Assembly: GCF_026151205.1 (NCBI RefSeq)
Contig: NC_087083.1
Location: 1,488,001 to 1,552,000 of the forward strand
Reading direction: 5' to 3'
Source of the DNA: Bolinopsis microptera
Taxonomy: Eukaryota > Ctenophora > Tentaculata > Lobata > Bolinopsidae
DNA length: 64,000 bases
Part shown: piece after piece, positions 1-64,000 of the stretch
Numbering within the stretch: position 1 is the first letter of the stretch
How the letters are laid out: each line of letters begins with the position of its first letter
Notes under the pieces: generated by a model
Database searches by the model: none
What the model was told of the DNA's origin: nothing
Seen by the model: the letters and a program-made list of their open reading frames with translations, nothing else
Program-made: the position numbers and the translations under genes

Positions 1-210
1 ATTGTGAGCAAAATAAGAATCTAATTCTCTCATTTGCCTTAGAGAACTGACTGTCAATTTTAAAACGGCATTGGTATAGCACGTGACTAATAAGGCCAAT
101 TTTACTTTTAACAACTTATCGATCCTTAGACTTCAAACTTATGTGACCAATTAAGCTGTTAGGTCTCTAACTCGTAGCAGAAAAATTCTTTTTGCCCGTA
201 CGAGCCTCTT
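1..210 (+). mobile_element. MITE-A, partial copy (3' end only)
   Basis: The first about 210 bases match the last part of the MITE-A family seen in full at 42,077-42,952, ending in the terminal motif TTGCCCGTACGAGCCTCTT. The rest lies left of the window. This is the same locus as the copies at 12,764-13,643 and 26,413-27,336, because the flanking sequence is also shared. Confidence 0.65.
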
Positions 211-429
211 CTAAACGTTAATTAAATACAAATATTTGTACTTTTAAATTATCTTTGGTATTATCTTCACGATAACTTTAAACGATTAACTAAACTATAA
301 TCTATTACTCGAATCCTAAACACTTAAGCATGTTTTATTTCTGTAATAAAATTTTGTCTTGAGAAGAAATACGACTGCAACAAATAAAAATCATTTTGCA
401 TGCAATTATTGCGACAAAAATTATGTTGT

Positions 430-910
430 TTGATTAACGATGTCATCTTCGCATTTCGCGATATGCATACTGCACCGGTGTTGCAAAACGATGCGCGGCG
501 CGGCCCAGTAGGCATCGCGCTACAATTATTTTGGAGGACTTCGCGCTTCGACTCGCGGCAAACTAGCCTTCTTGCTTCGCATCGTCGCTCGCTACCTGGG
601 GACCTCAGGCTATTATGATTAAGCTGAATGACAGGACTGAGCGCGGCCCAGTAACGTCTGTCGTTGCTCTGCTTACGGTTTTGATTTCGGTGCCGGGGTT
701 TCGGTTGACCATTGTTACTGATTTCAGGCCCGGCGCGCGCTACTTCGTAGCATGTGCCAATCGGGCATTTCGGAGAAAGCGGCGCGCGCTACTATACTTG
801 AAGAAATTCAAACGAGTCACATCCGTCAATGGGTTTCTGATTTCACATAGCCATGTGGCCTCCGGCAGGTTCGCGCGTACTGCAAGCGAGAGGGCTCTGG
901 TTAGAGCACG
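430..910. repeat. GC-rich dispersed repeat block, no gene
   Basis: This block is much richer in CG dinucleotides than its flanks. Motifs such as GCGCGGCCCAGTA occur twice (near 497 and 641). Its inverted partner is 12,061-12,560. Diverged pieces of the same family occur at 31,225-31,310, 31,735-31,785 and 41,960-42,060 (CGGGCATTTCGGAGAAAGCG versus TGGCATTTCGGGAAGAAAGC). Short open frames exist but are not conserved between the copies, so this is a repeat rather than a gene. Its class is unknown. Confidence 0.5.
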
Positions 911-3377
911 GTTTCGGTCGTTGATTACGTTTCTTTTTAAATATAAACATTGACACTATTTTTATTGTACTATTAATTTCACTCTACTATAGTAATAATT
1001 AGAAATTGATGACTATCCGTCTATCTTATGCTAGCCTAATAAAAAGAAACAGCAGATTCTGGTGAGAGCAAACACAGGCGTTTCCCGACGAAGGCAGTTG
1101 CACTAGGCCTATGAAGGATCTGACGACAGCCGGAAAGTCCCAGTTTAAAGCCCCACTCACCTCACAGAACTCCTTTGCGGAAAACGTGACGGTAAGTCGC
1201 GCTTCATTTCATTTGACACTAACCTGTTCCTAATCGGATATTAATCATATCAATCATTCCTATTATGGGCACATTGCTCCTGGGAAATGAGGTTTTTAAA
1301 CTTTTTACCTTGCACATTATTTATTAATTCCAAAATGATGAAATACTTCTATCGAGATTTGATTCACGATGTCAATCTTCGCAGTCGCCAGGTCGGTGAG
1401 GCATTTGACACACGCTGTAACCCTTTTTTAGGACGGGGCTTTTCTGGTTAATATTAGTTAGCTGCTAGTCTGTGCTTATGTGTTCTGGTTTTTTGTGTAT
1501 GCAAAATATCTAATTGTGCTTCGATATAATAGTTTATATTGTAATGTCCATATATATTATACGGTAAAATTACTTAAAGAACACCCCTGACTATCTTTTG
1601 ACTTTATTGAAAAACACGGTACTAAACCACTGCTACATGAACAACTTCTGAAAACTTGGTGTGAATAAGTGTACAACGTGCTAAACTGAAATTCAGGACT
1701 GACCAGTTGAAAAAAGGGCGAGCGTACAAGTGTCATTTTACTTAGAAAGTTCTAGTCAGTGATTTATTATTGGAGCCTGTCATTACCATCTCAATGCTCC
1801 TAAAATCCTTTAAATAATTGTTTGTTCCGTTATTCTTTTTCCTTCTCTTTTCCTAGTCATCCCTTTTAGTATTACGGTTCATGCTATAAATGGCTTACCC
1901 CAAAACAAAAAAAAAAAAGGGGGAACAATAAAAAGGGCTTAAAAAAACCCCCCCCCCCCCCCCCCCCCCCCACTAAAATTAATGATAAGGTTAAATTTAA
2001 ATCTTTAACCTTTTGGTGCTGTCTCAAAATAACATTAATTTAATATTATTATTATTAAGTACCACACAACACGTGGGCCGGAGATCGTTTGGCCATATAC
2101 CATAAAATCGAGTTAAACACCGCAATTCCAGTCGCAAGCTGGGACCACTACTAGCATAGGTCACAACATCTACAAAGCTGCCATATAGCCTGACTGACAC
2201 TTTCTCGATGACTGGACAATGTTTCTTCTTTTCCCCTTTAGACTACCAGATTAGTCATTTTAGCTTATGATTAATATTTATATTACCTATAGTTTACCTA
2301 GATTGCCTATGATCATATAACTAAAATTACGTGCTATCAATTACTAGTGCTGTCAAAACCGTTGTGATCTTCATCGTCCTTAGTTAGTGCGAAGTAAACG
2401 AGGGTGGTGTTCGGACAAACAATTTGGTATTCATTGATAAAATTTTCAAAATTTTTAATGATACGCCTTGATCAGTTCAGCTTTCGGGGTTTTCATGAAT
2501 CCAGACTGAAGAGGAACAGGATCTGTTCATCCTTTCTGATTTAATCACTCATTCTGAACAGGCAAGCTCTTTGAAACTGTTTTTCTGGCTTGAGTGACTC
2601 GACTTCCAAACAGCTTCACATAACTTTAAAACCAATCCAGAGAACAGTTAAAAATTTTAACAACTTGAAAAATATTTTTGGGTCCTCCAAATTCTTTCGA
2701 TCGGATCAAGCCCAACGCTGAAAAGCTCCACATGATCCATTCTTCAGCTTCTTATACAGTTCTGTTGCCCTTATCTGTATCATCATGGTAAAAACTGCTA
2801 TACAGGGCCCCTCTTTACACGTACAGCAAAAAACCTTAACTGATAACAGGCTCCAAAATGAAACGTGAGCAAAGGTAACTATTAAAATTTTCATTTACGT
2901 GATCAACCATCAGTGAAACACATGATAAAACGTTTTGTAATGTTTACCCATATCCAACAACCCGCATTCTGTTTTATTTCTTTGTTAAGAATGTAGGAAA
3001 TTTTAATAAGTAGGAATTTTTGACAAAAGTTAGGAAATCGAGTGCCATCGAGACTTTTCGAAAATATTTCAGTCGGAAATTAAGTGAAGTGCAGATAAAA
3101 GTAGCTGGACCGTTATTTAAATGTCCTCAGTCAGGGATCCACTGATCCAGTCTACTCAAATTTCGTTTCCACAGACCAAAGATTGTTGCTATTAGCTACA
3201 ATAATCCTGTGCATCAAGTAACCACTAACCAGATGGCTAATTATTGGGGCCATTTTCGAGTACACGACATAAATATTTGTCATTATTACTGTATAACATT
3301 TTACCATCTACTTATTGTCTATGAAACCGGACATTCATACAGTGTCACCCAGTGTCACCCAGGCATCAGAGGCATGT
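911..3377. other. Left arm of palindrome 1, AT-rich, no gene seen
   Basis: AT-rich non-coding sequence whose inverted partner is about 9,640-12,060. It includes a run of 24 C at 1,948-1,971 that has no G-run counterpart at the matching place near 11,000. That asymmetry is expected if homopolymers were miscalled, or if the run expanded in one arm only. I see no gene, RNA gene or complete element. Confidence 0.5.
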
Positions 3378-4260
3378 AGACAGGGGGGGGGGCTGGCCCG
3401 GGGGGGGGGGGGGGGGGGACGGAGGGGGGGGGGTGGGTTTTCGTTTTTTTTGCTGTTTTCCCTACCTAGGGGGGGAAAAATCGGAATAAATCGAACCCCA
3501 GAAAAAAAGATAAAGCCCCTATGTCCCATCGGGTCCGCACCTGGTAATGGGCTGTGTGTGTTTATGGTCTGCAAGTCAGTCAAAGATTTGAACTCGTGGA
3601 AAATTAGTAAAATATCTGGTCATAACTTCCAAGCAAACATACTAGGAAGATCTTCTATAAATACGTCAATAGAGTCCCCTAGGACAGTAGTGAGGAAATG
3701 TAAAAATCTTAAGACGATGCGGTGAAGTTTACCAAATTTACGTGGAGTACTGATTCTTTGCAATCCCAGTGTATTGCTGTCTACAAGATTTCTTAATGCC
3801 AAAATGTCGTCTAAAACACCTTTTTCGCAAAAAAATTTTTCGGGGGGCTACGCCCCCTAGGCCCCCGCCAAAGGGGCTCCGCCCCAGCCCGCCACAGCTT
3901 GCTCGCTTCGCACGCTGCGCAGGCTGGATTGGGAGGACGCCCCCTCCTAAGAAAAATCCTGGGGCTACGTCCATGGGCCTAGCCTATGAATCATACGAAT
4001 CAACCTAAGTTGAGGTAGCTATCACATTAGGACCTTAACGGGTGGAAAACATTTTTGCCCAACTTATACTCTTGATACTTCATGCTGTCTCCTATTTTGT
4101 GTTTAGTTAAGCCAAGTGGTTCAGACAATTTATCCCAAAAAAATTGAAATCATGAAAATAGTATACTAAAAATCGCTTCACCATTGTCAGATTCGTTCAG
4201 GCGGCCAAATCTCGTTAAATTTCCAACAAATTTTCGGGGGCTTCGCCCCAAAAGTAACCT
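3378..4260. repeat. G-rich and GGGGGC..GCCCCC hairpin-rich TE remnant
   Basis: A G-rich stretch (3,383-3,435, including a 20-G run) is followed at 3,838-3,985 by GC-rich sequence with short hairpins such as GGGGGGCTACGCCCCC, and a similar GGGGGCTTCGCCCC at 4,235. CTACGCCCC and ACGTAGCCAGG wording is common at the ends of invertebrate transposons, so this is probably a degraded element. The inverted partner is 8,820-9,640. Predicted frames here are low-complexity Gly/Pro/Arg and are not genes. Confidence 0.4.
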
Positions 4261-7200
4261 GGATTATCTATTAAAAAAGCATCCGTGCCCTACAAAAGTT
4301 AAAAATCGAGAATCTGGAAATCCGCCCATGAAAAATCTTTGAAATCCGCTGCGAATACAAAGACTTTTTATGCGAGCGGGCACAGAAAACAAAAATTTGA
4401 GCATGTAAGGAAATTAAAAAATTTTTTTGGATCTGGTGTAAATAACTCTTTTGCTGCTAAGGCGCCGGCACGCGCTGGGTCCACATGGTTATACAGCGTG
4501 TAGCAAACACAGCGCTGGAAAAATATAAGATGCATTGAGCTAATATTCATATAAGCGGTGCGCCGCGCTAAACTAAAACCATAAACATTAAATTGTACTA
4601 TTGACAGATTATTTTTTCAAACGAGTTTTGCGAACTATAATCTGACATGCTGACTTCGAGGATATAACATTATACCGTGCAGTTCAAATGTATGTGAGTC
4701 AAGCGCTTAACCAAAAGCCTTGGCAAAAAGAGCCAGTTGCCTGCAAGAGCTTTACTAGCCCCGATTTACCACTTTTGGAGCACAAAACTCAAAACCTAAA
4801 AAACCGGCCAAGCACAAAGTATGTTATCGCCACGAAATTTTTTTTTATTATTTTTTTGGGGGTGGATGATTCCCAAAATATTTATCAGCACGAGGCACTA
4901 ATTAATACGAAGTTCATATCGAATTTTAGATATGCCATGGATCGTTTACAACCATATCTAAAAGGATATTAAAGACAAAATCATATTTGGTTGTAGGTAT
5001 AAATCGATATTAATCAATTATTTCAAATAGTAATTGTGTTTTGATAATTATTACTATTGAGTTACTTCGATTGAAATATTAAACACTATTACAATACATT
5101 TCAAAAAACAATCGGCCGGGGACACGAAAGGAGAGGGGACAAACACATCACACGGACGGAAACTGCTGCTGTTGACGAGTATTCTGATATTATTAAATAT
5201 GTCTCTCATGTTCATTAAAATAGGGTTGATCATACTTCTATAGTATATTGGGCTGACACAGAAGCTGCAATGTTACATGGGGTCCAAAACGGGAAGTGTG
5301 ATACAACTTATTTTCGCGTTAGTAGTAAGCGCTACAAAATATAAAATATAAGAATAAAATGCAACATGCCTGCCGTTTCCGGAATATCGGCGCGCGCAAT
5401 TCATTATCTGGCGCGGTAAATCCGCTGGGTATGAATTGATAAAGTTATACATGTTTTAAGTTTTCGCGGCGCTACTGTTTACACAATATATTGTGAGTCG
5501 TCCCTACGTTCCAGACGACACTCCAGACAAGTCCAGACAATCAGTGTCAGCGGCTGAGCTGATCAGTGTTCTGTGTAATATGCGTGAAATATATAGATTC
5601 TATGTTTGAATGTGGTGTGTATGTGTGTGTTATTTTGTGTGTGTAGTATGAAATCTAATATGACTAGTGAGTGTGGTTCTTATTATAGGCACATGTATTT
5701 CCAGAAAGTTGCGTTGACCATTCATCAGAGTTCTTCAGCTTTTGAGCATGAGACAAAGCACATAAACTTTATGAATATTTCACCTTTAGGGAAATGTTAA
5801 TCGAAAATCACAGTAAGGTTGAAGAGAGAATGGCTGCAACATCTGGCCAGTTTCTTAGAGTCATTATACACTACCCCTCCGGTTTCGGTAAGTTTTGAAA
5901 TATTGCATTGAATAGATTTTAAAGAAAGTTTGCTGTCGCAGTGATGGCTGCTGTAAGCGATCCAGTTTATACTCAACAGATAATACTCGTTTGAGTTATT
6001 GACTTCTTACTTACTTCATGTTTGTCATGGTAATACATCGGTGCTGGTTATTGGATCGTGCCAGTGTGAGGTTACTTGTAGTTGTACTTATTCACTGAAA
6101 CCAGGTATTGAAATCGGAAAATTACAATGATCTATTACATAGAATAACCTACCGGGGGATGTCGTTAAGATAAAAGTATATAAAAATAGGCTGAATCACA
6201 CCCTCTCTTCAAAAGTTGCCAAACCCCAGTCTATATGAAAAATTTCAAGCCAGTTAACATCGTATAAGCGTTAACACTGTTCACTAAATTAAAAGAATTA
6301 ATAATAGCATAGTCTTGTTTGAGACTATTTCAAATACCAACAGATATCGAAAAAAATAAAATAATTTAAAAATGAACTGATAAATCTCTCAAAATCAAAA
6401 GTGTTCTTCCTTACCTTCTAGGAAAACATTTTCATAAAACCCCTATCAAAATCGGTCAAGAACAATCATAAAACATTCAATACTCCTAAAAACCCATATA
6501 ATTGGCGGGTACACACGTGTTTAGGCAAACTATCAAGGTATCAACTACTAACATTACACACTAGGTTTAATGTTATTTGTTGATACCTTGATTGTTTTCT
6601 AAAACGTTTGTTCGCCGCTATTTATCTGGTTTTTAGGACGTTCTTGAATTATATATGATTGTTCTTGACCTAATTTGATATGTTGTTTAATGCCAATGTT
6701 TTCGCGAAAGACTGAGAACACTTTTGTTTTTGAGGATTTATCAAGTTCATATTTTCACACAATATTTTATTTTTACGATATCTGTAGGGTATTCTGAAAA
6801 GACTCAAACTAACTGAAGTCTTTATTAATTTTTATCTTCTTGCACATGTTAACCTTATCGATTTAACTGGGCTTGAAATTTTCATCTAGAATTGGGTTTT
6901 TCAACTTTTGAAGAGCGGGTGTGTGTCATGCCTATTTTAGTACTATAATCTAAACCGACATCCCCTTTAGGTTCATCTATGTCAATACACGAGTCATTGT
7001 AAGTTGTTCACTTCATTACCTGGTTTCAATGCCTAGTACACCCTACACGACTCACACAGGCACAATCCAATAACCAAGCACCGAAGTTATTACCAATGAG
7101 GCATACATGAAGTAAGTAAGAAGTCATAACTCAAACGCTTATATCTTGTTGCGTCTAAACTGGTCGCTACGCCGCTCCATCACTGCGCCTACAGCACTTT

Positions 7201-8819
7201 CTATAAAATTCAATTCAAGCACTCTTTCAAACCTTACAGATAAGCCGGAGGGGGGTAGTTTCACATGGGACTCTTAAATGGCCAGATGTTGCTGCCATTC
7301 TATTCATCAACTTACTGTCAATTTGCTGATACACATATCCTAAAAGTGAAATGATCATTTTAACGTTATGTGCTTGTCTCATGCTCAAAACGCTGGAACC
7401 TGAGAAAGGTCAGCACTCACCTTTCATGGCAATGACATGTGCCATAATATCTCACCACACCCACTAGTTCCATAACGATTTATCCAACCCACCAAACTAC
7501 ACCACAATACACACCACAATCCAACACATCGAAACTATTAATTCACGCATATTAACAGAACACTGATCAGTCATCCGCTTTACACTGATGTTGGACTAGT
7601 CTTGGAGTGTTCGTCTGGAACGTGGGACGGACTCACAAATCTATTGTGTAACACGTAGCGCGGCGCACCTTAAACATAGTATAACTTTATCATTTCATTA
7701 CCAGCGTGATTTACCGCGCCAGACAAATGAAATGGCGCCGCGCTATATCCGTACACTCGCAGTCATTTTGCATTTATCTCTTATATTTTATAATTTGGTA
7801 TCTCATCATACGACGCGCAAATAAGTTGAATCACACACCCCGGTATTGGACCCCAATGTTACTTGCAGCACCTGAGACAGCCCACATTACTCTAGACGTC
7901 TGGATCACCCCAACATTTCACTGCCAGGGACCCTAAATACTATACACAGATACTACGTCCCAGCAGCCGTTTCGTCCGTATGATGTGTTGACCATCTCTA
8001 TCTGTGTCCCGTCGTTTTGTTTTGTGAATGTATGGTAATAGTGTTTTAATATATAAATCGAAGGTAACTCAAAAGTTCATCATAACAAACACAAATCCTC
8101 ATTTCAATCTTGATATACTATCGATATATCACCCCACCCTAAACCTTACAAATATCTTTAATACCCTTTTCTATATGTGTTAAACACCCATCCAAGGCCT
8201 ATCAAACTTCGTCATGAACTTCGTCTTCTTAGTGCGGAGTGATAAATAATTTGGAATCAATCCACCCAATCGTGGCGATAACATACTTTTTGTGCTTGGC
8301 GGTTTTAGGTTGAGTTTGTTGCTCCAAAAAGAGGTAAATCGGGTGCTAGTAAAGCTCTTGCAGGCAACTGGCTCCTTTTGCCAACTGCTTTTGGTATAAG
8401 CGCTGACTCAACATTTGGAACTGGCACGGGTATAATTGTAATATCCTACGAAGTCAGCTTGTCATATTATTTCGCAAAACCTCGTTTAAATATCTTGCAC
8501 TATTTACAATGTAATGTTTTGGTATTAGGTTTAGGCGCGGCGCACGCTTATATTGATATAGTCACTCATCTTATATTTTCAGCGCTGTGTTGCTACACGC
8601 TGTATAACATGGTGGACCCAGCGCGGGTGCCGCGCTTCGCAGCAAAAGTGTTATTTACCCAATATCCAGAAAAATTTTTAATTTCCTACATTCTCAATTT
8701 TTTGTTTTCTGTGGCCCGCTCGCATAAAAAGTCTTTGTCTTCGCGCGGTTCAAAGATTTTCATGGCGGATTCCGATCTCGATTTTACTTTTTTGGGCCGG
8801 ATGCTTTTTAATAGATAAT
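4261..8819. other. Centre of palindrome 1, no gene seen
   Basis: AT-rich sequence containing the turn of the palindrome at about 6,550-6,575. CTATCAAGGTATCAA near 6,530 pairs with TTGATACCTTGAT near 6,580. A TG-rich patch lies at 5,600-5,650. The longest frame (8,378-8,818 +, 146 codons) is not preserved in the matching left arm, so I do not call it coding. Confidence 0.5.
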
Positions 8820-9640
8820 CCTAGGTTACTTTTGGGGGCGAAGCCCCCGAAAATTTTGGAAATTTAAAACTAGATTTGGGCCTCTGGAACGAATCTGACA
8901 ATGGAGAACGATTTTAGTATACTATATTTTTTTTTTTCCTGATTTCAATTTTTATTGGGATAAATTGTCTGAACTGGCTTAACTAAAGCACAAATAGGAC
9001 GGACCGCATGAAGTATCAAGAGTTTATAATTTTGGCAAAAATGTTTTCACCGGATTTAATGTCTTAATGTGATTAGCTACCTCAACTTAGGTGATTCGGT
9101 ATGAATTCATAGGCTGATGCCCAGGGACGTAGCCAGGATTTTTCTTGAGGGGGGCTGTCTCCAATCCAGCTGACGCAGCGAGCGAAGCGAGCAAGCCAGT
9201 GGCAGGGGTCTGGGCGGAGCCCTTGGGGGGGGCTAGGGGGGCGTAGCCCCCGGAAAATTTTTGCAGAAAAGGGTGTTTAGACGACATTTGGGCATTAAAG
9301 AATTTTGTAGGACAGCAATAAACTGGGATTAAAGAATCAAGTACTCACGTAAAATTTGTAACACTTCACCACATCGCTCTTAAGATATTTACATTTCCTA
9401 CGGTCTAGGGGACACTATTGGACTATTTATAGACGTCTTCTAGATGTTTGCTTGGATGTTATGACAGCTATTTACTAATCCACAGTTCAAATCTTTGACT
9501 GACTGCAGTCATAAAACTCAGGCCAGTTACAGGCGACCATGGGGACTCGGGGGCTTATCTTTTTTTCGGGGTCGGATTTATTCCGATTTTTCCCCCTAAC
9601 CCCCCCTCCCCCCCCGGCCCCCCCCTGTCTACATGCCTGC
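8820..9640. repeat. Inverted partner of the GC-rich TE remnant
   Basis: Reverse-complement counterpart of 3,378-4,260, with GGGGGCGAAGCCCCC at 8,834, the ACGTAGCCAGG motif near 9,127 and a C-rich tract at 9,594-9,627. Homopolymer lengths differ strongly from the left arm: for example the 20-G run on the left has no run of similar length here. Confidence 0.4.
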
Positions 9641-12060
9641 TGATGCCTGGGTGACACTGGGGTACAATGTAGACATATCCGGTTTCATCGACTAGATCGT
9701 CGATAGTACACATGTAATAAAGTCATAATGACAACTATTTATGCTCGTGTACGCGAAAACGCCCCAATAATTAGCATTCTGGTTAGTGGTACTTGATGAA
9801 CAGATTTTGTAGCTAATCGCACACAAACTTTGGTCTGTGAAACGAAATTTGATAGACTAGCTCAGTGGAGCCCTTACTGCGGAATTTAAATAACGGTCCA
9901 GCACACTTTTAGTCTGCTCTTTACTTAAATTCCTACTGAAATATTATCGAAATTCTCAGAGTAGGGCTCTCGAATTTCCAAGTTTTGTCAAAAATTCCTC
10001 ACTTGTTAAAATTTCCTACATTCTTAGAATACGAGAATGGGGTTTTTGGATATGGGTAACACTGACAAAACGTTTATCAGTTGTTGTCATGATGGTTGAT
10101 CAGCGAAATGAAAATTATAATAGTTACTTGCTCACGTGTTCATTTTGGAAGCTCTGTTTTTCATAAAGTTATTTTGATGTAGTGTAAAGCGGGGCCCGTA
10201 TAAGCAGTTTTTACCATGATGAAAAACAGATAGGGCATCAGAAGCTGTATAAGAAGCTGGAGAGAATGGAACATGTGGAGCTTTCAGCGTTTGGCTGATC
10301 CGATCGAAAAGAATGGAGGAACCCAAAAATATTATTCAAGTTTTTAAAATTTTACACTGTTCTCTAGGATTGGGTTTAAAGTTATTGAAGCTGTTGGGAA
10401 GTACGCTTCACTCAAGCTCAGAAAACAGTTTCCAAAGAGCTTGCTCGTGTTCAGAATGAGTGATTAATCAGAAAGGACTGACAGATCTATTCCCTCTTCA
10501 GTCTGGGATCAGAAAAACCCCGAAAGCTGAATGTATCAGTCGTATTCATAAAATTTGGAAAATTTGGTCTTCATGAATTAACCAAATTGTTTGACCGAAC
10601 ACCCAACCTTCCTTTTACCTTAGCACTAACTAAGGACTAAGAAAGATCACAAGGATTGCCAGCACTAGTAATTGGCTTATAACGGTACTTTTAGTTAATG
10701 AGGTCATATGCATTCTAGGTAAACTATAGGTAAAAATATATATTAATCATAAGCTAAAGGTACTAATCTTAGTATTCTAAATGGGGAAAAGAGAAACATA
10801 GTCAGTCAGTCGGAGAAAATTGTCAGTCAGGCTATATGGCAGCTATGTAGATGTTGATGACTATGCTAGTAGTGGTCCCTGGCTTGCGACTGGACTTGCG
10901 GTGTTAATCGATTTAATGGTATACCAAACGGATCCACCTCCCACTTGTGTTTGGTTACTTAATAATAATAATAAAAATTAATGTTATTTTGATACCGACA
11001 CCCAAAGGTTAACTAATTTAAATTTTAACCCTTATGCATTAATAGTGTTAGCTGTAGCCATTTAAGCAAGAATCTCTAAAACTAAAAGGGGGAGAACAAA
11101 GGAACAGAGGAGAAAAAGAATACCGGACCAACACTTACTTAAAGTATTTATCGGAGCATTAGATATTGTAATTACAAGCTCCAATAAAAAAATCACTGAC
11201 ACAAACTTCCTTAAATTAAAAATGACACCTTGGTACGCTCGCCCATTTTCACTGGTCAGTCTGACTTCAGTTTCCGTTGTACACTTATTCACCCAAGTTC
11301 AGAATTTGTCAAAGTTTAGCCAGAGTTAGTACCGTTTTTCAATAAAATCAAAAGCTTCAGGGGGGGAGTTCTTTAAGTAATTATTACCGTATAAAATATA
11401 TGACCTTACAATTAAAAACTATTATATCGATACTCTATTATATATTTGCTACAAAAAAAACCCGAAAAACACAATTAAGCACAGACTAGCAAGCAAACTC
11501 AATATTAACAGACAGCCACGTCTAAAAAAAAGGGGTTACAGGTGTGTCAATGCCTCACCGACCTGGGCGAATTGCGAAGGATTGAAATCGTGAATTCAAA
11601 TCTCGACTATAAGTATTCATCAATTTAGGGAATTCTAAATAATGTGCAAGGTAAAAATTTTAAAACTCATATCCCAGGAGCATGTTCCATAATGATGTGC
11701 TATGATGATATTAATTAATAACCGAATATTAACAGTTTAGTGTCAAATGAAATGAAGCTCGACTTTACCGTCCCGTTTCCGCAAAGGAGTTCTGTTGAGG
11801 TGTATGGGGACTTTAAACTGGGACTTCGGCTTGTCGGCAGATCCTTCATATGCATAGTGCAACTTCCTTCTTTCAGGAAAAGCCTGTTGTTTGCTCTCAC
11901 CAGGAATCTTGCTGTTTCTTTATGCGGCTTGCATAAGAAAGACGGTATTCGATCATTTCTCACTTTTATTATATTAGAGTGAAAATAATGTAAAATATAA
12001 AATATAGTCAAATTGTTCTACTTAAAAAAGAAAAAACGTAATCAACGACCGGCACCTAGC
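9641..12060. other. Right arm of palindrome 1, AT-rich, no gene seen
   Basis: Reverse complement of 950-3,377. AT-rich and non-coding. The small opposing frames at 11,715-12,011 overlap each other and have no conserved counterpart in the left arm. Confidence 0.45.
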
Positions 12061-12763
12061 TCTAACCAGAGCCCTCTCGCTTGCAGTAGCGCGCGACCGC
12101 CTTAGGCACATGGCTATGTGAAACGAAACTTGACGGATGTTACTCGTTTGCATTTCTTCGAAGTAAAGTAGGCGCGCGCCGCTTTCTTCTCGAAATGGCC
12201 CGATGGCAAGTGCTACGAAGTAGCGCGCGCCGGCCCTGGAACCAACTTTTTTTCCATATTTATCACAATGGTCAACCGAAACCCTGCACCGTAATCAACC
12301 GTAAGCGAGCAACGCTCGACGTTACTGGCCGCGCTCAGTCTGTCATTCCGCCTAATTCGATAATAGCCTGAGGTCCCCAGGTCGCGATCGACGAAGCGAC
12401 GCAAGAATGCTAGTTTGCGCGGCGCGTCGAAGCGGCGAAGTCCTCCAAAATAATTGTAGCGCGATGCACTTATGGGCGCGCCCGCCGCATCTTTTTGCAA
12501 CCACAGTTGCAGTATGCAAATCGGCGAAATGCGAAGACTTGACATCGTTAATCAAACAACATAATTTGGTCGCAAAATTGCATGCAAAATTGATTTTTAT
12601 TTGTTGCATTTTATTTTTCTCCAATACAAATTTATACAAAATAAAAACATGCTTTAGTGTTTAGGTTCGAGTAATAGGATAAAAGATAGTTAATCGGTTA
12701 TAAAGTTATCGTGAAGATAATACAAAGATTAATTTAAGTACAAAGTATTAGTTTTCACTTTTA

Positions 12764-13643
12764 GAGAGGCTCTTACGGGCAAACAGAGTGTTTTTTGTAC
12801 GAGTTTAGAGAACAACCCCCTTACAACCCGGGGGGGGCTAATTGTACACAATAGTAAGATGTTACGGGATCGATAATATGTTAAAGACAGTATAAAAGGC
12901 CTTATTAGTCACGTGCTATACCAATGACCGCGTTTTAACTTTGACAGTCTAACTTTTTTTTTCCCTTTTCTTAAGGCAAAAGAGTAATTTATTCATATTT
13001 TGTCAGCAATAAGATCACATTATTTCTATTTGGGGTGAAAATATGAGCTAGAACGGACATAATCTCGCTGAGTTATTAGCTGTTTGAAATTTAGATGAAA
13101 CGCGCGGGTGCCCAATTGATAACAATTCAAATACTTTTGCGCGTAGTGCGCGTCGGTAAATTTGGCAAAAAACGCTTGCGGAGTGACAATATTCAAACTT
13201 CGATAAAGTTATGAAGTGGGTACTTCTCGGAAAGGAAAAATTTAGGCAACCCCGATGTGACTATTTTTGGGTATTTTTATACAACTGCAAAAAATTATTC
13301 AAAAAACTTTCACGCAAAAAAGTCAAAATTTTACAATTTTTTAGGGTTTTGCCTGCACTAAAATAGAGGGATTTTTAAAAAATTTTTTAACCTCTGTGCG
13401 GCTGTCTTTTGCTACCTTCATGCCCTTTTGAGCCATGCCAAACCAAAATTTACATGCTCAAAATTATCAAAAACATGCTTTTTTGGCCTATTTTTTGGCC
13501 CCAAAATCGGTTTTTGCAATTTAACGGTGTAACTCAATCCAATCATTTTGAAACTACTTTTAATCGATCTCCGGTCAAAAATCGTCTGTAACGGTGTATC
13601 TGGGGTCCATAGCGTATTCGAGCAGACAATGCCCGTAAGAGCC
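12764..13643 (-). mobile_element. MITE-A, complete copy
   Basis: An about 880 bp non-coding element bounded by inverted ends, AGGCTCTTACGGGCAA on the left and GCCCGTAAGAGCCT on the right. It matches the copies at 26,413-27,336 and 42,077-42,952 throughout, including an internal GGCCAAAAAATAGGCCAAAA stretch. There is no transposase frame, so it is non-autonomous. Termini of the type TAGTAGAGGCTC allow a TA target duplication, but this is not proven. Confidence 0.75.
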
Positions 13644-14266
13644 TTACTATTTAAATGCTTACATTACCATTAAAATCTGAAAATTAGTACACAGACCGGT
13701 CAAATTAATTTTCGCCCTGGTTTACACTATAAATATATTGTTGTGGGGTCTGGTAAAGTGACACGTTGGACCAAACTATAAGTTACCTGATTTAAGTACA
13801 CACCAGGGTTTCAACACATTTTTATCGATAATTTATCGAATGAAATTAGCACACAAGTGCTGTACTGGAACCTGGAACATTTACACCAATTAGTTCTATC
13901 AACAAACAAGTGAATGGGAAGAAGCAAATACTTTCTCCAAAAAGTTAGCTGATAAAATTCCTAGAAAATTCGGTCAAAGATATTGTGAGGCAATGATTTT
14001 TATCAGGAAAAGAGTAAGATTTGACCTATTGAGAAACAAACAGTCATAAGTTTTTAGAGGAGAAATATTTGAAAAGTAGTATGCAGTAAAAATAGAGACT
14101 TAGATATAAATTTAGAACCAGTAATTGGAATTGGCTACTTTTCCTATCCTACTTAATGCCATCATGTGCATATAGCAGTAGAAATGCGACTCACTAGGAC
14201 CACTGAGCAAATCGGCGTAAAATGGGTCGAAAAGCCAGAATGGGACACTCGAGTCCTTGATCTTGT
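13644..14266. other. Arm sequence of palindrome 2, no gene seen
   Basis: AT-rich sequence with its inverted partner at about 25,792-26,412. No gene or element boundary is seen. Confidence 0.4.
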
Positions 14267-14552
14267 CAGTGGCGTAAACGTTGCCTGTTGGCGCCCCCCT
14301 GCGAAAAGGCGCCCCCTGTTGGCGCCCCTCCCCTTTTGGTGCCCTCTCCCAAAATTGAACAAATTAGGTGATTTTAGAGGATACGCCGGTAAAATCTCTA
14401 AAAACAAGAGTGTATTCTAGAGCAAACACGCGCAGTTTTGCTAGTCTTTAGATAAGTTTTCGAAAAATGTCCCACATTCAAACGACGATTTGGCGCCCCC
14501 CTAAGACGGCGCCCCCCTGCCAGGGGGTCAAGCAGGGCCCTTCGTTCGCCTG
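14267..14552. mobile_element. hAT-like MITE, first copy
   Basis: A 286 bp element starting CAGTGGCGTAAA and ending TTCGTTCGCCTG (eroded partner of CGCCACTG). It is rich in GGCGCCCC blocks. It is flanked by ATCTTGT on the left and ATCTTGTC on the right, consistent with an 8 bp target duplication ATCTTGTC. CAGTGGCG ends with 8 bp duplications are typical of hAT elements. No coding capacity. The inverted copy at 25,505-25,791 has better-preserved ends. Confidence 0.65.
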
Positions 14553-15995
14553 ATCTTGTCGTTGGTGCACTGGGCCTTTTGAACTACATCCTTCAGATTC
14601 ATGTCAACTGAAATTACTATAATCCCAGTTAAGGCAATCGCCGACGCAGGATTTTATGGTCATCTATGATATGTATAATCTGTAATATACTTTCTCTTTA
14701 AATCTTAAAAATATTAGTGGAAATGTGTGTCAAACAGTATATTTATACCATAAAAGTAATTCAAGTGTTGCCAATTGGCAGCGCACAATACAGAGGTAAC
14801 GAGGCAATTGTCCACTGCTCCCAATATTTATCATATGAAATATCAACAATCAAGAAATATCAACACAAACCAAGATATATACCATCTACTCCCTCATAGG
14901 GGCAGGGATGAGGTTATTAAGAGACTTCTGATCGAGGTGTCTCCATATTTGCAGTCATTTTTTTTCCTCTGTACCCTCGTAGCGCTATGAGTGTGGTTCT
15001 TAACATAGCGGAAATCCTTATTCTTGTCTTACATTTCTTACCACCTCGCAATACCTCTCCTTTCTTTCCTGGCGTTGAGGTCTTCCACTTATTTAAAACG
15101 TTACATTCTTTGGACATGCCTTCCCCCCCCCCCCCCAGGATGTGAGAAAAACTGGCTGGGGTGAAAGTGGCCTTCTTACGGGCACACTCTCTCCCAAGTA
15201 CTCAAAACCAAAAAAATTTGTATTCCTCATCCTTCTTCTCCTTTTACGTTCTCTCGTTTACTTCTTGAAGAGTTTTTGGTCCTGTTTGATAGCAATTGGG
15301 GTGTGAAACCCTTATGACAAGGAAAGGTCTTATCAAAATGGAGTCCAAACTCCTCTAGCAGCACGTCAAGCCGAGTTGGTCACCTGATATAGTTTTGGGG
15401 TTGAGGCAGTTCACCCTCATTTACCTTTGTAGCTGGGGTTCGACTTTCACCTCATGACCTAACACACGAAGAGAGGATTTGCTAAAGTGTCTCTGCTGTT
15501 GTTGTGGGTCATTATCACATAAACCCCTAGCTTACGTGATAATGTGTCGAAAGATCACTTGTTTCCACATCCACGGTGATGGGAGTGTTTGGTATTCCAC
15601 CAGTGTAGCGTACAGACACTGGCACGCAACTCCTCTTAGTTCAGAGTGTAGCCATACTGCTGAGAGTGGCAATGTGTTAAGGCCAACTGGACGCTCCCTT
15701 TTCTTTGCTGCTAGTAGGGCTCTCTTAGAGGATGTGCCAGTAATAAAGCTCAAAATTCTACTTTTATTCTTAAAAAATTTGTATTCTTAAAGGGTTTTTA
15801 TAAAAATTACTCAGATTTTTATTGACTTTAAAAATTAGGGTCTTGTGATATTAGTGTTTTTGCAATTGTTTGCATTCATTTTATCATTAGTGATCTACAT
15901 ATATTTATAACTATGTTAGTCGACTTTACAGTGATGTCCACACAAAAAACTTAAATTCCATTATCAATCTTGAATTTTCCATAAATTGTCTTTAA
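14553..15995. other. Arm sequence of palindrome 2, no gene seen
   Basis: Non-coding sequence whose inverted partner is 24,060-25,496. It includes a run of 15 C at 15,123-15,137 that is not matched by a G run in the other arm. Small frames at 15,479-15,790 read on both strands and are not conserved between the arms. Confidence 0.4.
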
Positions 15996-16190
15996 GGTCC
16001 AGTTAATGAACATTTGTGTCTCAATTTGGCTAAGATTTAAATTCAGTGTGACAAACTGGTACCAAAACTTGTATCGCCGAACGAACCAACTCTCAGCTTC
16101 CGAGTACGCGTTTTACTTCAATATAAGCTGTGGCCGCGTGACGACCATAACAGTCCTCCGAGCGCGAGTCCTCGCGTAAAACCCTGCACC
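15996..16190 (+). mobile_element. Start of a TTAA-target DNA transposon, then sequence breaks down
   Basis: After TTAA at 15,992-15,995 comes GGTCCAGTTAATGAAC and about 170 bp that match the start of the complete element at 43,971-46,052 (shared CTCAATTTGGCTAAGATTTAAA and GCTGTGGCCGCGTGACG). From about 16,170 the match fades and the sequence becomes almost G-free. The element's other end is not found anywhere in 16.2-24.1 kb. Confidence 0.65.
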
Positions 16191-16194
16191 ACTT

Positions 16195-19100
16195 TAACTC
16201 CACTACCATCCCCCACTAGACCTCCCACCACTAATTCTCTAATGTCCACAATCCACTTTCACCACCCACCAACACTAAAATTCACACCCCACCCACACAT
16301 CCACTCATCAATTCATACCCTATACCCTACTTCAAAACCCCTATCCACCTAAAATCCCTTATTTTTATCCATACTTAACTCCCTAAAATCACAACCTAAC
16401 ATAACACATTCACAAAATTCAATAAACATAACCAACCCCCTCCTTTCTCCATACTCAAAAAAACCCTACCCATCCCACCACCCCCCACACCATATCCACA
16501 CAACCCACAACATCACATCTATACCACTACCACACCAAACCCTAATAACTTCCTCATCTCTCCTCCCCAATTACCGACAACCCCTCCCCACTAATCTCTC
16601 CCCAAACAAAAACTCCACTCTCCCAAAACCAAACCACCCCTATCCTCCTACCCTTCTCCTCCTAATTACAAAATTCTAACATTTCCAACTACTCCTTACT
16701 CACATCCTATTATTTCCATCCCCCCAACCTTACACACCCCACATCAATTCTATACCCTATATCTTCTATAAATCCAATCAACCACACATACCACATACAT
16801 CACACTTACCAACCACAACCACATTACCCCAACCACCCCTATCCCTATAACCTACCCACTCCCCCATCCCCCTCACTTCAACCCCTCACACCAACTATTC
16901 AACCACCCACACATACCAATCCTTCCCTCATAACAACTCATTACCTCCCCAAACAACACCCCAAAACCCACATCTCACTTCCAAACCAACCCCCACCCAA
17001 AAACACAACACATCAAAAACCAAACCCAAAACCTACCCCCAATACTCCCACTAACCAACCATTCCATCCTAACCAAAACTCACCACCATCAAACATCTAA
17101 ACCAACCCTAACCAACCCCAATATACTACCCTACAAACATTCCCAAACATCCCAATCACATCCCAAAACTACACACCTCCCAAAATCCCCTCCAACCCCC
17201 TACATCCACCCTCAAAACTTTTAATTCTTCCCACAATCCCCCCCCTCTCACAATCCCCCACCTACCTCAAATAACATCCTTATACTCTCCCAACCACTTA
17301 ACCCCTCTCCTCCACATTCCATTAAACAACTTCTAACCTTCTCCCCCCCCATTCACCACCAACCACAACCTATCCCAAATCCCCACCCCCCCAAATTTTA
17401 TTATCATCTCCCAATACTCACTTCTCCTATCACTTACATAATCCTTTACACCCTACCCCCCCATCTCAAAAACACACATCCAACCTCCTCCCCCTCATCT
17501 ACCTATCAACAAACACCTAACAATTCTCCCCCCCATCAAACCTTAACCTCACACATCCCCCCACATCTACAAATACCCAATTTACATCCTTCCACCCCCC
17601 AAAAACCCATCTTTCCCCAATATCTCCATTCCTAAACCACACCCCAAATCTCCCCTACCCCCCCAACCAAAATCTAACAAATTTTTCTCCCAATACAACA
17701 TACCCAAAAACATACCCCACCCTAACTCCTCTAAACATATCTCCTCCCTTTCCAAACATCTACACTCCCCCCACCCACCCCCCTACCAACTCCTCACTCC
17801 TCTCCTAACTTCAACTTCCAAATCATAATACTAAATACAAATACCCACCATACCCCCACATCTTCACAACAAAATCTAACCATTACCACACCCCAAAACC
17901 TTCCAACCTACCATCCAACATTAACCCAATCAAAACCCATAATAAATTCTCCCTCCCTTATCTACCCACATTTAAACATACCCACCTTTTTAAATAAAAC
18001 CAAATTTCCCTTCCCATTCCCATAACCCAATTCTAAAAATATTACCACTCTCCCTCACCACCTTTAAACCAAAACCATCACTACACAAACCCCCTTACAA
18101 CAAATCAACCCAACACCCCCCCCCCCCAAAAAAACCCCTCCCCCTCTCCTATTCTACTCCCCTCCTCTCCCCCACCCCCTACCCTATCCCCCATAACCCC
18201 CCCCTTCAAAACCTCCCCCAAACCCCACCCCAATAAATCACCATAACCAATCCTCTCCTACACCCAAATCACACAAACCCTCAATCAATAATCTCACCAA
18301 AAACACCATCCAATCCACCAATTCCAAAAAAAATTCAACTACTTTAAATACTCTTATTACCCCATAAATAAACAACAACACACCCTTCACCAAACATACT
18401 AATAACCTACCAAATATTCCTCACCATACCAATCCTTCCTACATATCAAACACCCACCCATATCCTACATCAATAAACTTCATCATCCAATCATAAATCC
18501 CACCCCCTCCAACAATTTCTCCCATTCACCCTCCAACCCCTCTAATTCCAACCCCCCTAAACTTACCCACTCCCCATTCCCACAACCCCCTTACAATTCT
18601 CTCCCAAATTCCCACCACATTACCTAAACTAAATCTCCACACCCAATAAACCCCCCCATCCCCACCTCCCTACATACCCCTACAACACCATCCATTAACT
18701 CCACCCCCCCCTCATCTCACCCATCATCCCAAACCAACAAATACAAATCACTCACCCACCACATTCCCCTAATCCCACCCACATTCAAATTTCCCCTCCC
18801 ATCACAAACACTCCTACCCACCCAACCCCCACAAACTTACACCATAACTCCCCATACAATCCACAAACCCTCCCCACAATCAACATATCCACCCCCATAT
18901 CCACCCCTTTCCACTTTTCCAACACCTTACTCCCCACAACACCCCATCCCACACTCCCCAATATATTATACAATCACTAAATTAACCCCCCCAAATCAAC
19001 CATTCAAACAAAGTTACTTTCATCCCCCACCCCCCCAACCCAACAATCTCACTACACCATCCCTACTCCCCCTCTCACATTATAACACTATTCCTTCACC

Positions 19101-22100
19101 AACCTACCATACACACTCAATCTTCCTATTTAACCCCAACCCAACATACTCCCCCACCACACACCCCTAATAAGACTACCCATACAACCATCTTCATCCC
19201 AACACCAACCCATACCATAAACCATACTCTTCTTCACCCTATCTGCAGCTCTTATCCCCTAACTAAACCCCCCTCCATCACACCACAAACCATTACCAAC
19301 TTACTAGTCCACCCAGATTTCCAACCAACCCTCTCAACCTAAATTCACAATCCATAATATACCCAACACCCCCATACATCCCACACAAACATACCTCATA
19401 GAACAACCCTTCTAAAACACATCCCACCCCCCACTAAACTCCAAAACACCAACCACATATCCCCATCCCCCACAAAACATGATCTATTCTAAATTTATTA
19501 TTCCTTCCATTAACACAAATACAAAAACCCTCTACACTCCCAAACCCCAACCAACATATAACCCTTAATAAAACAATGCCCAAAAAATAACCACACAACA
19601 AACCCACCACACCTTATAAGAATAATCTCTCTCATCCCCACCACTCTATTTGTTTCCCCATCAACCCACCTTGTTTTTCCAACCCCCCAGGTTTGTGTTA
19701 ACAAACCCACACTTCTATAAACATTTCAAACACAACTGACAACGTACCAAACACACGCCGGTTCCAAACCCCGCCCCCCCACCCTCCCCCAACCCCAAAT
19801 AAACTAATACTCCTCATATATACTCCCACTACTCCCCACAATAACAACCATTCATCTTCCACAATCCAACCACCTCCCACCCAAACTCAACACAAATATA
19901 TCCAAAACACACCCACACACTACCAAATTACAATTCCAATACAGAACCCCCAAAATCCCCCACCAACATACCCTTAAAATATATAAATTAATATCCACAC
20001 CCTTAATCACACCTCACCTATAATTCACCCACCTCCCCAACAAATTATCCATCATATTATCCTCACCAACCTCCAAAACACCCACACCTAATACTCATTC
20101 TACTAAAACCTATACTTTACCCCAACTACAAATCACACAACCATATTAAATCCCCATCCCACCTTCCCCCCCAAAAATACAAACATACACACAACCTCTC
20201 ACCTAAATTAAATTCTCACCCACAACACACTTACTACCCAATTTTTACACTCTAAACCCCCCCAAAAACACAAACTATTCCTCTCAAAAACTATACACAT
20301 AAAAAAAAACTCCCAAAAATCAAAACCCACAACCCACTTACAATCCCTAACCCACCCCAATAACACCATCTCACCACAAAAATCTCCAATAAAAACACAC
20401 CCACTTCAACAAAACCACCTCTTTCAATCCCCTATACTCAACTTAATCACACACCCACCTCCATCCTCAAAATCCTTTTCAAACTAACCTCAATATCAAA
20501 CCTCCAACATCTCACAATCTACACAAAACTAAAACAATATATCCCCCCATTCACCATCACCCCTCAACCCAAACCCTCAACTTTCACCAACAACCCCACC
20601 CCAAATCTCTCAAAACCATTACACATCCCTCCCCCTAAAATCACTTACCCAAAATCTCAACTTACTCCATACACCACATTACATAACCACCTTATACCCC
20701 ACCCCAACTACCCACCACCCCTACTCCAACCCCCAATCATTTCAACTCCACTCCCAACCAACAACAATCTCACAAATCACAACCCCCATACCAATCCACC
20801 ACCCCCCCCCTAATCACCAATAACAACAATACCTCCCCCCAATAACCCCTACTCCCCCCCTTCCACCTCCCCCCCTTACCCCCCATCATCCCCAACCATC
20901 TCCCCTCATCTACCCTCCCCACCACAAACCTCACATTCCTACTCCTATCTTACACCAACATCCTCCCCACACCCCAACACCCCCCATTCATTATTACCAA
21001 TAATTATCCCTCATCTAAAAATTACCCCTCTAATATTACTAATTCCATAAATTCTTAAAACAAAAAACCAACCCAAACCAAAACAATCCCCAACCAAACC
21101 ACTCCACTCACCAAAATCCACACCCACAATCACCTCCCCCCCATCAAAACTTTTAATCAAACCCCCCCCCCCACCAAAACCCCATTTCCCAAACCAAACC
21201 CCCAACCCCCCTCCCATCAAACCCTACCCCATCAAACCATCCTCCTAAACAAAACCCCCCCATTCCCCACTCTCAAAACCACACCAACCAACTATATCAA
21301 CTCAACCCCATAAACCCTTCTTCCCCTAACCACCCCCAACTAACACCACCACAAAATCCCTCAATATCCCCCACTCCCATCTCCCTCTACTCCCAACCAC
21401 CCACACACCTCCACACCTTATACCAACTCTAAATACAACAAATTCTCATCCTACCCACCTACATTCTCCTCCTCTATATTCATACAAAACCTTACCCCCA
21501 ATTCCCCACACCCCATAAAACCCCACCACTCCCTACCTATAAAACATTAAATAATAACCACTAATACACACCATTCCAACATCCCCAATCCCACCAACCC
21601 CCAAATACTTTCTACCACTCCCACCCAAACCCATCACAACCACAAAAATCCAATCAAACATTCCCCTTCCCAACTTAAAAAACCCCACCATCCCCCTACC
21701 TCCAAACATCCACATAAAAATACCTACACACCCTCCCCCACCATACCCAATATTAACAACATCCCATAACCCTAAACACCCCTACCCCCCCTCCCCCATT
21801 TCACTCCCCTCCCCCCCCATTTAAAAAATTCCCAAAACACTCCTTAACCTCACAACTTCCCATTAAATCCTACCCACCACACACCCCCATCCACATATCA
21901 ATCAAAACCCTCACAAACTCCTTCCCACCTCCAACTCCTCCCCCTCTTACTTAACCTAACATTCTTACCCACTTCTATTACCCACAGACACCCCCCCTCC
22001 CCACTAACAACCACAAAATTTCCTTAAAAATCCCCCCAAATATTACACCTCCAAATCCTTAACCAACCCCCATACCACCCATCACCTTCACCCCCTAAAA

Positions 22101-22655
22101 CTCTAACCCAAACTCTCCCACCACCCACAACAACAACCCAACCTCATACCTATACCATCATCCCCACATTCCCCCATAAAACCTATTCCCAATCCCCATA
22201 CCCCCACCCTTCTACCACACCCCCTATACAAAAAACTCAACCCTAATAACACACTAACCTCCAATACACTCAACCCCTAAATATTAATCAACCTCCATCA
22301 CTAATCCTCCCATAAACCACACATACACAATTCCCCCTCCAACAAATTTAAATTCCCACACATAATAACCTATTTACTCAATCATCCCCCAAATCCAATA
22401 AAACCAAAACCCCTATAAACAAACACTTACCTACCTCATCACCTCCCTACTTCCTCACCCAACTTACCTACCCCAACCCCCCCCACTCCCCAACCCACCC
22501 ACCTACAAAATATCCTTTACAACGAAAACCCTAACCCCTTCCCTAACATCCCTTCTCTCACCAAACCACTTTACCATTTCCTTCTAACCCCCACTCCTCA
22601 ACATAAACATACCATCCATCCACTTATTCAACCTACCTCCCAAACTAATCACCCC
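16195..22655. other. 6.4 kb tract almost devoid of G on the + strand
   Basis: Most 60-base lines here contain no G at all; two lines I counted hold about 35-43% C, 37-47% A and 18-20% T. There is no tandem unit, no coding sequence and no recognisable element. The minus-strand frames are Gly/Val/Trp-rich composition artefacts. A few G-bearing islands occur, for example 19,240-19,320 and 19,670-19,765. Its left edge fades out of a recognisable transposon end. Candidates are a base-calling failure inside a fold-back read, or a real extreme strand asymmetry. I favour the former. Confidence 0.8.
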
Positions 22656-24060
22656 AGATGCTCTCTCTCTCTCTCTATTGTAGATAGAGATATAGTCTAC
22701 AAAACTTAATCACGTGTCTCTCTCGTCTACGATGTGCTCCGCCATGCACACTGCCACCTAGAGAATAGCACGTACTTCATATCTCTAGTGTGTCTTGTCT
22801 TTGACAACACGTATCTAAAGCACCCCCATCCCTATAAGACTGTCAGTCAAACAATGAACCACAATAAAGCATCCTCTGCTCTCACAGAATTGACGTGTTC
22901 AGGTTCCCTATAAGCCAATGTGTGTTACATCACTTCGTGATATAGATATACCCCAGACCACGGTCTCCTCCTGTGACCCGTGTACACACAATCAACGAGT
23001 GATATTCAGTTTTTCACCTCGTTCTGAGGACTTGTGCCACGCTACCCACTCGTGTTGTGTCCCACAGCTCTACCGACTCGCATATCGATGTCCCCAAGTA
23101 ATGGCATCTAACAAGCGTACATGATAGAGAATCCTGTGTGACCTCCTAGACATCAGACTGCATCGTAATCTTGCGACTCCTCAGAAATACATAACACGCT
23201 TCACCCCATCTTTCTCACTCTCGACCCTCCCTAGCGACCACTGTACAGGAGTGTAAGAAGAAACTTGCATATACCTCGCACCATCGTTCTCATCTCCCAA
23301 CAGATCTCCAGTCCGCTTACAGCCTTGTGCAACACATCCCCCTTCCAGACACTCGAATAGTACTATAGTCGGCGCTCACAGAGTGAACGCCTATCACGCC
23401 CGCGTCCTAATGTGTCTCATAGATTGGTCGTGTGTGACCCGAATAGAGTTCCGACTAGTCATCTCGCTATACAGAGAGTGTGAAGCTACCACCTCCAATC
23501 TCTAGTCTGTATCACTAGCACACAGCTCGCTAACTAGTGTTGACTGTCAGATTTGTATCGACGCAAAGTCGCGATCGTGCCAGAGAGACAGAATCGACGT
23601 CCGCTGCGCTCACTCCCACTGACTGTCCTCTCAAGACTTGCCGGAGGAGATCATCAGCCTCACCCGCTAAGAGTCCTGAACATATGCATGGCCACACAAT
23701 CTGATCTCAATCGCAGAATCACGCATGACTCCAGAGGTATCGTACCCGACACGAAGAGAACACGAGAACGCTACGTGGGCAGGAGTGAGAATACAAGTGA
23801 ATGCAGGACCAGTAGAACATACTAATCTAAGACATCCTCAGGCGCACACTGCGACACTACAGTCTTATGTATATATCTAGATGCTTGTGAAGACTCTCCG
23901 ACTAAAGCGCTGGAGACCTAGTGAACCAGAGACCTCTTCTACTCACCCAGCTGTCGCACTTATGGAGTTCATGACCGTGATATATACTGACGCATCTCCC
24001 CATATTGTACGAGATCTGAGTAATCTGATTAGAGAGATTGTGTTGTAGAGTGAACCTATG
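22656..24060. other. Homopolymer-poor, GC-raised anomalous block
   Basis: It begins with a (CT)n stretch at 22,659-22,677. For 1.4 kb the sequence is visibly higher in GC than its neighbours and has almost no A or T run of five or more, in a region where such runs are otherwise frequent. No gene, repeat or match to other parts of the window was found. Moving right, recognisable homology to 15,930-15,960 reappears at about 24,060. It reads like degraded sequence rather than a genomic feature. Confidence 0.55.
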
Positions 24061-25504
24061 CGTCGTGAAACCGAGTTTTTTGTTAGATGGACTCAACTGT
24101 AACGTTATATACCTTCTATATAAATATATGTACTATCAATAATTGATAAAATTAATGCAAACAATGGCAATAAAACCCAAATATACAATGGACCCTATTT
24201 TAAAAATTCCATAAAAATTGAGTAATTTATATATAAAAAACCCTTTAGATACAAATTTTTTAAGATACAAATTTGCTTTTGATCTTATTACTGGCACCTC
24301 ATCTTAGGCGACGCCTACTAGCAGCAAGAGCAAAGGGAGCGTCCAGTAGGCTTAACACACTGCCACTTCAGCAGTATGGCTTACACTCTGACAAAGAGGA
24401 GTGTTAATCGTGACAGTGTTTCTTAAGCTACGGTGGTGAGATTTATGAGTGGATCCCAACACTCCCCACACTGTGGAAGTGGGAAAAACAAGTTATCTTA
24501 CGACCACCTTCTCATGTAAGCTAGTTGGGGGATTTGTGGATAATGACCCACACAACAACATTTCAGAGACACATTAGCAAATCTCCTACGTGAGTATGTC
24601 AAGCTGTGAAAGACGAACCCCAGCTACAAGAAGGTAAATGAGGGTGACTGCCTCACCCCAAAACTAGAACAAGTGACAAGCTCGGCTTGACGTATCTGCT
24701 TAGAGGAGTTTGGCCTCCATTTGATAAGACCTTTCATGACATAAGGGTTTCACACCCCAATTGCTTATCAAACAGGACCAAACTTTCTAGAAGGATAGAG
24801 CGAACGAAAAAGGAGACGAAGGATGAGGAGGAAAAAAAAAAATTTTTTTTGATGGAGAGTACTTGGAGAGAGTGTTGCACGTAGAGAAGGCCACTTTCAC
24901 CCCAGCCGTATTTCTCACAACTGGAGGCCAGTCCAAAGAAAGTAAGCGGTTTCTAATAGAGTGGAAGACCTCAACCGCAGGCAAAGAAAAAGAGCTGGAT
25001 TGCGATGTGGTAAGACTGTAAGGACAAGAATAAGATTCAGCTATGTTAAGAACCACACTCCTGCTCTACGCGGGTACAGAGGAAAAAAAATGGACAGCAA
25101 ATATGAGACAACCACTATCCAGAAGTCTTTATAAACCTCAACCCCTGCCCCTATGATGGAAGTAGTGAGTATATATTCTTTGTTATGTTGAATTTCTTTT
25201 GATTGTTGATATTACAATTATACTAAGAATTGGTAGCAGTGGACATTTCCGTTACCTCTTATTTGTGCTCATGCCCAATTGCTCACCTTGAATACTTTTA
25301 TTGTATATAATATACTGTCTTGACACACAATTTCCACTAATATTTTAAGATTTAAAGGAAAATTATATTACAGATTATACATTATCATAGCTGACCATAA
25401 ATCCGTGCGTCGGCTGATTGCCTTAACTTGGATTAATAGTAATTTCGTTGACAGAAAGCTGAAGGATGGAAGTTCCAAAAGGCCCATTGCACCATCGACA
25501 AGAT
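24061..25504. other. Right arm of palindrome 2, no gene seen
   Basis: Inverted copy of about 14,553-15,960. Non-coding. It includes the A11T8 junction at 24,831-24,850. Confidence 0.4.
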
Positions 25505-25791
25505 CAGTGGCGTAACGAATGGGCTGCTGACCCGCTGTGCAGGGGGGCGCCGTCATAATGGGGCGCAAATCGTCGTTTGAATGTGGGAAATTTCGAAAAC
25601 TTACTAAAGTACTAGCAAAACTGCGCGTTTTTCTCTAGATAAACCCTTTTTTAGATATTTTACCGGCGTATCCTCAAAATCACCTAATTTGTTCAATTTT
25701 AGGGAGTGGGGGCAACCACAAAGGGGAGGGGGCGCAACAGGGGGGCGCCTTTTTCGGCAGGGGGCGCCCCACAGGCAACGTTACGCCACTG
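25505..25791. mobile_element. hAT-like MITE, second copy
   Basis: A 287 bp element with inverted ends CAGTGGCGTAACG and CGTTACGCCACTG. It is flanked by GACAAGAT (25,497-25,504) and the similar GTACAAGC on the right. GACAAGAT is the complement of the duplication seen at the first copy, so both copies are the same insertion inside the inverted arms. It has internal GGGGGCGCC blocks and no coding capacity. Confidence 0.7.
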
Positions 25792-26412
25792 GTACAAGCT
25801 CAAGGGACTCGACGTGTCAAATAATGGCTTTTCCGAAACCCATTATCGCGGATTTGCTTCAGAGGTCCTAGTGAGTCGCCTTCTCTCAAATGGCACATGC
25901 TGGCACTTTAAGTAGTCTAGAAAAGTAGCCAATTCAATGTACTGGCTCAACCTTTATATCTACGTCTGCTTATTTTTTACTGCTTACTACTTTTAAATTA
26001 TTTCTCTCTAAAAAAACTTATTACTGTTGTTCTCAATAGGTCTCAAATCTTTACTCTTTTCCTGATAAAAATCCTTGCCTCACCAATATAGACCGATTTT
26101 AGGAATTTTAATCAGCTAAACTTTTTTGGCAGGAAAGTATTTGCATCTTCCCATTCCACTTGTTGTTGATAGAACTTTTGGTGTACAATGTTCATGTTCC
26201 ATGTACCTCCTTGTGTGCTAATTTTCATTCGATAAATATCGATATAAATTTGTTGAAACCCTGGGTGTGTACTTTACATCAGGTAACTTATAGTTGGTCA
26301 ACGTGTCATTCCGCCCCGACAACAATATATTATAGTGTAAACCAGGGCGGGAAATTATTTGACCGTTCGTGTCACTCATTTCGATTTTAATGGTGACTGG
26401 TAGCCTTTTAAC
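25792..26412. other. Right arm of palindrome 2, no gene seen
   Basis: Inverted copy of 13,644-14,266. AT-rich and non-coding. Confidence 0.4.
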
Positions 26413-27336
26413 TAGTAGAGGCTCTTACGGGCAATGTCTGCTCGTACCTCTAGGACCCCAGATCCCCTTACTAGACGTATTTTTGGACCGTAGAATCGAT
26501 TTAAAAGTAAGTAGTTTCAAAATGATTGGACTGAGGTTAGCACGTTATAAAATTGCAAAAAAACCGATATTGGGCCAAAAATAGGCCAAAAAAAGCCTAG
26601 TTTTTGATATTTGAGCACGTTAATAATGTGGGCCATTGTCAGCAACATTTGCTGCAGGTAGCTAAAAGAACCACAAAAAAAGGGGGCGCCGCACAAGATG
26701 GTTAAACAACTTTTAACCATCCTCTATTTTAGTGCGCCAAACCAAAAAGTGGGTTTAAAAATTTTGATTTTTAGCTTGAAGATTAGCATAAATTTTTGCA
26801 TTTGTATTCATCACCAAACAATCGTCCCATGTGTTTGCCTAAATTTACCTTTCCGAGAAGTACAAGTACCCACTCATTACATTATCGAAGTAGATAATGT
26901 ATATAACCACCCACCCAACCCCCCCCAACAAACCCCCCTTTTCTCACCCGCAGCGTTTTTGCACAATTTACGTCCGCGCACTACGCGCAAAAGTATTTAG
27001 TTGTTATCAATTGGCACCGCGCGTTCATCATAATTTCCACAGCTATAACTCCGCGCGATTATGTCCGTCTAGTCATATTTTCACCACAAATAGAAAACTA
27101 ATGTGATCTTATTGCTTGACAAAATATTACTATAATTACTCTCTTTGCCTTAGAGCAATAGACTGTCAAGTTAAAACGCGCATTTTTTGGTTTCTAGCAC
27201 AGTGACTACAAAGGCCTAATTTATACTTCTTCACATATTATCGATCCTTAGAACATAATTCTATTTGTGTCCAATAAGCGGTAAGGTCTCTAATACTCGT
27301 AGCAGAAAAACCTTCTTTATGCGTGTAAGAGCCTCT
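26413..27336 (+). mobile_element. MITE-A, complete copy
   Basis: A 924 bp element beginning TAGTAGAGGCTCTTACGGGC and ending GCGTGTAAGAGCCTC. It occupies the same locus as the 12,764-13,643 copy, with both flanks shared and inverted. It carries extra bases not in the other copies, such as AAAAAAAGGGGGCGCC near 26,675. No coding capacity. Confidence 0.75.
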
Positions 27337-27609
27337 TCAAAAAAGTTTAAACCCAACTACTTTGTACTTTACAATCTCATTGTATTATCTTCTTCACGCT
27401 AACTTTAAAACCGAATTAACTACTTTAATCCTATTACTCGAATCTCAACACTAAAGCAATGTTTTATTTTGTATCAATTTTTTGTATTGGACAGAATAGA
27501 AAGCACCATAAAAATCAATTAAGCAATGAATTTTGCGACAAAATATGAGTTGATTCACGATGTCAATTCTTCGCATTTTTTTAAACTTTAAAAATTTTCC
27601 CGTTTTTTT
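27337..27609. other. Outer end of the shared stretch, junction near 27,580
   Basis: Matches 211-450 directly and 12,540-12,760 inverted until about 27,580, where the homology stops abruptly at a poly-T run and new sequence begins. No gene is present. The junction is worth checking as a possible assembly join. Confidence 0.5.
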
Positions 27610-28930
27610 CAAGGGACATCCAACCTATTTTAAGCTGTAAGATAAAGAAACTCACGCGGAGTATATCAAATTTCAGTGATAAGAAGTACAGGATCAAAAC
27701 AACTTATTCGAGCAACTACTTCCTAACTGTAATCTATCTTGTGAAGACTATATCCTACCCCAGGTTATTGCAGGTTTGTGAATGTTTTACGGTATTTAGA
27801 CAACTCAATCTCTCATTCTATATAAGTTTTTGATTGATTGATTTATTTGAGGGATATCTAAGTTAGTACCATCTTAGAATACGACAGCTCCAGCACGCTA
27901 TTTTTAAGCTGTAAGATAAAGAAACTCACGCGGAGTATATCAAATTTCAGTGATAAGAAGTACAGGATCAAAACAACTTATTCGAGTAATTACTTCCTAG
28001 CTGTAATCTATCTTGTGAAGACTCTCCTACCCCAGGTTATTGCAGGTTTGTTAATATTTTACGGTATTTAGAAAACTCAATCTTCATTCTATATAAGTTT
28101 TTGATTGATCAATTTGTTGATTAATTTGAGGGACATCTAAATGGGTACTATTTGATAATACGACAGCTCCAGCACGCTATTTTTAAGCTGTAACTGTAAG
28201 ATAAAGAAACTCACGCGGAGTATATCAAATTTCAGTGATAAGAAGTACAGGATCAAAACAACTTATTCGAGCAACTACTTCCTAACTGTAATATATTTTG
28301 TGAAGACTCTCCTACCCCAGGTTATTGCAGGTTTGTGAATGTTTTACGGTATTTAGACAACTCAATCTCTCATTCTATATAAGTTTTTGATTGATTGATT
28401 TGTTGATTTATTTGAGGGATATCTAAGTTAGTACCATCTTAGAATACGACAGCTCCAGCACGCTATTTTTAAGCTGTAATATAAAGAAACTCACGCGGAG
28501 TATATCAAATTTCAGTGATAAGAAGTACAGGATCAAAACAACTTATTCGAGCAACTATACTTCCTAGCTGTAATCTATCTTGTGAAGACTATATCCTACC
28601 CCAGGTTATTGCAGGTTTGTGAATGTTTTACGGTATTTAGACAACTCAATCTCTCATTCTATATAAGTTTTGATTGATTGATTTGTTGATTTATTTGAGG
28701 GATATCTAAGTTAGTACCATCTTAGAATACGACAGCTCCAGCAGGCTATTTTTAAGCTGTAAGATAAAGAAACTCACGCGGAGTATATCAAATTTCAGTG
28801 ATAAGAAGTACAGGATCAAAACAACTTATTCGAGCAACTACTTCCTAGCTGTAATCTATCTTGTGAAGACTATTATATATTATACTATTATATATCCTGC
28901 CCCAGGTTTGTGAACGTTTTATAGGATTTA
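27610..28930 (+). repeat. Tandem array, five units of about 280 bp
   Basis: TAAGCTGTAA recurs at 27,631, 27,905, 28,184, 28,470 and 28,753, followed each time by AAACTCACGCGGAGTATATC, ACCCCAGGTTATTGCAGG (replaced in the last unit) and a TTGATTGATTGATT stretch. Spacing is 274-286 bp. The second to fifth units are each preceded by ACGACAGCTCCAGCA. Units are about 95% alike, much closer to each other than the arms of the big palindromes. The last unit is cut by a TATATTATAC insertion at 28,872. It is a local satellite with no coding potential. Confidence 0.85.
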
Positions 28931-29638
28931 GACGATATAATATTCCTTCTTTGATCATTATTAATTACCAATTACATACTAAATTTCAGTTAACTAATTG
29001 CGATTGAATTACGGCACAGCTAATGTTACATTATTATAATGTTATAACACTCTACTACTACAGCTGCCATGAATGCGCCGCTTTAAAAGTATAAATATAA
29101 GAAAGTAACATGGAGTATATTTCAGGTTTCGGTTCAAAGAAATAGCGGATCAAACCAACTCATATTCCATCTTAACAGTCTCTAAATCTTATAGCTCTGA
29201 ACATCAGGTACCAAAATATAATGATTCATTTATATAATTTTAATGATTGTTCAGGTGGGAAATAAATATCATTGAACCGCGATACTAAATTAATGATGAA
29301 TCATGAAAGTATACTAGTCTGAGAAAAAATGATATGGAGTATGGACTAAGAAATTTCAGATCTGAAAAGGCTATAACCGGGAAGCATTCAATTTAAAATT
29401 AACACAGAAATTGGGTACAATCCGACCGGCTATTAACTTGACTGATCATGAATGTTATGTAATTTTTGCAATATATAACGATAAAATGAGCATCTACATT
29501 CTTCATGTAGAACTAGAAGCGCCACAATTTTTGGGAAAAGGGGTTACAAAAGGGAGCATAATAAATATTGTTATTAATTTTTGGAATCAACACACTGCTT
29601 TATACAAAAATAATCGTCTCTTTTCAACAAAGTAATAC
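28931..29638. repeat. Diverged satellite units and spacer
   Basis: 29,070-29,180 still resembles the 280 bp unit (TGGAGTATATTTCAG, GCGGATCAAACCAACT), and 29,315-29,390 more weakly (ATATGGAGTATGGAC, AATTTCAGATCTGAAAAG). The array edge is therefore decayed, as is usual for satellites. A 74-codon frame at 29,411-29,635 (+) has no recognisable motif and is not called. Confidence 0.5.
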
Positions 29639-31190
29639 AAATTTTGGCAAGTTTCCATAAACGATATTTTATGATCGTCGCCGATAATCGCTTATTGAGC
29701 GCTTTTTCGGCGCTTTTTAAAAAAAAAACCGTTTACAATCGCTTTTTTTACGATTATAAACGGTTCAAAAAAAATCGCTTATAATCGACTATAATTGGTG
29801 TCATAATTCAAAAAAGCGCTTTTTCAAATTTAAAAGCGCTTATAAGCGCTTTTAAGCGCTTACTAGCGTCGCTGAGCGATTTGAAAGCGGTTTTCCAGTA
29901 GGATTGGCGCCAAAAACGGGTGGATAAGCGGTTGGCCGGATAAGCGATTCGTAGGCGCTTTTTTGAACCATTTATAAGCGATTATAAGCGCTTATAATTG
30001 GGGTGCAATTTAGCTGTTTGTAAAGCGCAAATAAAGCGCTTATAAGCGCTTTTAAAATTGAGTCAGGAAAACGCTATATTACATCTTATAACCGCTTATA
30101 ATCGATTATAAGCGTTTTTTTAGAAATCGCTTATAACGGCTAATTCATCGCTATTTCACCGCTTTTACCGCTTTTCCTATCATCCATGGCCAGGTGAGCA
30201 GGAATTAAAAAGCGCTTATAAGCGCTTTTTCGATGCTGCCCCTAGCCTGGTCGGAACGGGGAAGTGCCCGGAATTTAAAAGCGCTTATAAGCGATTTCTC
30301 AATTCCCCTTAACCTGGTTGGAACTTTCATGTGCTTTTCTGAGCAACCTGGGGTGCACCGGCAGAGTCAGGATTTAAAAGCGCTTATAGGCGCTTATGAT
30401 CGCTTTTCTACCGCTTTTTCTATCACCCATGGCCTGGTTGGCAAGAATTATAAAGCGCTTATAAGCGTTTTTCAATGCTGCCCCTTATCTGGTCGGAACA
30501 GGGGAGTGCCCGGAATAAAAAAGCGCTCATAAGCGCTTTTTAAATGCTGCCCCTAACCTGGTCGGAACTGGAAATCAGAGTGCCCGCTTATAAGTGCTTT
30601 TCTGAGCAACCTGGGGTGCACCGGCAGAGTCAGGATTAAAAAGCGCTTATGATCGCTTTTCTACCGCTTTTCCTATCACCCATGGCCTGGTTGGCAAGAA
30701 TTATAAAGCGCTTATAAGCGTTTTTTCAATGCTGCCCCTAACCTGTTCGGAACGGGGGTGTGCCCGGAATTAAAAAGCGCTTATAAACGATTTCTCAATT
30801 CTCTTCAACCTGGTCGGAACTGGAGAGTGCCCACTTGCATGTGCTTTTCTGAGCAACCTGGGGTGCACCGGCAGAGTCAGGATTTAAAAGCGCTTATAGG
30901 CGCTTATGATTGCTTTTCTACCGCTTTTCCCATCACCCATGGCCTGGTTGGCAAGAATTATAAAGCGCTTATAAGCGTTTTTTCAATGCTGCCCCTAACC
31001 TGGTCGGAACGGGGGAGTGCCTGGAATTAATAAGCGCTTATAAGCGATTTCTGAATTCCCCTTAACCTGGTCGGAACTAGAAATCAGAGTGCCCGCTTAT
31101 AAGTGCTTTTCTGTGCAACCTGGGGTGCACCGGCAGAGTCAGGATTTAAAAGCGCTTATAGGCGCTTATGATCGCTTTTCTACCGATTTT
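29639..31190 (+). repeat. Left arm: array of AAGCGCTTATAAGCGCTT palindromes
   Basis: The arm starts AAATTTTGGCAAGTTTCC and then carries, every 60-100 bp, the palindromic core AAGCGCTTATAAGCGCTT or variants. Spacers recur in a fixed cycle of about 290 bp (CCTGGTCGGAACGGGGGAGT, GCACCGGCAGAGTCAGGATT, CACCCATGGCCTGGTTGG). The mirror image lies at 43,927-47,783, with the same outermost 50 bases. Small frames inside simply read the repeats. This is probably the end of a large element or one of two inverted copies of a complex repeat. Confidence 0.8.
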
Positions 31191-32652
31191 CCCATTACCT
31201 AACCGCCATGTGCTTTCGCGCCAATTCGGGCGCGCTTGTTTCACAAGTACGTCAAGAAGTGAGTGGGGCGCGCTACTGCAAGCGCAAGGGCTCTGGATAG
31301 AGCAAATGGCACCCAGCTAGTGAGGCGAAACTCACTGATCTTTCCAAAAAGGTATGACAAATTTGGTATTGTGAAAATTCTCACAGTCTCTAGAAAACAG
31401 TATTACAAAAAAATTTTAAAATCTGAGCAAGTTTATTTTATCGTCCACCCCTAATCCAGAGCCGTTGAGCTTTGATCTAGCCGCCAACCCTCCATCGATT
31501 TTGGCAACCATATATTGGTTCCCAAAATTTCCCGCACTTTGCAGTTTCTGCAGTAGGGGTAATTAGGTATAAACTACAATACAGCTGTACTTACAATCAC
31601 ATTCACAACTACAAGCATGCAAGCTCACCTGGTCCAATGAGCCTAGCGGGAAACAGAAAACGTTTTAATTAGTTTGTTATAAACGAAGTGTCGTACGTCA
31701 CCTTAAGATCGGGTGACAGGGTGCTTACAATTCGCGTTACTGGGCGGCGCTCAGCCTGTCATTCTGCATTCCGCCAAATCTTTATTCGGGCTGAGTGAAT
31801 TCACCGCTGCGCGCAGTGTTGTGACCCCTCTTCGTCTTATTTTACACATATTTGGACGTTGCCAATTTATCCCACTGCGAGCTGATCATTCGCGAGGTGA
31901 AAATGAGCGCTGGGGACGATCTCTCTGAAATTTTACCTGTTGGTTCAGTGGACGATTTTAGCCACAGCGCCTTAAATTTAGCACGATCGTCCATAATCAC
32001 ACAAAGTTACAGCTAATTTAGTGATGTAAACACTCGTCGCAATATACTGGAATTGAATCGAGCGCGTTACTATGGTTACTGCGCGTTGATATGGTTACTA
32101 GATTTAGATTAGATTCATCGTTTTAGCGCGCGTAGCATGTAGCATTATTACAATTCTATCATATTGTCATATTATTATTAGATGCACGAGTTTAGCTGCA
32201 TTTTACATTTAATTTCAGGAATCTGCAAGATTTGTAATCGATTAGATAACATTTAATTTCGTTCTTCATTCCTTGCTTGGCGGTCCTCATTTATGTATGT
32301 ATTTTTACCTGGGAGCGGGAACTCCAGGCTACGCTTTTCATTAACCGGGATGTAATTTTCATAAACCGATTAGAGTTTAGTCAGTATGACATGCTGATCG
32401 CCGCCAGACAGTTGAAAATTTGTTTCATACACATAAAATTGATTGTGTCATATCTGAGTTCTTGGCTGTATTTCGAAACCTCAGTCAGTTATGGGTTTTT
32501 ACCGGCCTAAATAAAAAGTCAAGTTTACAGAACATTTCTGGGGAACCTTACTATGTGTTTTACTTAACAAGATCAAAGATGCGAAGGTGAGGAAAAGGAC
32601 GCGTGCATTCGAGAGCGTATCATTTTGTACATTATATTACCCCGATCTGAAG
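31191..32652. other. No gene; dispersed repeat fragments
   Basis: Holds diverged fragments of the GC-rich family also found at 430-910 (near 31,225-31,310 and 31,735-31,785). Otherwise it is unremarkable AT-rich sequence with no gene or element ends that I can define. Confidence 0.4.
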
Positions 32653-33481
32653 CAGGAGGTGACCGGGATTGGCAATTTTGAGTTATCCCGGTCCCGGTCA
32701 ACCGGGTCAAGTCACATTTTTCATCCCGGTCGCGGTCAAATGCTTATTTATGATCCCGGTCCCGGTTAATTCAGGATTCTTGGTCCCGGTCAATCACTCA
32801 AATTTGCCGGGATTTTGACCGGGATCTTTTACATAATTTCATTCACTGTGATTTTAAGTTTTTACTTTCATTCATTGTGAATTTCATCTTTAAACAACCT
32901 CTGAGCCAAATAAAACAATGTTTAAAATTGCTAAACAAGTTTAGGTAACTAATATCGTTACATAACTCATAAGTGCAAACTAACATCAAGTTTTCAACTC
33001 GGGCTACGCCCAATTGTCAATTGGAGAATGAAACTGTTGAATAATTTGAGGGATTATTGACTGAGGAATGAGGAATGAGGGTGAACTTGAGTACTCAGTA
33101 CATGAACATTATTGGTGTAGTACATTAGGCCCATGCCCCATGTTGACGGGTTTTTTCTAGTTTTTTCTAATTTAATATTCTAGTTATTACTTATCAAATT
33201 GTTCAATTATAATGTAAATGAAAGTTGCAGCTTTCAATATGAGAATACCAGTTTTGGTCCCGGTCATCCCGGTCAAATCCCGGTCATCCCGAAAAAATTG
33301 TATTGTTGGTCCCGGTCCTGGTCCCGGTCCCGGTAAGATAGAAATCCCAGAAATTATTGGTCCCGGTCCCGGTCACGGTAAATTGATAATCTCAGTCCCG
33401 GTCCCGGTCCCGGTCAAGTCACATTTTGTATCCCGGTCCCGGTCCCGGTCAGGCCTAAAATCATGTCCCGGTCACCTCCTG
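32653..33481. mobile_element. hAT-like MITE with CCCGGT arrays
   Basis: An 829 bp element with perfect inverted ends CAGGAGGTGACCGGGA and TCCCGGTCACCTCCTG. It is flanked by the 8 bp duplication ATCTGAAG (32,645-32,652 and 33,482-33,489). Inside each end the hexamer CCCGGT is repeated in clusters (32,690-32,830 and 33,260-33,475), the right cluster being denser. The centre is plain AT-rich DNA. CA...TG ends with an 8 bp duplication point to hAT. There is no transposase, so it is non-autonomous. The clusters could be multiplied transposase sites (inference). Confidence 0.85.
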
Positions 33482-33489
33482 ATCTGAAG

Positions 33490-35290
33490 TTTGATGACTA
33501 GAAAACAGTGAATACAATTAATGTTTATTAATATTATTATCGAACTTCATATTATATTGTTTATCCTAAGTAAAGATCTGATAACTCTACAACAGGGATC
33601 GGTTAAACTATAAATGGAAACAATTTAAATACTGAAACATAAACTAGTGTTAACATATCTATAATACGTTAACTTAAAACTTAATTACATCAACTTGCAA
33701 GATTTAAAAAATTTTCCCTATAAAATACAGAGGCAATATCAAATATGGCACAGTTCAGTCAAATGAAAAAATCTGTTTGTTGATGGCACTGAAGAATATT
33801 TTGAAAAAAGCTACGATGAAAGTTGAAGGAACAGTTAAAGGAACACTATACCAATTTCAGAATGTAAATTTTCGTGTTTAAATATCATACTTTATAAGGT
33901 ATAAAGTTTCGTATTATTAATCAAAAGTTGGTGTAATATCACACGTAACACGTGTTAGATATTAAACAGAAGAAAGTTTTTTGTCCTAGATCAAGAGCTG
34001 CTCATTTCTCACAAGCAGTGTGGTCGGGGTTCTGTTCTTCGATTCTTGCTGCCTTTGTCTTTCGCACGCAAGTAGGAGTACCCTGAGGATTAGAGGCAAT
34101 AATAATAATAACGCTTTATTTGTATACCGCTTAGGCCGTATAATCAACCATGAATTATTAAAATTTTATAGTTCTACAATTGGAACCTGCGACTTGTTTT
34201 GCAGTGAATCACAATCCAGACGAAATGTGTAATTTTAAAAAGTATAGGTACACACCTGTCCGTAGTTTCTCGTACATCACGCGTGACGTCCGGCTAGAAG
34301 GAGTTTCTCCCAGGTCTGCTGTCTAGGAAGAGAGAATGGGAGATGAGAGCTGTTTGAGCTTTATGACTTCACTTAACAGCCAGAGGTGCCATAAGCTAAC
34401 TCGTCGTAAATTGCGAGCTCTGGCAGGTATCCTCGGGTGATTGTCAGATGAGATGGTGGTCCAAAAGAAACTGCTGGGAGCCTGACAGAAACCCGTATTG
34501 CAAGCCCCGAAACGGTGTCAGGTTTGTGACTGAAGATTCTGATCAAGCTCAGGGTTGAGTCTACACAGTGTCGCCACTTGCCGATGCCAGTTGATGCGAC
34601 AGGACACTGATTTAAGTGGGAAGTTGTGTCTAAGAAACAGCGTGTGGTTCGGGTGCCGGTTGAACGCATGTAATAGGGAGGGTATATCCGTATTTCGCTG
34701 CTAGGAGGTGGTCCGCAGATTGCGTGAAGATGCCTACTTTTAAACCTATCAATATGTTCAATAGGTAGGTGCTAGTGATGCAGTCCTTGACCCGGAAGCT
34801 AAGGCTTCCCCGTTTCTCGCTCATTTGTGCTCCGATGTTCTTGTGACCTCTGCAGGGGTCAAGTGCAGGATGAGGGACATGGCCGACCAGGAGAAGGTTG
34901 TTTTTGAGAGGTATTTTTATACAGTTTAACTGTATCATTACCCTTGGAAATCTCTCGACCCAAACGATGCCAAATTCTGCCTCCGAGCACAAGTACTTTG
35001 TAGGGGGTCAGCGAGTCATTTCATGTCTATTGTTCAATGTCGTTGAGTACAGGGGAAGTTAGCTGCTGTCTACTGCCGTTATTCTCCAATTCTTAGAGTT
35101 CGTCTTTCGCACGTGAGTAAGTTTCCTGGGGAAAATAAATAGTCAACCAAAAATTATTAATAATAAACATAGATGGACTTCCCACAATTATAACCAGTAA
35201 ATCTGACACCTGCTAGCTGGCGTAAATTTAAAATTTAACACGCAGTGCGCGCGCCGCGCGCTAAAAATATCTCAAATTTGAAAACTGATG
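33490..35290. other. No clear gene; possible LINE 3' tail at 34,100-34,140 (-)
   Basis: AATAATAATAATAACGC then TTTATTTGTATACCGC at about 34,100-34,131 reads on the minus strand as a GCGGTATACAAATAAAGC tail followed by (ATT)n, as at the 3' ends of many invertebrate CR1/L2-type LINEs. The body would lie at higher coordinates. 34,250-35,000 is GC-richer and has two overlapping minus-strand frames (98 and 120 codons) in different phases. I do not recognise either. GTCTTTCGCACG occurs at both about 34,058 and 35,102 and may mark the edges of an inserted segment. Confidence 0.35.
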
Positions 35291-38200
35291 TGGTTTTTAC
35301 CGAAAATCGAATTCGCGCTAGCCGCCATCAGAAGATGCAGTAGATGAATTCATAAATTTGGAACATGGGCACATCACAGTATTGGCCGTATTTGAGTGCT
35401 GGGAAGGCTCAGTTCGGATTTCTAAGATGGATATAGCCGTAAGCTAGGCCTAGGAACCATAAAAAGTCGTATAAAACTACCCATGGAATGACCAGAAATG
35501 AACGAAAATGAACATTCTTCTCAAAATGCTCAGAATGGTTTAAAATGGGTCGGAAAGTGTTTATATTAGTCCTAGGACCACTCAAACCAAGTTTGAGAAT
35601 CATTGCATGTCTAGAACCGATGTTACCAATGTTCCAAAATGTCCCAATTTTGGCACAATAATCCTCCTGAGAATCCAGATTTTTGGAACACGGGCACATC
35701 GAAGTATTGACTGTATTTAAGTGCTGGGAAGCCTCAATTCGGTTTTCTAAGATGGATGTAGGTAAAAACTAGGCCTAAGAGCCATCAAAACTCAAATAAC
35801 ATTACCCAGGTTCATGGAATGTATGGAAAATGAACAAAAATGAAAATAGTAGTTGAGATGGTGGAAACATTTGATACAATTTTGGAAACATGCTTTTACA
35901 GCCGTATTTATGCTTGTACTGACTTGGACACGTTCATAAAAAGGTGGCACTAGAGATTGATTTTTCACTGCCAAAATTGTGTGAAGCATTTTAAAATACT
36001 TGTATCTCAAGGAGTATGCTATGAAAGTTAACCAAATTTTAATGTGGTCCAAAAAGATTCAAATGTCACATAATAAAGTCATTCATCTCTTTATATCTGT
36101 TAATTGTGCAGATATGAGCCAGAAATCACAAAATATTCATTTCTTGCACCTCTAATGATGAATTTACATTCTGTGAGTGTGTCCTGCTTCTCAATGTGAT
36201 TATTGAACCTTTTTGAGATAGCTGAGTGTTAAAAGTGCAAAGAATCACCGGTTAAATGTGGAGTTACGATGCAATTATCACATACAGGGTTAATTCTGAC
36301 TAAGTATTTTAGAATGATGAATGTGATATGAATATCAACGGAATGATTGTAACAATGAACTCTATCAATCACAATTATATCATGCTAACTAATATTTAGA
36401 GAATTTAGATGGTTAAAAGTGCCATAATGAGTCAAAAATCACATAAATGAGCATGTATTGAAATGATGCTGTATCAGGGGAATGTACACTGTCCATTTGA
36501 ACACTGTCCATTAGTACTCCGATGAAAAAGCGATGAATGTCGATTTGCCGTGATTCTAGCTTTGTGTGTTATTGTGTGATTTCAATGCAAGGCAATGAAG
36601 GGACTCAGGTACCACGATCTGGCAGACAAACATGTCTGAACAGACATAGCGAGTCAGATCTGGTTCAGGAAATTTTATCGTTAAAGAGATATTCATATTT
36701 CATATGAATCAATACTCAGGTTTCTAATTTTGGACTCGCCCGGGGTTTGATTATGATACTTTGAGGAATGACATTTGATTTATAAGTTGATTTCAAATCC
36801 CCTATGGGTACCAGAAATACTGGTTTCACAACAACAACATCACTTTTTGGCTCTATATCAGGTTGGTATTCATAGTAAATCTGCAGTAATTTGTTGGGAC
36901 ACTGCACTTGTTTATGGTCATGGAGAAGTTCGTTATTAGAGTAATAGTGGAATCAATAATCACAAAACACTGATTTTAAACTGATTAAACTAGGCAAGTA
37001 CTTTTACTACTCAAGCCATGATAATTTTGTCTCCATACTGTGACAAATGAATCAATCAGTTACGTATAATACTTAATTGAATTTTTGAAATGTGATTATC
37101 GATTCATTACCTTTCTTTTCAAAATGTCATTACAACTTGAACATTACATATGATTCATTTGTCATACTTTAAAGAAAATTACATAGTTGGTAGCCAGATT
37201 TGTGTGATTTTTGAATCATTTAACCACCCAGATCAAAAATTATCGCTCAAAGGCCTTCAATATGGTATAAGCTTAGACATGGATTCAAAAATCACATAAT
37301 AAGAACCATAGAATGGATATATGTTGTCATATTGTGCACTTAATTTAAGGCTTACTATAGTGAGACTTAATAGCGCACCAATAACGAAAATGTGATTTTT
37401 GAATCATATTAACTGGTTTTAATACTATTTAATACTATTTTGTACCCTAAAAAATGATAGAAAGCCAATAAAAACGTAAGATGATTCAATAATTACTGCT
37501 CAAAATAGGCTCATTTCCAATGTTTAAGTTGTGATTTTTGAATCATTTTGGCACCAATAACAATTTCAGATAAGACATTTTATTCCTTACATGCATTATA
37601 GTCACCATATCAATTTTGGCGTCTTTGTGAATTAAATAGTACTTTTCAGATTATCTAGTGTTGATTCATCTTGCATTTCTAATTGTGTGATTTTTGAATC
37701 ATTGGCACACAAATAACGATAACTCCTGTGATATAAGCACTACAGACTCCGTGATTTCAGGATCATGAAATTTAATCGAATTTCTAAAGGTATAGATAGA
37801 TATATCAACCAACAAAGAGCAATGACCATTTTTAAAACTCATTTAAAAAAAATCAATCTCTAGTGCCACCTTTTTTTGAACGTGTCCACTTGGAATCTAT
37901 CTGGTATGGTAGAAGGACACATGTACTAACATTTCCAGCCACTTAGAAGTGCAAAATACTCCCCTGGTTCATGGAATGAATGAAATGAACACAAAATGAA
38001 CATTTTCCTAGAATCCCCTGAATTGGGCTAAAACCAATTGGAATCGGTCGGTATTGATACCAGGAGTGTCCCTGAGAAGTTTGGTGTGCCTAGCATGTTC
38101 AGAAAGGGCTCTGGGGCAATGTTTCTATTTTGGTTTCAGAGTAGTTGAGATGGTGGAAACAATTGACACAAATTTAGAAACATGCTTTTTAGCGGTAATT

Positions 38201-38900
38201 ATGCCTGGACTGGCATGGAATCGATATGGTATGGTAGAGGGGCATATTGTTTACTAACATGTTCAGCAACTCAGAAGTTTTTTTCTTTGACATGTAATAC
38301 TCCACCGAAGGGATAGGGTGCGTCAAGAATCATCCAGTTTCACATCGAAAGCACTATTTTCACACATCAAATTGTGACATTTTTTGTTCAACTTTAAAAA
38401 AACCTTTTTAGTGCAAAATGATCCCCTGGTTCATGAAATGAACAAAAATGAACTTTACCCTAAAATCGCCTAAACTGAGTTGAAGGCGATCAGAATCGAT
38501 TGGTATCGATACCAGGAGTGTCCTTGAAAAGTTTGGTGGCCCTAGCATCCTCAGAAAAGGCTTTGTGGGCAATGTTCCATTTTGGTTTCAGAGAAGTTGG
38601 GATTCTGGAACAGAATTGAGACAAATTTGGAACAGGCTTTTTGGGCAGTAATTATGCCTTGGCTGACTTAAAATCGATCTGGTATGGTGGAGGGGTATAT
38701 TAACTACATTTTTGGGTGTTTTCAAATTAAAGATTTCAAAGCCAGATTTTCGGCTTAAGTTGGCTGGGACATGCCCAAATTGTATATGCTTTGATCGTGA
38801 TCGGGTTTTCAAAAATAAACGATTTACCTTTCGCATATGATGGACTTTTTCCCGAAGAAGGTGGGTATTTTATCCTTGTAGTTTTCCAGAGAAGGACGTA
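35291..38900 (+). repeat. Degenerate tandem repeat family hosting a transposon
   Basis: Related segments recur: GGAACATGGGCACATC at 35,361 and GGAACACGGGCACATC at 35,685; CCCCTGGTTCATGGAATGAA at 37,962 and CCCCTGGTTCATGAAATGAA at 38,421; ATACCAGGAGTGTCC at 38,058 and 38,509. The units are about 330-460 bp and well diverged. Frequent ATGAACAAAAATGAAC wording gives small shadow frames. A 1.96 kb transposon (35,926-37,887) is inserted into one unit, and the uninterrupted equivalents near 38,200 and 38,670 show the empty site. Confidence 0.6.
35926..37887. mobile_element. 1.96 kb non-autonomous DNA transposon, TSD ACTT
   Basis: The inverted ends GGACACGTTCATAAAAAGG (left) and the complement of GGACACGTTCAAAAAAAGG (right) agree over about 40 bp. 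They are flanked by ACTT at 35,922-35,925 and 37,888-37,891. Related host repeat copies read GGCTGACTTAAAATCGATCTGG without an insert, confirming the boundaries. The interior has no coding frame but is full of GTGATTTTTGAATCAT or its complement (for example about 37,203, 37,278, 37,393, 37,533, 37,687) plus many looser forms. A 4 bp duplication would suit Sola- or Chapaev-type elements, but I cannot assign a superfamily. Confidence 0.85.
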
Positions 38901-40146
38901 GTCTTTTCCACATCTCTGTCATCAAAGAAGTCCTCTCGATTAAAACGGTCCCTGTTTGGCACTCCTGAGATAATTGACTGTCTTATACACAATGGTTTTA
39001 CCGTTTACAACATTTGCAGTAATATTTATTACCGAATTTAATTAGAATTTAACCCATACATTTTAAACACATGAACTGCTGTATCAGTAACCATCAAAAT
39101 AGAGACAAACCTATGAATTTGATGTTTATCTTGTTAAGTGGGAGGTTAACCTCTTCTTGACACAAAATACCCAGTCGTCTCCTGAGATCTCCGACATGAC
39201 AGAGGAAGCTACTGTCGAGTTCGATATTACAGCTAACCTAAGATAGTCAAACTGAGTGGGATCAATTTTAAGCATTACAAATCAGCAGTTATCAAGCAAC
39301 TGTGATGAAAGAGCCATTATTGAAATGTAAGGCAGATCTAGAGCTAGGAATGTGTTTCGGGGCATCAAAGAATAAGTATCTGTGTACTGTTCTTTACCAT
39401 ACCATTTAAACGATTTAATACATGGAAGTATCACAATAATATACTTTTTCAAAAACATAAACACGTTTAAAAAAAGGCTCGAATGGGTTATCGATATTTC
39501 CATATAATGCAGAATTGAAATAATCTGTTTAGGAGTAATACGTTCAAATTCGATCCTGATCTACAAAAGAGTAACATGACAGCAAAATCCGCTGTGCTTT
39601 TCTATACTAGAACAAGTTTTAGTAGTCTCCAGCACATCACAGCTTAAAGGCAGTAACACTAAATCGATTACATTAAATAACCTCTTAAGATCATTTAGTA
39701 ACATCTGTATTTCAATGTGCAACGAAACAGCTTCTATACTACTTTACTACTTCTATACTACTTTACTATCAACTAGATATACGGTTTGAGCATTGAAGCT
39801 CTATGCTGTGAGCAGCAACGAAAAGAGATGGGATTGCAATATATCGACTCACTTGTGAAAATAATGATTAAATCTCAAATCTCCTAATATAATACGATAA
39901 TTACGATTTCTAACTGCGCGGCGTAGTGCGTACTTTGAAATCCAAATAAAAATTATTTTTGATCAAAATATTGGAAAACAAAATTACAACATGATTCTAA
40001 TCTTGTGTAAAAAAATGTGATAAACAATATGCTGTTAAAAACTTTCGTGAAAAATTTTAAAGAGCATGATTTCCACCCGATTATGTGAAGTTATCATTTT
40101 TATGACTTTTACAGGTTATATTTTTTGTCAAGAGCTTAGCCATTAC
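38901..40146. other. No feature seen
   Basis: AT-rich sequence without convincing coding frames, RNA genes or element ends. CTTCTATACTACTTTACTA is repeated at 39,732-39,770. Confidence 0.4.
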
Positions 40147-40940
40147 GGTGTACGAGAAGGGGCCTTACGAAGAAAATATATGCTTTTTAAAAATATATAT
40201 ACTTTTTCAAAAAACATAAATACTTTTTCAAAAAACATATATACTTTTTTAAAAACATATATACTTTTTCAAAAAAACATATGTTTTTTGGAACGTATAT
40301 ATTTGCGGATAAACATGTATTTTTCGTAAGGCCCCTTCTCAAACATGGCGTGTACGAGAAGGTGCCTTGCAAGGCACCTTCTCGTACACGTGCGTAGATG
40401 GACTTAATTTGTAATTAAAAATGGAAAGAACAACCGGACAGCACTACTCAGACTCAGTCTCCTATCTAATCTTAGAAAAAGACTGCGATTTGAGCTGCTA
40501 AGGACCACAGTGATATCCATACAGGGAGATAAAGGAAAGAAGAGGAGGGAAAACCTCGCCATAGCTGAAACAATTTGCAAGAATTCACAGTTAGTTAGAT
40601 TAAGAATAGCTCTAAGCTAAAGCAATGTTGCATCTAGGTAGCTGTAACCCATCCACAGGTAGTAGAGGTGGTTCTACCTGAACATCTGCGGAAAAACATA
40701 TATTTTCCGTAAGGCCCCTTCTTGAACATCACGTGTACGAGAAGGTGCCTTGCAAGGCACCTTCTCGTACACGCCATGTTCGAGAAGGGGCCTTACGAAA
40801 AATATATGTTTATCCGCAAATATATACGTTCCAAAAAACATATGTTTTTTTGAAAAAGTATATATGTTTTTTGAAAAAGTATATATTTTTTGAAAAAGCA
40901 TATATTTTTCGTAAGGCCCCTTCTCGTACACCGTAAGCCA
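40147..40940. mobile_element. Nested inverted-repeat element with 40 bp palindromes
   Basis: The outer ends are CGGTGTACGAGAAGGGGCCT at 40,147 and its complement ending near 40,932. A 40 bp perfect palindrome with half-site GTGTACGAGAAGGTGCCTTG occurs at 40,350-40,389 and 40,733-40,772. Between outer ends and palindromes lie inverted AT-rich segments with repeated AAAAAGTATATATGTTTTTT. The centre is about 300 bp of single-copy DNA. GTAAGGCCCCTTCT modules recur five times or more. No transposase is present. It is a fold-back type element or several stacked copies of a small palindromic MITE. Frames rich in Lys, Tyr, Ile and Phe are repeat artefacts. Confidence 0.75.
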
Positions 40941-42076
40941 TTTGTCAAAATTTAGGTCATGGTATCATGTTATGTGACTATACAATGAGATTATAATCCG
41001 TTGATGTATAATATCTTGGAGTTTATCAGGGGATAAAATTATTTGTAGGTTTATAAACTACCAAAACGCGCGCTGAGTTGGACTCGTTGTATAATAATAA
41101 TGTATAACTATCAGTACATGATACACGATAACGTAAAACTATATAAATCGATAACATATAAGATCAAATAAACCATATGGTACCAAGTTACATTAATTGA
41201 TGAAATCTTTCCATGTTTTAGAATGAAAATCCATACACAAATATTCCTAGCTTTAAGTATGACACACATTATTACATGATAACGAATTGATTTAACGCGC
41301 ATATGCAAAATATATTGTAATTGTATAAGAATCGACCTTGTTTTTTAAAGATTAGTCATTTAAAGTATCGATGAGAAAATCCCTGTACAAATAGCTTCTA
41401 CTTATAATCCGATAATTTATGTTGTATGATGCAATGAAAATACTCATACCGCGCGCGCAGCTTGAACTACGACATACGCAAGCGTTCAGTTGCAAATTAT
41501 AAGGTCTACCGAAGTTTGTAGGGCGCGAAAAATTTTATGTTGACGTGCTCGCGCATTCTGAGTAGTCAGCTCGCGTTGGGATTCCATTGATAATTTTAAA
41601 GTTTTAACATTTTTATACTAAATTCTTTTTTAATTTGGTTCTAAAACGATAAAGCTTGCTTTTTGTGAAACTTTAATGTACTTTCGTAAAATAATTTTGA
41701 TGTGGCAGCGATTTAAAAAAGAAATTAGTTAAAAATTATACAAAAAAATTGGACATTTTTTGATATTAAAACATGTATAACTTGGGCTGTGTTGACAGTA
41801 GAAAAATTAATTAACCTCTATCCGACAGCTTTAAAAGTTTTCTAGGCGCCGCGCAAATCCACGCGCGCATTTTAGCGTGTCAAAATCGTTTAAAACTAGA
41901 ATTAGTTGATGAAGGAGCATAATGCAGATCATACGTTGTATCACTTGACCATTGCATGTTACATGTTACTGGTCTGGCCCGACATAGCACGTGCCATCGT
42001 GGCATTTCGGGAAGAAAGCGGCGCGTTACTTTAGACGAGTAACATCCGTCAATTAAGAGTATCACCTGTTAACCAT
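40941..42076. other. No gene; diverged GC-repeat fragment at the right
   Basis: AT-rich with scattered CGCGCG patches. 41,960-42,060 matches the dispersed family of 430-910 (CGGGAAGAAAGCGGCGCG, AACATCCGTCAAT). No genes are seen. Confidence 0.4.
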
Positions 42077-42952
42077 TAGTAGATGCTTTTACGGGCATTG
42101 TCTGCTCGATACGCTAGGGACCCCAGATACACCTTACTAGACGTATTTTTGACCGTAGAATCGATTGAAAGTAGTTTCAAAATGATTGGACTCATTTTTC
42201 TTGATGAAAATCGCGAAAAACCGATTTTTGGGCCAAAAATAGGCCAAAAAACCATGTTTTTTGATATTTTGAGCAAGTTAATTTTGTTGGAATGTCGGCA
42301 AAACTTGCATGGAGATAGCTAAAAGACAGCCGCACAAGATGGTATAAAAATAAAACAAATCCCTCTATTTTTTCTAAGGTAAAAATCCAAAAAAGTGGTA
42401 AAAATTTTGACTTTTTTGCTTGAAGTTTGAATAATTTTTTGCAGTTGTATTAAATCAACTCAAAAATAGTCACATCGTGTTTGCCTAAATTTTTCCTTTC
42501 TGAGAAGTACCCACTTCATATACTTTATCGAAGTTTGAATATTGTCAAATATTCAAACTTGGCAAGCGTTTTTGCCAAATTTTCGACGCGCACTACGCGC
42601 AAAAGCATTTAGTTGTTATCAATTGGCACCCGCGCGTTCATCATAAATTTAAAACAGCTATAACTCAGCGAGATTATGTCCGTTCTAGCTCATATTTTCA
42701 CACCAAATAGAAAATGATGTGATCTTATTGCTGACAAAATATGAATATAATTACTCTATTTGCCTTAGAGTAATAGACTGTCAAAGTTTAAAACGCGCAT
42801 TGGTATAGCACGTGACTAATAAGGCCAAATCTATACTTCTTAACATGTTATCGATCCTTAGACATCATACTATTGTGTCCAATTAGCGGTTTAGTTAGGT
42901 CTCTAAACTCGTAGCAGAAAACACGCCTTTTTGCCCGTAAGAGCCTCTACTA
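42077..42952 (+). mobile_element. MITE-A, complete copy at an independent locus
   Basis: An 876 bp element starting TAGTAGATGCTTTTACGGGC and ending GCCCGTAAGAGCCTCTACTA. It matches the copies at 12,764-13,643 and 26,413-27,336 along its length but has unrelated flanks, so it proves MITE-A is a real mobile family. If the outer TA is the target duplication, the element is 42,079-42,950. No coding capacity. Confidence 0.85.
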
Positions 42953-43000
42953 CATGGGTATTGGGTCTATTTGTATCATTCAGGTCGCGTCGTGGGCTCT

Positions 43001-43335
43001 TACTAAATCGCTCGCCCAAAAATTTCACGTGACTTTGGTTTTTTTGGTTTTGCCGCCGTACAAAACGGTTTTACATAAACCCTAATCCCAACCCTAACCC
43101 TAACCATAACCCCAAAGCTATCCATAATCTTAACCACAACCCTTACCCTAACCCGAGCCCTAAATAATCGAATTCACGTTTTACTAGCCTGTCACGTGAC
43201 CAAAACGGTTTTTTGCCCATAACTCTCCAGGGAAGCATTTTAACCCTACGTCATGGGGGGTGGTTCGGAATCAGCGTCCAAAAATACACCGATCTTGAAC
43301 CGAATTTTCTTAAAATTTGGGCGAGCGATTTAGTA
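43001..43335. mobile_element. MITE-B with telomere-like core, copy 1
   Basis: A 335 bp element with inverted ends TACTAAATCGCTCGCCCAAA and TTTGGGCGAGCGATTTAGTA, a possible TA duplication, and an internal degenerate (CCCTAA)n-like stretch at 43,079-43,165 (AACCCTAACCCTAACC and variants). No coding capacity. The telomere-like stretch is inside the element and so does not mark a chromosome end. Confidence 0.8.
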
Positions 43336-43623
43336 GGAGCGCGCGTCGTGACATAGTCATAAGTAAATTAAACAATTGCGCGGTAATCGTGAATCGGTAA
43401 ACAAGCTGATATGCCCATTTTACAGCATGAACTAACATGAGACAAAATAAAATATTGACTCACAATGCGATGTCAATCTTTCAATTCACAGCTTGGCGAG
43501 GCCCAGTCTAGTGGTGAATTTTTACCAAACTAGCGAAGCGCAATGTTGAATGTGATTGCGAGAATTGACGGGTGACACTCGTAAAATATTTATTCCATAT
43601 ATTGGAGTCCAACTCGGCTTTTA
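43336..43623. other. Spacer between two MITE-B copies, no feature seen
   Basis: Unremarkable sequence between the two copies, with GAGGCCCAGTCTAG-type wording but no gene or element ends. Confidence 0.35.
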
Positions 43624-43926
43624 CTGATTCGCTCGCCCAAAAATTTCACGTGACTTTGGTTTTTATGGTTTTGCAGCCGTACAAAACGGTTTTACATAAA
43701 TCCTAATCCCAACCCTAACCCTAACCATAACCCCGAAGTTAACCATAACCCTTTCCACAAGCATAACCCTAACCCGGGCCCTAAACAATCGAATTCGTAT
43801 TTTACTAGCCTGGGGGTGATTCGGAATCAGCGTCCAAAAATACACCGATTTAGAATTAGATCACTTTCATGCCCCAAAGGGCCTTTTCACAAGAATTTCC
43901 TTAAAATTTGGGCGAGCGATTTAGTA
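43624..43926. mobile_element. MITE-B, copy 2
   Basis: A 303 bp copy with ends TACTGATTCGCTCGCCC and GGGCGAGCGATTTAGTA and the same telomere-like core (43,706-43,785). It abuts the inner end of the right palindromic-motif arm. Confidence 0.8.
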
Positions 43927-46900
43927 GAAGCGGTAGAAAAGCGATCATAAGCGCCTATAAGCGCTTTTAAAGGACCAGTTAACTGAAAAATTTGTAGTCT
44001 CCAATTTGGCTAAGATTTAAATCAGCTGTGACAAACTGGTAAAAAATTGTATCGCCGAAAGAACCAACTCTCTAGCTTACGTGTAACGCGTGTTATTGCA
44101 ATAATAAGCTGTGGCCGCGTGACGTCATAAAGTCCCTCAGTGCGCGCTGGCATAGCGTAATACAATGCACAAATGTTTATCATCGTCAATAAAACACGTG
44201 TAACTCACTCAAATTTTAGAGTTATGACTATTTCCCTAGTTCTCCAAAATCCTTATAGTTTTGGCTATCACCCTAACTATATGAATAGCTGATTGGATGT
44301 ACAGTGCTCACGTCAGGATTTTAAACAGTGACATAAGTTCTTGAACAGTGGCTGGTGAATGTACGGTTAGAAAGTTTCTGCTATTACAATTAGTTATGTC
44401 ATATGTGATAATTTTTGATTGTTTTCATTGCTTCATTAAAACGAAGGGAGACTGTACCGATTATTTTTCCCCAGTCCATGAAACTAATACACAAAATAAT
44501 GTGCTATATATTAAATATAGCTGATCAGAGTGTAACTCTGTAATATAATATTACAGTTGTTCGGAAGAATGCGAGCAGTCGAATGGTTCGCTGTCCTAAA
44601 AGACATAGTTCCGAGAGCAATTATATTTTTAGCATAGCGAAATTTCTTACTTTAATCCACACGTGCCAGACAGTACAGGAGACAAGAAGTCTGGCTATTT
44701 TACGGCCGTTCTCATGGGACCATTAGTAGAAGTAGCTCCTATCAGAACGGTGCCGTGGGAACTGAAAAATACCCGGTCTACTAAATACTGATTGGAGTGT
44801 ACAGTGTGCGGAGTGTTTTGAATTTGACTTACCTAGTTATCGTCCTACTTGTATGATCATCGGTACTTACCATAAATAAACTACAGGTAAATTTAAATAC
44901 CAAGTGCAAACGTGTTCAGTCAATCGACCCACTGAACAACTATAGAATTTCCAAGACCCTATTATTCTTTGACCCTATTATTCTTTGGCCATATGTATTA
45001 CGGCACGATCGATTCTTAGATGGCTAAACGACAAACGTTAATCTATACAATTCTTAAACTATGAGATAGCACTTTAATCTAAAAATACACTTTTTATATT
45101 ACTCCTGATTTTTACATTTCAATTTTCACGTAAAACATTGTAGCCATAGGTTGATCATGGACACTGACAGCTTAATTTTAGATAATAATGATTTATGAGT
45201 TTCTCTAAAGTTAACTCTAAACTTGTGTAGTCCAGTCATTTATGGACATTTATGGAATTGAACCTGCAAATTTTCGTATACTCACGAAATTTTGCAAAGA
45301 CCTTCCCAAAAGTATGAATAAACGATTTTCGGTTGGAGACATATTGACCACGCCGATATTGACCCAATAACGTAACCGACCTTTTGTTTCTGAAGGTCGT
45401 AGAGACTTCTAAATAGGCTGAAACGAAGCGGCATATGCATGTTTATATAGGAGTAACTGAGCAACACATGGCCTAAAATCCTTACTTTTCGAGAAATTTG
45501 CCAAAAACCATTTTGGGCGTGGTGCTGAGCCCATTTTCGATAGGATCGTGATAGAGTCTTTAGACAGGGTGCAAAAGAACCGCAATTAGCATATTTATAT
45601 ATGACTTACGAAGAAACAGATGCCTTAAAGTGCTTACTTTTTCAGTTATTGGCGAAAAACTGATTTCCGGTTCCAGAAATCATGCAAAAATATGGGTATC
45701 TTGTAAATTGGGCTATGAAGGCCCTACAGATTTTTGAATGGGTGCAAATTGTGCAGAATGGCCATGTTTATATACAACTTATGAAGCAACATGTACCCTA
45801 AAACACTTACTTTTCGAGTTATTTGGGGGAGAACCATTGTATTATGTCCATTTTTACCTGTAAAATACAGTCTCACGAGCTCTTCTGTGCGCGCAAGGGA
45901 CTTTATGACGTCATCGCCAAAATAATACAAACGGTAATTACACGCGTTAGAGAGCAGTTAGAGATTTAGGAATTTCGACTCGTTGCTCAGTTTGCTATTT
46001 GTCACAATCTGTCAAAATATGAGGATAACTTTTTTTTGAGTTAACTGGTCCTTTAAATCCTGATTCTGCCGGTGACCCCAGGTTGCACAAAAAAGCACTT
46101 ATAACTATAAGCGGGCACACTGATTTCCAGTTCTGACCAGGTTAAGGGGAATTGAGAAATCTCTTATAAGCGCAGCATTAAAAAAGCGCTAATGAGCGCT
46201 TTTTAATTCCGGGCACTCCCCCGTTCCGACCAGGTTAGTGGCAGCATTGAAAAAGCGCTTATAAGCGCTTTCTAATTCTTGCCAACCAGGCCATGGGTGA
46301 TAGGAAAAGCGGTAGAAAAGCGATCATAAGCGCTTTTAAATCCTGACTCTGCCGTGTACCCCAGGTTGCTCAGAAAAGCACTTATAAGCGGGCACTCTGA
46401 TTTCCAGTTCCGACCAGGTTAGGGGCAGCATTTAAAAAGCGCCTCTGAGCGCTTTTTAATTCCGGGCACTCCCCCGTTCCGACCAGGTTAGTGGCAGCAT
46501 TGAAAAAGCGCTTATAAGCGCTTTCTAATTCTTGCCAACCAGGCCATGGGTGATAGGAAAAGCGGTAGAAAAGCGATCATAAGCGCTTTCAATTCCGGGC
46601 ACACCCCTGTTCCGAACAGGTTAGGGGCAGCATTGAAAAAACGCTTATAAGCGCTTTATAATTCTTGCCAACCAGGCCATGGGTGATAGAAAAAGCGGTA
46701 GAAAAGCGATCATAAGCGCCTATAAGCGCTTTTAAATCCTGACTCTGCCGGTGCACCCCAGGTTGCTCAGAAAAGCACATGCAAGTTCCGACCAGGTTAA
46801 GGGGAATTGAGAAATCGCTTATAAGCGCTTTTTAATTCCGGGCACTCCCCCGTTCCGACCAGGTTAGTGGCAGCATTGAAAAAGCGCTTATAAGCGCTTT

Positions 46901-47783
46901 TTAATTCCGGGCACTCCCCTGTTCCGAACAGGTTAGGGGCAGCATTGAAAAAACGCTTATAAGCGCTTTATAATTCTTGCCAACCAGGCCATGGGTGATA
47001 GAAAAAGCGGTAGAAAAGCGATCATAAGCGCCTATAAGCGCTTTTAAATCCTGACTCTGCCGGTGCACCCCAGGTTGCTCAGAAAAGCACATGAAAGTTC
47101 CAACCAGGTTAAGGGGAATTGAGAAATCGCTTATAAGCGCTTTTAAATTCCGGGCACTTCCCCGTTCCGACCAGGCTAGGGGCAGCATCGAAAAAGCGCT
47201 TATAAGCGCTTTTTAATTCCTGCTCACCTGGCCATGGATGATAGGAAAAGCGGTAAAAGCGGTGAAATAGCGATGAATTAGCCGTTATAAGCGATTTCTA
47301 AAAAAACGCTTATAATCGATTATAAGCGGTTATAAGATGTAATATAGCGTTTTCCTGACTCAATTTTAAAAGCGCTTATAAGCGCTTTATTTGCGCTTTA
47401 CAAACAGCTAAATTGCACCCCAATTATAAGCATTTATAATCGCTTATAAATGGTTCAAAAAAGCGCCTACGAATCGCTTATCCGGCCAACCGCTTATCCA
47501 CCCGTTTTTGGCGCCAATCCTACTGGAAAACCGCTTTCAAATCGCTCAGCGACGCTAGTAAGCGCTTAAAAGCGCTTATAAGCGCTTTTAAATTAAAAAA
47601 AGCGCTTTTTTGAATTATGACACCAATTATAGTCGATTATAAGCGCATTTTTTTTGAACCGTTTATAATCGTAAAAAAAGCGATTGTAAACGGTTTTTTA
47701 AAAAAAAGCGCCGAAAAAGCGCTCAATAAGCGATTATCGGCGACGATCATAAAATATCGTTTATGGAAACTTGCCCAAATTTT
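43927..47783 (-). repeat. Right arm: array of AAGCGCTTATAAGCGCTT palindromes
   Basis: Inverted partner of 29,639-31,190. It has the same spacers in complement (GTTCCGACCAGGTTAGGGGC, AATCCTGACTCTGCCGGTGC, CCAACCAGGCCATGGGTGAT) and the same outermost stretch, ending CTTGCCCAAATTT. Without the 2.08 kb element at 43,971-46,052 it is about 1.77 kb, slightly longer than the left arm because of extra repeat cycles. No target duplication is evident beyond the outer ends, so one giant element is only a hypothesis. Confidence 0.8.
43971..46052. mobile_element. 2.08 kb TTAA-target DNA transposon, non-autonomous
   Basis: The ends AGGACCAGTTAACT and AGTTAACTGGTCCT are perfect inverted repeats flanked by TTAA (43,967-43,970 and 46,053-46,056). 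The uninterrupted host repeat GCGCTTTTAAATCCTGACTC at about 46,335 shows the empty site. TTAA duplication with AGG.. ends fits Kolobok- or piggyBac-like transposition; I slightly prefer Kolobok. The interior has no transposase but holds about three diverged units of about 170 bp between 45,420 and 45,850 (shared TTTATATA..ACTTA, CTTACTTTTCGAG). A truncated copy starts at 15,996. Confidence 0.9.
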
Positions 47784-48182
47784 ATCAGCTCTTATTATTT
47801 GACGCTGCTCCTAATATATTATAATTCGAAAATATCTGGCTTTTGACGCAATAGTTACACAGTTATATAACTACTGTTTTATAGGCCAATAAGGAAACAC
47901 ACCACTGAAACAAACCTCGGACCCTTTATTCAATTCAAGGCACTAAACGCAAAACGACCACTGAACGACCACTGAACAAGTAAGTCATTAAAAATATTAA
48001 TTGAAATTTGATAATTATGTACCACGAGAGCTGTGTGATAATATAAGAACCTTGATACGCGCGAAAAGTGGCATGCAACGTATGTCAATAAGAACCTATG
48101 TTGATCCTGGAATGTTGGATCTTTCAATCTGCATCAATCCCCTTACAGCTGATTTCATTTCAGAGATATCAATTGATCAACA
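47784..48182 (+). other. Upstream region of the nuclease-helicase gene; possible extra 5' coding
   Basis: From about 48,001 a frame different from the main gene stays open to 48,351. Its first about 60 codons (around CVPRELCDNIRTLI-like wording) look protein-like, without low complexity. This could be an upstream part of the gene separated by a second frameshift near 48,180, or chance. I see no clear promoter. Confidence 0.25.
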
Positions 48183-49406
48183 ATGGATAACTATTTGGAA
48201 AATGGAAAACAAATATACGAAGAATATTGCTCAACATCTGAAAACCTGCCCACAATGCTTCCAAGAGCACCGGAGCAGACCTACATTGATGTATATCCAG
48301 ATGAAGATCAGCCCGGTCCCAGCTTTACAGATGACAGAAGACATCAATTAGACTACGAGACTGAAGTTAAGGTGTATAGGGCTTTGGAAGAGGTAGATGG
48401 AAACTTCATTGTTCTTCACAGTTTCAAATACACGCATCATCAATATCGTTTGTGTGCAGGTAAAAGTCATATCCGAAAAGGATGTTCTAATTGTAAAGGC
48501 AAAAATGCAGAAAATCAGGAGGGGGAAAGTGACTTTCTCATCATTTGTGCGGACAGTTTCATTATCATCGAGGTAAAGAACATGGATAATGTTGGAGAGG
48601 TTTTGGAATGTGAACCAGACTTCCACCTGTGTTCAATTGGCGAGGACTGGCAACCTCAGTGTAACAGAGACCAGCAGTTGAAAGCATTAATCGGAACGTT
48701 CCAGAAATCAGTCAAACAAAGAAACAAGATTGTGGAACTGATCAAGTGTATGGATAAGGATGCAAAAATTCTTCAGTTTACTGCCTATCCTAATTTTAGT
48801 AAACAGTTTAAAGATGAGTTTAAATTTAGTGAGATTACAGAACTCCCGTTAAGTGATGATGAACTGTCAACTATCATATTTGAAGAGGACCTTTGTCGCA
48901 ACGAACTTGATGCTGCTTGGTGGGCAGCAAATGTAACTCTGGCCAATTATTCATCTTCAGATTCCCATGAGAGAGTAAGGAACATTTTGTTAGCTATTTG
49001 GGCCACAGAGAGAAACACGTGTGATAAATCCAAGTGCAGTTTAGGACGATGTATTATGGATGTCAACAAACAACTTAAGGAAGGTCGCATTACTTTTGAG
49101 CCTAAAAAAGGTAAAAACCGTAATCAAAATCCCGCAGTTGTCAAAGCTCCCGATGTTATCAGAAACAATTCTAATGTGGAAAACCTAACAGTAGAACAAC
49201 ACAATGCTTTTGAGTCAAAAGAGAATTTGTTGTTGATTAACGGTCCCGCAGGGGCGGGCAAAACTGTCATATTGTGTGGTAAAATACTGCAACTGTTAGA
49301 GTCTGATAAGAACAATAAAGTTGTGGTATTTAAGTTTACTGGAGAAGGGAACAATTCACAGCATTATCAAAGTGCGTTAGATAACGCTAGTATAAAATCG
49401 AACTGA
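48183..49406 (+). CDS. NERD-like nuclease / SF1 helicase, N-terminal part (frameshifted)
   Basis: A 407-codon intronless frame. Residues about 58-132 carry a PD-(D/E)XK nuclease core of NERD type: DYETEVKVYRAL helix, Asp117 in GESDFLII, and Glu130-x-Lys132 in IIIEVKN. CxxC cysteines lie between them (101-104). Residues 335-343 (LTVEQHNAF) form a Q-motif, and 354-361 (GPAGAGKT) are Walker A of a superfamily 1 helicase. Family knowledge suggests ATP-dependent nucleic-acid translocation with a possible nuclease; substrate and cellular role are unknown. The frame ends at TGA 49,404 right after Walker A, but helicase sequence continues in another phase from 49,391, so a one-base-type shift near AGTATAAAATCG splits the gene. 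This may be a sequencing error or real decay. The ATG is the first in frame after a stop at 48,174, so the true start may be further upstream. Confidence 0.8.
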   Translation: MDNYLENGKQIYEEYCSTSENLPTMLPRAPEQTYIDVYPDEDQPGPSFTDDRRHQLDYETEVKVYRALEEVDGNFIVLHSFKYTHHQYRLCAGKSHIRKGCSNCKGKNAENQEGESDFLIICADSFIIIEVKNMDNVGEVLECEPDFHLCSIGEDWQPQCNRDQQLKALIGTFQKSVKQRNKIVELIKCMDKDAKILQFTAYPNFSKQFKDEFKFSEITELPLSDDELSTIIFEEDLCRNELDAAWWAANVTLANYSSSDSHERVRNILLAIWATERNTCDKSKCSLGRCIMDVNKQLKEGRITFEPKKGKNRNQNPAVVKAPDVIRNNSNVENLTVEQHNAFESKENLLLINGPAGAGKTVILCGKILQLLESDKNNKVVVFKFTGEGNNSQHYQSALDNASIKSN

Positions 49407-50350
49407 TAAGCGCAGATGAAGATGATCACACTCCAGAACAACTAGCTAATCTTATAACAAAGTGTTTGTGTAGTGTTATTATTGTCGAGATACCAGGTTA
49501 TGAAGATACCACATATTTAACAAATAGACTCAGTGTACTAAGTGGTTATAATTTGTTTGTTGATGATATACAGACAGTAATTAGATATAATACCACAGCT
49601 GAAAAGTGGACTTTATTGATTAACAAGTTAAAAGACTTATCAGCAGATAAGATTGTGTGGATAGCATATGATATTGTCCAGGTTTGGGCGCTAACAGACA
49701 CAGATCTCATTTCAATAGTAGCTAATGTAATTACTGATACATTAGCACCTCATCAGAGGACTACTTTATCTAGTAACTTGAGAAATACACATGATTTATC
49801 GAATATTTTATCTGTAATCAGAGATCAATTCGTTAAGTTATGTTCTCTTAAATCAGATATTTTAGATATTATTTTACCTTCACAATCACCAGGACACTTT
49901 ATACACGGTACATTGCCTGTTATACATGTTTTTAATAATCGTAATGTTGATAGTATTGTACGTGTTATTAATATTGATTTAGATAGATTGTGTGCTACAC
50001 ATGAATTAGAATATTCTGATATAGGTATAGTACATACTAATTACACTAGTAGTGTAGTACCACTAGTTGAGGACAGTGTTAATATGAGATGTAATGACAC
50101 TGCTAGTAAGATTGCAGTGTGTCACAGTAGGTATTGTGCCTCTAGTGAGTGGCCTGCTGTAATAGTACTGTGTAAAGTGTGGGGTAGTGAGGAGAAGGAC
50201 CTGACTACACTTTACTTAGCGTTATCAAGAGCACGTGTACACTGCTCTGTTGTTATATTCCCAGAGGAGGGTGAAACATTAGACGAATCACCTTACATGT
50301 TACATTTGTTACATAATCTGAGTAACTACGCTCGCATTATACGATATTAG
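49391..50350 (+). CDS. SF1 helicase, C-terminal part of the same gene
   Basis: The frame is open from 49,391 (after TAG 49,388) to the stop at 50,348. In its last 294 residues it has a Walker B-like FVDDIQ (31-36), a motif III-like WIAYDIVQ (65-72), a motif IV-like LSSNLRNTHDL (101-111), a motif V-like SSEWPAVIVL (227-236) and a motif VI YLALSRAR (250-257) with the arginine expected to contact ATP. Order and spacing fit the second half of the helicase begun at 48,183. There is no independent ATG at a sensible place, so it is a continuation, not a separate gene. Motif B has Asp-Asp rather than the usual Asp-Glu. Codons are strikingly AT-rich (TTA, GAT, AAT), more so than in the first half. AATAAA at 50,749 could serve as polyadenylation signal. 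Confidence 0.8.
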   Translation, partial: YKIELISADEDDHTPEQLANLITKCLCSVIIVEIPGYEDTTYLTNRLSVLSGYNLFVDDIQTVIRYNTTAEKWTLLINKLKDLSADKIVWIAYDIVQVWALTDTDLISIVANVITDTLAPHQRTTLSSNLRNTHDLSNILSVIRDQFVKLCSLKSDILDIILPSQSPGHFIHGTLPVIHVFNNRNVDSIVRVINIDLDRLCATHELEYSDIGIVHTNYTSSVVPLVEDSVNMRCNDTASKIAVCHSRYCASSEWPAVIVLCKVWGSEEKDLTTLYLALSRARVHCSVVIFPEEGETLDESPYMLHLLHNLSNYARIIRY

Positions 50351-50487
50351 ATATGATGTTACTGTGTAATAACGTTAGTGGGTGACTAGTTCTATTGTTA
50401 TGAAACATGTATACATAAGCCTTGAATACGTGATAGCTCAACAATGAGTGAACTTTTACGAACTAATTACCGATTTTTGAAAACTGT
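50351..50487. other. 3' flank of the helicase gene
   Basis: Short non-coding flank with no recognisable feature. Confidence 0.3.
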
Positions 50488-50580
50488 GAGACCAAGCCGG
50501 GACTCGATCTCGCTACGTCCGGGCTAGACAGACAGATAAGGAGATAAGGCTTATGCTTAACCGATTGCGCCACTGTGCTG
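50488..50580 (-). tRNA. tRNA-like sequence (SINE head or tRNA pseudogene)
   Basis: On the minus strand GTGGCGCAATCGGTTAAGC matches a pol III A box (TRGCNNAGYNGG with one change), and GAGATCGAGTCCCGG matches a B box (GWTCRANNCC). They are about 55 bases apart, longer than in a standard tRNA, with CTGTCTGTCT wording between. The flanks CTGTGAG and GCACAG do not give a clean acceptor stem. It is more likely a tRNA-derived SINE head or decayed tRNA than a working tRNA gene. Confidence 0.5.
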
Positions 50581-51910
50581 ATAACAATACAAACATATTA
50601 AGCTAAAAATTGAGCGTCATTTTGCAAATAATTTCACCCACTAACCAAACTTATTCGTTATTGTAGTTATTTATATAATGCTAATTACTATGAAATTACT
50701 ATCCACTATAGAATGTGTTATCATTCGTTTTATCTGTCTTTCAGTGAAATAAAAGTGTTTTAAATCATGATGTTTCGTATAATTTAGGGTTGACCAGATT
50801 CAGCATAATGTCTAGGTTGAGGTCTAAACAACCTAGTCGGAAAACAAAAAAATCTTACCTTTACATATGAATGACTAATAAAGAAAATGACGAATGACGA
50901 GACGCAATTGCCAAATTAATTTGATAAATGTTAAGTACAAAAACAGAATTAAATATCAATTCTACACGACAATCTATGATAAACACTTCGTGAATTTGCT
51001 GAAAATTGTGAAGTCGTTAGATTTAGAAGCTTAAACTTAAGCAGCAAAATCAGAAAATATAAGCTAATAATTATAACCGTAAGTGTAAGCTCTCCGACAA
51101 AATGATGAAATCATTACTGTAATGTAGTAACAGTCAACTGATAAAAAAGAACTGAGCACACGGACCATATCAGGCAACACTCTGTCCGGAGAGTTTACTC
51201 GCCAGCGGATTGACCAATCACACCACATAGATGGTGCATTATCCACTTTAATCCGGTTAAATTATTATATTTGATCTTGTTTCTTTTTCGTACAGATTGT
51301 AGTATAGTTAATTTTTTTTAACGTGTTTTGGGTCTTATTTATGATTTTTTAATAATTATCTTATTTACTTCATTGATGTATTGTCACGATGGGTTCGTTA
51401 GTGTTCCCTCTGACTATTTAAGTTTAATTCCAGTTTAATTTCCAGTTTAATTCCATAGAGCTCCCTATTAGCGGAGAGAGACCACGTGACTGTATACGCG
51501 ACCTCGTATTGGTCAAACCAGTAAAACACATACGAGCAGTCCCCGCCTTTTATCTCTATTTCCTATCCGCTACCTAATCTTTCAAAATGTATCGTTTGTT
51601 TATTTTACATCTGTAATTGTTCATATTAGAATTCTGGGTAATCTTTATTTTCTCAAAGTCGGTTATTATCTTGGAGCCAAATAACATGATAAATTACAGC
51701 TTTCATTTATGGAATCATCAATTTCAAAGTCATGACCACCATTATAAAAATCAAAGTACTTGCTATCTGATATGATCTATTGATTAAAAATACTGCGATC
51801 AATCGAAATGTATTTTAGCTAAAGAATAAAGGCATACCTGCCATTGATTAACATATCACAAATTCTTCTGTCACGGAGTTTCTATTAACAGGAAGCGATG
51901 TGTAAGCTAG
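50581..51910. other. No gene seen
   Basis: AT-rich. Contains AATAAA at 50,749 and a three-fold AGTTTAATTCC repeat at 51,420-51,455. No element ends could be set. Confidence 0.35.
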
Positions 51911-52191
51911 GAATAAGAAATAGTTATGTAAAGGATTTTAAGAAATTTGCGCAAAATACGCGTCAGCATGTTATACGAAATTAGGTAAAAAACCCAAAAT
52001 CGCCATATTCAGGTGCCTTAAAAACCATGTTAAAATTGAGTTAGAGATCTGAAACTTTGCAGGGCGTCTAGACCTCGTCCAAATCGACTGTATAATTTTC
52101 TTCATGTTTCAGGAGTATCAGGAAATGGGTTTTCTGGAACCCCTGTTTTACAACAGATTGTCGTGAAGCTATATACATATATATCAATTTG

Positions 52192-52702
52192 ACCAAAACC
52201 CATAATCATGGGTAGAGTGGACCGCTGCCAGTATCTCTCTTTCCCAAACAAAAGGAAATGATATTAATTTGATTGACCGTTTTCAAATGCAAAATGATAC
52301 CGAGAATGAAATCGGTCGCTCGCTTTTCCCATTCATTCACGGCTTATAGTTATGCGAATTGTAATAGGTTTCGATAAATTACATCGATCACTGTATGCTG
52401 TAATAATCTATTTGGGTTGCGTTCGGGTCGTTACCTAGTATTTCGGGATAAGGGTGGTAGTTAGTGAATTAGCTGAAGTTAATTGAATCTTTATTGCCGA
52501 GTACAGCTATCTTCGGGTATGGTAGTTCTTCTTAATCTATTACATTTGTAATTGTAAATGAATGGGAAAAGCGAGCGACCGATTTCATTCTCGGTATCAT
52601 TTTGCATTTGAAAACGGTCAATCAAATTAATATCATTTCCTTTTGTTTGGGAAAGAGAGATACTGGCAGCGGTCCACTCTACCCATGATTATGGGTTTTG
52701 GT
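52192..52702. mobile_element. MITE-C, copy 1 (about 150 bp terminal inverted repeats)
   Basis: A 511 bp element bounded by ACCAAAACCCATAATCATGG and its complement. The inverted ends extend about 150 bp (GTGGACCGCTGCCAG, CCTTTTGTTTGGGAAAG, CGAGCGACCGATTTCATTC). The centre of about 210 bp is unique and contains TTGCGTTCGGGTCG. The copy at 54,488-54,983 is about 93% alike. It is a fold-back MITE with no coding capacity. Confidence 0.85.
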
Positions 52703-53744
52703 CAAATATCATCTCTTTTTGATTAATGTCAGGGTACTTCATAAAGTCGAAATATAATGTATAAACTGATATCTTCATTAATAAGGAGGAAGTTTCAACG
52801 ATTTCGAAATTTTTCCTTTGAAAACATTTCCTTGTGTTTGGGTAAGCATATCGGTCGATCACTGACTGAATTTGCCACTTTATACTCATTCAAGTTGGCA
52901 TTAAATTTATATATAATGACATTGAACTGTCGTGGTAAAGCAGAATTTGTTCGAAATCACGAATGAGCAAAATTATCACCTTTCGCACGTGCAAACTATG
53001 AGCGGACGTTGCGTGCGCATCCAATATTGAATCGCCGTAAATTTTTGTGTGTTGGTGTTTTATATATAGTTTGATAAGCATGCAAAGTTTCAAAGTATTT
53101 CAAGAAGAACTGTAATCACAACGGCACACCAAAGTTTACAGAAAATGGTAAAAACAGCAATTTTCAGTGATTTTAGCAATTTTTAATCAATTTGGGCGTG
53201 TCCCCACGTGTGCATCTTTTCGATTTTTAACTTTAAAACTAGCCTAATGCACAATTTATACCTATAAAAAGCAGAACTGAGCTCCACAATCCAAGGGATA
53301 GCCCAACACCAGAGAATACTAAATCGCAAAATTGAAGTTTTTATAAAATAATTCTTCAAAAAAGCACTAACTTCAATGGCAAATATATTTATGAAGGAGC
53401 AAGGTAGGGAAACTTTCCGGTAGATTTTCAGAATACTTAAACAATTATCTAACTTCAATATGCCCTCAAATTTTGAATAAAATTACTCTTTAATGGCGTA
53501 AAATCGATTTTAAAAGTGATTACTTTGTAAAAAAACAGGTTTTTTAAATGGTTAACTTGATGACGTCATCAAGTGGTAATGATGACGTTAAATTACTTTT
53601 TCATATAATATAAACTAAAGTCTAAACAATTATCTTCAAGACCTGTGGTCCGAAATGGCTGTATCTTTTATACTTTAGAATCTACGGACACTTAAATACA
53701 GGCTATAATTCACTGGCAAAGCGTCTATCCCTGAATATATATAT
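52703..53744 (+). repeat. 1.0 kb repeat segment, copy 1
   Basis: This segment follows MITE-C in both copies and is about 90% alike at 54,984-56,010 (ATCATCTCTTTTTGATTA, GGAGGAAGTTTCAACGATTT, CAAAGCGTCTATCCCTGAAT). It contains two GATGACGTCATCAAG-type stretches near 53,560. It is duplicated together with MITE-C, so the unit that moved or was duplicated was about 1.5 kb. No coding frame is conserved. Confidence 0.75.
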
Positions 53745-53930
53745 GTATATATATATATCCATAGACACAGTGTTTCGTCCTATTAGGACTCATCAGTATG
53801 GCTCAAATCATCAAGGTTGGTTTTGCCGATGGCGGGTATTGAACCAGCAACCTTGCGATTACTGGCCCAACGCCGCGCCACTGGGCCACCAAGGCCTTAA
53901 TAATGAGGGAATTACATAGGTATATATATA
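53745..53930 (-). mobile_element. Short SINE-like unit: tRNA head plus hammerhead, AT tail
   Basis: On the minus strand a tRNA-like head (about 53,895 down to 53,825) has an A box TGGCCCAGTGGCGC and a B box GGTTCAATACC about 34 bases apart, as in a pol III type 2 promoter. It is followed by about 20 bases of linker, a 43-base hammerhead motif (53,759-53,801) and a TATATATA tail. Total length is about 180 bp. It sits in an AT microsatellite inside the larger inverted-repeat element; the sister repeat copy at 55,990-56,020 lacks it, so it is a separate insertion. SINE-like units with hammerheads are known from schistosome Sm-alpha repeats; family relation is unknown. Confidence 0.7.
53759..53801 (-). 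ncRNA. Hammerhead ribozyme motif (type I, short stem III)
   Basis: Minus-strand reading: stem I 5' strand CCATA, core CTGATGA, stem II GTCC with loop TAATA and GGAC, then GAAA, a stem III of 3 bp (ACA/TGT including the A15.1-U16.1 pair) with a 3-base loop, cleavage triplet GTC, and stem I 3' strand TATGG, which pairs perfectly with CCATA. Every conserved core position is present. Cleavage is expected after the C at + position 53,764. The very short stem III resembles metazoan hammerheads of schistosome satellites, Penelope-like elements and retrozymes, which often act as dimers or with tertiary contacts. Activity is inferred, not shown. Confidence 0.9.
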
Positions 53931-54200
53931 TGTATGTATATATCACGACAATCTGTCGTAAAACAGGGGTTCTAGAAAACCAATTTCCCGATGCTCCTGA
54001 AACTTAAAACTTTTTTTACAGTCGATTAGGTCAACGTCTAGACGCTCTGCAAAGTTTCAGATCTCTAACTCAATTTTAACATGGTTTTTAAGGCACCTGA
54101 ATATGGCGATTTCGGGTTTTTTACCGAATTTCGTATAACAGTGCTGGCGAGTATTTTATGCAAATTTTTTAAAAATCTTAACATAACTATTTTTTATTTC

Positions 54201-54487
54201 TGACATCTTTGACATCAAATTAGAATATTTTGAACTAAAAATAAATCTGCTGAACGACTTCCGATGAGTCTTAATGCCTGAAAAACTCCTGCCGGAGGCG
54301 TCGGCCTTCGGCCGCCGCCTCCGGCCGGAGTGCACGCTTCGCGTGCACGAAAGAGGCTTCCGACGTGTACCAAAGGGGGTGTAAAGGGGGTATAATAGTT
54401 AAGGGGATAGAATAGTAAAGGGGGTACATAGTATACCCCCAATAAAGACACCGCTCGTGCTTGCCAGCACTGTGATATCTGTATTTT
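54201..54487. repeat. GC-rich hairpin cluster
   Basis: An imperfect hairpin of about 15 bp arms at 54,292-54,325 (CCGGAGGCG..CGCCTCCGG) is followed by GTGCACGCTTCGCGTGCAC at 54,330-54,348. The second hairpin plus the following GAAAGAGG recurs inverted at 56,468-56,486. 54,375-54,440 carries AAAGGGGGTATAATAG-type repeats. No gene is seen. Confidence 0.5.
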
Positions 54488-54983
54488 ACCAAAACCCATA
54501 ATCATGGGTAGAGTGGACCGCTGCCAGTGTCTCTCTTTCCCAAACAAAAGGAAATGATATTAATTTGATTGACCGTTCTCAAATGCAAAATGATACCGAG
54601 AATGAAATCGGTCGCTCGCTTTTCCCATTCATTCACGGCTTACGAATTGTAATAAGTTTCGATTGATTACATCAATCAGATTCTGTAAAAATCTCTTTGG
54701 GTTGCGTTCGGGTCGATACCTAGTATTTCGGGGTAAGGGTGGTAGTTATTACTTATTGAATTAGCTGAAGTTTATTGAATCTTTATTGCCGAGTACAGCT
54801 GCCTTCGGGTAGTTCTTCTTAATCTATTACAATTGTAAATGAATGGGAAAAGCGAGCGACCGATTTCATTCTCGGTATCATTTTGCATTTGAGAACGGTC
54901 AATCAAATTAATATCATTTCCTTTTGTTTGGGAAAGAGAGACACTGGCAGCGGTCCACTCTACCCATGATTATGGGTTTTGGT
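54488..54983. mobile_element. MITE-C, copy 2
   Basis: A 496 bp copy with the same long inverted ends as 52,192-52,702 (ACCAAAACCCATAATCATGG and complement). Together with the next segment it forms a direct duplicate of 52,192-53,744. Confidence 0.85.
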
Positions 54984-56026
54984 AAAATATCATCTCTTTT
55001 TGATTATAATGTCAGGGTACTTTATAAAGTCGAAATTTAAACTGATATCTTCATTAATAAGGAGGAAGTTTCAACGATTTCGAAATTTTTCCTTTAAAAA
55101 CATCTCCTTGTGTTTAGGTAAGCATATCGGTCGATCACTGACTGAATATGCCACTTAATACTCATTCAAGTTGGCATTAAATTCATATATAATTACATCA
55201 AACCGTCGTGGCAAAGCAGAATTTGTTGGAAATCACGAATGAGCAAAATTCTCACCTTTCGCACGTGCAAACTTTGAGCGGACGTTGCGTGCGCATCCAA
55301 AATTGAATCGCCGTAAATTTTTGCATGTAATTGTTTTATATATAGCTTGATAAGCATGCAAAGTTTAAAAGTATTTCAAGAAGAGCTGTAATCACAACGG
55401 CACTCTAAAGTTGACAGAAAATGACGAAAACAGCAATTTTCAGTGATTTTAGCAATTTTCTATCAATTTGGGAGTGTCCCCACGTGTGCAACTTTTCGAT
55501 TTTCAACTTTAAAACTAGCCTAATGCACAATTTATACCTATAGAAAGCAGAACTGAGCTCCACAACCCAAGGCATGGCCCAACACCAGAGAATACTAAAT
55601 CGCAAAATTGACGTTTTTATAAAATAATTCTTCAAAAAAGTACAAACTTCAATGACGAATATCTTTATGAAGGAGCAAGCTAGAAAAACTTTCCGGTAGA
55701 TTTTCAGAATGCTTGAACAATTATCTAAGATAAAAATTTCCTCAGATTTTGAATACAATTACTTTTTAATGGTGTAAAATCATTTTTAAAAGTTATTACT
55801 TTGTCAAAAATCAAGTTTTAAAAACGGTTAACTTGATGACGTCATCAAGGGGTGTTTATGACGTCAAATAATTTGTTTATACAATGTAAACTAAAGTGTA
55901 CACAATTATTTTCAAGACCTGTGGTCGGAAATGGCTGTATATTTTATATTTTTGAATCTATGGACAATTAAATACAGGCTACAATTGACTGGCAAAGCGT
56001 CTATCCCTGAATATATATAATATGTA
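54984..56026 (+). repeat. 1.0 kb repeat segment, copy 2
   Basis: Direct copy of 52,703-53,744 with about 10% divergence. It ends at GAATATATATAATATGTA, where a Helitron-like terminus begins instead of the SINE-like unit found in copy 1. Confidence 0.75.
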
Positions 56027-56060
56027 CTAGTGTAACCCGGCCTACGGCCGGGATTTCACT
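56027..56060 (-). mobile_element. Helitron-like 3' terminus
   Basis: Read on the minus strand, a hairpin CCCGGCC-GTA-GGCCGGG (56,036-56,052) is followed by TTACA and CTAG, then host T. This is the standard Helitron 3' signature: short GC-rich hairpin, a few bases, CTRR, insertion before T. The host on the other side is the AT microsatellite of the 1.0 kb repeat. The 5' TC end should lie at a higher coordinate, but I could not find it, so the element's extent is unknown. No Rep/helicase frame is present, so the element would be non-autonomous. Confidence 0.6.
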
Positions 56061-56920
56061 GCCGCAGTTAAAAAGGGTAGGAGTAATTACCCGCTGAGTC
56101 AAAACCCGGATTAGGCGAGCAATTCTATTCGGAGTGCCCTCACGTATCCAATAGTATGCTTAAAAGATAGTAATTCTTAATCAATAATCAATGGAAATTA
56201 ACCCTTAACACCATGCACCACACCAGCCTATCATATTTGTGAACAGGCATTACATTGTCGTATGAAAGTATGAACTCTCTCTACAGTCCAAACAGACCGT
56301 TTGAGCACTCCCTCCCCTAATAAGTTTATAGTATTATATGACCATGTAATATATACGCCATGTAATATATACGCTAAATAATATTATGCAGAGAGAGAGA
56401 GAGAGCTAGCCCCGTAACTCTTGCCGTTCTTCTCAAGCCATTTTATTTGCTACACGTTGTATACCTCTCGTGCACGCGAAGCGTGCACGCCGGCCGGCCG
56501 GCCGGCGAGAGAGGCTACACATTATACGTCGTCATTAGCGCGGCGTCAGTCATGACTGACGCCGCGCTAGTCACGTGACTTATTGCGCAACAAAATTGTG
56601 GAGTTACCTTGACGCTAAACGTTTCGCGCCGGCGGTATATGTAAAGTTTTTAATCATCATCAAAGATGCATCTAAATGAACGAATATGTTCTTCATGTAA
56701 CGTGAAACATGTGCAATATTAATATCACCGGCGGTGAATGTAAAGTTTTTACTGCATTGTCAAAAGGACTTTCGACAAATCTGTATCAAATAAAAAGTTC
56801 GAAAATCAAGTGTTTTAGTAAATAATTTAAAATATATTCTTGATTTTTTGTTTTCTTGAGAACTGACCAACAAAATCTTTTTAAACTTTTCAGATAGTTA
56901 AATAATTACAATTAAAATTA
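56061..56920. repeat. Palindrome-rich spacer
   Basis: Contains (GA)n at 56,392-56,406, GTGCACGCGAAGCGTGCAC at 56,468-56,486 directly followed by (CCGG)4, and a 34 bp perfect palindrome at 56,536-56,569 with half-site TAGCGCGGCGTCAGTCA. No coding frame. It may be the body of the Helitron-like element. Confidence 0.55.
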
Positions 56921-57450
56921 TTTATGAAAGTTTGGGCGAATTTCAATGTGCAAAATTTGAGATATCTTCTTAAACACAAGAAAATATCTCCAAATTGGTG
57001 GTTTGCATCAGTGGTACCGAGGCATATATCTGAAGATCTGACAGATATATTTTCTTTAAACTTTCCAAATAATTATATGGTTATAAGACAAATAATCTGT
57101 GCAAGTTTGGGCGAGTTTCTAATTGGAGATATCACTTCAAACACAAGAAAATATCTCCAAATCGGTACAATATTTGGCATGTATCTCAAGATCTGACTGA
57201 TAGATTTTCTTTAAACTTTCCAGATCGTTATATATAAGACAAATAATCTGTGCGAGTTTGGGCGAATTTCTATGAACCGACAGTTTGGAGATATTTTCTT
57301 GTGTTTGAAGTGATATCTTAAATTTGGCACATAGAAGTTCGTCCAAACTTGCACAGATTATCCGTCTTATAGCCATATATGGCTATAAGACGGAAAATCT
57401 GTGCAAGTTATATTTATATGTAACTATCTGGAAAGTTCAAAGAAAATCTA
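56921..57450. repeat. Direct and inverted copies of an about 195 bp unit
   Basis: GTTTGGGCGAATTTC, CACAAGAAAATATCTCCAAA and TTTCTTTAAACTTTCCA recur at about 56,930, 57,100 and 57,245, then inverted at 57,285-57,350. The inverted junction is a 64 bp near-perfect palindrome at 57,346-57,409 (centre AGCCATATATGGCT). Small frames in this region are repeat artefacts. Confidence 0.7.
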
Positions 57451-58097
57451 TCAATCAGATCTTGAGATAATCAACTTTCATCAAATATTGTTCTGCGGAA
57501 CATAATAACAAATGGACCGGAAAGTCCAACTCTGCAGCTGTGTACAATTTTTAAGGTAGCGTCATTAATTTGTAACAAAGTTTGAATAAGTTTGTCCGAT
57601 CATATGCCAATTTAAATGATTTGAATCAATCCATTTGACTGATTGCTGAGGATGCCAAGGTTAACCAAAGTTTGCTTGTTGTGCGAAGAGACGATTTTTG
57701 TCGACAAGCTAGTTTCTTTCAAATTAAACTTGTGCAATGTGTAATATTGCTACGGTCGCAAACAGGTAATCAAGCTGTATATTGACATTAACTGTATATT
57801 GACAATTTGACACCTTTATATCCGCAATCGAGATACAGTGTAATCCGATATACAGTGTGATTAGCGCATTGTATATCACATCCTTGCTAATATGATCAAT
57901 GTAATGAACCACATGAGCCCCTGTCTTCACGTGATGGTAATTATTGATACGCGGAATAAATGCTCTAGAAAAATCATCAGATTATTGCCTTCGATACCAA
58001 AGCTTCTACTACTAAAAGTTTTAGACAGAAGAATTGCCGAGTTGTAGAGATGCAGGGATGTATAGTTGTACTTGTAGACTGTAGAGTTGTAGTAGTT
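57451..58097. other. No feature seen
   Basis: Unremarkable AT-rich sequence between the repeat cluster and the minisatellite. ACAGTGTAATCCGATATACA-type wording is locally repeated at 57,835-57,860. Confidence 0.3.
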
Positions 58098-58244
58098 CGT
58101 AGAAGATGAACTTCCGTAGAAGATGAACTTTCGTAGAAGATGAACTTTCGTAGAAGATGAACTTTCGTAGAAGACGAACTTTCGTAGAAGATGAACTTTC
58201 ATAGAAAATGAACTTTCGTAGAAGATGAACTTTCGTAGAAGATG
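58098..58244. repeat. 17 bp minisatellite next to the LINE 3' end
   Basis: Eight to nine copies of GTAGAAGATGAACTTTC. A minus-strand frame through it repeats KVHLLRKFIF because 17 is not a multiple of three. It is directly beyond the (GTCA)n tail of the LINE and could be part of that tail or the pre-existing target. Confidence 0.85.
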
Positions 58245-60290
58245 ACTGACTGACTTACTGACTTAAGTCGGCTTCTTGGTCCGAGCAACTACAATTCCTC
58301 GCCACACGTCGCGGTCCAGCATAACAGATCTTATCTCTTCAACACAGGAAAGGCTGGTGTCCTTCTTTAGCATGTCCAGAAACGTAAGGTGGGGCCTCCC
58401 CGGTCTCCTGTATCCATGCTGAGGGTCCCAGAACAGAAGTTGGTTTGCCAGAAGGTCGTCATGCCTGGCTACATGTCCAGCCAGTCTCATTCTTCTGGAG
58501 GCTATCATCGCTGATGGCTTGGGGATGTTGCCGTATAAATCACTGTTGTTGATGATTTGTGGCCACCGTATGTTCAAGGCCATCCGGAGCATTCTAGTGT
58601 AGCATCCATTGATCCGCTTAGTCATGGATTGGCTTATCGTCCAAGCTTCAGAGCCGTACAGGAGTATGGGCTCAACCGTTGCTCGAAAGACACGGATCTT
58701 TAAGTCCCTGCGCATTCCAGACTTCCAGGTTGTCTTTAACTGATGACAGGCCCCCCATGCCTTTGCTTTCCTAACATCAAAGTCCTTCTCCGCACTCATT
58801 ATTCTGCTTCCAAGGTAGACAAAGTCATCTACTTGCTCTATCTCCTGCCCACTTGCTGCTTTAATGACGGTAGAGTCAGACTCAGAGAGATTGACTCTGA
58901 TGTACTTCGTCTTACTCTCGTTGAGGTGAAGTCCAACGGAGTTAGCAGCCAGCTCCACACTGAGGAGAAGATCTTGCGCTTGCTCTGCGGTGTCTGTTGT
59001 CAGTGCAAGATCGTCAGCAAAGTCGACATCTGTCATCTTAACTGCTGGGTATCTCCTGCTTCTTCTGGGGTTGACAGTGAAGCCCAGATCTTTGCCTCTA
59101 AGTGCTGTTGTCATCACATAGTCAATGACAATCACGAAGAGGTAGGGCGCCAGTGTATCTCCCTGCATAACTCCAGCAAGTATAAGGAAAGCTTCAGTCA
59201 GACCATCCTCCGTGATGACTCGTGCCATGGTGTCCTTGTACATAGCATCTATCAGCCTAACAATGGGCTCTGGTATCCCATATGCCAGGAGTATCTTCAT
59301 CAATATACCCCTATGAATGCTATCAAAGGCCTTCTTAAAATCGATGAACAAGAGAAGGGCGGTCAGGTTTTTGTCTCTAGCCCCCTCCAAGATCCTCCTT
59401 AGACACAGAATGTGGCTGGTGGTACTGCGTCCCTCCCGAAATCCGTTTTGGTTGATCCTCAGGATTTTCTCCATCGCTGGTTTGATTCTGTTAAGGATCA
59501 TACGATTCAGGGTCTTACTAACAATGGACGTAAGAGCGATTCCTCTGTAGTTATCCACTTTAGTTAGATTTCCTTTCTTTGGCACAGGCACGATGTTGAG
59601 TTGCCGCCATTGATCAGGGATTTTTCCATCAACCAGAGCGCTGTTACAGAACTCTAGAATCAGGTCGTCCATGTCCACTCTTTTGAGAATCTCTGGAGCT
59701 ATGCCATCATCACCATAGGCCTTACCCTCCTTGATCTGCTTCCTCGCCTCCGCTAACTCCTCCCTGCAAAACAGACCAGTCTCTATATAATCCTGCTGGG
59801 GGTGGATGGTTTGGATAACTATTTCCTGGTCAGGTACAGATGGTGGTTGACCCAGGAGCTTAGTGAAGTGGTCTTTCCAGCTCTTCAATCTCCCCTCTGC
59901 ACTACCTCCATCAACCAGGCTGCATGGCTTGCTTTTCCTGCCATTTATGTCATTAATAAGGTCCCAACTTTCCTTATTCTTGCACCTGTCAGCAGCATCC
60001 TCAGCCCGCCTGATCCGAGAAACAAGAGTCTCCTCCTCAACCTCTTTGTAGCTCACTGCAAGTGCATCCTTACACTCCTTAACTACCTCTCTACTCTCCT
60101 CTGAAGGATTCTCATGATATGCGTCTTTGGCCTGAAACAGAGTTCTCCTCCTCTCCGATACCCTAGGATCTTGGGAGGGGTTGTTACGTTGTCTTCTTGG
60201 GATGGGCTTAAGCAACTTATGATTGGTTGCTTTCACGGCATCCATAAGCTTTCCGTACTGAATCGTGGAAGATGAAGTTTCCAATAATAA
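58245..60290 (-). mobile_element. 5'-truncated LINE (non-LTR retrotransposon)
   Basis: Contains an intact reverse transcriptase frame. The stop codon is followed by only about 20 bases, GTCAGTAAGTCAGTCAGTCA, which look like a short tandem 3' tail. No endonuclease-encoding sequence is visible beyond about 60,290, so the copy is 5'-truncated, the usual result of incomplete target-primed reverse transcription. The uninterrupted frame implies a recent insertion. No clear target duplication was identified. Confidence 0.85.
58263..60284 (-). CDS. LINE ORF2 reverse transcriptase (lacks endonuclease)
   Basis: 673 residues. RT motifs in order: GKAYGDDGIAPEIL (188-201), NYRGIALTSI (245-254), NQNGFREGRST (278-288), FIDFKKAFDSIHR (313-325, catalytic Asp), AGVMQGDTLAPYLF (370-383) and FADD (422-425, catalytic pair). 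They are followed by a thumb with VDDFVYLGSRI and a C-terminal region with RLAGHVARHDD and YRRPGRP. This is the layout of an APE-type non-LTR element; the clade is not assigned. The N-terminal about 140 residues are charged linker, and the APE endonuclease expected upstream is missing. The protein would copy its own RNA at a nicked target but cannot nick DNA itself. The Met start is simply the first in frame of the truncated copy. Confidence 0.92.
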   Translation of the reverse strand: METSSSTIQYGKLMDAVKATNHKLLKPIPRRQRNNPSQDPRVSERRRTLFQAKDAYHENPSEESREVVKECKDALAVSYKEVEEETLVSRIRRAEDAADRCKNKESWDLINDINGRKSKPCSLVDGGSAEGRLKSWKDHFTKLLGQPPSVPDQEIVIQTIHPQQDYIETGLFCREELAEARKQIKEGKAYGDDGIAPEILKRVDMDDLILEFCNSALVDGKIPDQWRQLNIVPVPKKGNLTKVDNYRGIALTSIVSKTLNRMILNRIKPAMEKILRINQNGFREGRSTTSHILCLRRILEGARDKNLTALLLFIDFKKAFDSIHRGILMKILLAYGIPEPIVRLIDAMYKDTMARVITEDGLTEAFLILAGVMQGDTLAPYLFVIVIDYVMTTALRGKDLGFTVNPRRSRRYPAVKMTDVDFADDLALTTDTAEQAQDLLLSVELAANSVGLHLNESKTKYIRVNLSESDSTVIKAASGQEIEQVDDFVYLGSRIMSAEKDFDVRKAKAWGACHQLKTTWKSGMRRDLKIRVFRATVEPILLYGSEAWTISQSMTKRINGCYTRMLRMALNIRWPQIINNSDLYGNIPKPSAMIASRRMRLAGHVARHDDLLANQLLFWDPQHGYRRPGRPHLTFLDMLKKDTSLSCVEEIRSVMLDRDVWRGIVVARTKKPT

Positions 60291-61954
60291 TTTAGAGCGC
60301 TCACATCAACAGTTTTTGGGATCCCAAAGCTATGAGATCTTTTTTTCTGGGTCATTCCATAAATGGCATTATATCGGCAAGATGCATAATATTTCAGTTG
60401 CGAATATATCCAGATTCCTATCGGATATTATATTTAGCTGCCAATGATGACTGCCATCTACTGCAAAGTGCTTTGGGCTGTTGTGATGTGGCGAGTCAGA
60501 GGTTAGAGTCGCAGGTTGCGTACGCTAGGACCTTCTCTGGATTAGATGACATCGTGTCTGAGACTACATCTGCTCTACCAAAGAGTCTGCTTCGTATCCG
60601 GCACGGATGGTAGCTGTGTACGACAACCATTGCCTTACGATTTCTTCGAGGCTTCATCACATGCAGATTGCAGGGCATGTGGCACTCTTCTCGTAGTCAA
60701 TTCTAGCCTTGTAACGAGCTATGTCCAAATAGTGCCCTGATCTTGGTTCGAGACTTGGACTAGTAGGGTGGCCTCCTTCATGCTCGTGATCTTTTTATCT
60801 GTTTTTCCTACTGCAACCCTTGAAGGTCTGTGATACTAGAGGGCTTTTGTTTACCGCGATCTCTGTTCAACAAGGTGAACTGCATCGTTTATTGTGCTGA
60901 TGGGCTGGAAAAGAAAGCTGCTTGTTTGATGTCAAGATTTATTATTCTCGTTTTCTGTATACACTACATACATTTTCAAAAGAAGCATAAGTTTAAATAG
61001 GTTCTTTCGTATGTTTCCAATCTTACATACTCATGTTCTTAGGGACAGGGAGGTGGTACTGGTATTGATAAAGGTGTCGGCGAGATTTTATTTGCTGTCC
61101 GAAAGTCACATATTGATATAGGTTTGCCGTCTGGTCAATGGACATGGAGCTGTAGAACATCGTGCTTTGGCTTTGATAAAGATTGAAAAGTCTATCAGTA
61201 TCAAGTTGCCGTTGCATATCAAGATAGGTGCATCTAGGACAAGAGCTGCTGGCCGGAAATGAAGATACGTAGAAGCTAGGTCAACAAATGGTTTTCTCGA
61301 TAAAATCTTTGGGTTTAGGAGTCGGGGTTCTTTGGTATCTCCTGAGCAAGATAAAGAATAACATTATAATTTAATCTTAATATTAGATTTTAAGACTTAA
61401 TATCGATGTAAAAATATAAAGTCTGCAAGGATAATTCAATATGACCTATGCTTTGAATTATTTATAAACAAAGCCACATCAGATTTCGATGGGAATATTG
61501 AGCACTTACAATATCTGTTAGTGATATGCTCATCAAGTCTTTTCGTCGCGAGAGACGAAATGCTCGAGGTCTCTTTACGTCCGGTCTGAAAAAGCAAATT
61601 ATTGTAGTTGCAAAATGCTATGACACAAACAATTCAAGGCAGATTCGGCTAACTTAAAAATGTGAACTACAAAATAATTTGTAAGTTAAGGGGGGGGGGG
61701 GGGCTCATTTTGTTTTTGTCTGTTTTTGTACGTTCGATTTTGTCCGTTTTCAGAAAATATAAGGGTACCAAACTTTTGATTTAAATTGTCTCCACAATTT
61801 GTAACAGGCTATCTGCAGAAATGGGTAGCACGGTTGATGACCATGGTCCTTTCTCAAACTTTCAATCCTCAATTAGGTACAAAGAATAGTCTATACATTT
61901 TTAATAACATAAAAAGGGATGAGAATCACTTTATTTATGAAAAATATCGTTCTT
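60291..61954. other. No gene seen
   Basis: Upstream of the LINE. Small frames (60,332-60,740) lie on both strands without recognisable motifs. 61,040-61,215 has loosely repeated TATTGATA wording. A run of 14 G occupies 61,690-61,703. No RNA gene or element ends are visible. Confidence 0.35.
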
Positions 61955-64000
61955 GAGGAGGAGGAGGACTGAGGAGGAGGAGGAGGAGGAGGAGGAGGAG
62001 GAGGAGGAGGAGGAGGAGGAGGAGGAGGACTGAGGAGGAGGAGGAGGAGGAGGAGGAGGAGGAGGAGGAGGAGGAGGAGGACTGAGGAGGAAGAGGAGGA
62101 GGAGGAGGAGGAGGAGGAGGAGGACTGAGGAGGACTGAGAGGAGGAGACTGAGGAGGAGGAAGACTGAGGAGGAGGAAGACTGCAAGGAGGACTGAGGAG
62201 GAGGAGAACTGAGGAGGAGGAGGAGGAGGACTGAGAAGGAGGAGGACTGAGGAGGAGGAAGCATCTAAATTTTATTTTCATAATAGGGGGAGGACTGAGG
62301 GAAAGGAGGAGGACTGAGGAGGAGGAGGACTGAGGAGGACTGAGGAGGAGGATGACTGAGGAGGAGGAAGACTGAGGAGGAGGAGGACTGAGAAGGAGGA
62401 GGACTGAGGAGGAGGAGGTGGAGGAGGAGGAGGAGGAGGAGGAGGACTGAGGAGGATTGAGGAGGAGGAAGACTGAGGAGGAGGATGAAGACTGAGGAGG
62501 ATGAAGACTGATGAGGATGAGGAGAAGGAGGAGGAGGAGGACTGAGGAGGACTGAGGAGGACTGAGGAAGAGGAGGAGGACTGAGGAAGAGGAGGAGGAC
62601 TGAGGAGGTCAGGACTGAGGAGCAAGAGGAGGACTGAGGAGGAGGAGGAGGACTGAGGAGGACCGAGGATGAGGAGGAGGAGTACTGATGAGGAGGAGGA
62701 GGAAGAGAGGATGAGGAGGAGGAAGAGAGGAGGAGGAGGAGGAGGAGGAGGAGGAGGAGGAGGAGGAGAAGGAGGAGGAGGAGGAGGAAAACTGAGGAGG
62801 ACTGAGGAGGACTGAGGACTGAGGAGGAAAAGGATGACTGAGGAGGAGGAGGAGGAGGAGGACTGAGGAGGAGGACTGAAGAGGAGGAGGACTGAGGAGG
62901 AGGAGGACTGAGGAGGAGGAAGACTGAGGAGGAGGAAAACTGAGGAGGACTGAGGACTGAGGAGGAGGAAGACTGAGGAGGAGGAAGACTGAGGAGGAGG
63001 AGGAGGAAGACTGAGGAGGAGGTGGACTGAGGAGGAGGAGGACTGAGGAGGACTGAAGAGGAGGAGGACTGAGGAGGACTGAGGAGGAGGGAGACTGAGG
63101 AGGAGGAAGACTGAGGAGGAGAAAGACTGAGGAGGACTGAGGAGGAGGAGAACTGAGGAGGAGGAGGAGGACTGAGAAGGAGGAGGACTGAGGAGGAGGA
63201 AGCATCTAAATTTTATTTTCATAATAGGGGGAGGACTGAGGGAAAGGAGGAGGACTGATGAGGACTGAGGAGGAGGATGACTGAGGAGGAGGAAGACTGA
63301 GGAGGAGGAGGACTGAGAAGGAGAAGGACTGAGAAGGAGGAGGTGGAGGAGGAGGAGGAGGAGGAGGAGGACTGAGGAGGATTGAGGAGGAGGAAGACTG
63401 AGTAGGAGGAGGAAGACTGAGGAGGATAAGGACTGATGAGTATGAGGAGGAGGAGGACTGAGGAGGACTGAGGAGGACTGAGGAAGAGGAGGAGGACTGA
63501 GGAGGTCAGGACTGAGGAGCAAGAGGAGGACTGAGGAGGAGGAGGAGGACTGAGGAGGACTGAGGAGGAGGAGGATGAGGACTGATGAGGAGGAGGAGGA
63601 AGAGAGGATGAGGAGGAGGAAGAGAGGAGGAGGAGGAGGAAGAGAGGATGAGGAGGAGGAAGAGAAGAGGAGGAGGAGGAGGAGGAGGAGGAGGAGGAGG
63701 AGGAGGAGGAGGAGGAGGAGGAGGAGGAGGAGGAGGAGGACTGACAAGGACTGAGGAGGAAAAGGATGACTGAGGAGGAGGAGGAGGAGGACTGATGAGG
63801 AGGACTGAAGAGGAGGAGGACTGAGGAGGAGGAGGACTGAGGAGGAGGAAGACTGAGGAGGAAGAAAACTGAGGAGGACTGAGGAGGACTGAGGACTGAG
63901 GAGGAGGAAGACTGAGGAGGAGGAGGAGGAGGAGGACTGAGGATGAGGAGGACTGAGGAGGAGGAGGACTGAGGAGGACTGAAGAGGAGGAGGACTGAGG
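61955..64000 (+). repeat. Purine-rich GGA/GGACTGA minisatellite, runs off the window
   Basis: Made of (GGA)n and GGAGGACTGAGGA blocks, with very few pyrimidines on the + strand. A marker segment AAGCATCTAAATTTTATTTT followed by CATAATAGGGGGAGGACTGA occurs at about 62,259 and 63,199. The blocks to its right (62,300-62,870 and 63,245-63,800) correspond in order, giving a higher-order period of about 945 bp. Long minus-strand frames of Ser, Leu and Pro are artefacts of the repeat. Such (GGA)n tracts can form G-quadruplex or triplex structures. The array continues beyond 64,000. Confidence 0.9.

What the first reader, a model, noticed from the sequence alone, without database searches (positions are those of the whole stretch)
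53745..53930. SINE-like unit combining a tRNA-type pol III promoter with a complete hammerhead ribozyme
On the minus strand a tRNA-like head with A and B boxes is followed within about 25 bases by a hammerhead with all core bases, perfect stems I and II, and a GTC cleavage site placed just before the AT tail. A pol III transcript would therefore cut itself near its own 3' end. Hammerheads are established in schistosome Sm-alpha, Penelope-like elements and retrozymes. A tRNA-headed unit with the ribozyme at its 3' border would be a compact, possibly new, self-processing retroelement.
Basis: partly seen in the sequence, partly recalled or inferred. Interest (0 to 1): 0.8.

Follow-up and report, generated by a model that had tools for sequence, protein, structure and literature searches.

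The report
tRNA-headed hammerhead ribozyme retroelement (retrozyme)
A short repeated DNA element carries a tRNA-like promoter and a self-cutting RNA, and its copies look as if reverse transcriptase ran part of the way, once, or several times around its RNA and pasted the result into TATATA stretches, which are also used by a retrotransposon family of the same genome that may be its helper.

Summary
Window 53757-53803(-) is a type I hammerhead (Rfam RF00163, 35.9 bits, over cut-off) with fitting A and B boxes upstream. The pair is a family: all 40 scored genome matches of the head lie in insertions of it. The reading needs changing. The unit is a 277-bp monomer (linker, tRNA-like head, hammerhead), dispersed and in head-to-tail arrays; the window copy is a 5'-truncated 0.62 of it. 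In 64 of 68 examined insertions the 3' end is fixed just past the ribozyme cut (GTC^TATGG). 5' ends are ragged, lengths run from 0.08 to 6.56 monomers, flanks are TA-rich, and nine insertions show readable 12-16 bp duplications. This fits reverse transcription started inside an RNA uncut at that site (a circle, or an uncut multimer), i.e. an animal retrozyme. The genome also holds at least 147 GIY-YIG matches, about 40 in open frames over 700 aa (Penelope-like type). Their readable 3' ends abut (TA)n too, and 9 of 67 retrozyme insertions lie within 25 bp of such sequence: a candidate helper. New: an internal tRNA-type promoter candidate and a genomic pointer to the helper. Cleavage, transcription, circles and helper use are untested; tRNA likeness is weak (15.8 bits).

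The parts
53751..53922 (-). retrozyme insertion, 0.62 monomer (phases 119 to 277, then 1 to 13; phases 6-13 cannot be told from target TA)
   Evidence: blastn to the monomer multimer, 97.7%; monomer match 119-277
53757..53803 (-). type I hammerhead ribozyme
   Evidence: Rfam RF00163 35.9 bits, over gathering score; alignment
53763..53764 (-). predicted self-cleavage point, after C of GTC (C 53764, T 53763)
   Evidence: sequence and hammerhead alignment; cleavage not tested
53759..53763 (-). TATGG: 3' strand of stem I and last letters copied from RNA; element 3' end
   Evidence: in nine other copies a readable target duplication starts directly after TATGG
53797..53801 (-). CCATA: 5' strand of stem I
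   Evidence: sequence, pairing
53824..53895 (-). tRNA-like head
   Evidence: Rfam RF00005 full length 1-71 but only 15.8 bits, below gathering score 29
53878..53888 (-). A box TGGCCCAGTGG
   Evidence: fits TRGYNNARNNG (consensus recalled); conforms in 26 of 30 head-bearing insertions, one unit each
53835..53845 (-). B box GGTTCAATACC
   Evidence: fits GGWTCRANNCC (consensus recalled); conforms in 24 of 30
53923..53943 (.). TA-rich target, 5' side of the insertion
   Evidence: sequence; empty host-repeat sites
53735..53758 (.). TA-rich target, 3' side of the insertion (its start merges with phases 6-13)
   Evidence: sequence; empty host-repeat sites
53100..53734 (.). host repeat, one side of the insertion
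   Evidence: 40 near-complete matches in the genome, this one included
53944..54600 (.). host repeat, other side of the insertion
   Evidence: repeated in the genome, many copies lacking the first 120 or so letters of the query; joined to the other side across a TA stretch in empty copies

Best explanation
It is a non-autonomous retroelement of the animal retrozyme kind with a tRNA-type head. Proposed cycle: (1) inferred: pol III starts at the internal A/B boxes; in an array the transcript runs through several 277-nt units. (2) Inferred: each hammerhead cuts after GUC, releasing unit-length RNA that a cellular ligase closes to a circle; some RNA stays uncut. (3) Read from the junctions: cDNA synthesis begins at a fixed inner point, 5-7 nt past the (uncut or religated) ribozyme site, at UAUGG|AUAUAU, next to a TA-rich target. 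(4) Read from the junctions: it proceeds a variable distance, often past one full lap, leaving fixed 3' ends, ragged 5' ends and arrays; target duplications, where readable, are 12-16 bp. (5) Inferred: the machinery is that of the genome's GIY-YIG Penelope-like elements, whose own insertions also end at (TA)n. The window copy is one 5'-truncated insertion into the TA stretch of another repeat and lacks the linker.
For: 3' end at phase 7-16 in 64 of 67 insertions, 64 of 68 with a later exception. Free of ribozyme-based finding: 18 of 20 insertions hit by the head-only query and 19 of 22 hit by the linker-only query end there (searches set against 45, 83). 5' phases 3-265, 19 of 59 longer than one lap. 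(TA)3 within 25 nt of the 5' side in 40 of 59, of the 3' side in 42 of 59, against 3.15% of 20,000 control 25-mers from the same loci. Duplications directly after TATGG, e.g. ATATGTATATATGTAT (C2:15529235), ATATATTATATCTTT (C4:5831277), ATTTATCTATATC (C3:383001). Ten empty host-repeat sites. Hammerhead least diverged: 21 of 1167 letters against 34 of 480 (spacer), 238 of 2340 (head), 73 of 1928 (linker) in 30 insertions; core intact in 84 of 94 units. Penelope-like: 147 GIY-YIG matches, 150 of 524 candidates scored. Their 3' ends run straight into TATATATA in 13 of 15 readable copies; in the seven copies from loci fetched for GIY-YIG alone it is 6 of 7, the seventh reading TGTATATATATA. 9 of 67 retrozyme insertions lie within 25 bp of Penelope-like sequence. 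Published: a lizard Penelope-like enzyme starts reverse transcription inside the RNA, prefers AT-rich DNA and uses unprocessed RNA in vitro (PMC11167929, abstract and passages).
Against: No transcription, cleavage, circle or helper assay. Circle and uncut linear multimer give the same junctions. Four insertions do not end at the fixed site (C3:3634551 phase 192, C9:575487 phase 138, C13:7897535 phase 2, C5:10091331 about phase 188). A readable duplication was kept for only nine of 59 insertions; the script printed 19 rows, the other ten too distant or too TA-like to count. The A box is not more conserved than its surroundings (31 of 330 changed letters, 9.4%, against 10.2% in the whole head), and absence of TTTT is uninformative (seen in 57-68% of shuffles). 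tRNA likeness is weak. The Penelope-like RT pieces match no Pfam or NCBIfam model and were named by GIY-YIG plus motifs read by eye. Eight of the 15 Penelope-like 3' ends come from loci fetched because of a retrozyme. A control with another retrotransposon's 3' ends was not obtained, so general crowding of repeats at (TA)n is not excluded.
Confidence: 0.66

Rival explanations
1. A plain tRNA SINE with a (TA)n tail in which the hammerhead-like stretch is incidental: pol III makes a linear RNA and a LINE inserts it.
For: A/B boxes, dispersed single copies, TA tail; 5 of 59 insertions start at phases 137-140, 13-16 nt before the A box, where a pol III start is expected (but the sequence there, ATTATTAA, also offers TA microhomology).
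Against: The other 54 of 59 5' ends lie elsewhere, and 19 of 59 insertions exceed a monomer and so carry the linker upstream of a head; the hammerhead is the least changed part and over Rfam's cut-off in 67 genome hits.
Confidence: 0.12
2. Satellite DNA spread at the DNA level (unequal crossing-over, circular DNA) rather than by reverse transcription.
For: Arrays of 277-bp units up to 6.56 copies; one array mixes two unit variants.
Against: Fixed 3' junction with ragged 5' junction, readable target duplications, and 40 of 59 insertions shorter than a unit.
Confidence: 0.08
3. Same retrozyme biology, but the helper is another retrotransposon (a LINE such as the RT gene in this window, or several helpers) and Penelope-like copies merely share the TA niche.
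For: The window holds an RVT_1 gene 4.3 kb away; my control on its 3' ends was not obtained; by eye, retrozyme and Penelope-like 3' ends share no sequence beyond TA.
Against: Same junction form in Penelope-like copies and close neighbourhood; four of the 147 listed GIY-YIG matches lie within 1.5 kb of a retrozyme insertion where about 0.1 is expected if independent (my arithmetic).
Confidence: 0.25
4. A finer alternative within the best explanation: the inserted template is an uncut linear multimer rather than a circle; the ribozyme acts in another step.
For: The copied part crosses the cut site in 64 of 68 insertions; in vitro, unprocessed RNA was the main substrate of a Penelope-like enzyme (PMC11167929, passages).
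Against: Near whole-lap insertions (1.03, 1.03, 1.04, 2.01 laps) are as expected from a circle, though TA microhomology explains them too; other animal retrozymes accumulate as circles (PMC7229834, parts 2-3 read).
Confidence: 0.4

Closest known systems
Animal (non-LTR) retrozymes with type I hammerheads (coral, mussel, axolotl; PMC7229834)
   Same: Type I hammerhead, 150-450 bp repeats in tandem, low GC, duplications longer than 4 bp, self-paired RNA predicted.
   Different: An internal tRNA-type A/B-box head, whereas the review PMC7761336 (its section 7) says retrozymes seem to harbour no promoters; a fixed 3' junction at TA-rich DNA; circles not shown here.
Schistosome Sm-alpha and Sj-alpha repeats (SINE-like, hammerhead-bearing)
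   Same: Hammerhead in a SINE-like repeat (PMC8490949 passages); a pol III promoter in Sm-alpha is recalled, not read here.
   Different: Not compared: no Sm-alpha sequence was fetched, so monomer, head and junctions are not set side by side.
Penelope-like elements with GIY-YIG endonuclease
   Same: Copies in this genome end at (TA)n and several are 5'-truncated at TA; elsewhere internal start of reverse transcription, tandem copies, inverted pieces at junctions (PMC11167929, PMC3846280, passages).
   Different: The 277-bp unit is far too short for RT and endonuclease; no hammerhead was found in the six of eight Penelope-like loci scanned.
tRNA-derived SINEs
   Same: A and B boxes, dispersed, simple-repeat tail.
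   Different: Ragged 5' ends, tandem multi-lap copies, hammerhead at the 3' end.

Membership tests
animal non-LTR retrozyme | canonical type I hammerhead | tested here: met
   RF00163 35.9 bits in the window; 67 of 69 genome hits over cut-off
animal non-LTR retrozyme | small tandem repeats of about 150-450 bp | tested here: met
   277-bp monomer, arrays up to 6.56 laps; 19 of 59 insertions over one lap
animal non-LTR retrozyme | GC below 50% | tested here: met
   45.1 and 46.9% for two monomer versions
animal non-LTR retrozyme | target duplications longer than 4 bp, when present | tested here: met
   12-16 bp in nine of 59 insertions; ambiguous in TA-rich flanks, including the window copy
animal non-LTR retrozyme | highly self-paired RNA | tested here: met
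   circular MFE -81.2 against -66.6 (sd 5.2) in 200 shuffles, z -2.8
animal non-LTR retrozyme | expressed as linear and circular RNA | not testable with these tools
   no RNA data
tRNA-derived SINE | A and B boxes | tested here: met
   both boxes conform in 21 of 30 head-bearing insertions
tRNA-derived SINE | recognisable tRNA homology | tested here: inconclusive
   RF00005 15.8 bits, below cut-off 29; none at E<=1 in nine other loci
tRNA-derived SINE | 5' end at the pol III start | tested here: not met
   5' phases 3-265; 5 of 59 at phases 137-140
Penelope-like element | RT and GIY-YIG coding | tested here: not met
   Penelope-like protein pieces do not match the window; the 277-bp unit is too short
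Sm-alpha | sequence homology to Sm-alpha | not tested
   no Sm-alpha sequence was fetched

The most novel reading that the evidence does not exclude
A pol III-transcribed, tRNA-headed retrozyme whose self-made RNA circle is the direct template of a Penelope-like reverse transcriptase that nicks (TA)n DNA and copies round the circle for up to several laps: a defined promoter, helper, target and start point for one animal retrozyme.
Probability: 0.35. Interest if true: 0.82.

Novelty: new variant of a known kind. Interest (0 to 1): 0.6.

Why it matters
A 2020 review states that retrozymes seem to harbour no promoters and that no conserved motif shows which autonomous element moves the animal ones (PMC7761336, its section 7); its section 6 names Penelope-like elements as likely candidates. 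This family offers a candidate internal promoter and junction evidence (a fixed start point at TA-rich DNA, like that of GIY-YIG elements of the same genome), so both can be tested directly. If the host is a comb jelly, as 13 large contigs of 15-26 Mb suggest but do not prove, it would also place retrozymes in that lineage; one full-text search of the held library for 'ctenophor' plus 'hammerhead ribozyme' found one paper, in which the one ribozyme mention is a reference title.

Tried and rejected
Three insertions share a 5' flank ending TTTCCTGCGGTTA and a broken core (C5:12574057, C13:6380862, C11:18623078); considered as a possible helper sharing the 3' tail and rejected: few copies, and no frame over 143 aa in the two upstream pieces listed. 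Absence of TTTT in the sense strand as a sign of pol III selection: shuffles lack it in 57-68% of cases, rejected. Covariation of hammerhead stems: too little variation, not pursued. PDB sequence search with an RT piece: no match at E<=1. Control of (TA)n junctions with the window's RT gene: 3' end not reached and loci not cut out, unresolved. Rows dropped before counts: 68 alignments became 67 insertions (one array split by another element) and then 59, by leaving out eight copies sharing a flank; one of these, C10:2278861, shares only its 5' flank and is counted among the 9 of 67 neighbours. The later C5:10091331 is in the 64 of 68 and the 19 of 22 only. Of 19 printed duplication rows nine were kept. 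Many copies were found with ribozyme-bearing queries, which favours intact ribozymes and 3' ends past the cut; hence the separate head-only and linker-only counts. The flank used to recognise Penelope-like 3' ends was first noticed beside retrozymes and then found in six of the eight GIY-YIG loci L114-L121.

Full report
What is in the window. On the minus strand at 53757-53803 lies a type I hammerhead over Rfam's curated cut-off (35.9 bits). Upstream lie A and B boxes fitting the recalled pol III consensus (53888-53878 and 53845-53835). The head aligns end to end with the tRNA model but weakly (15.8 bits against a cut-off of 29), and nine further loci gave no tRNA match at E<=1. So 'tRNA-like head with pol III boxes' is fair; 'tRNA-derived' is probable, not shown.

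The real unit. Searching the genome that holds the window (264.65 Mb, 232 contigs) gave 88 matches, many in head-to-tail arrays (a lower bound). The arrays show a 277-bp monomer: a 105-bp linker missing from the window copy, the head, and the hammerhead. I number it from the first base after the predicted cut. The window copy spans phases 119 to 277 and on into the TA stretch, 0.62 of a monomer.

Head and ribozyme belong together. A 78-nt head query found 40 scored matches (of 56 candidates); all 40 fall in 20 family insertions. A linker query gave 40 scored matches (of 51 candidates); one, C5:10091331, was a new insertion that stops inside the head and lacks the ribozyme. In 30 head-bearing insertions, one unit each, the hammerhead is the least changed part: 21 of 1167 letters against 34 of 480 in the adjoining spacer (Fisher P 4e-7), 238 of 2340 in the head and 73 of 1928 in the linker. 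The core is intact in 84 of 94 units. Some of these copies were found through ribozyme-bearing queries, so part of the contrast may be bias. The A box itself is not specially conserved (31 of 330).

Junctions. Of 67 insertions examined, 64 end at phase 7-16, TATGGAT in nearly all, followed by TA-rich DNA; with C5:10091331 it is 64 of 68. The other exceptions are C3:3634551 (phase 192), C9:575487 (138) and C13:7897535 (2). Among insertions hit by the head-only query the figure is 18 of 20, by the linker-only query 19 of 22 (searches set against 45, 83), so it is not made by ribozyme-based finding. The 5' ends run from phase 3 to 265 in 59 insertions without shared flanks; lengths run from 0.08 to 6.56 monomers and 19 of 59 exceed one. 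(TA)3 lies within 25 nt on the 5' side in 40 of 59, on the 3' side in 42 of 59 and on both in 29 of 59; in control 25-mers from the same loci it is 3.15%. Where the TA stretch is imperfect, target duplications of 12-16 bp can be read in nine insertions, starting right after TATGG: C1:2501160, C2:15529235, C4:5831277, C10:12290267, C9:14938319, C13:674506, C3:383001, and, with extra partly inverted TA-rich letters before the 5' end, C11:9594695 and C6:1742023. The copied part therefore ends at TATGG, the 3' strand of ribozyme stem I. The window copy sits in the TA stretch of another abundant repeat, of which I found ten empty copies and eight other copies holding a retrozyme (two of them a duplicated pair), in both orientations.

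What this means. A fixed 3' end, ragged 5' ends and target duplications are marks of target-primed reverse transcription. A fixed start inside the unit, beyond the ribozyme cut, means the template was not cut there: a religated circle or an uncut multimer. More than one lap fits either. This is the general scheme proposed for retrozymes (PMC7761336, its sections 6-7 read; PMC7229834, parts 2-3 and passages). The folded circle is more stable than shuffles (z -2.8), in line with the highly paired RNAs reported there.

Who moves it. The genome has at least 147 GIY-YIG matches (150 of 524 candidates scored), about 40 of them in open frames over 700 aa. Pieces I could read carry GIY-YIG (2e-7; 5e-8) and, by eye and recall, RT motifs of Penelope type, but no Pfam or NCBIfam RT model matches. 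In two related groups of these elements 13 of 15 readable 3' ends run directly into TATATATA; in loci fetched for GIY-YIG alone it is 6 of 7, the seventh reading TGTATATATATA. Several 5' truncations also abut TA. Nine of 67 retrozyme insertions lie within 25 bp of such sequence: C6:11265083, C10:2278861, C12:3413010, C9:15567131 (without TA between), C4:8051337, C6:18073485 and its duplicate C6:18075889, C11:14606841, C11:18623078. In two of them (C6:11265083, C10:2278861) the retrozyme ends directly before a 5'-truncated Penelope-like copy in the same orientation, as template switching or a second insertion would leave it. A lizard Penelope-like enzyme starts reverse transcription inside its RNA, prefers AT-rich DNA and uses RNA not cut by its hammerhead (PMC11167929, abstract and passages); [quoted passage not shown] All this points to a Penelope-like helper but does not prove it; my control with another retrotransposon was not obtained. 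No hammerhead was found in the six of eight Penelope-like loci scanned.

Promoter. The paired boxes are unlikely by chance (27 of 20,000 shuffles) and both conform in 21 of 30 insertions. Five of 59 insertions start at phases 137-140, 13-16 nt before the A box (P 0.0016 against a uniform spread, 0.013 against the local density, window chosen after the fact), which could be the pol III start or TA microhomology. A published review says retrozymes seem to harbour no promoters, so this is the most distinctive part of the unit, and it is untested.

Place among known things. It works like, and by the features tested is, an animal retrozyme; it departs by its head. Sm-alpha of schistosomes is the nearest combination of SINE features and hammerhead (passages; its pol III promoter is recalled).

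Noticed in passing
window 53100-54600: An abundant repeat (40 near-complete scored copies of one side; 40 scored places of the other, many lacking about 120 letters) with an inner TA stretch that takes up retrozymes in either orientation; its own nature was not determined.
   Followed up: partly
C1:12166206-12169172 (within L009): A retrozyme array is split by about 3 kb of DNA with inverted ends (TAGTACAGACAGATCCGTC...) and a repeated TGT, as a DNA transposon would leave it.
   Followed up: no
window 58263-60284 (-): Reverse transcriptase gene (Pfam RVT_1, 112.7 bits), followed by a tandem AGTTCATCTTCTACGAA repeat at about 58110-58240.
   Followed up: partly
window 48183-49406 (+): Frame with a NERD domain and the start of a UvrD-type helicase (Pfam), continued perhaps by 49466-50350, which matched no Pfam family.
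   Followed up: no
L019 1521-3036 (-): One array mixes two head variants in blocks (A A A B B A, read), suggesting template switching or later recombination.
   Followed up: no
C6:1742023 and C11:9594695, 5' junctions: Between target duplication and element lie letters that are a partly inverted copy of adjoining target DNA, a snap-back like that described at Penelope junctions; TA-rich sequence makes such matches easy by chance.
   Followed up: partly
L093, L094, L095: A low-copy repeat fused to a broken hammerhead (TTGATCA in place of CTGATGA); in L094 and L095 a minisatellite of GGCAGGTCC type lies beside it.
   Followed up: yes
window 62278-63747 (-): Long low-complexity frame rich in Leu, Ser and Pro, probably a microsatellite and not a gene.
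   Followed up: no
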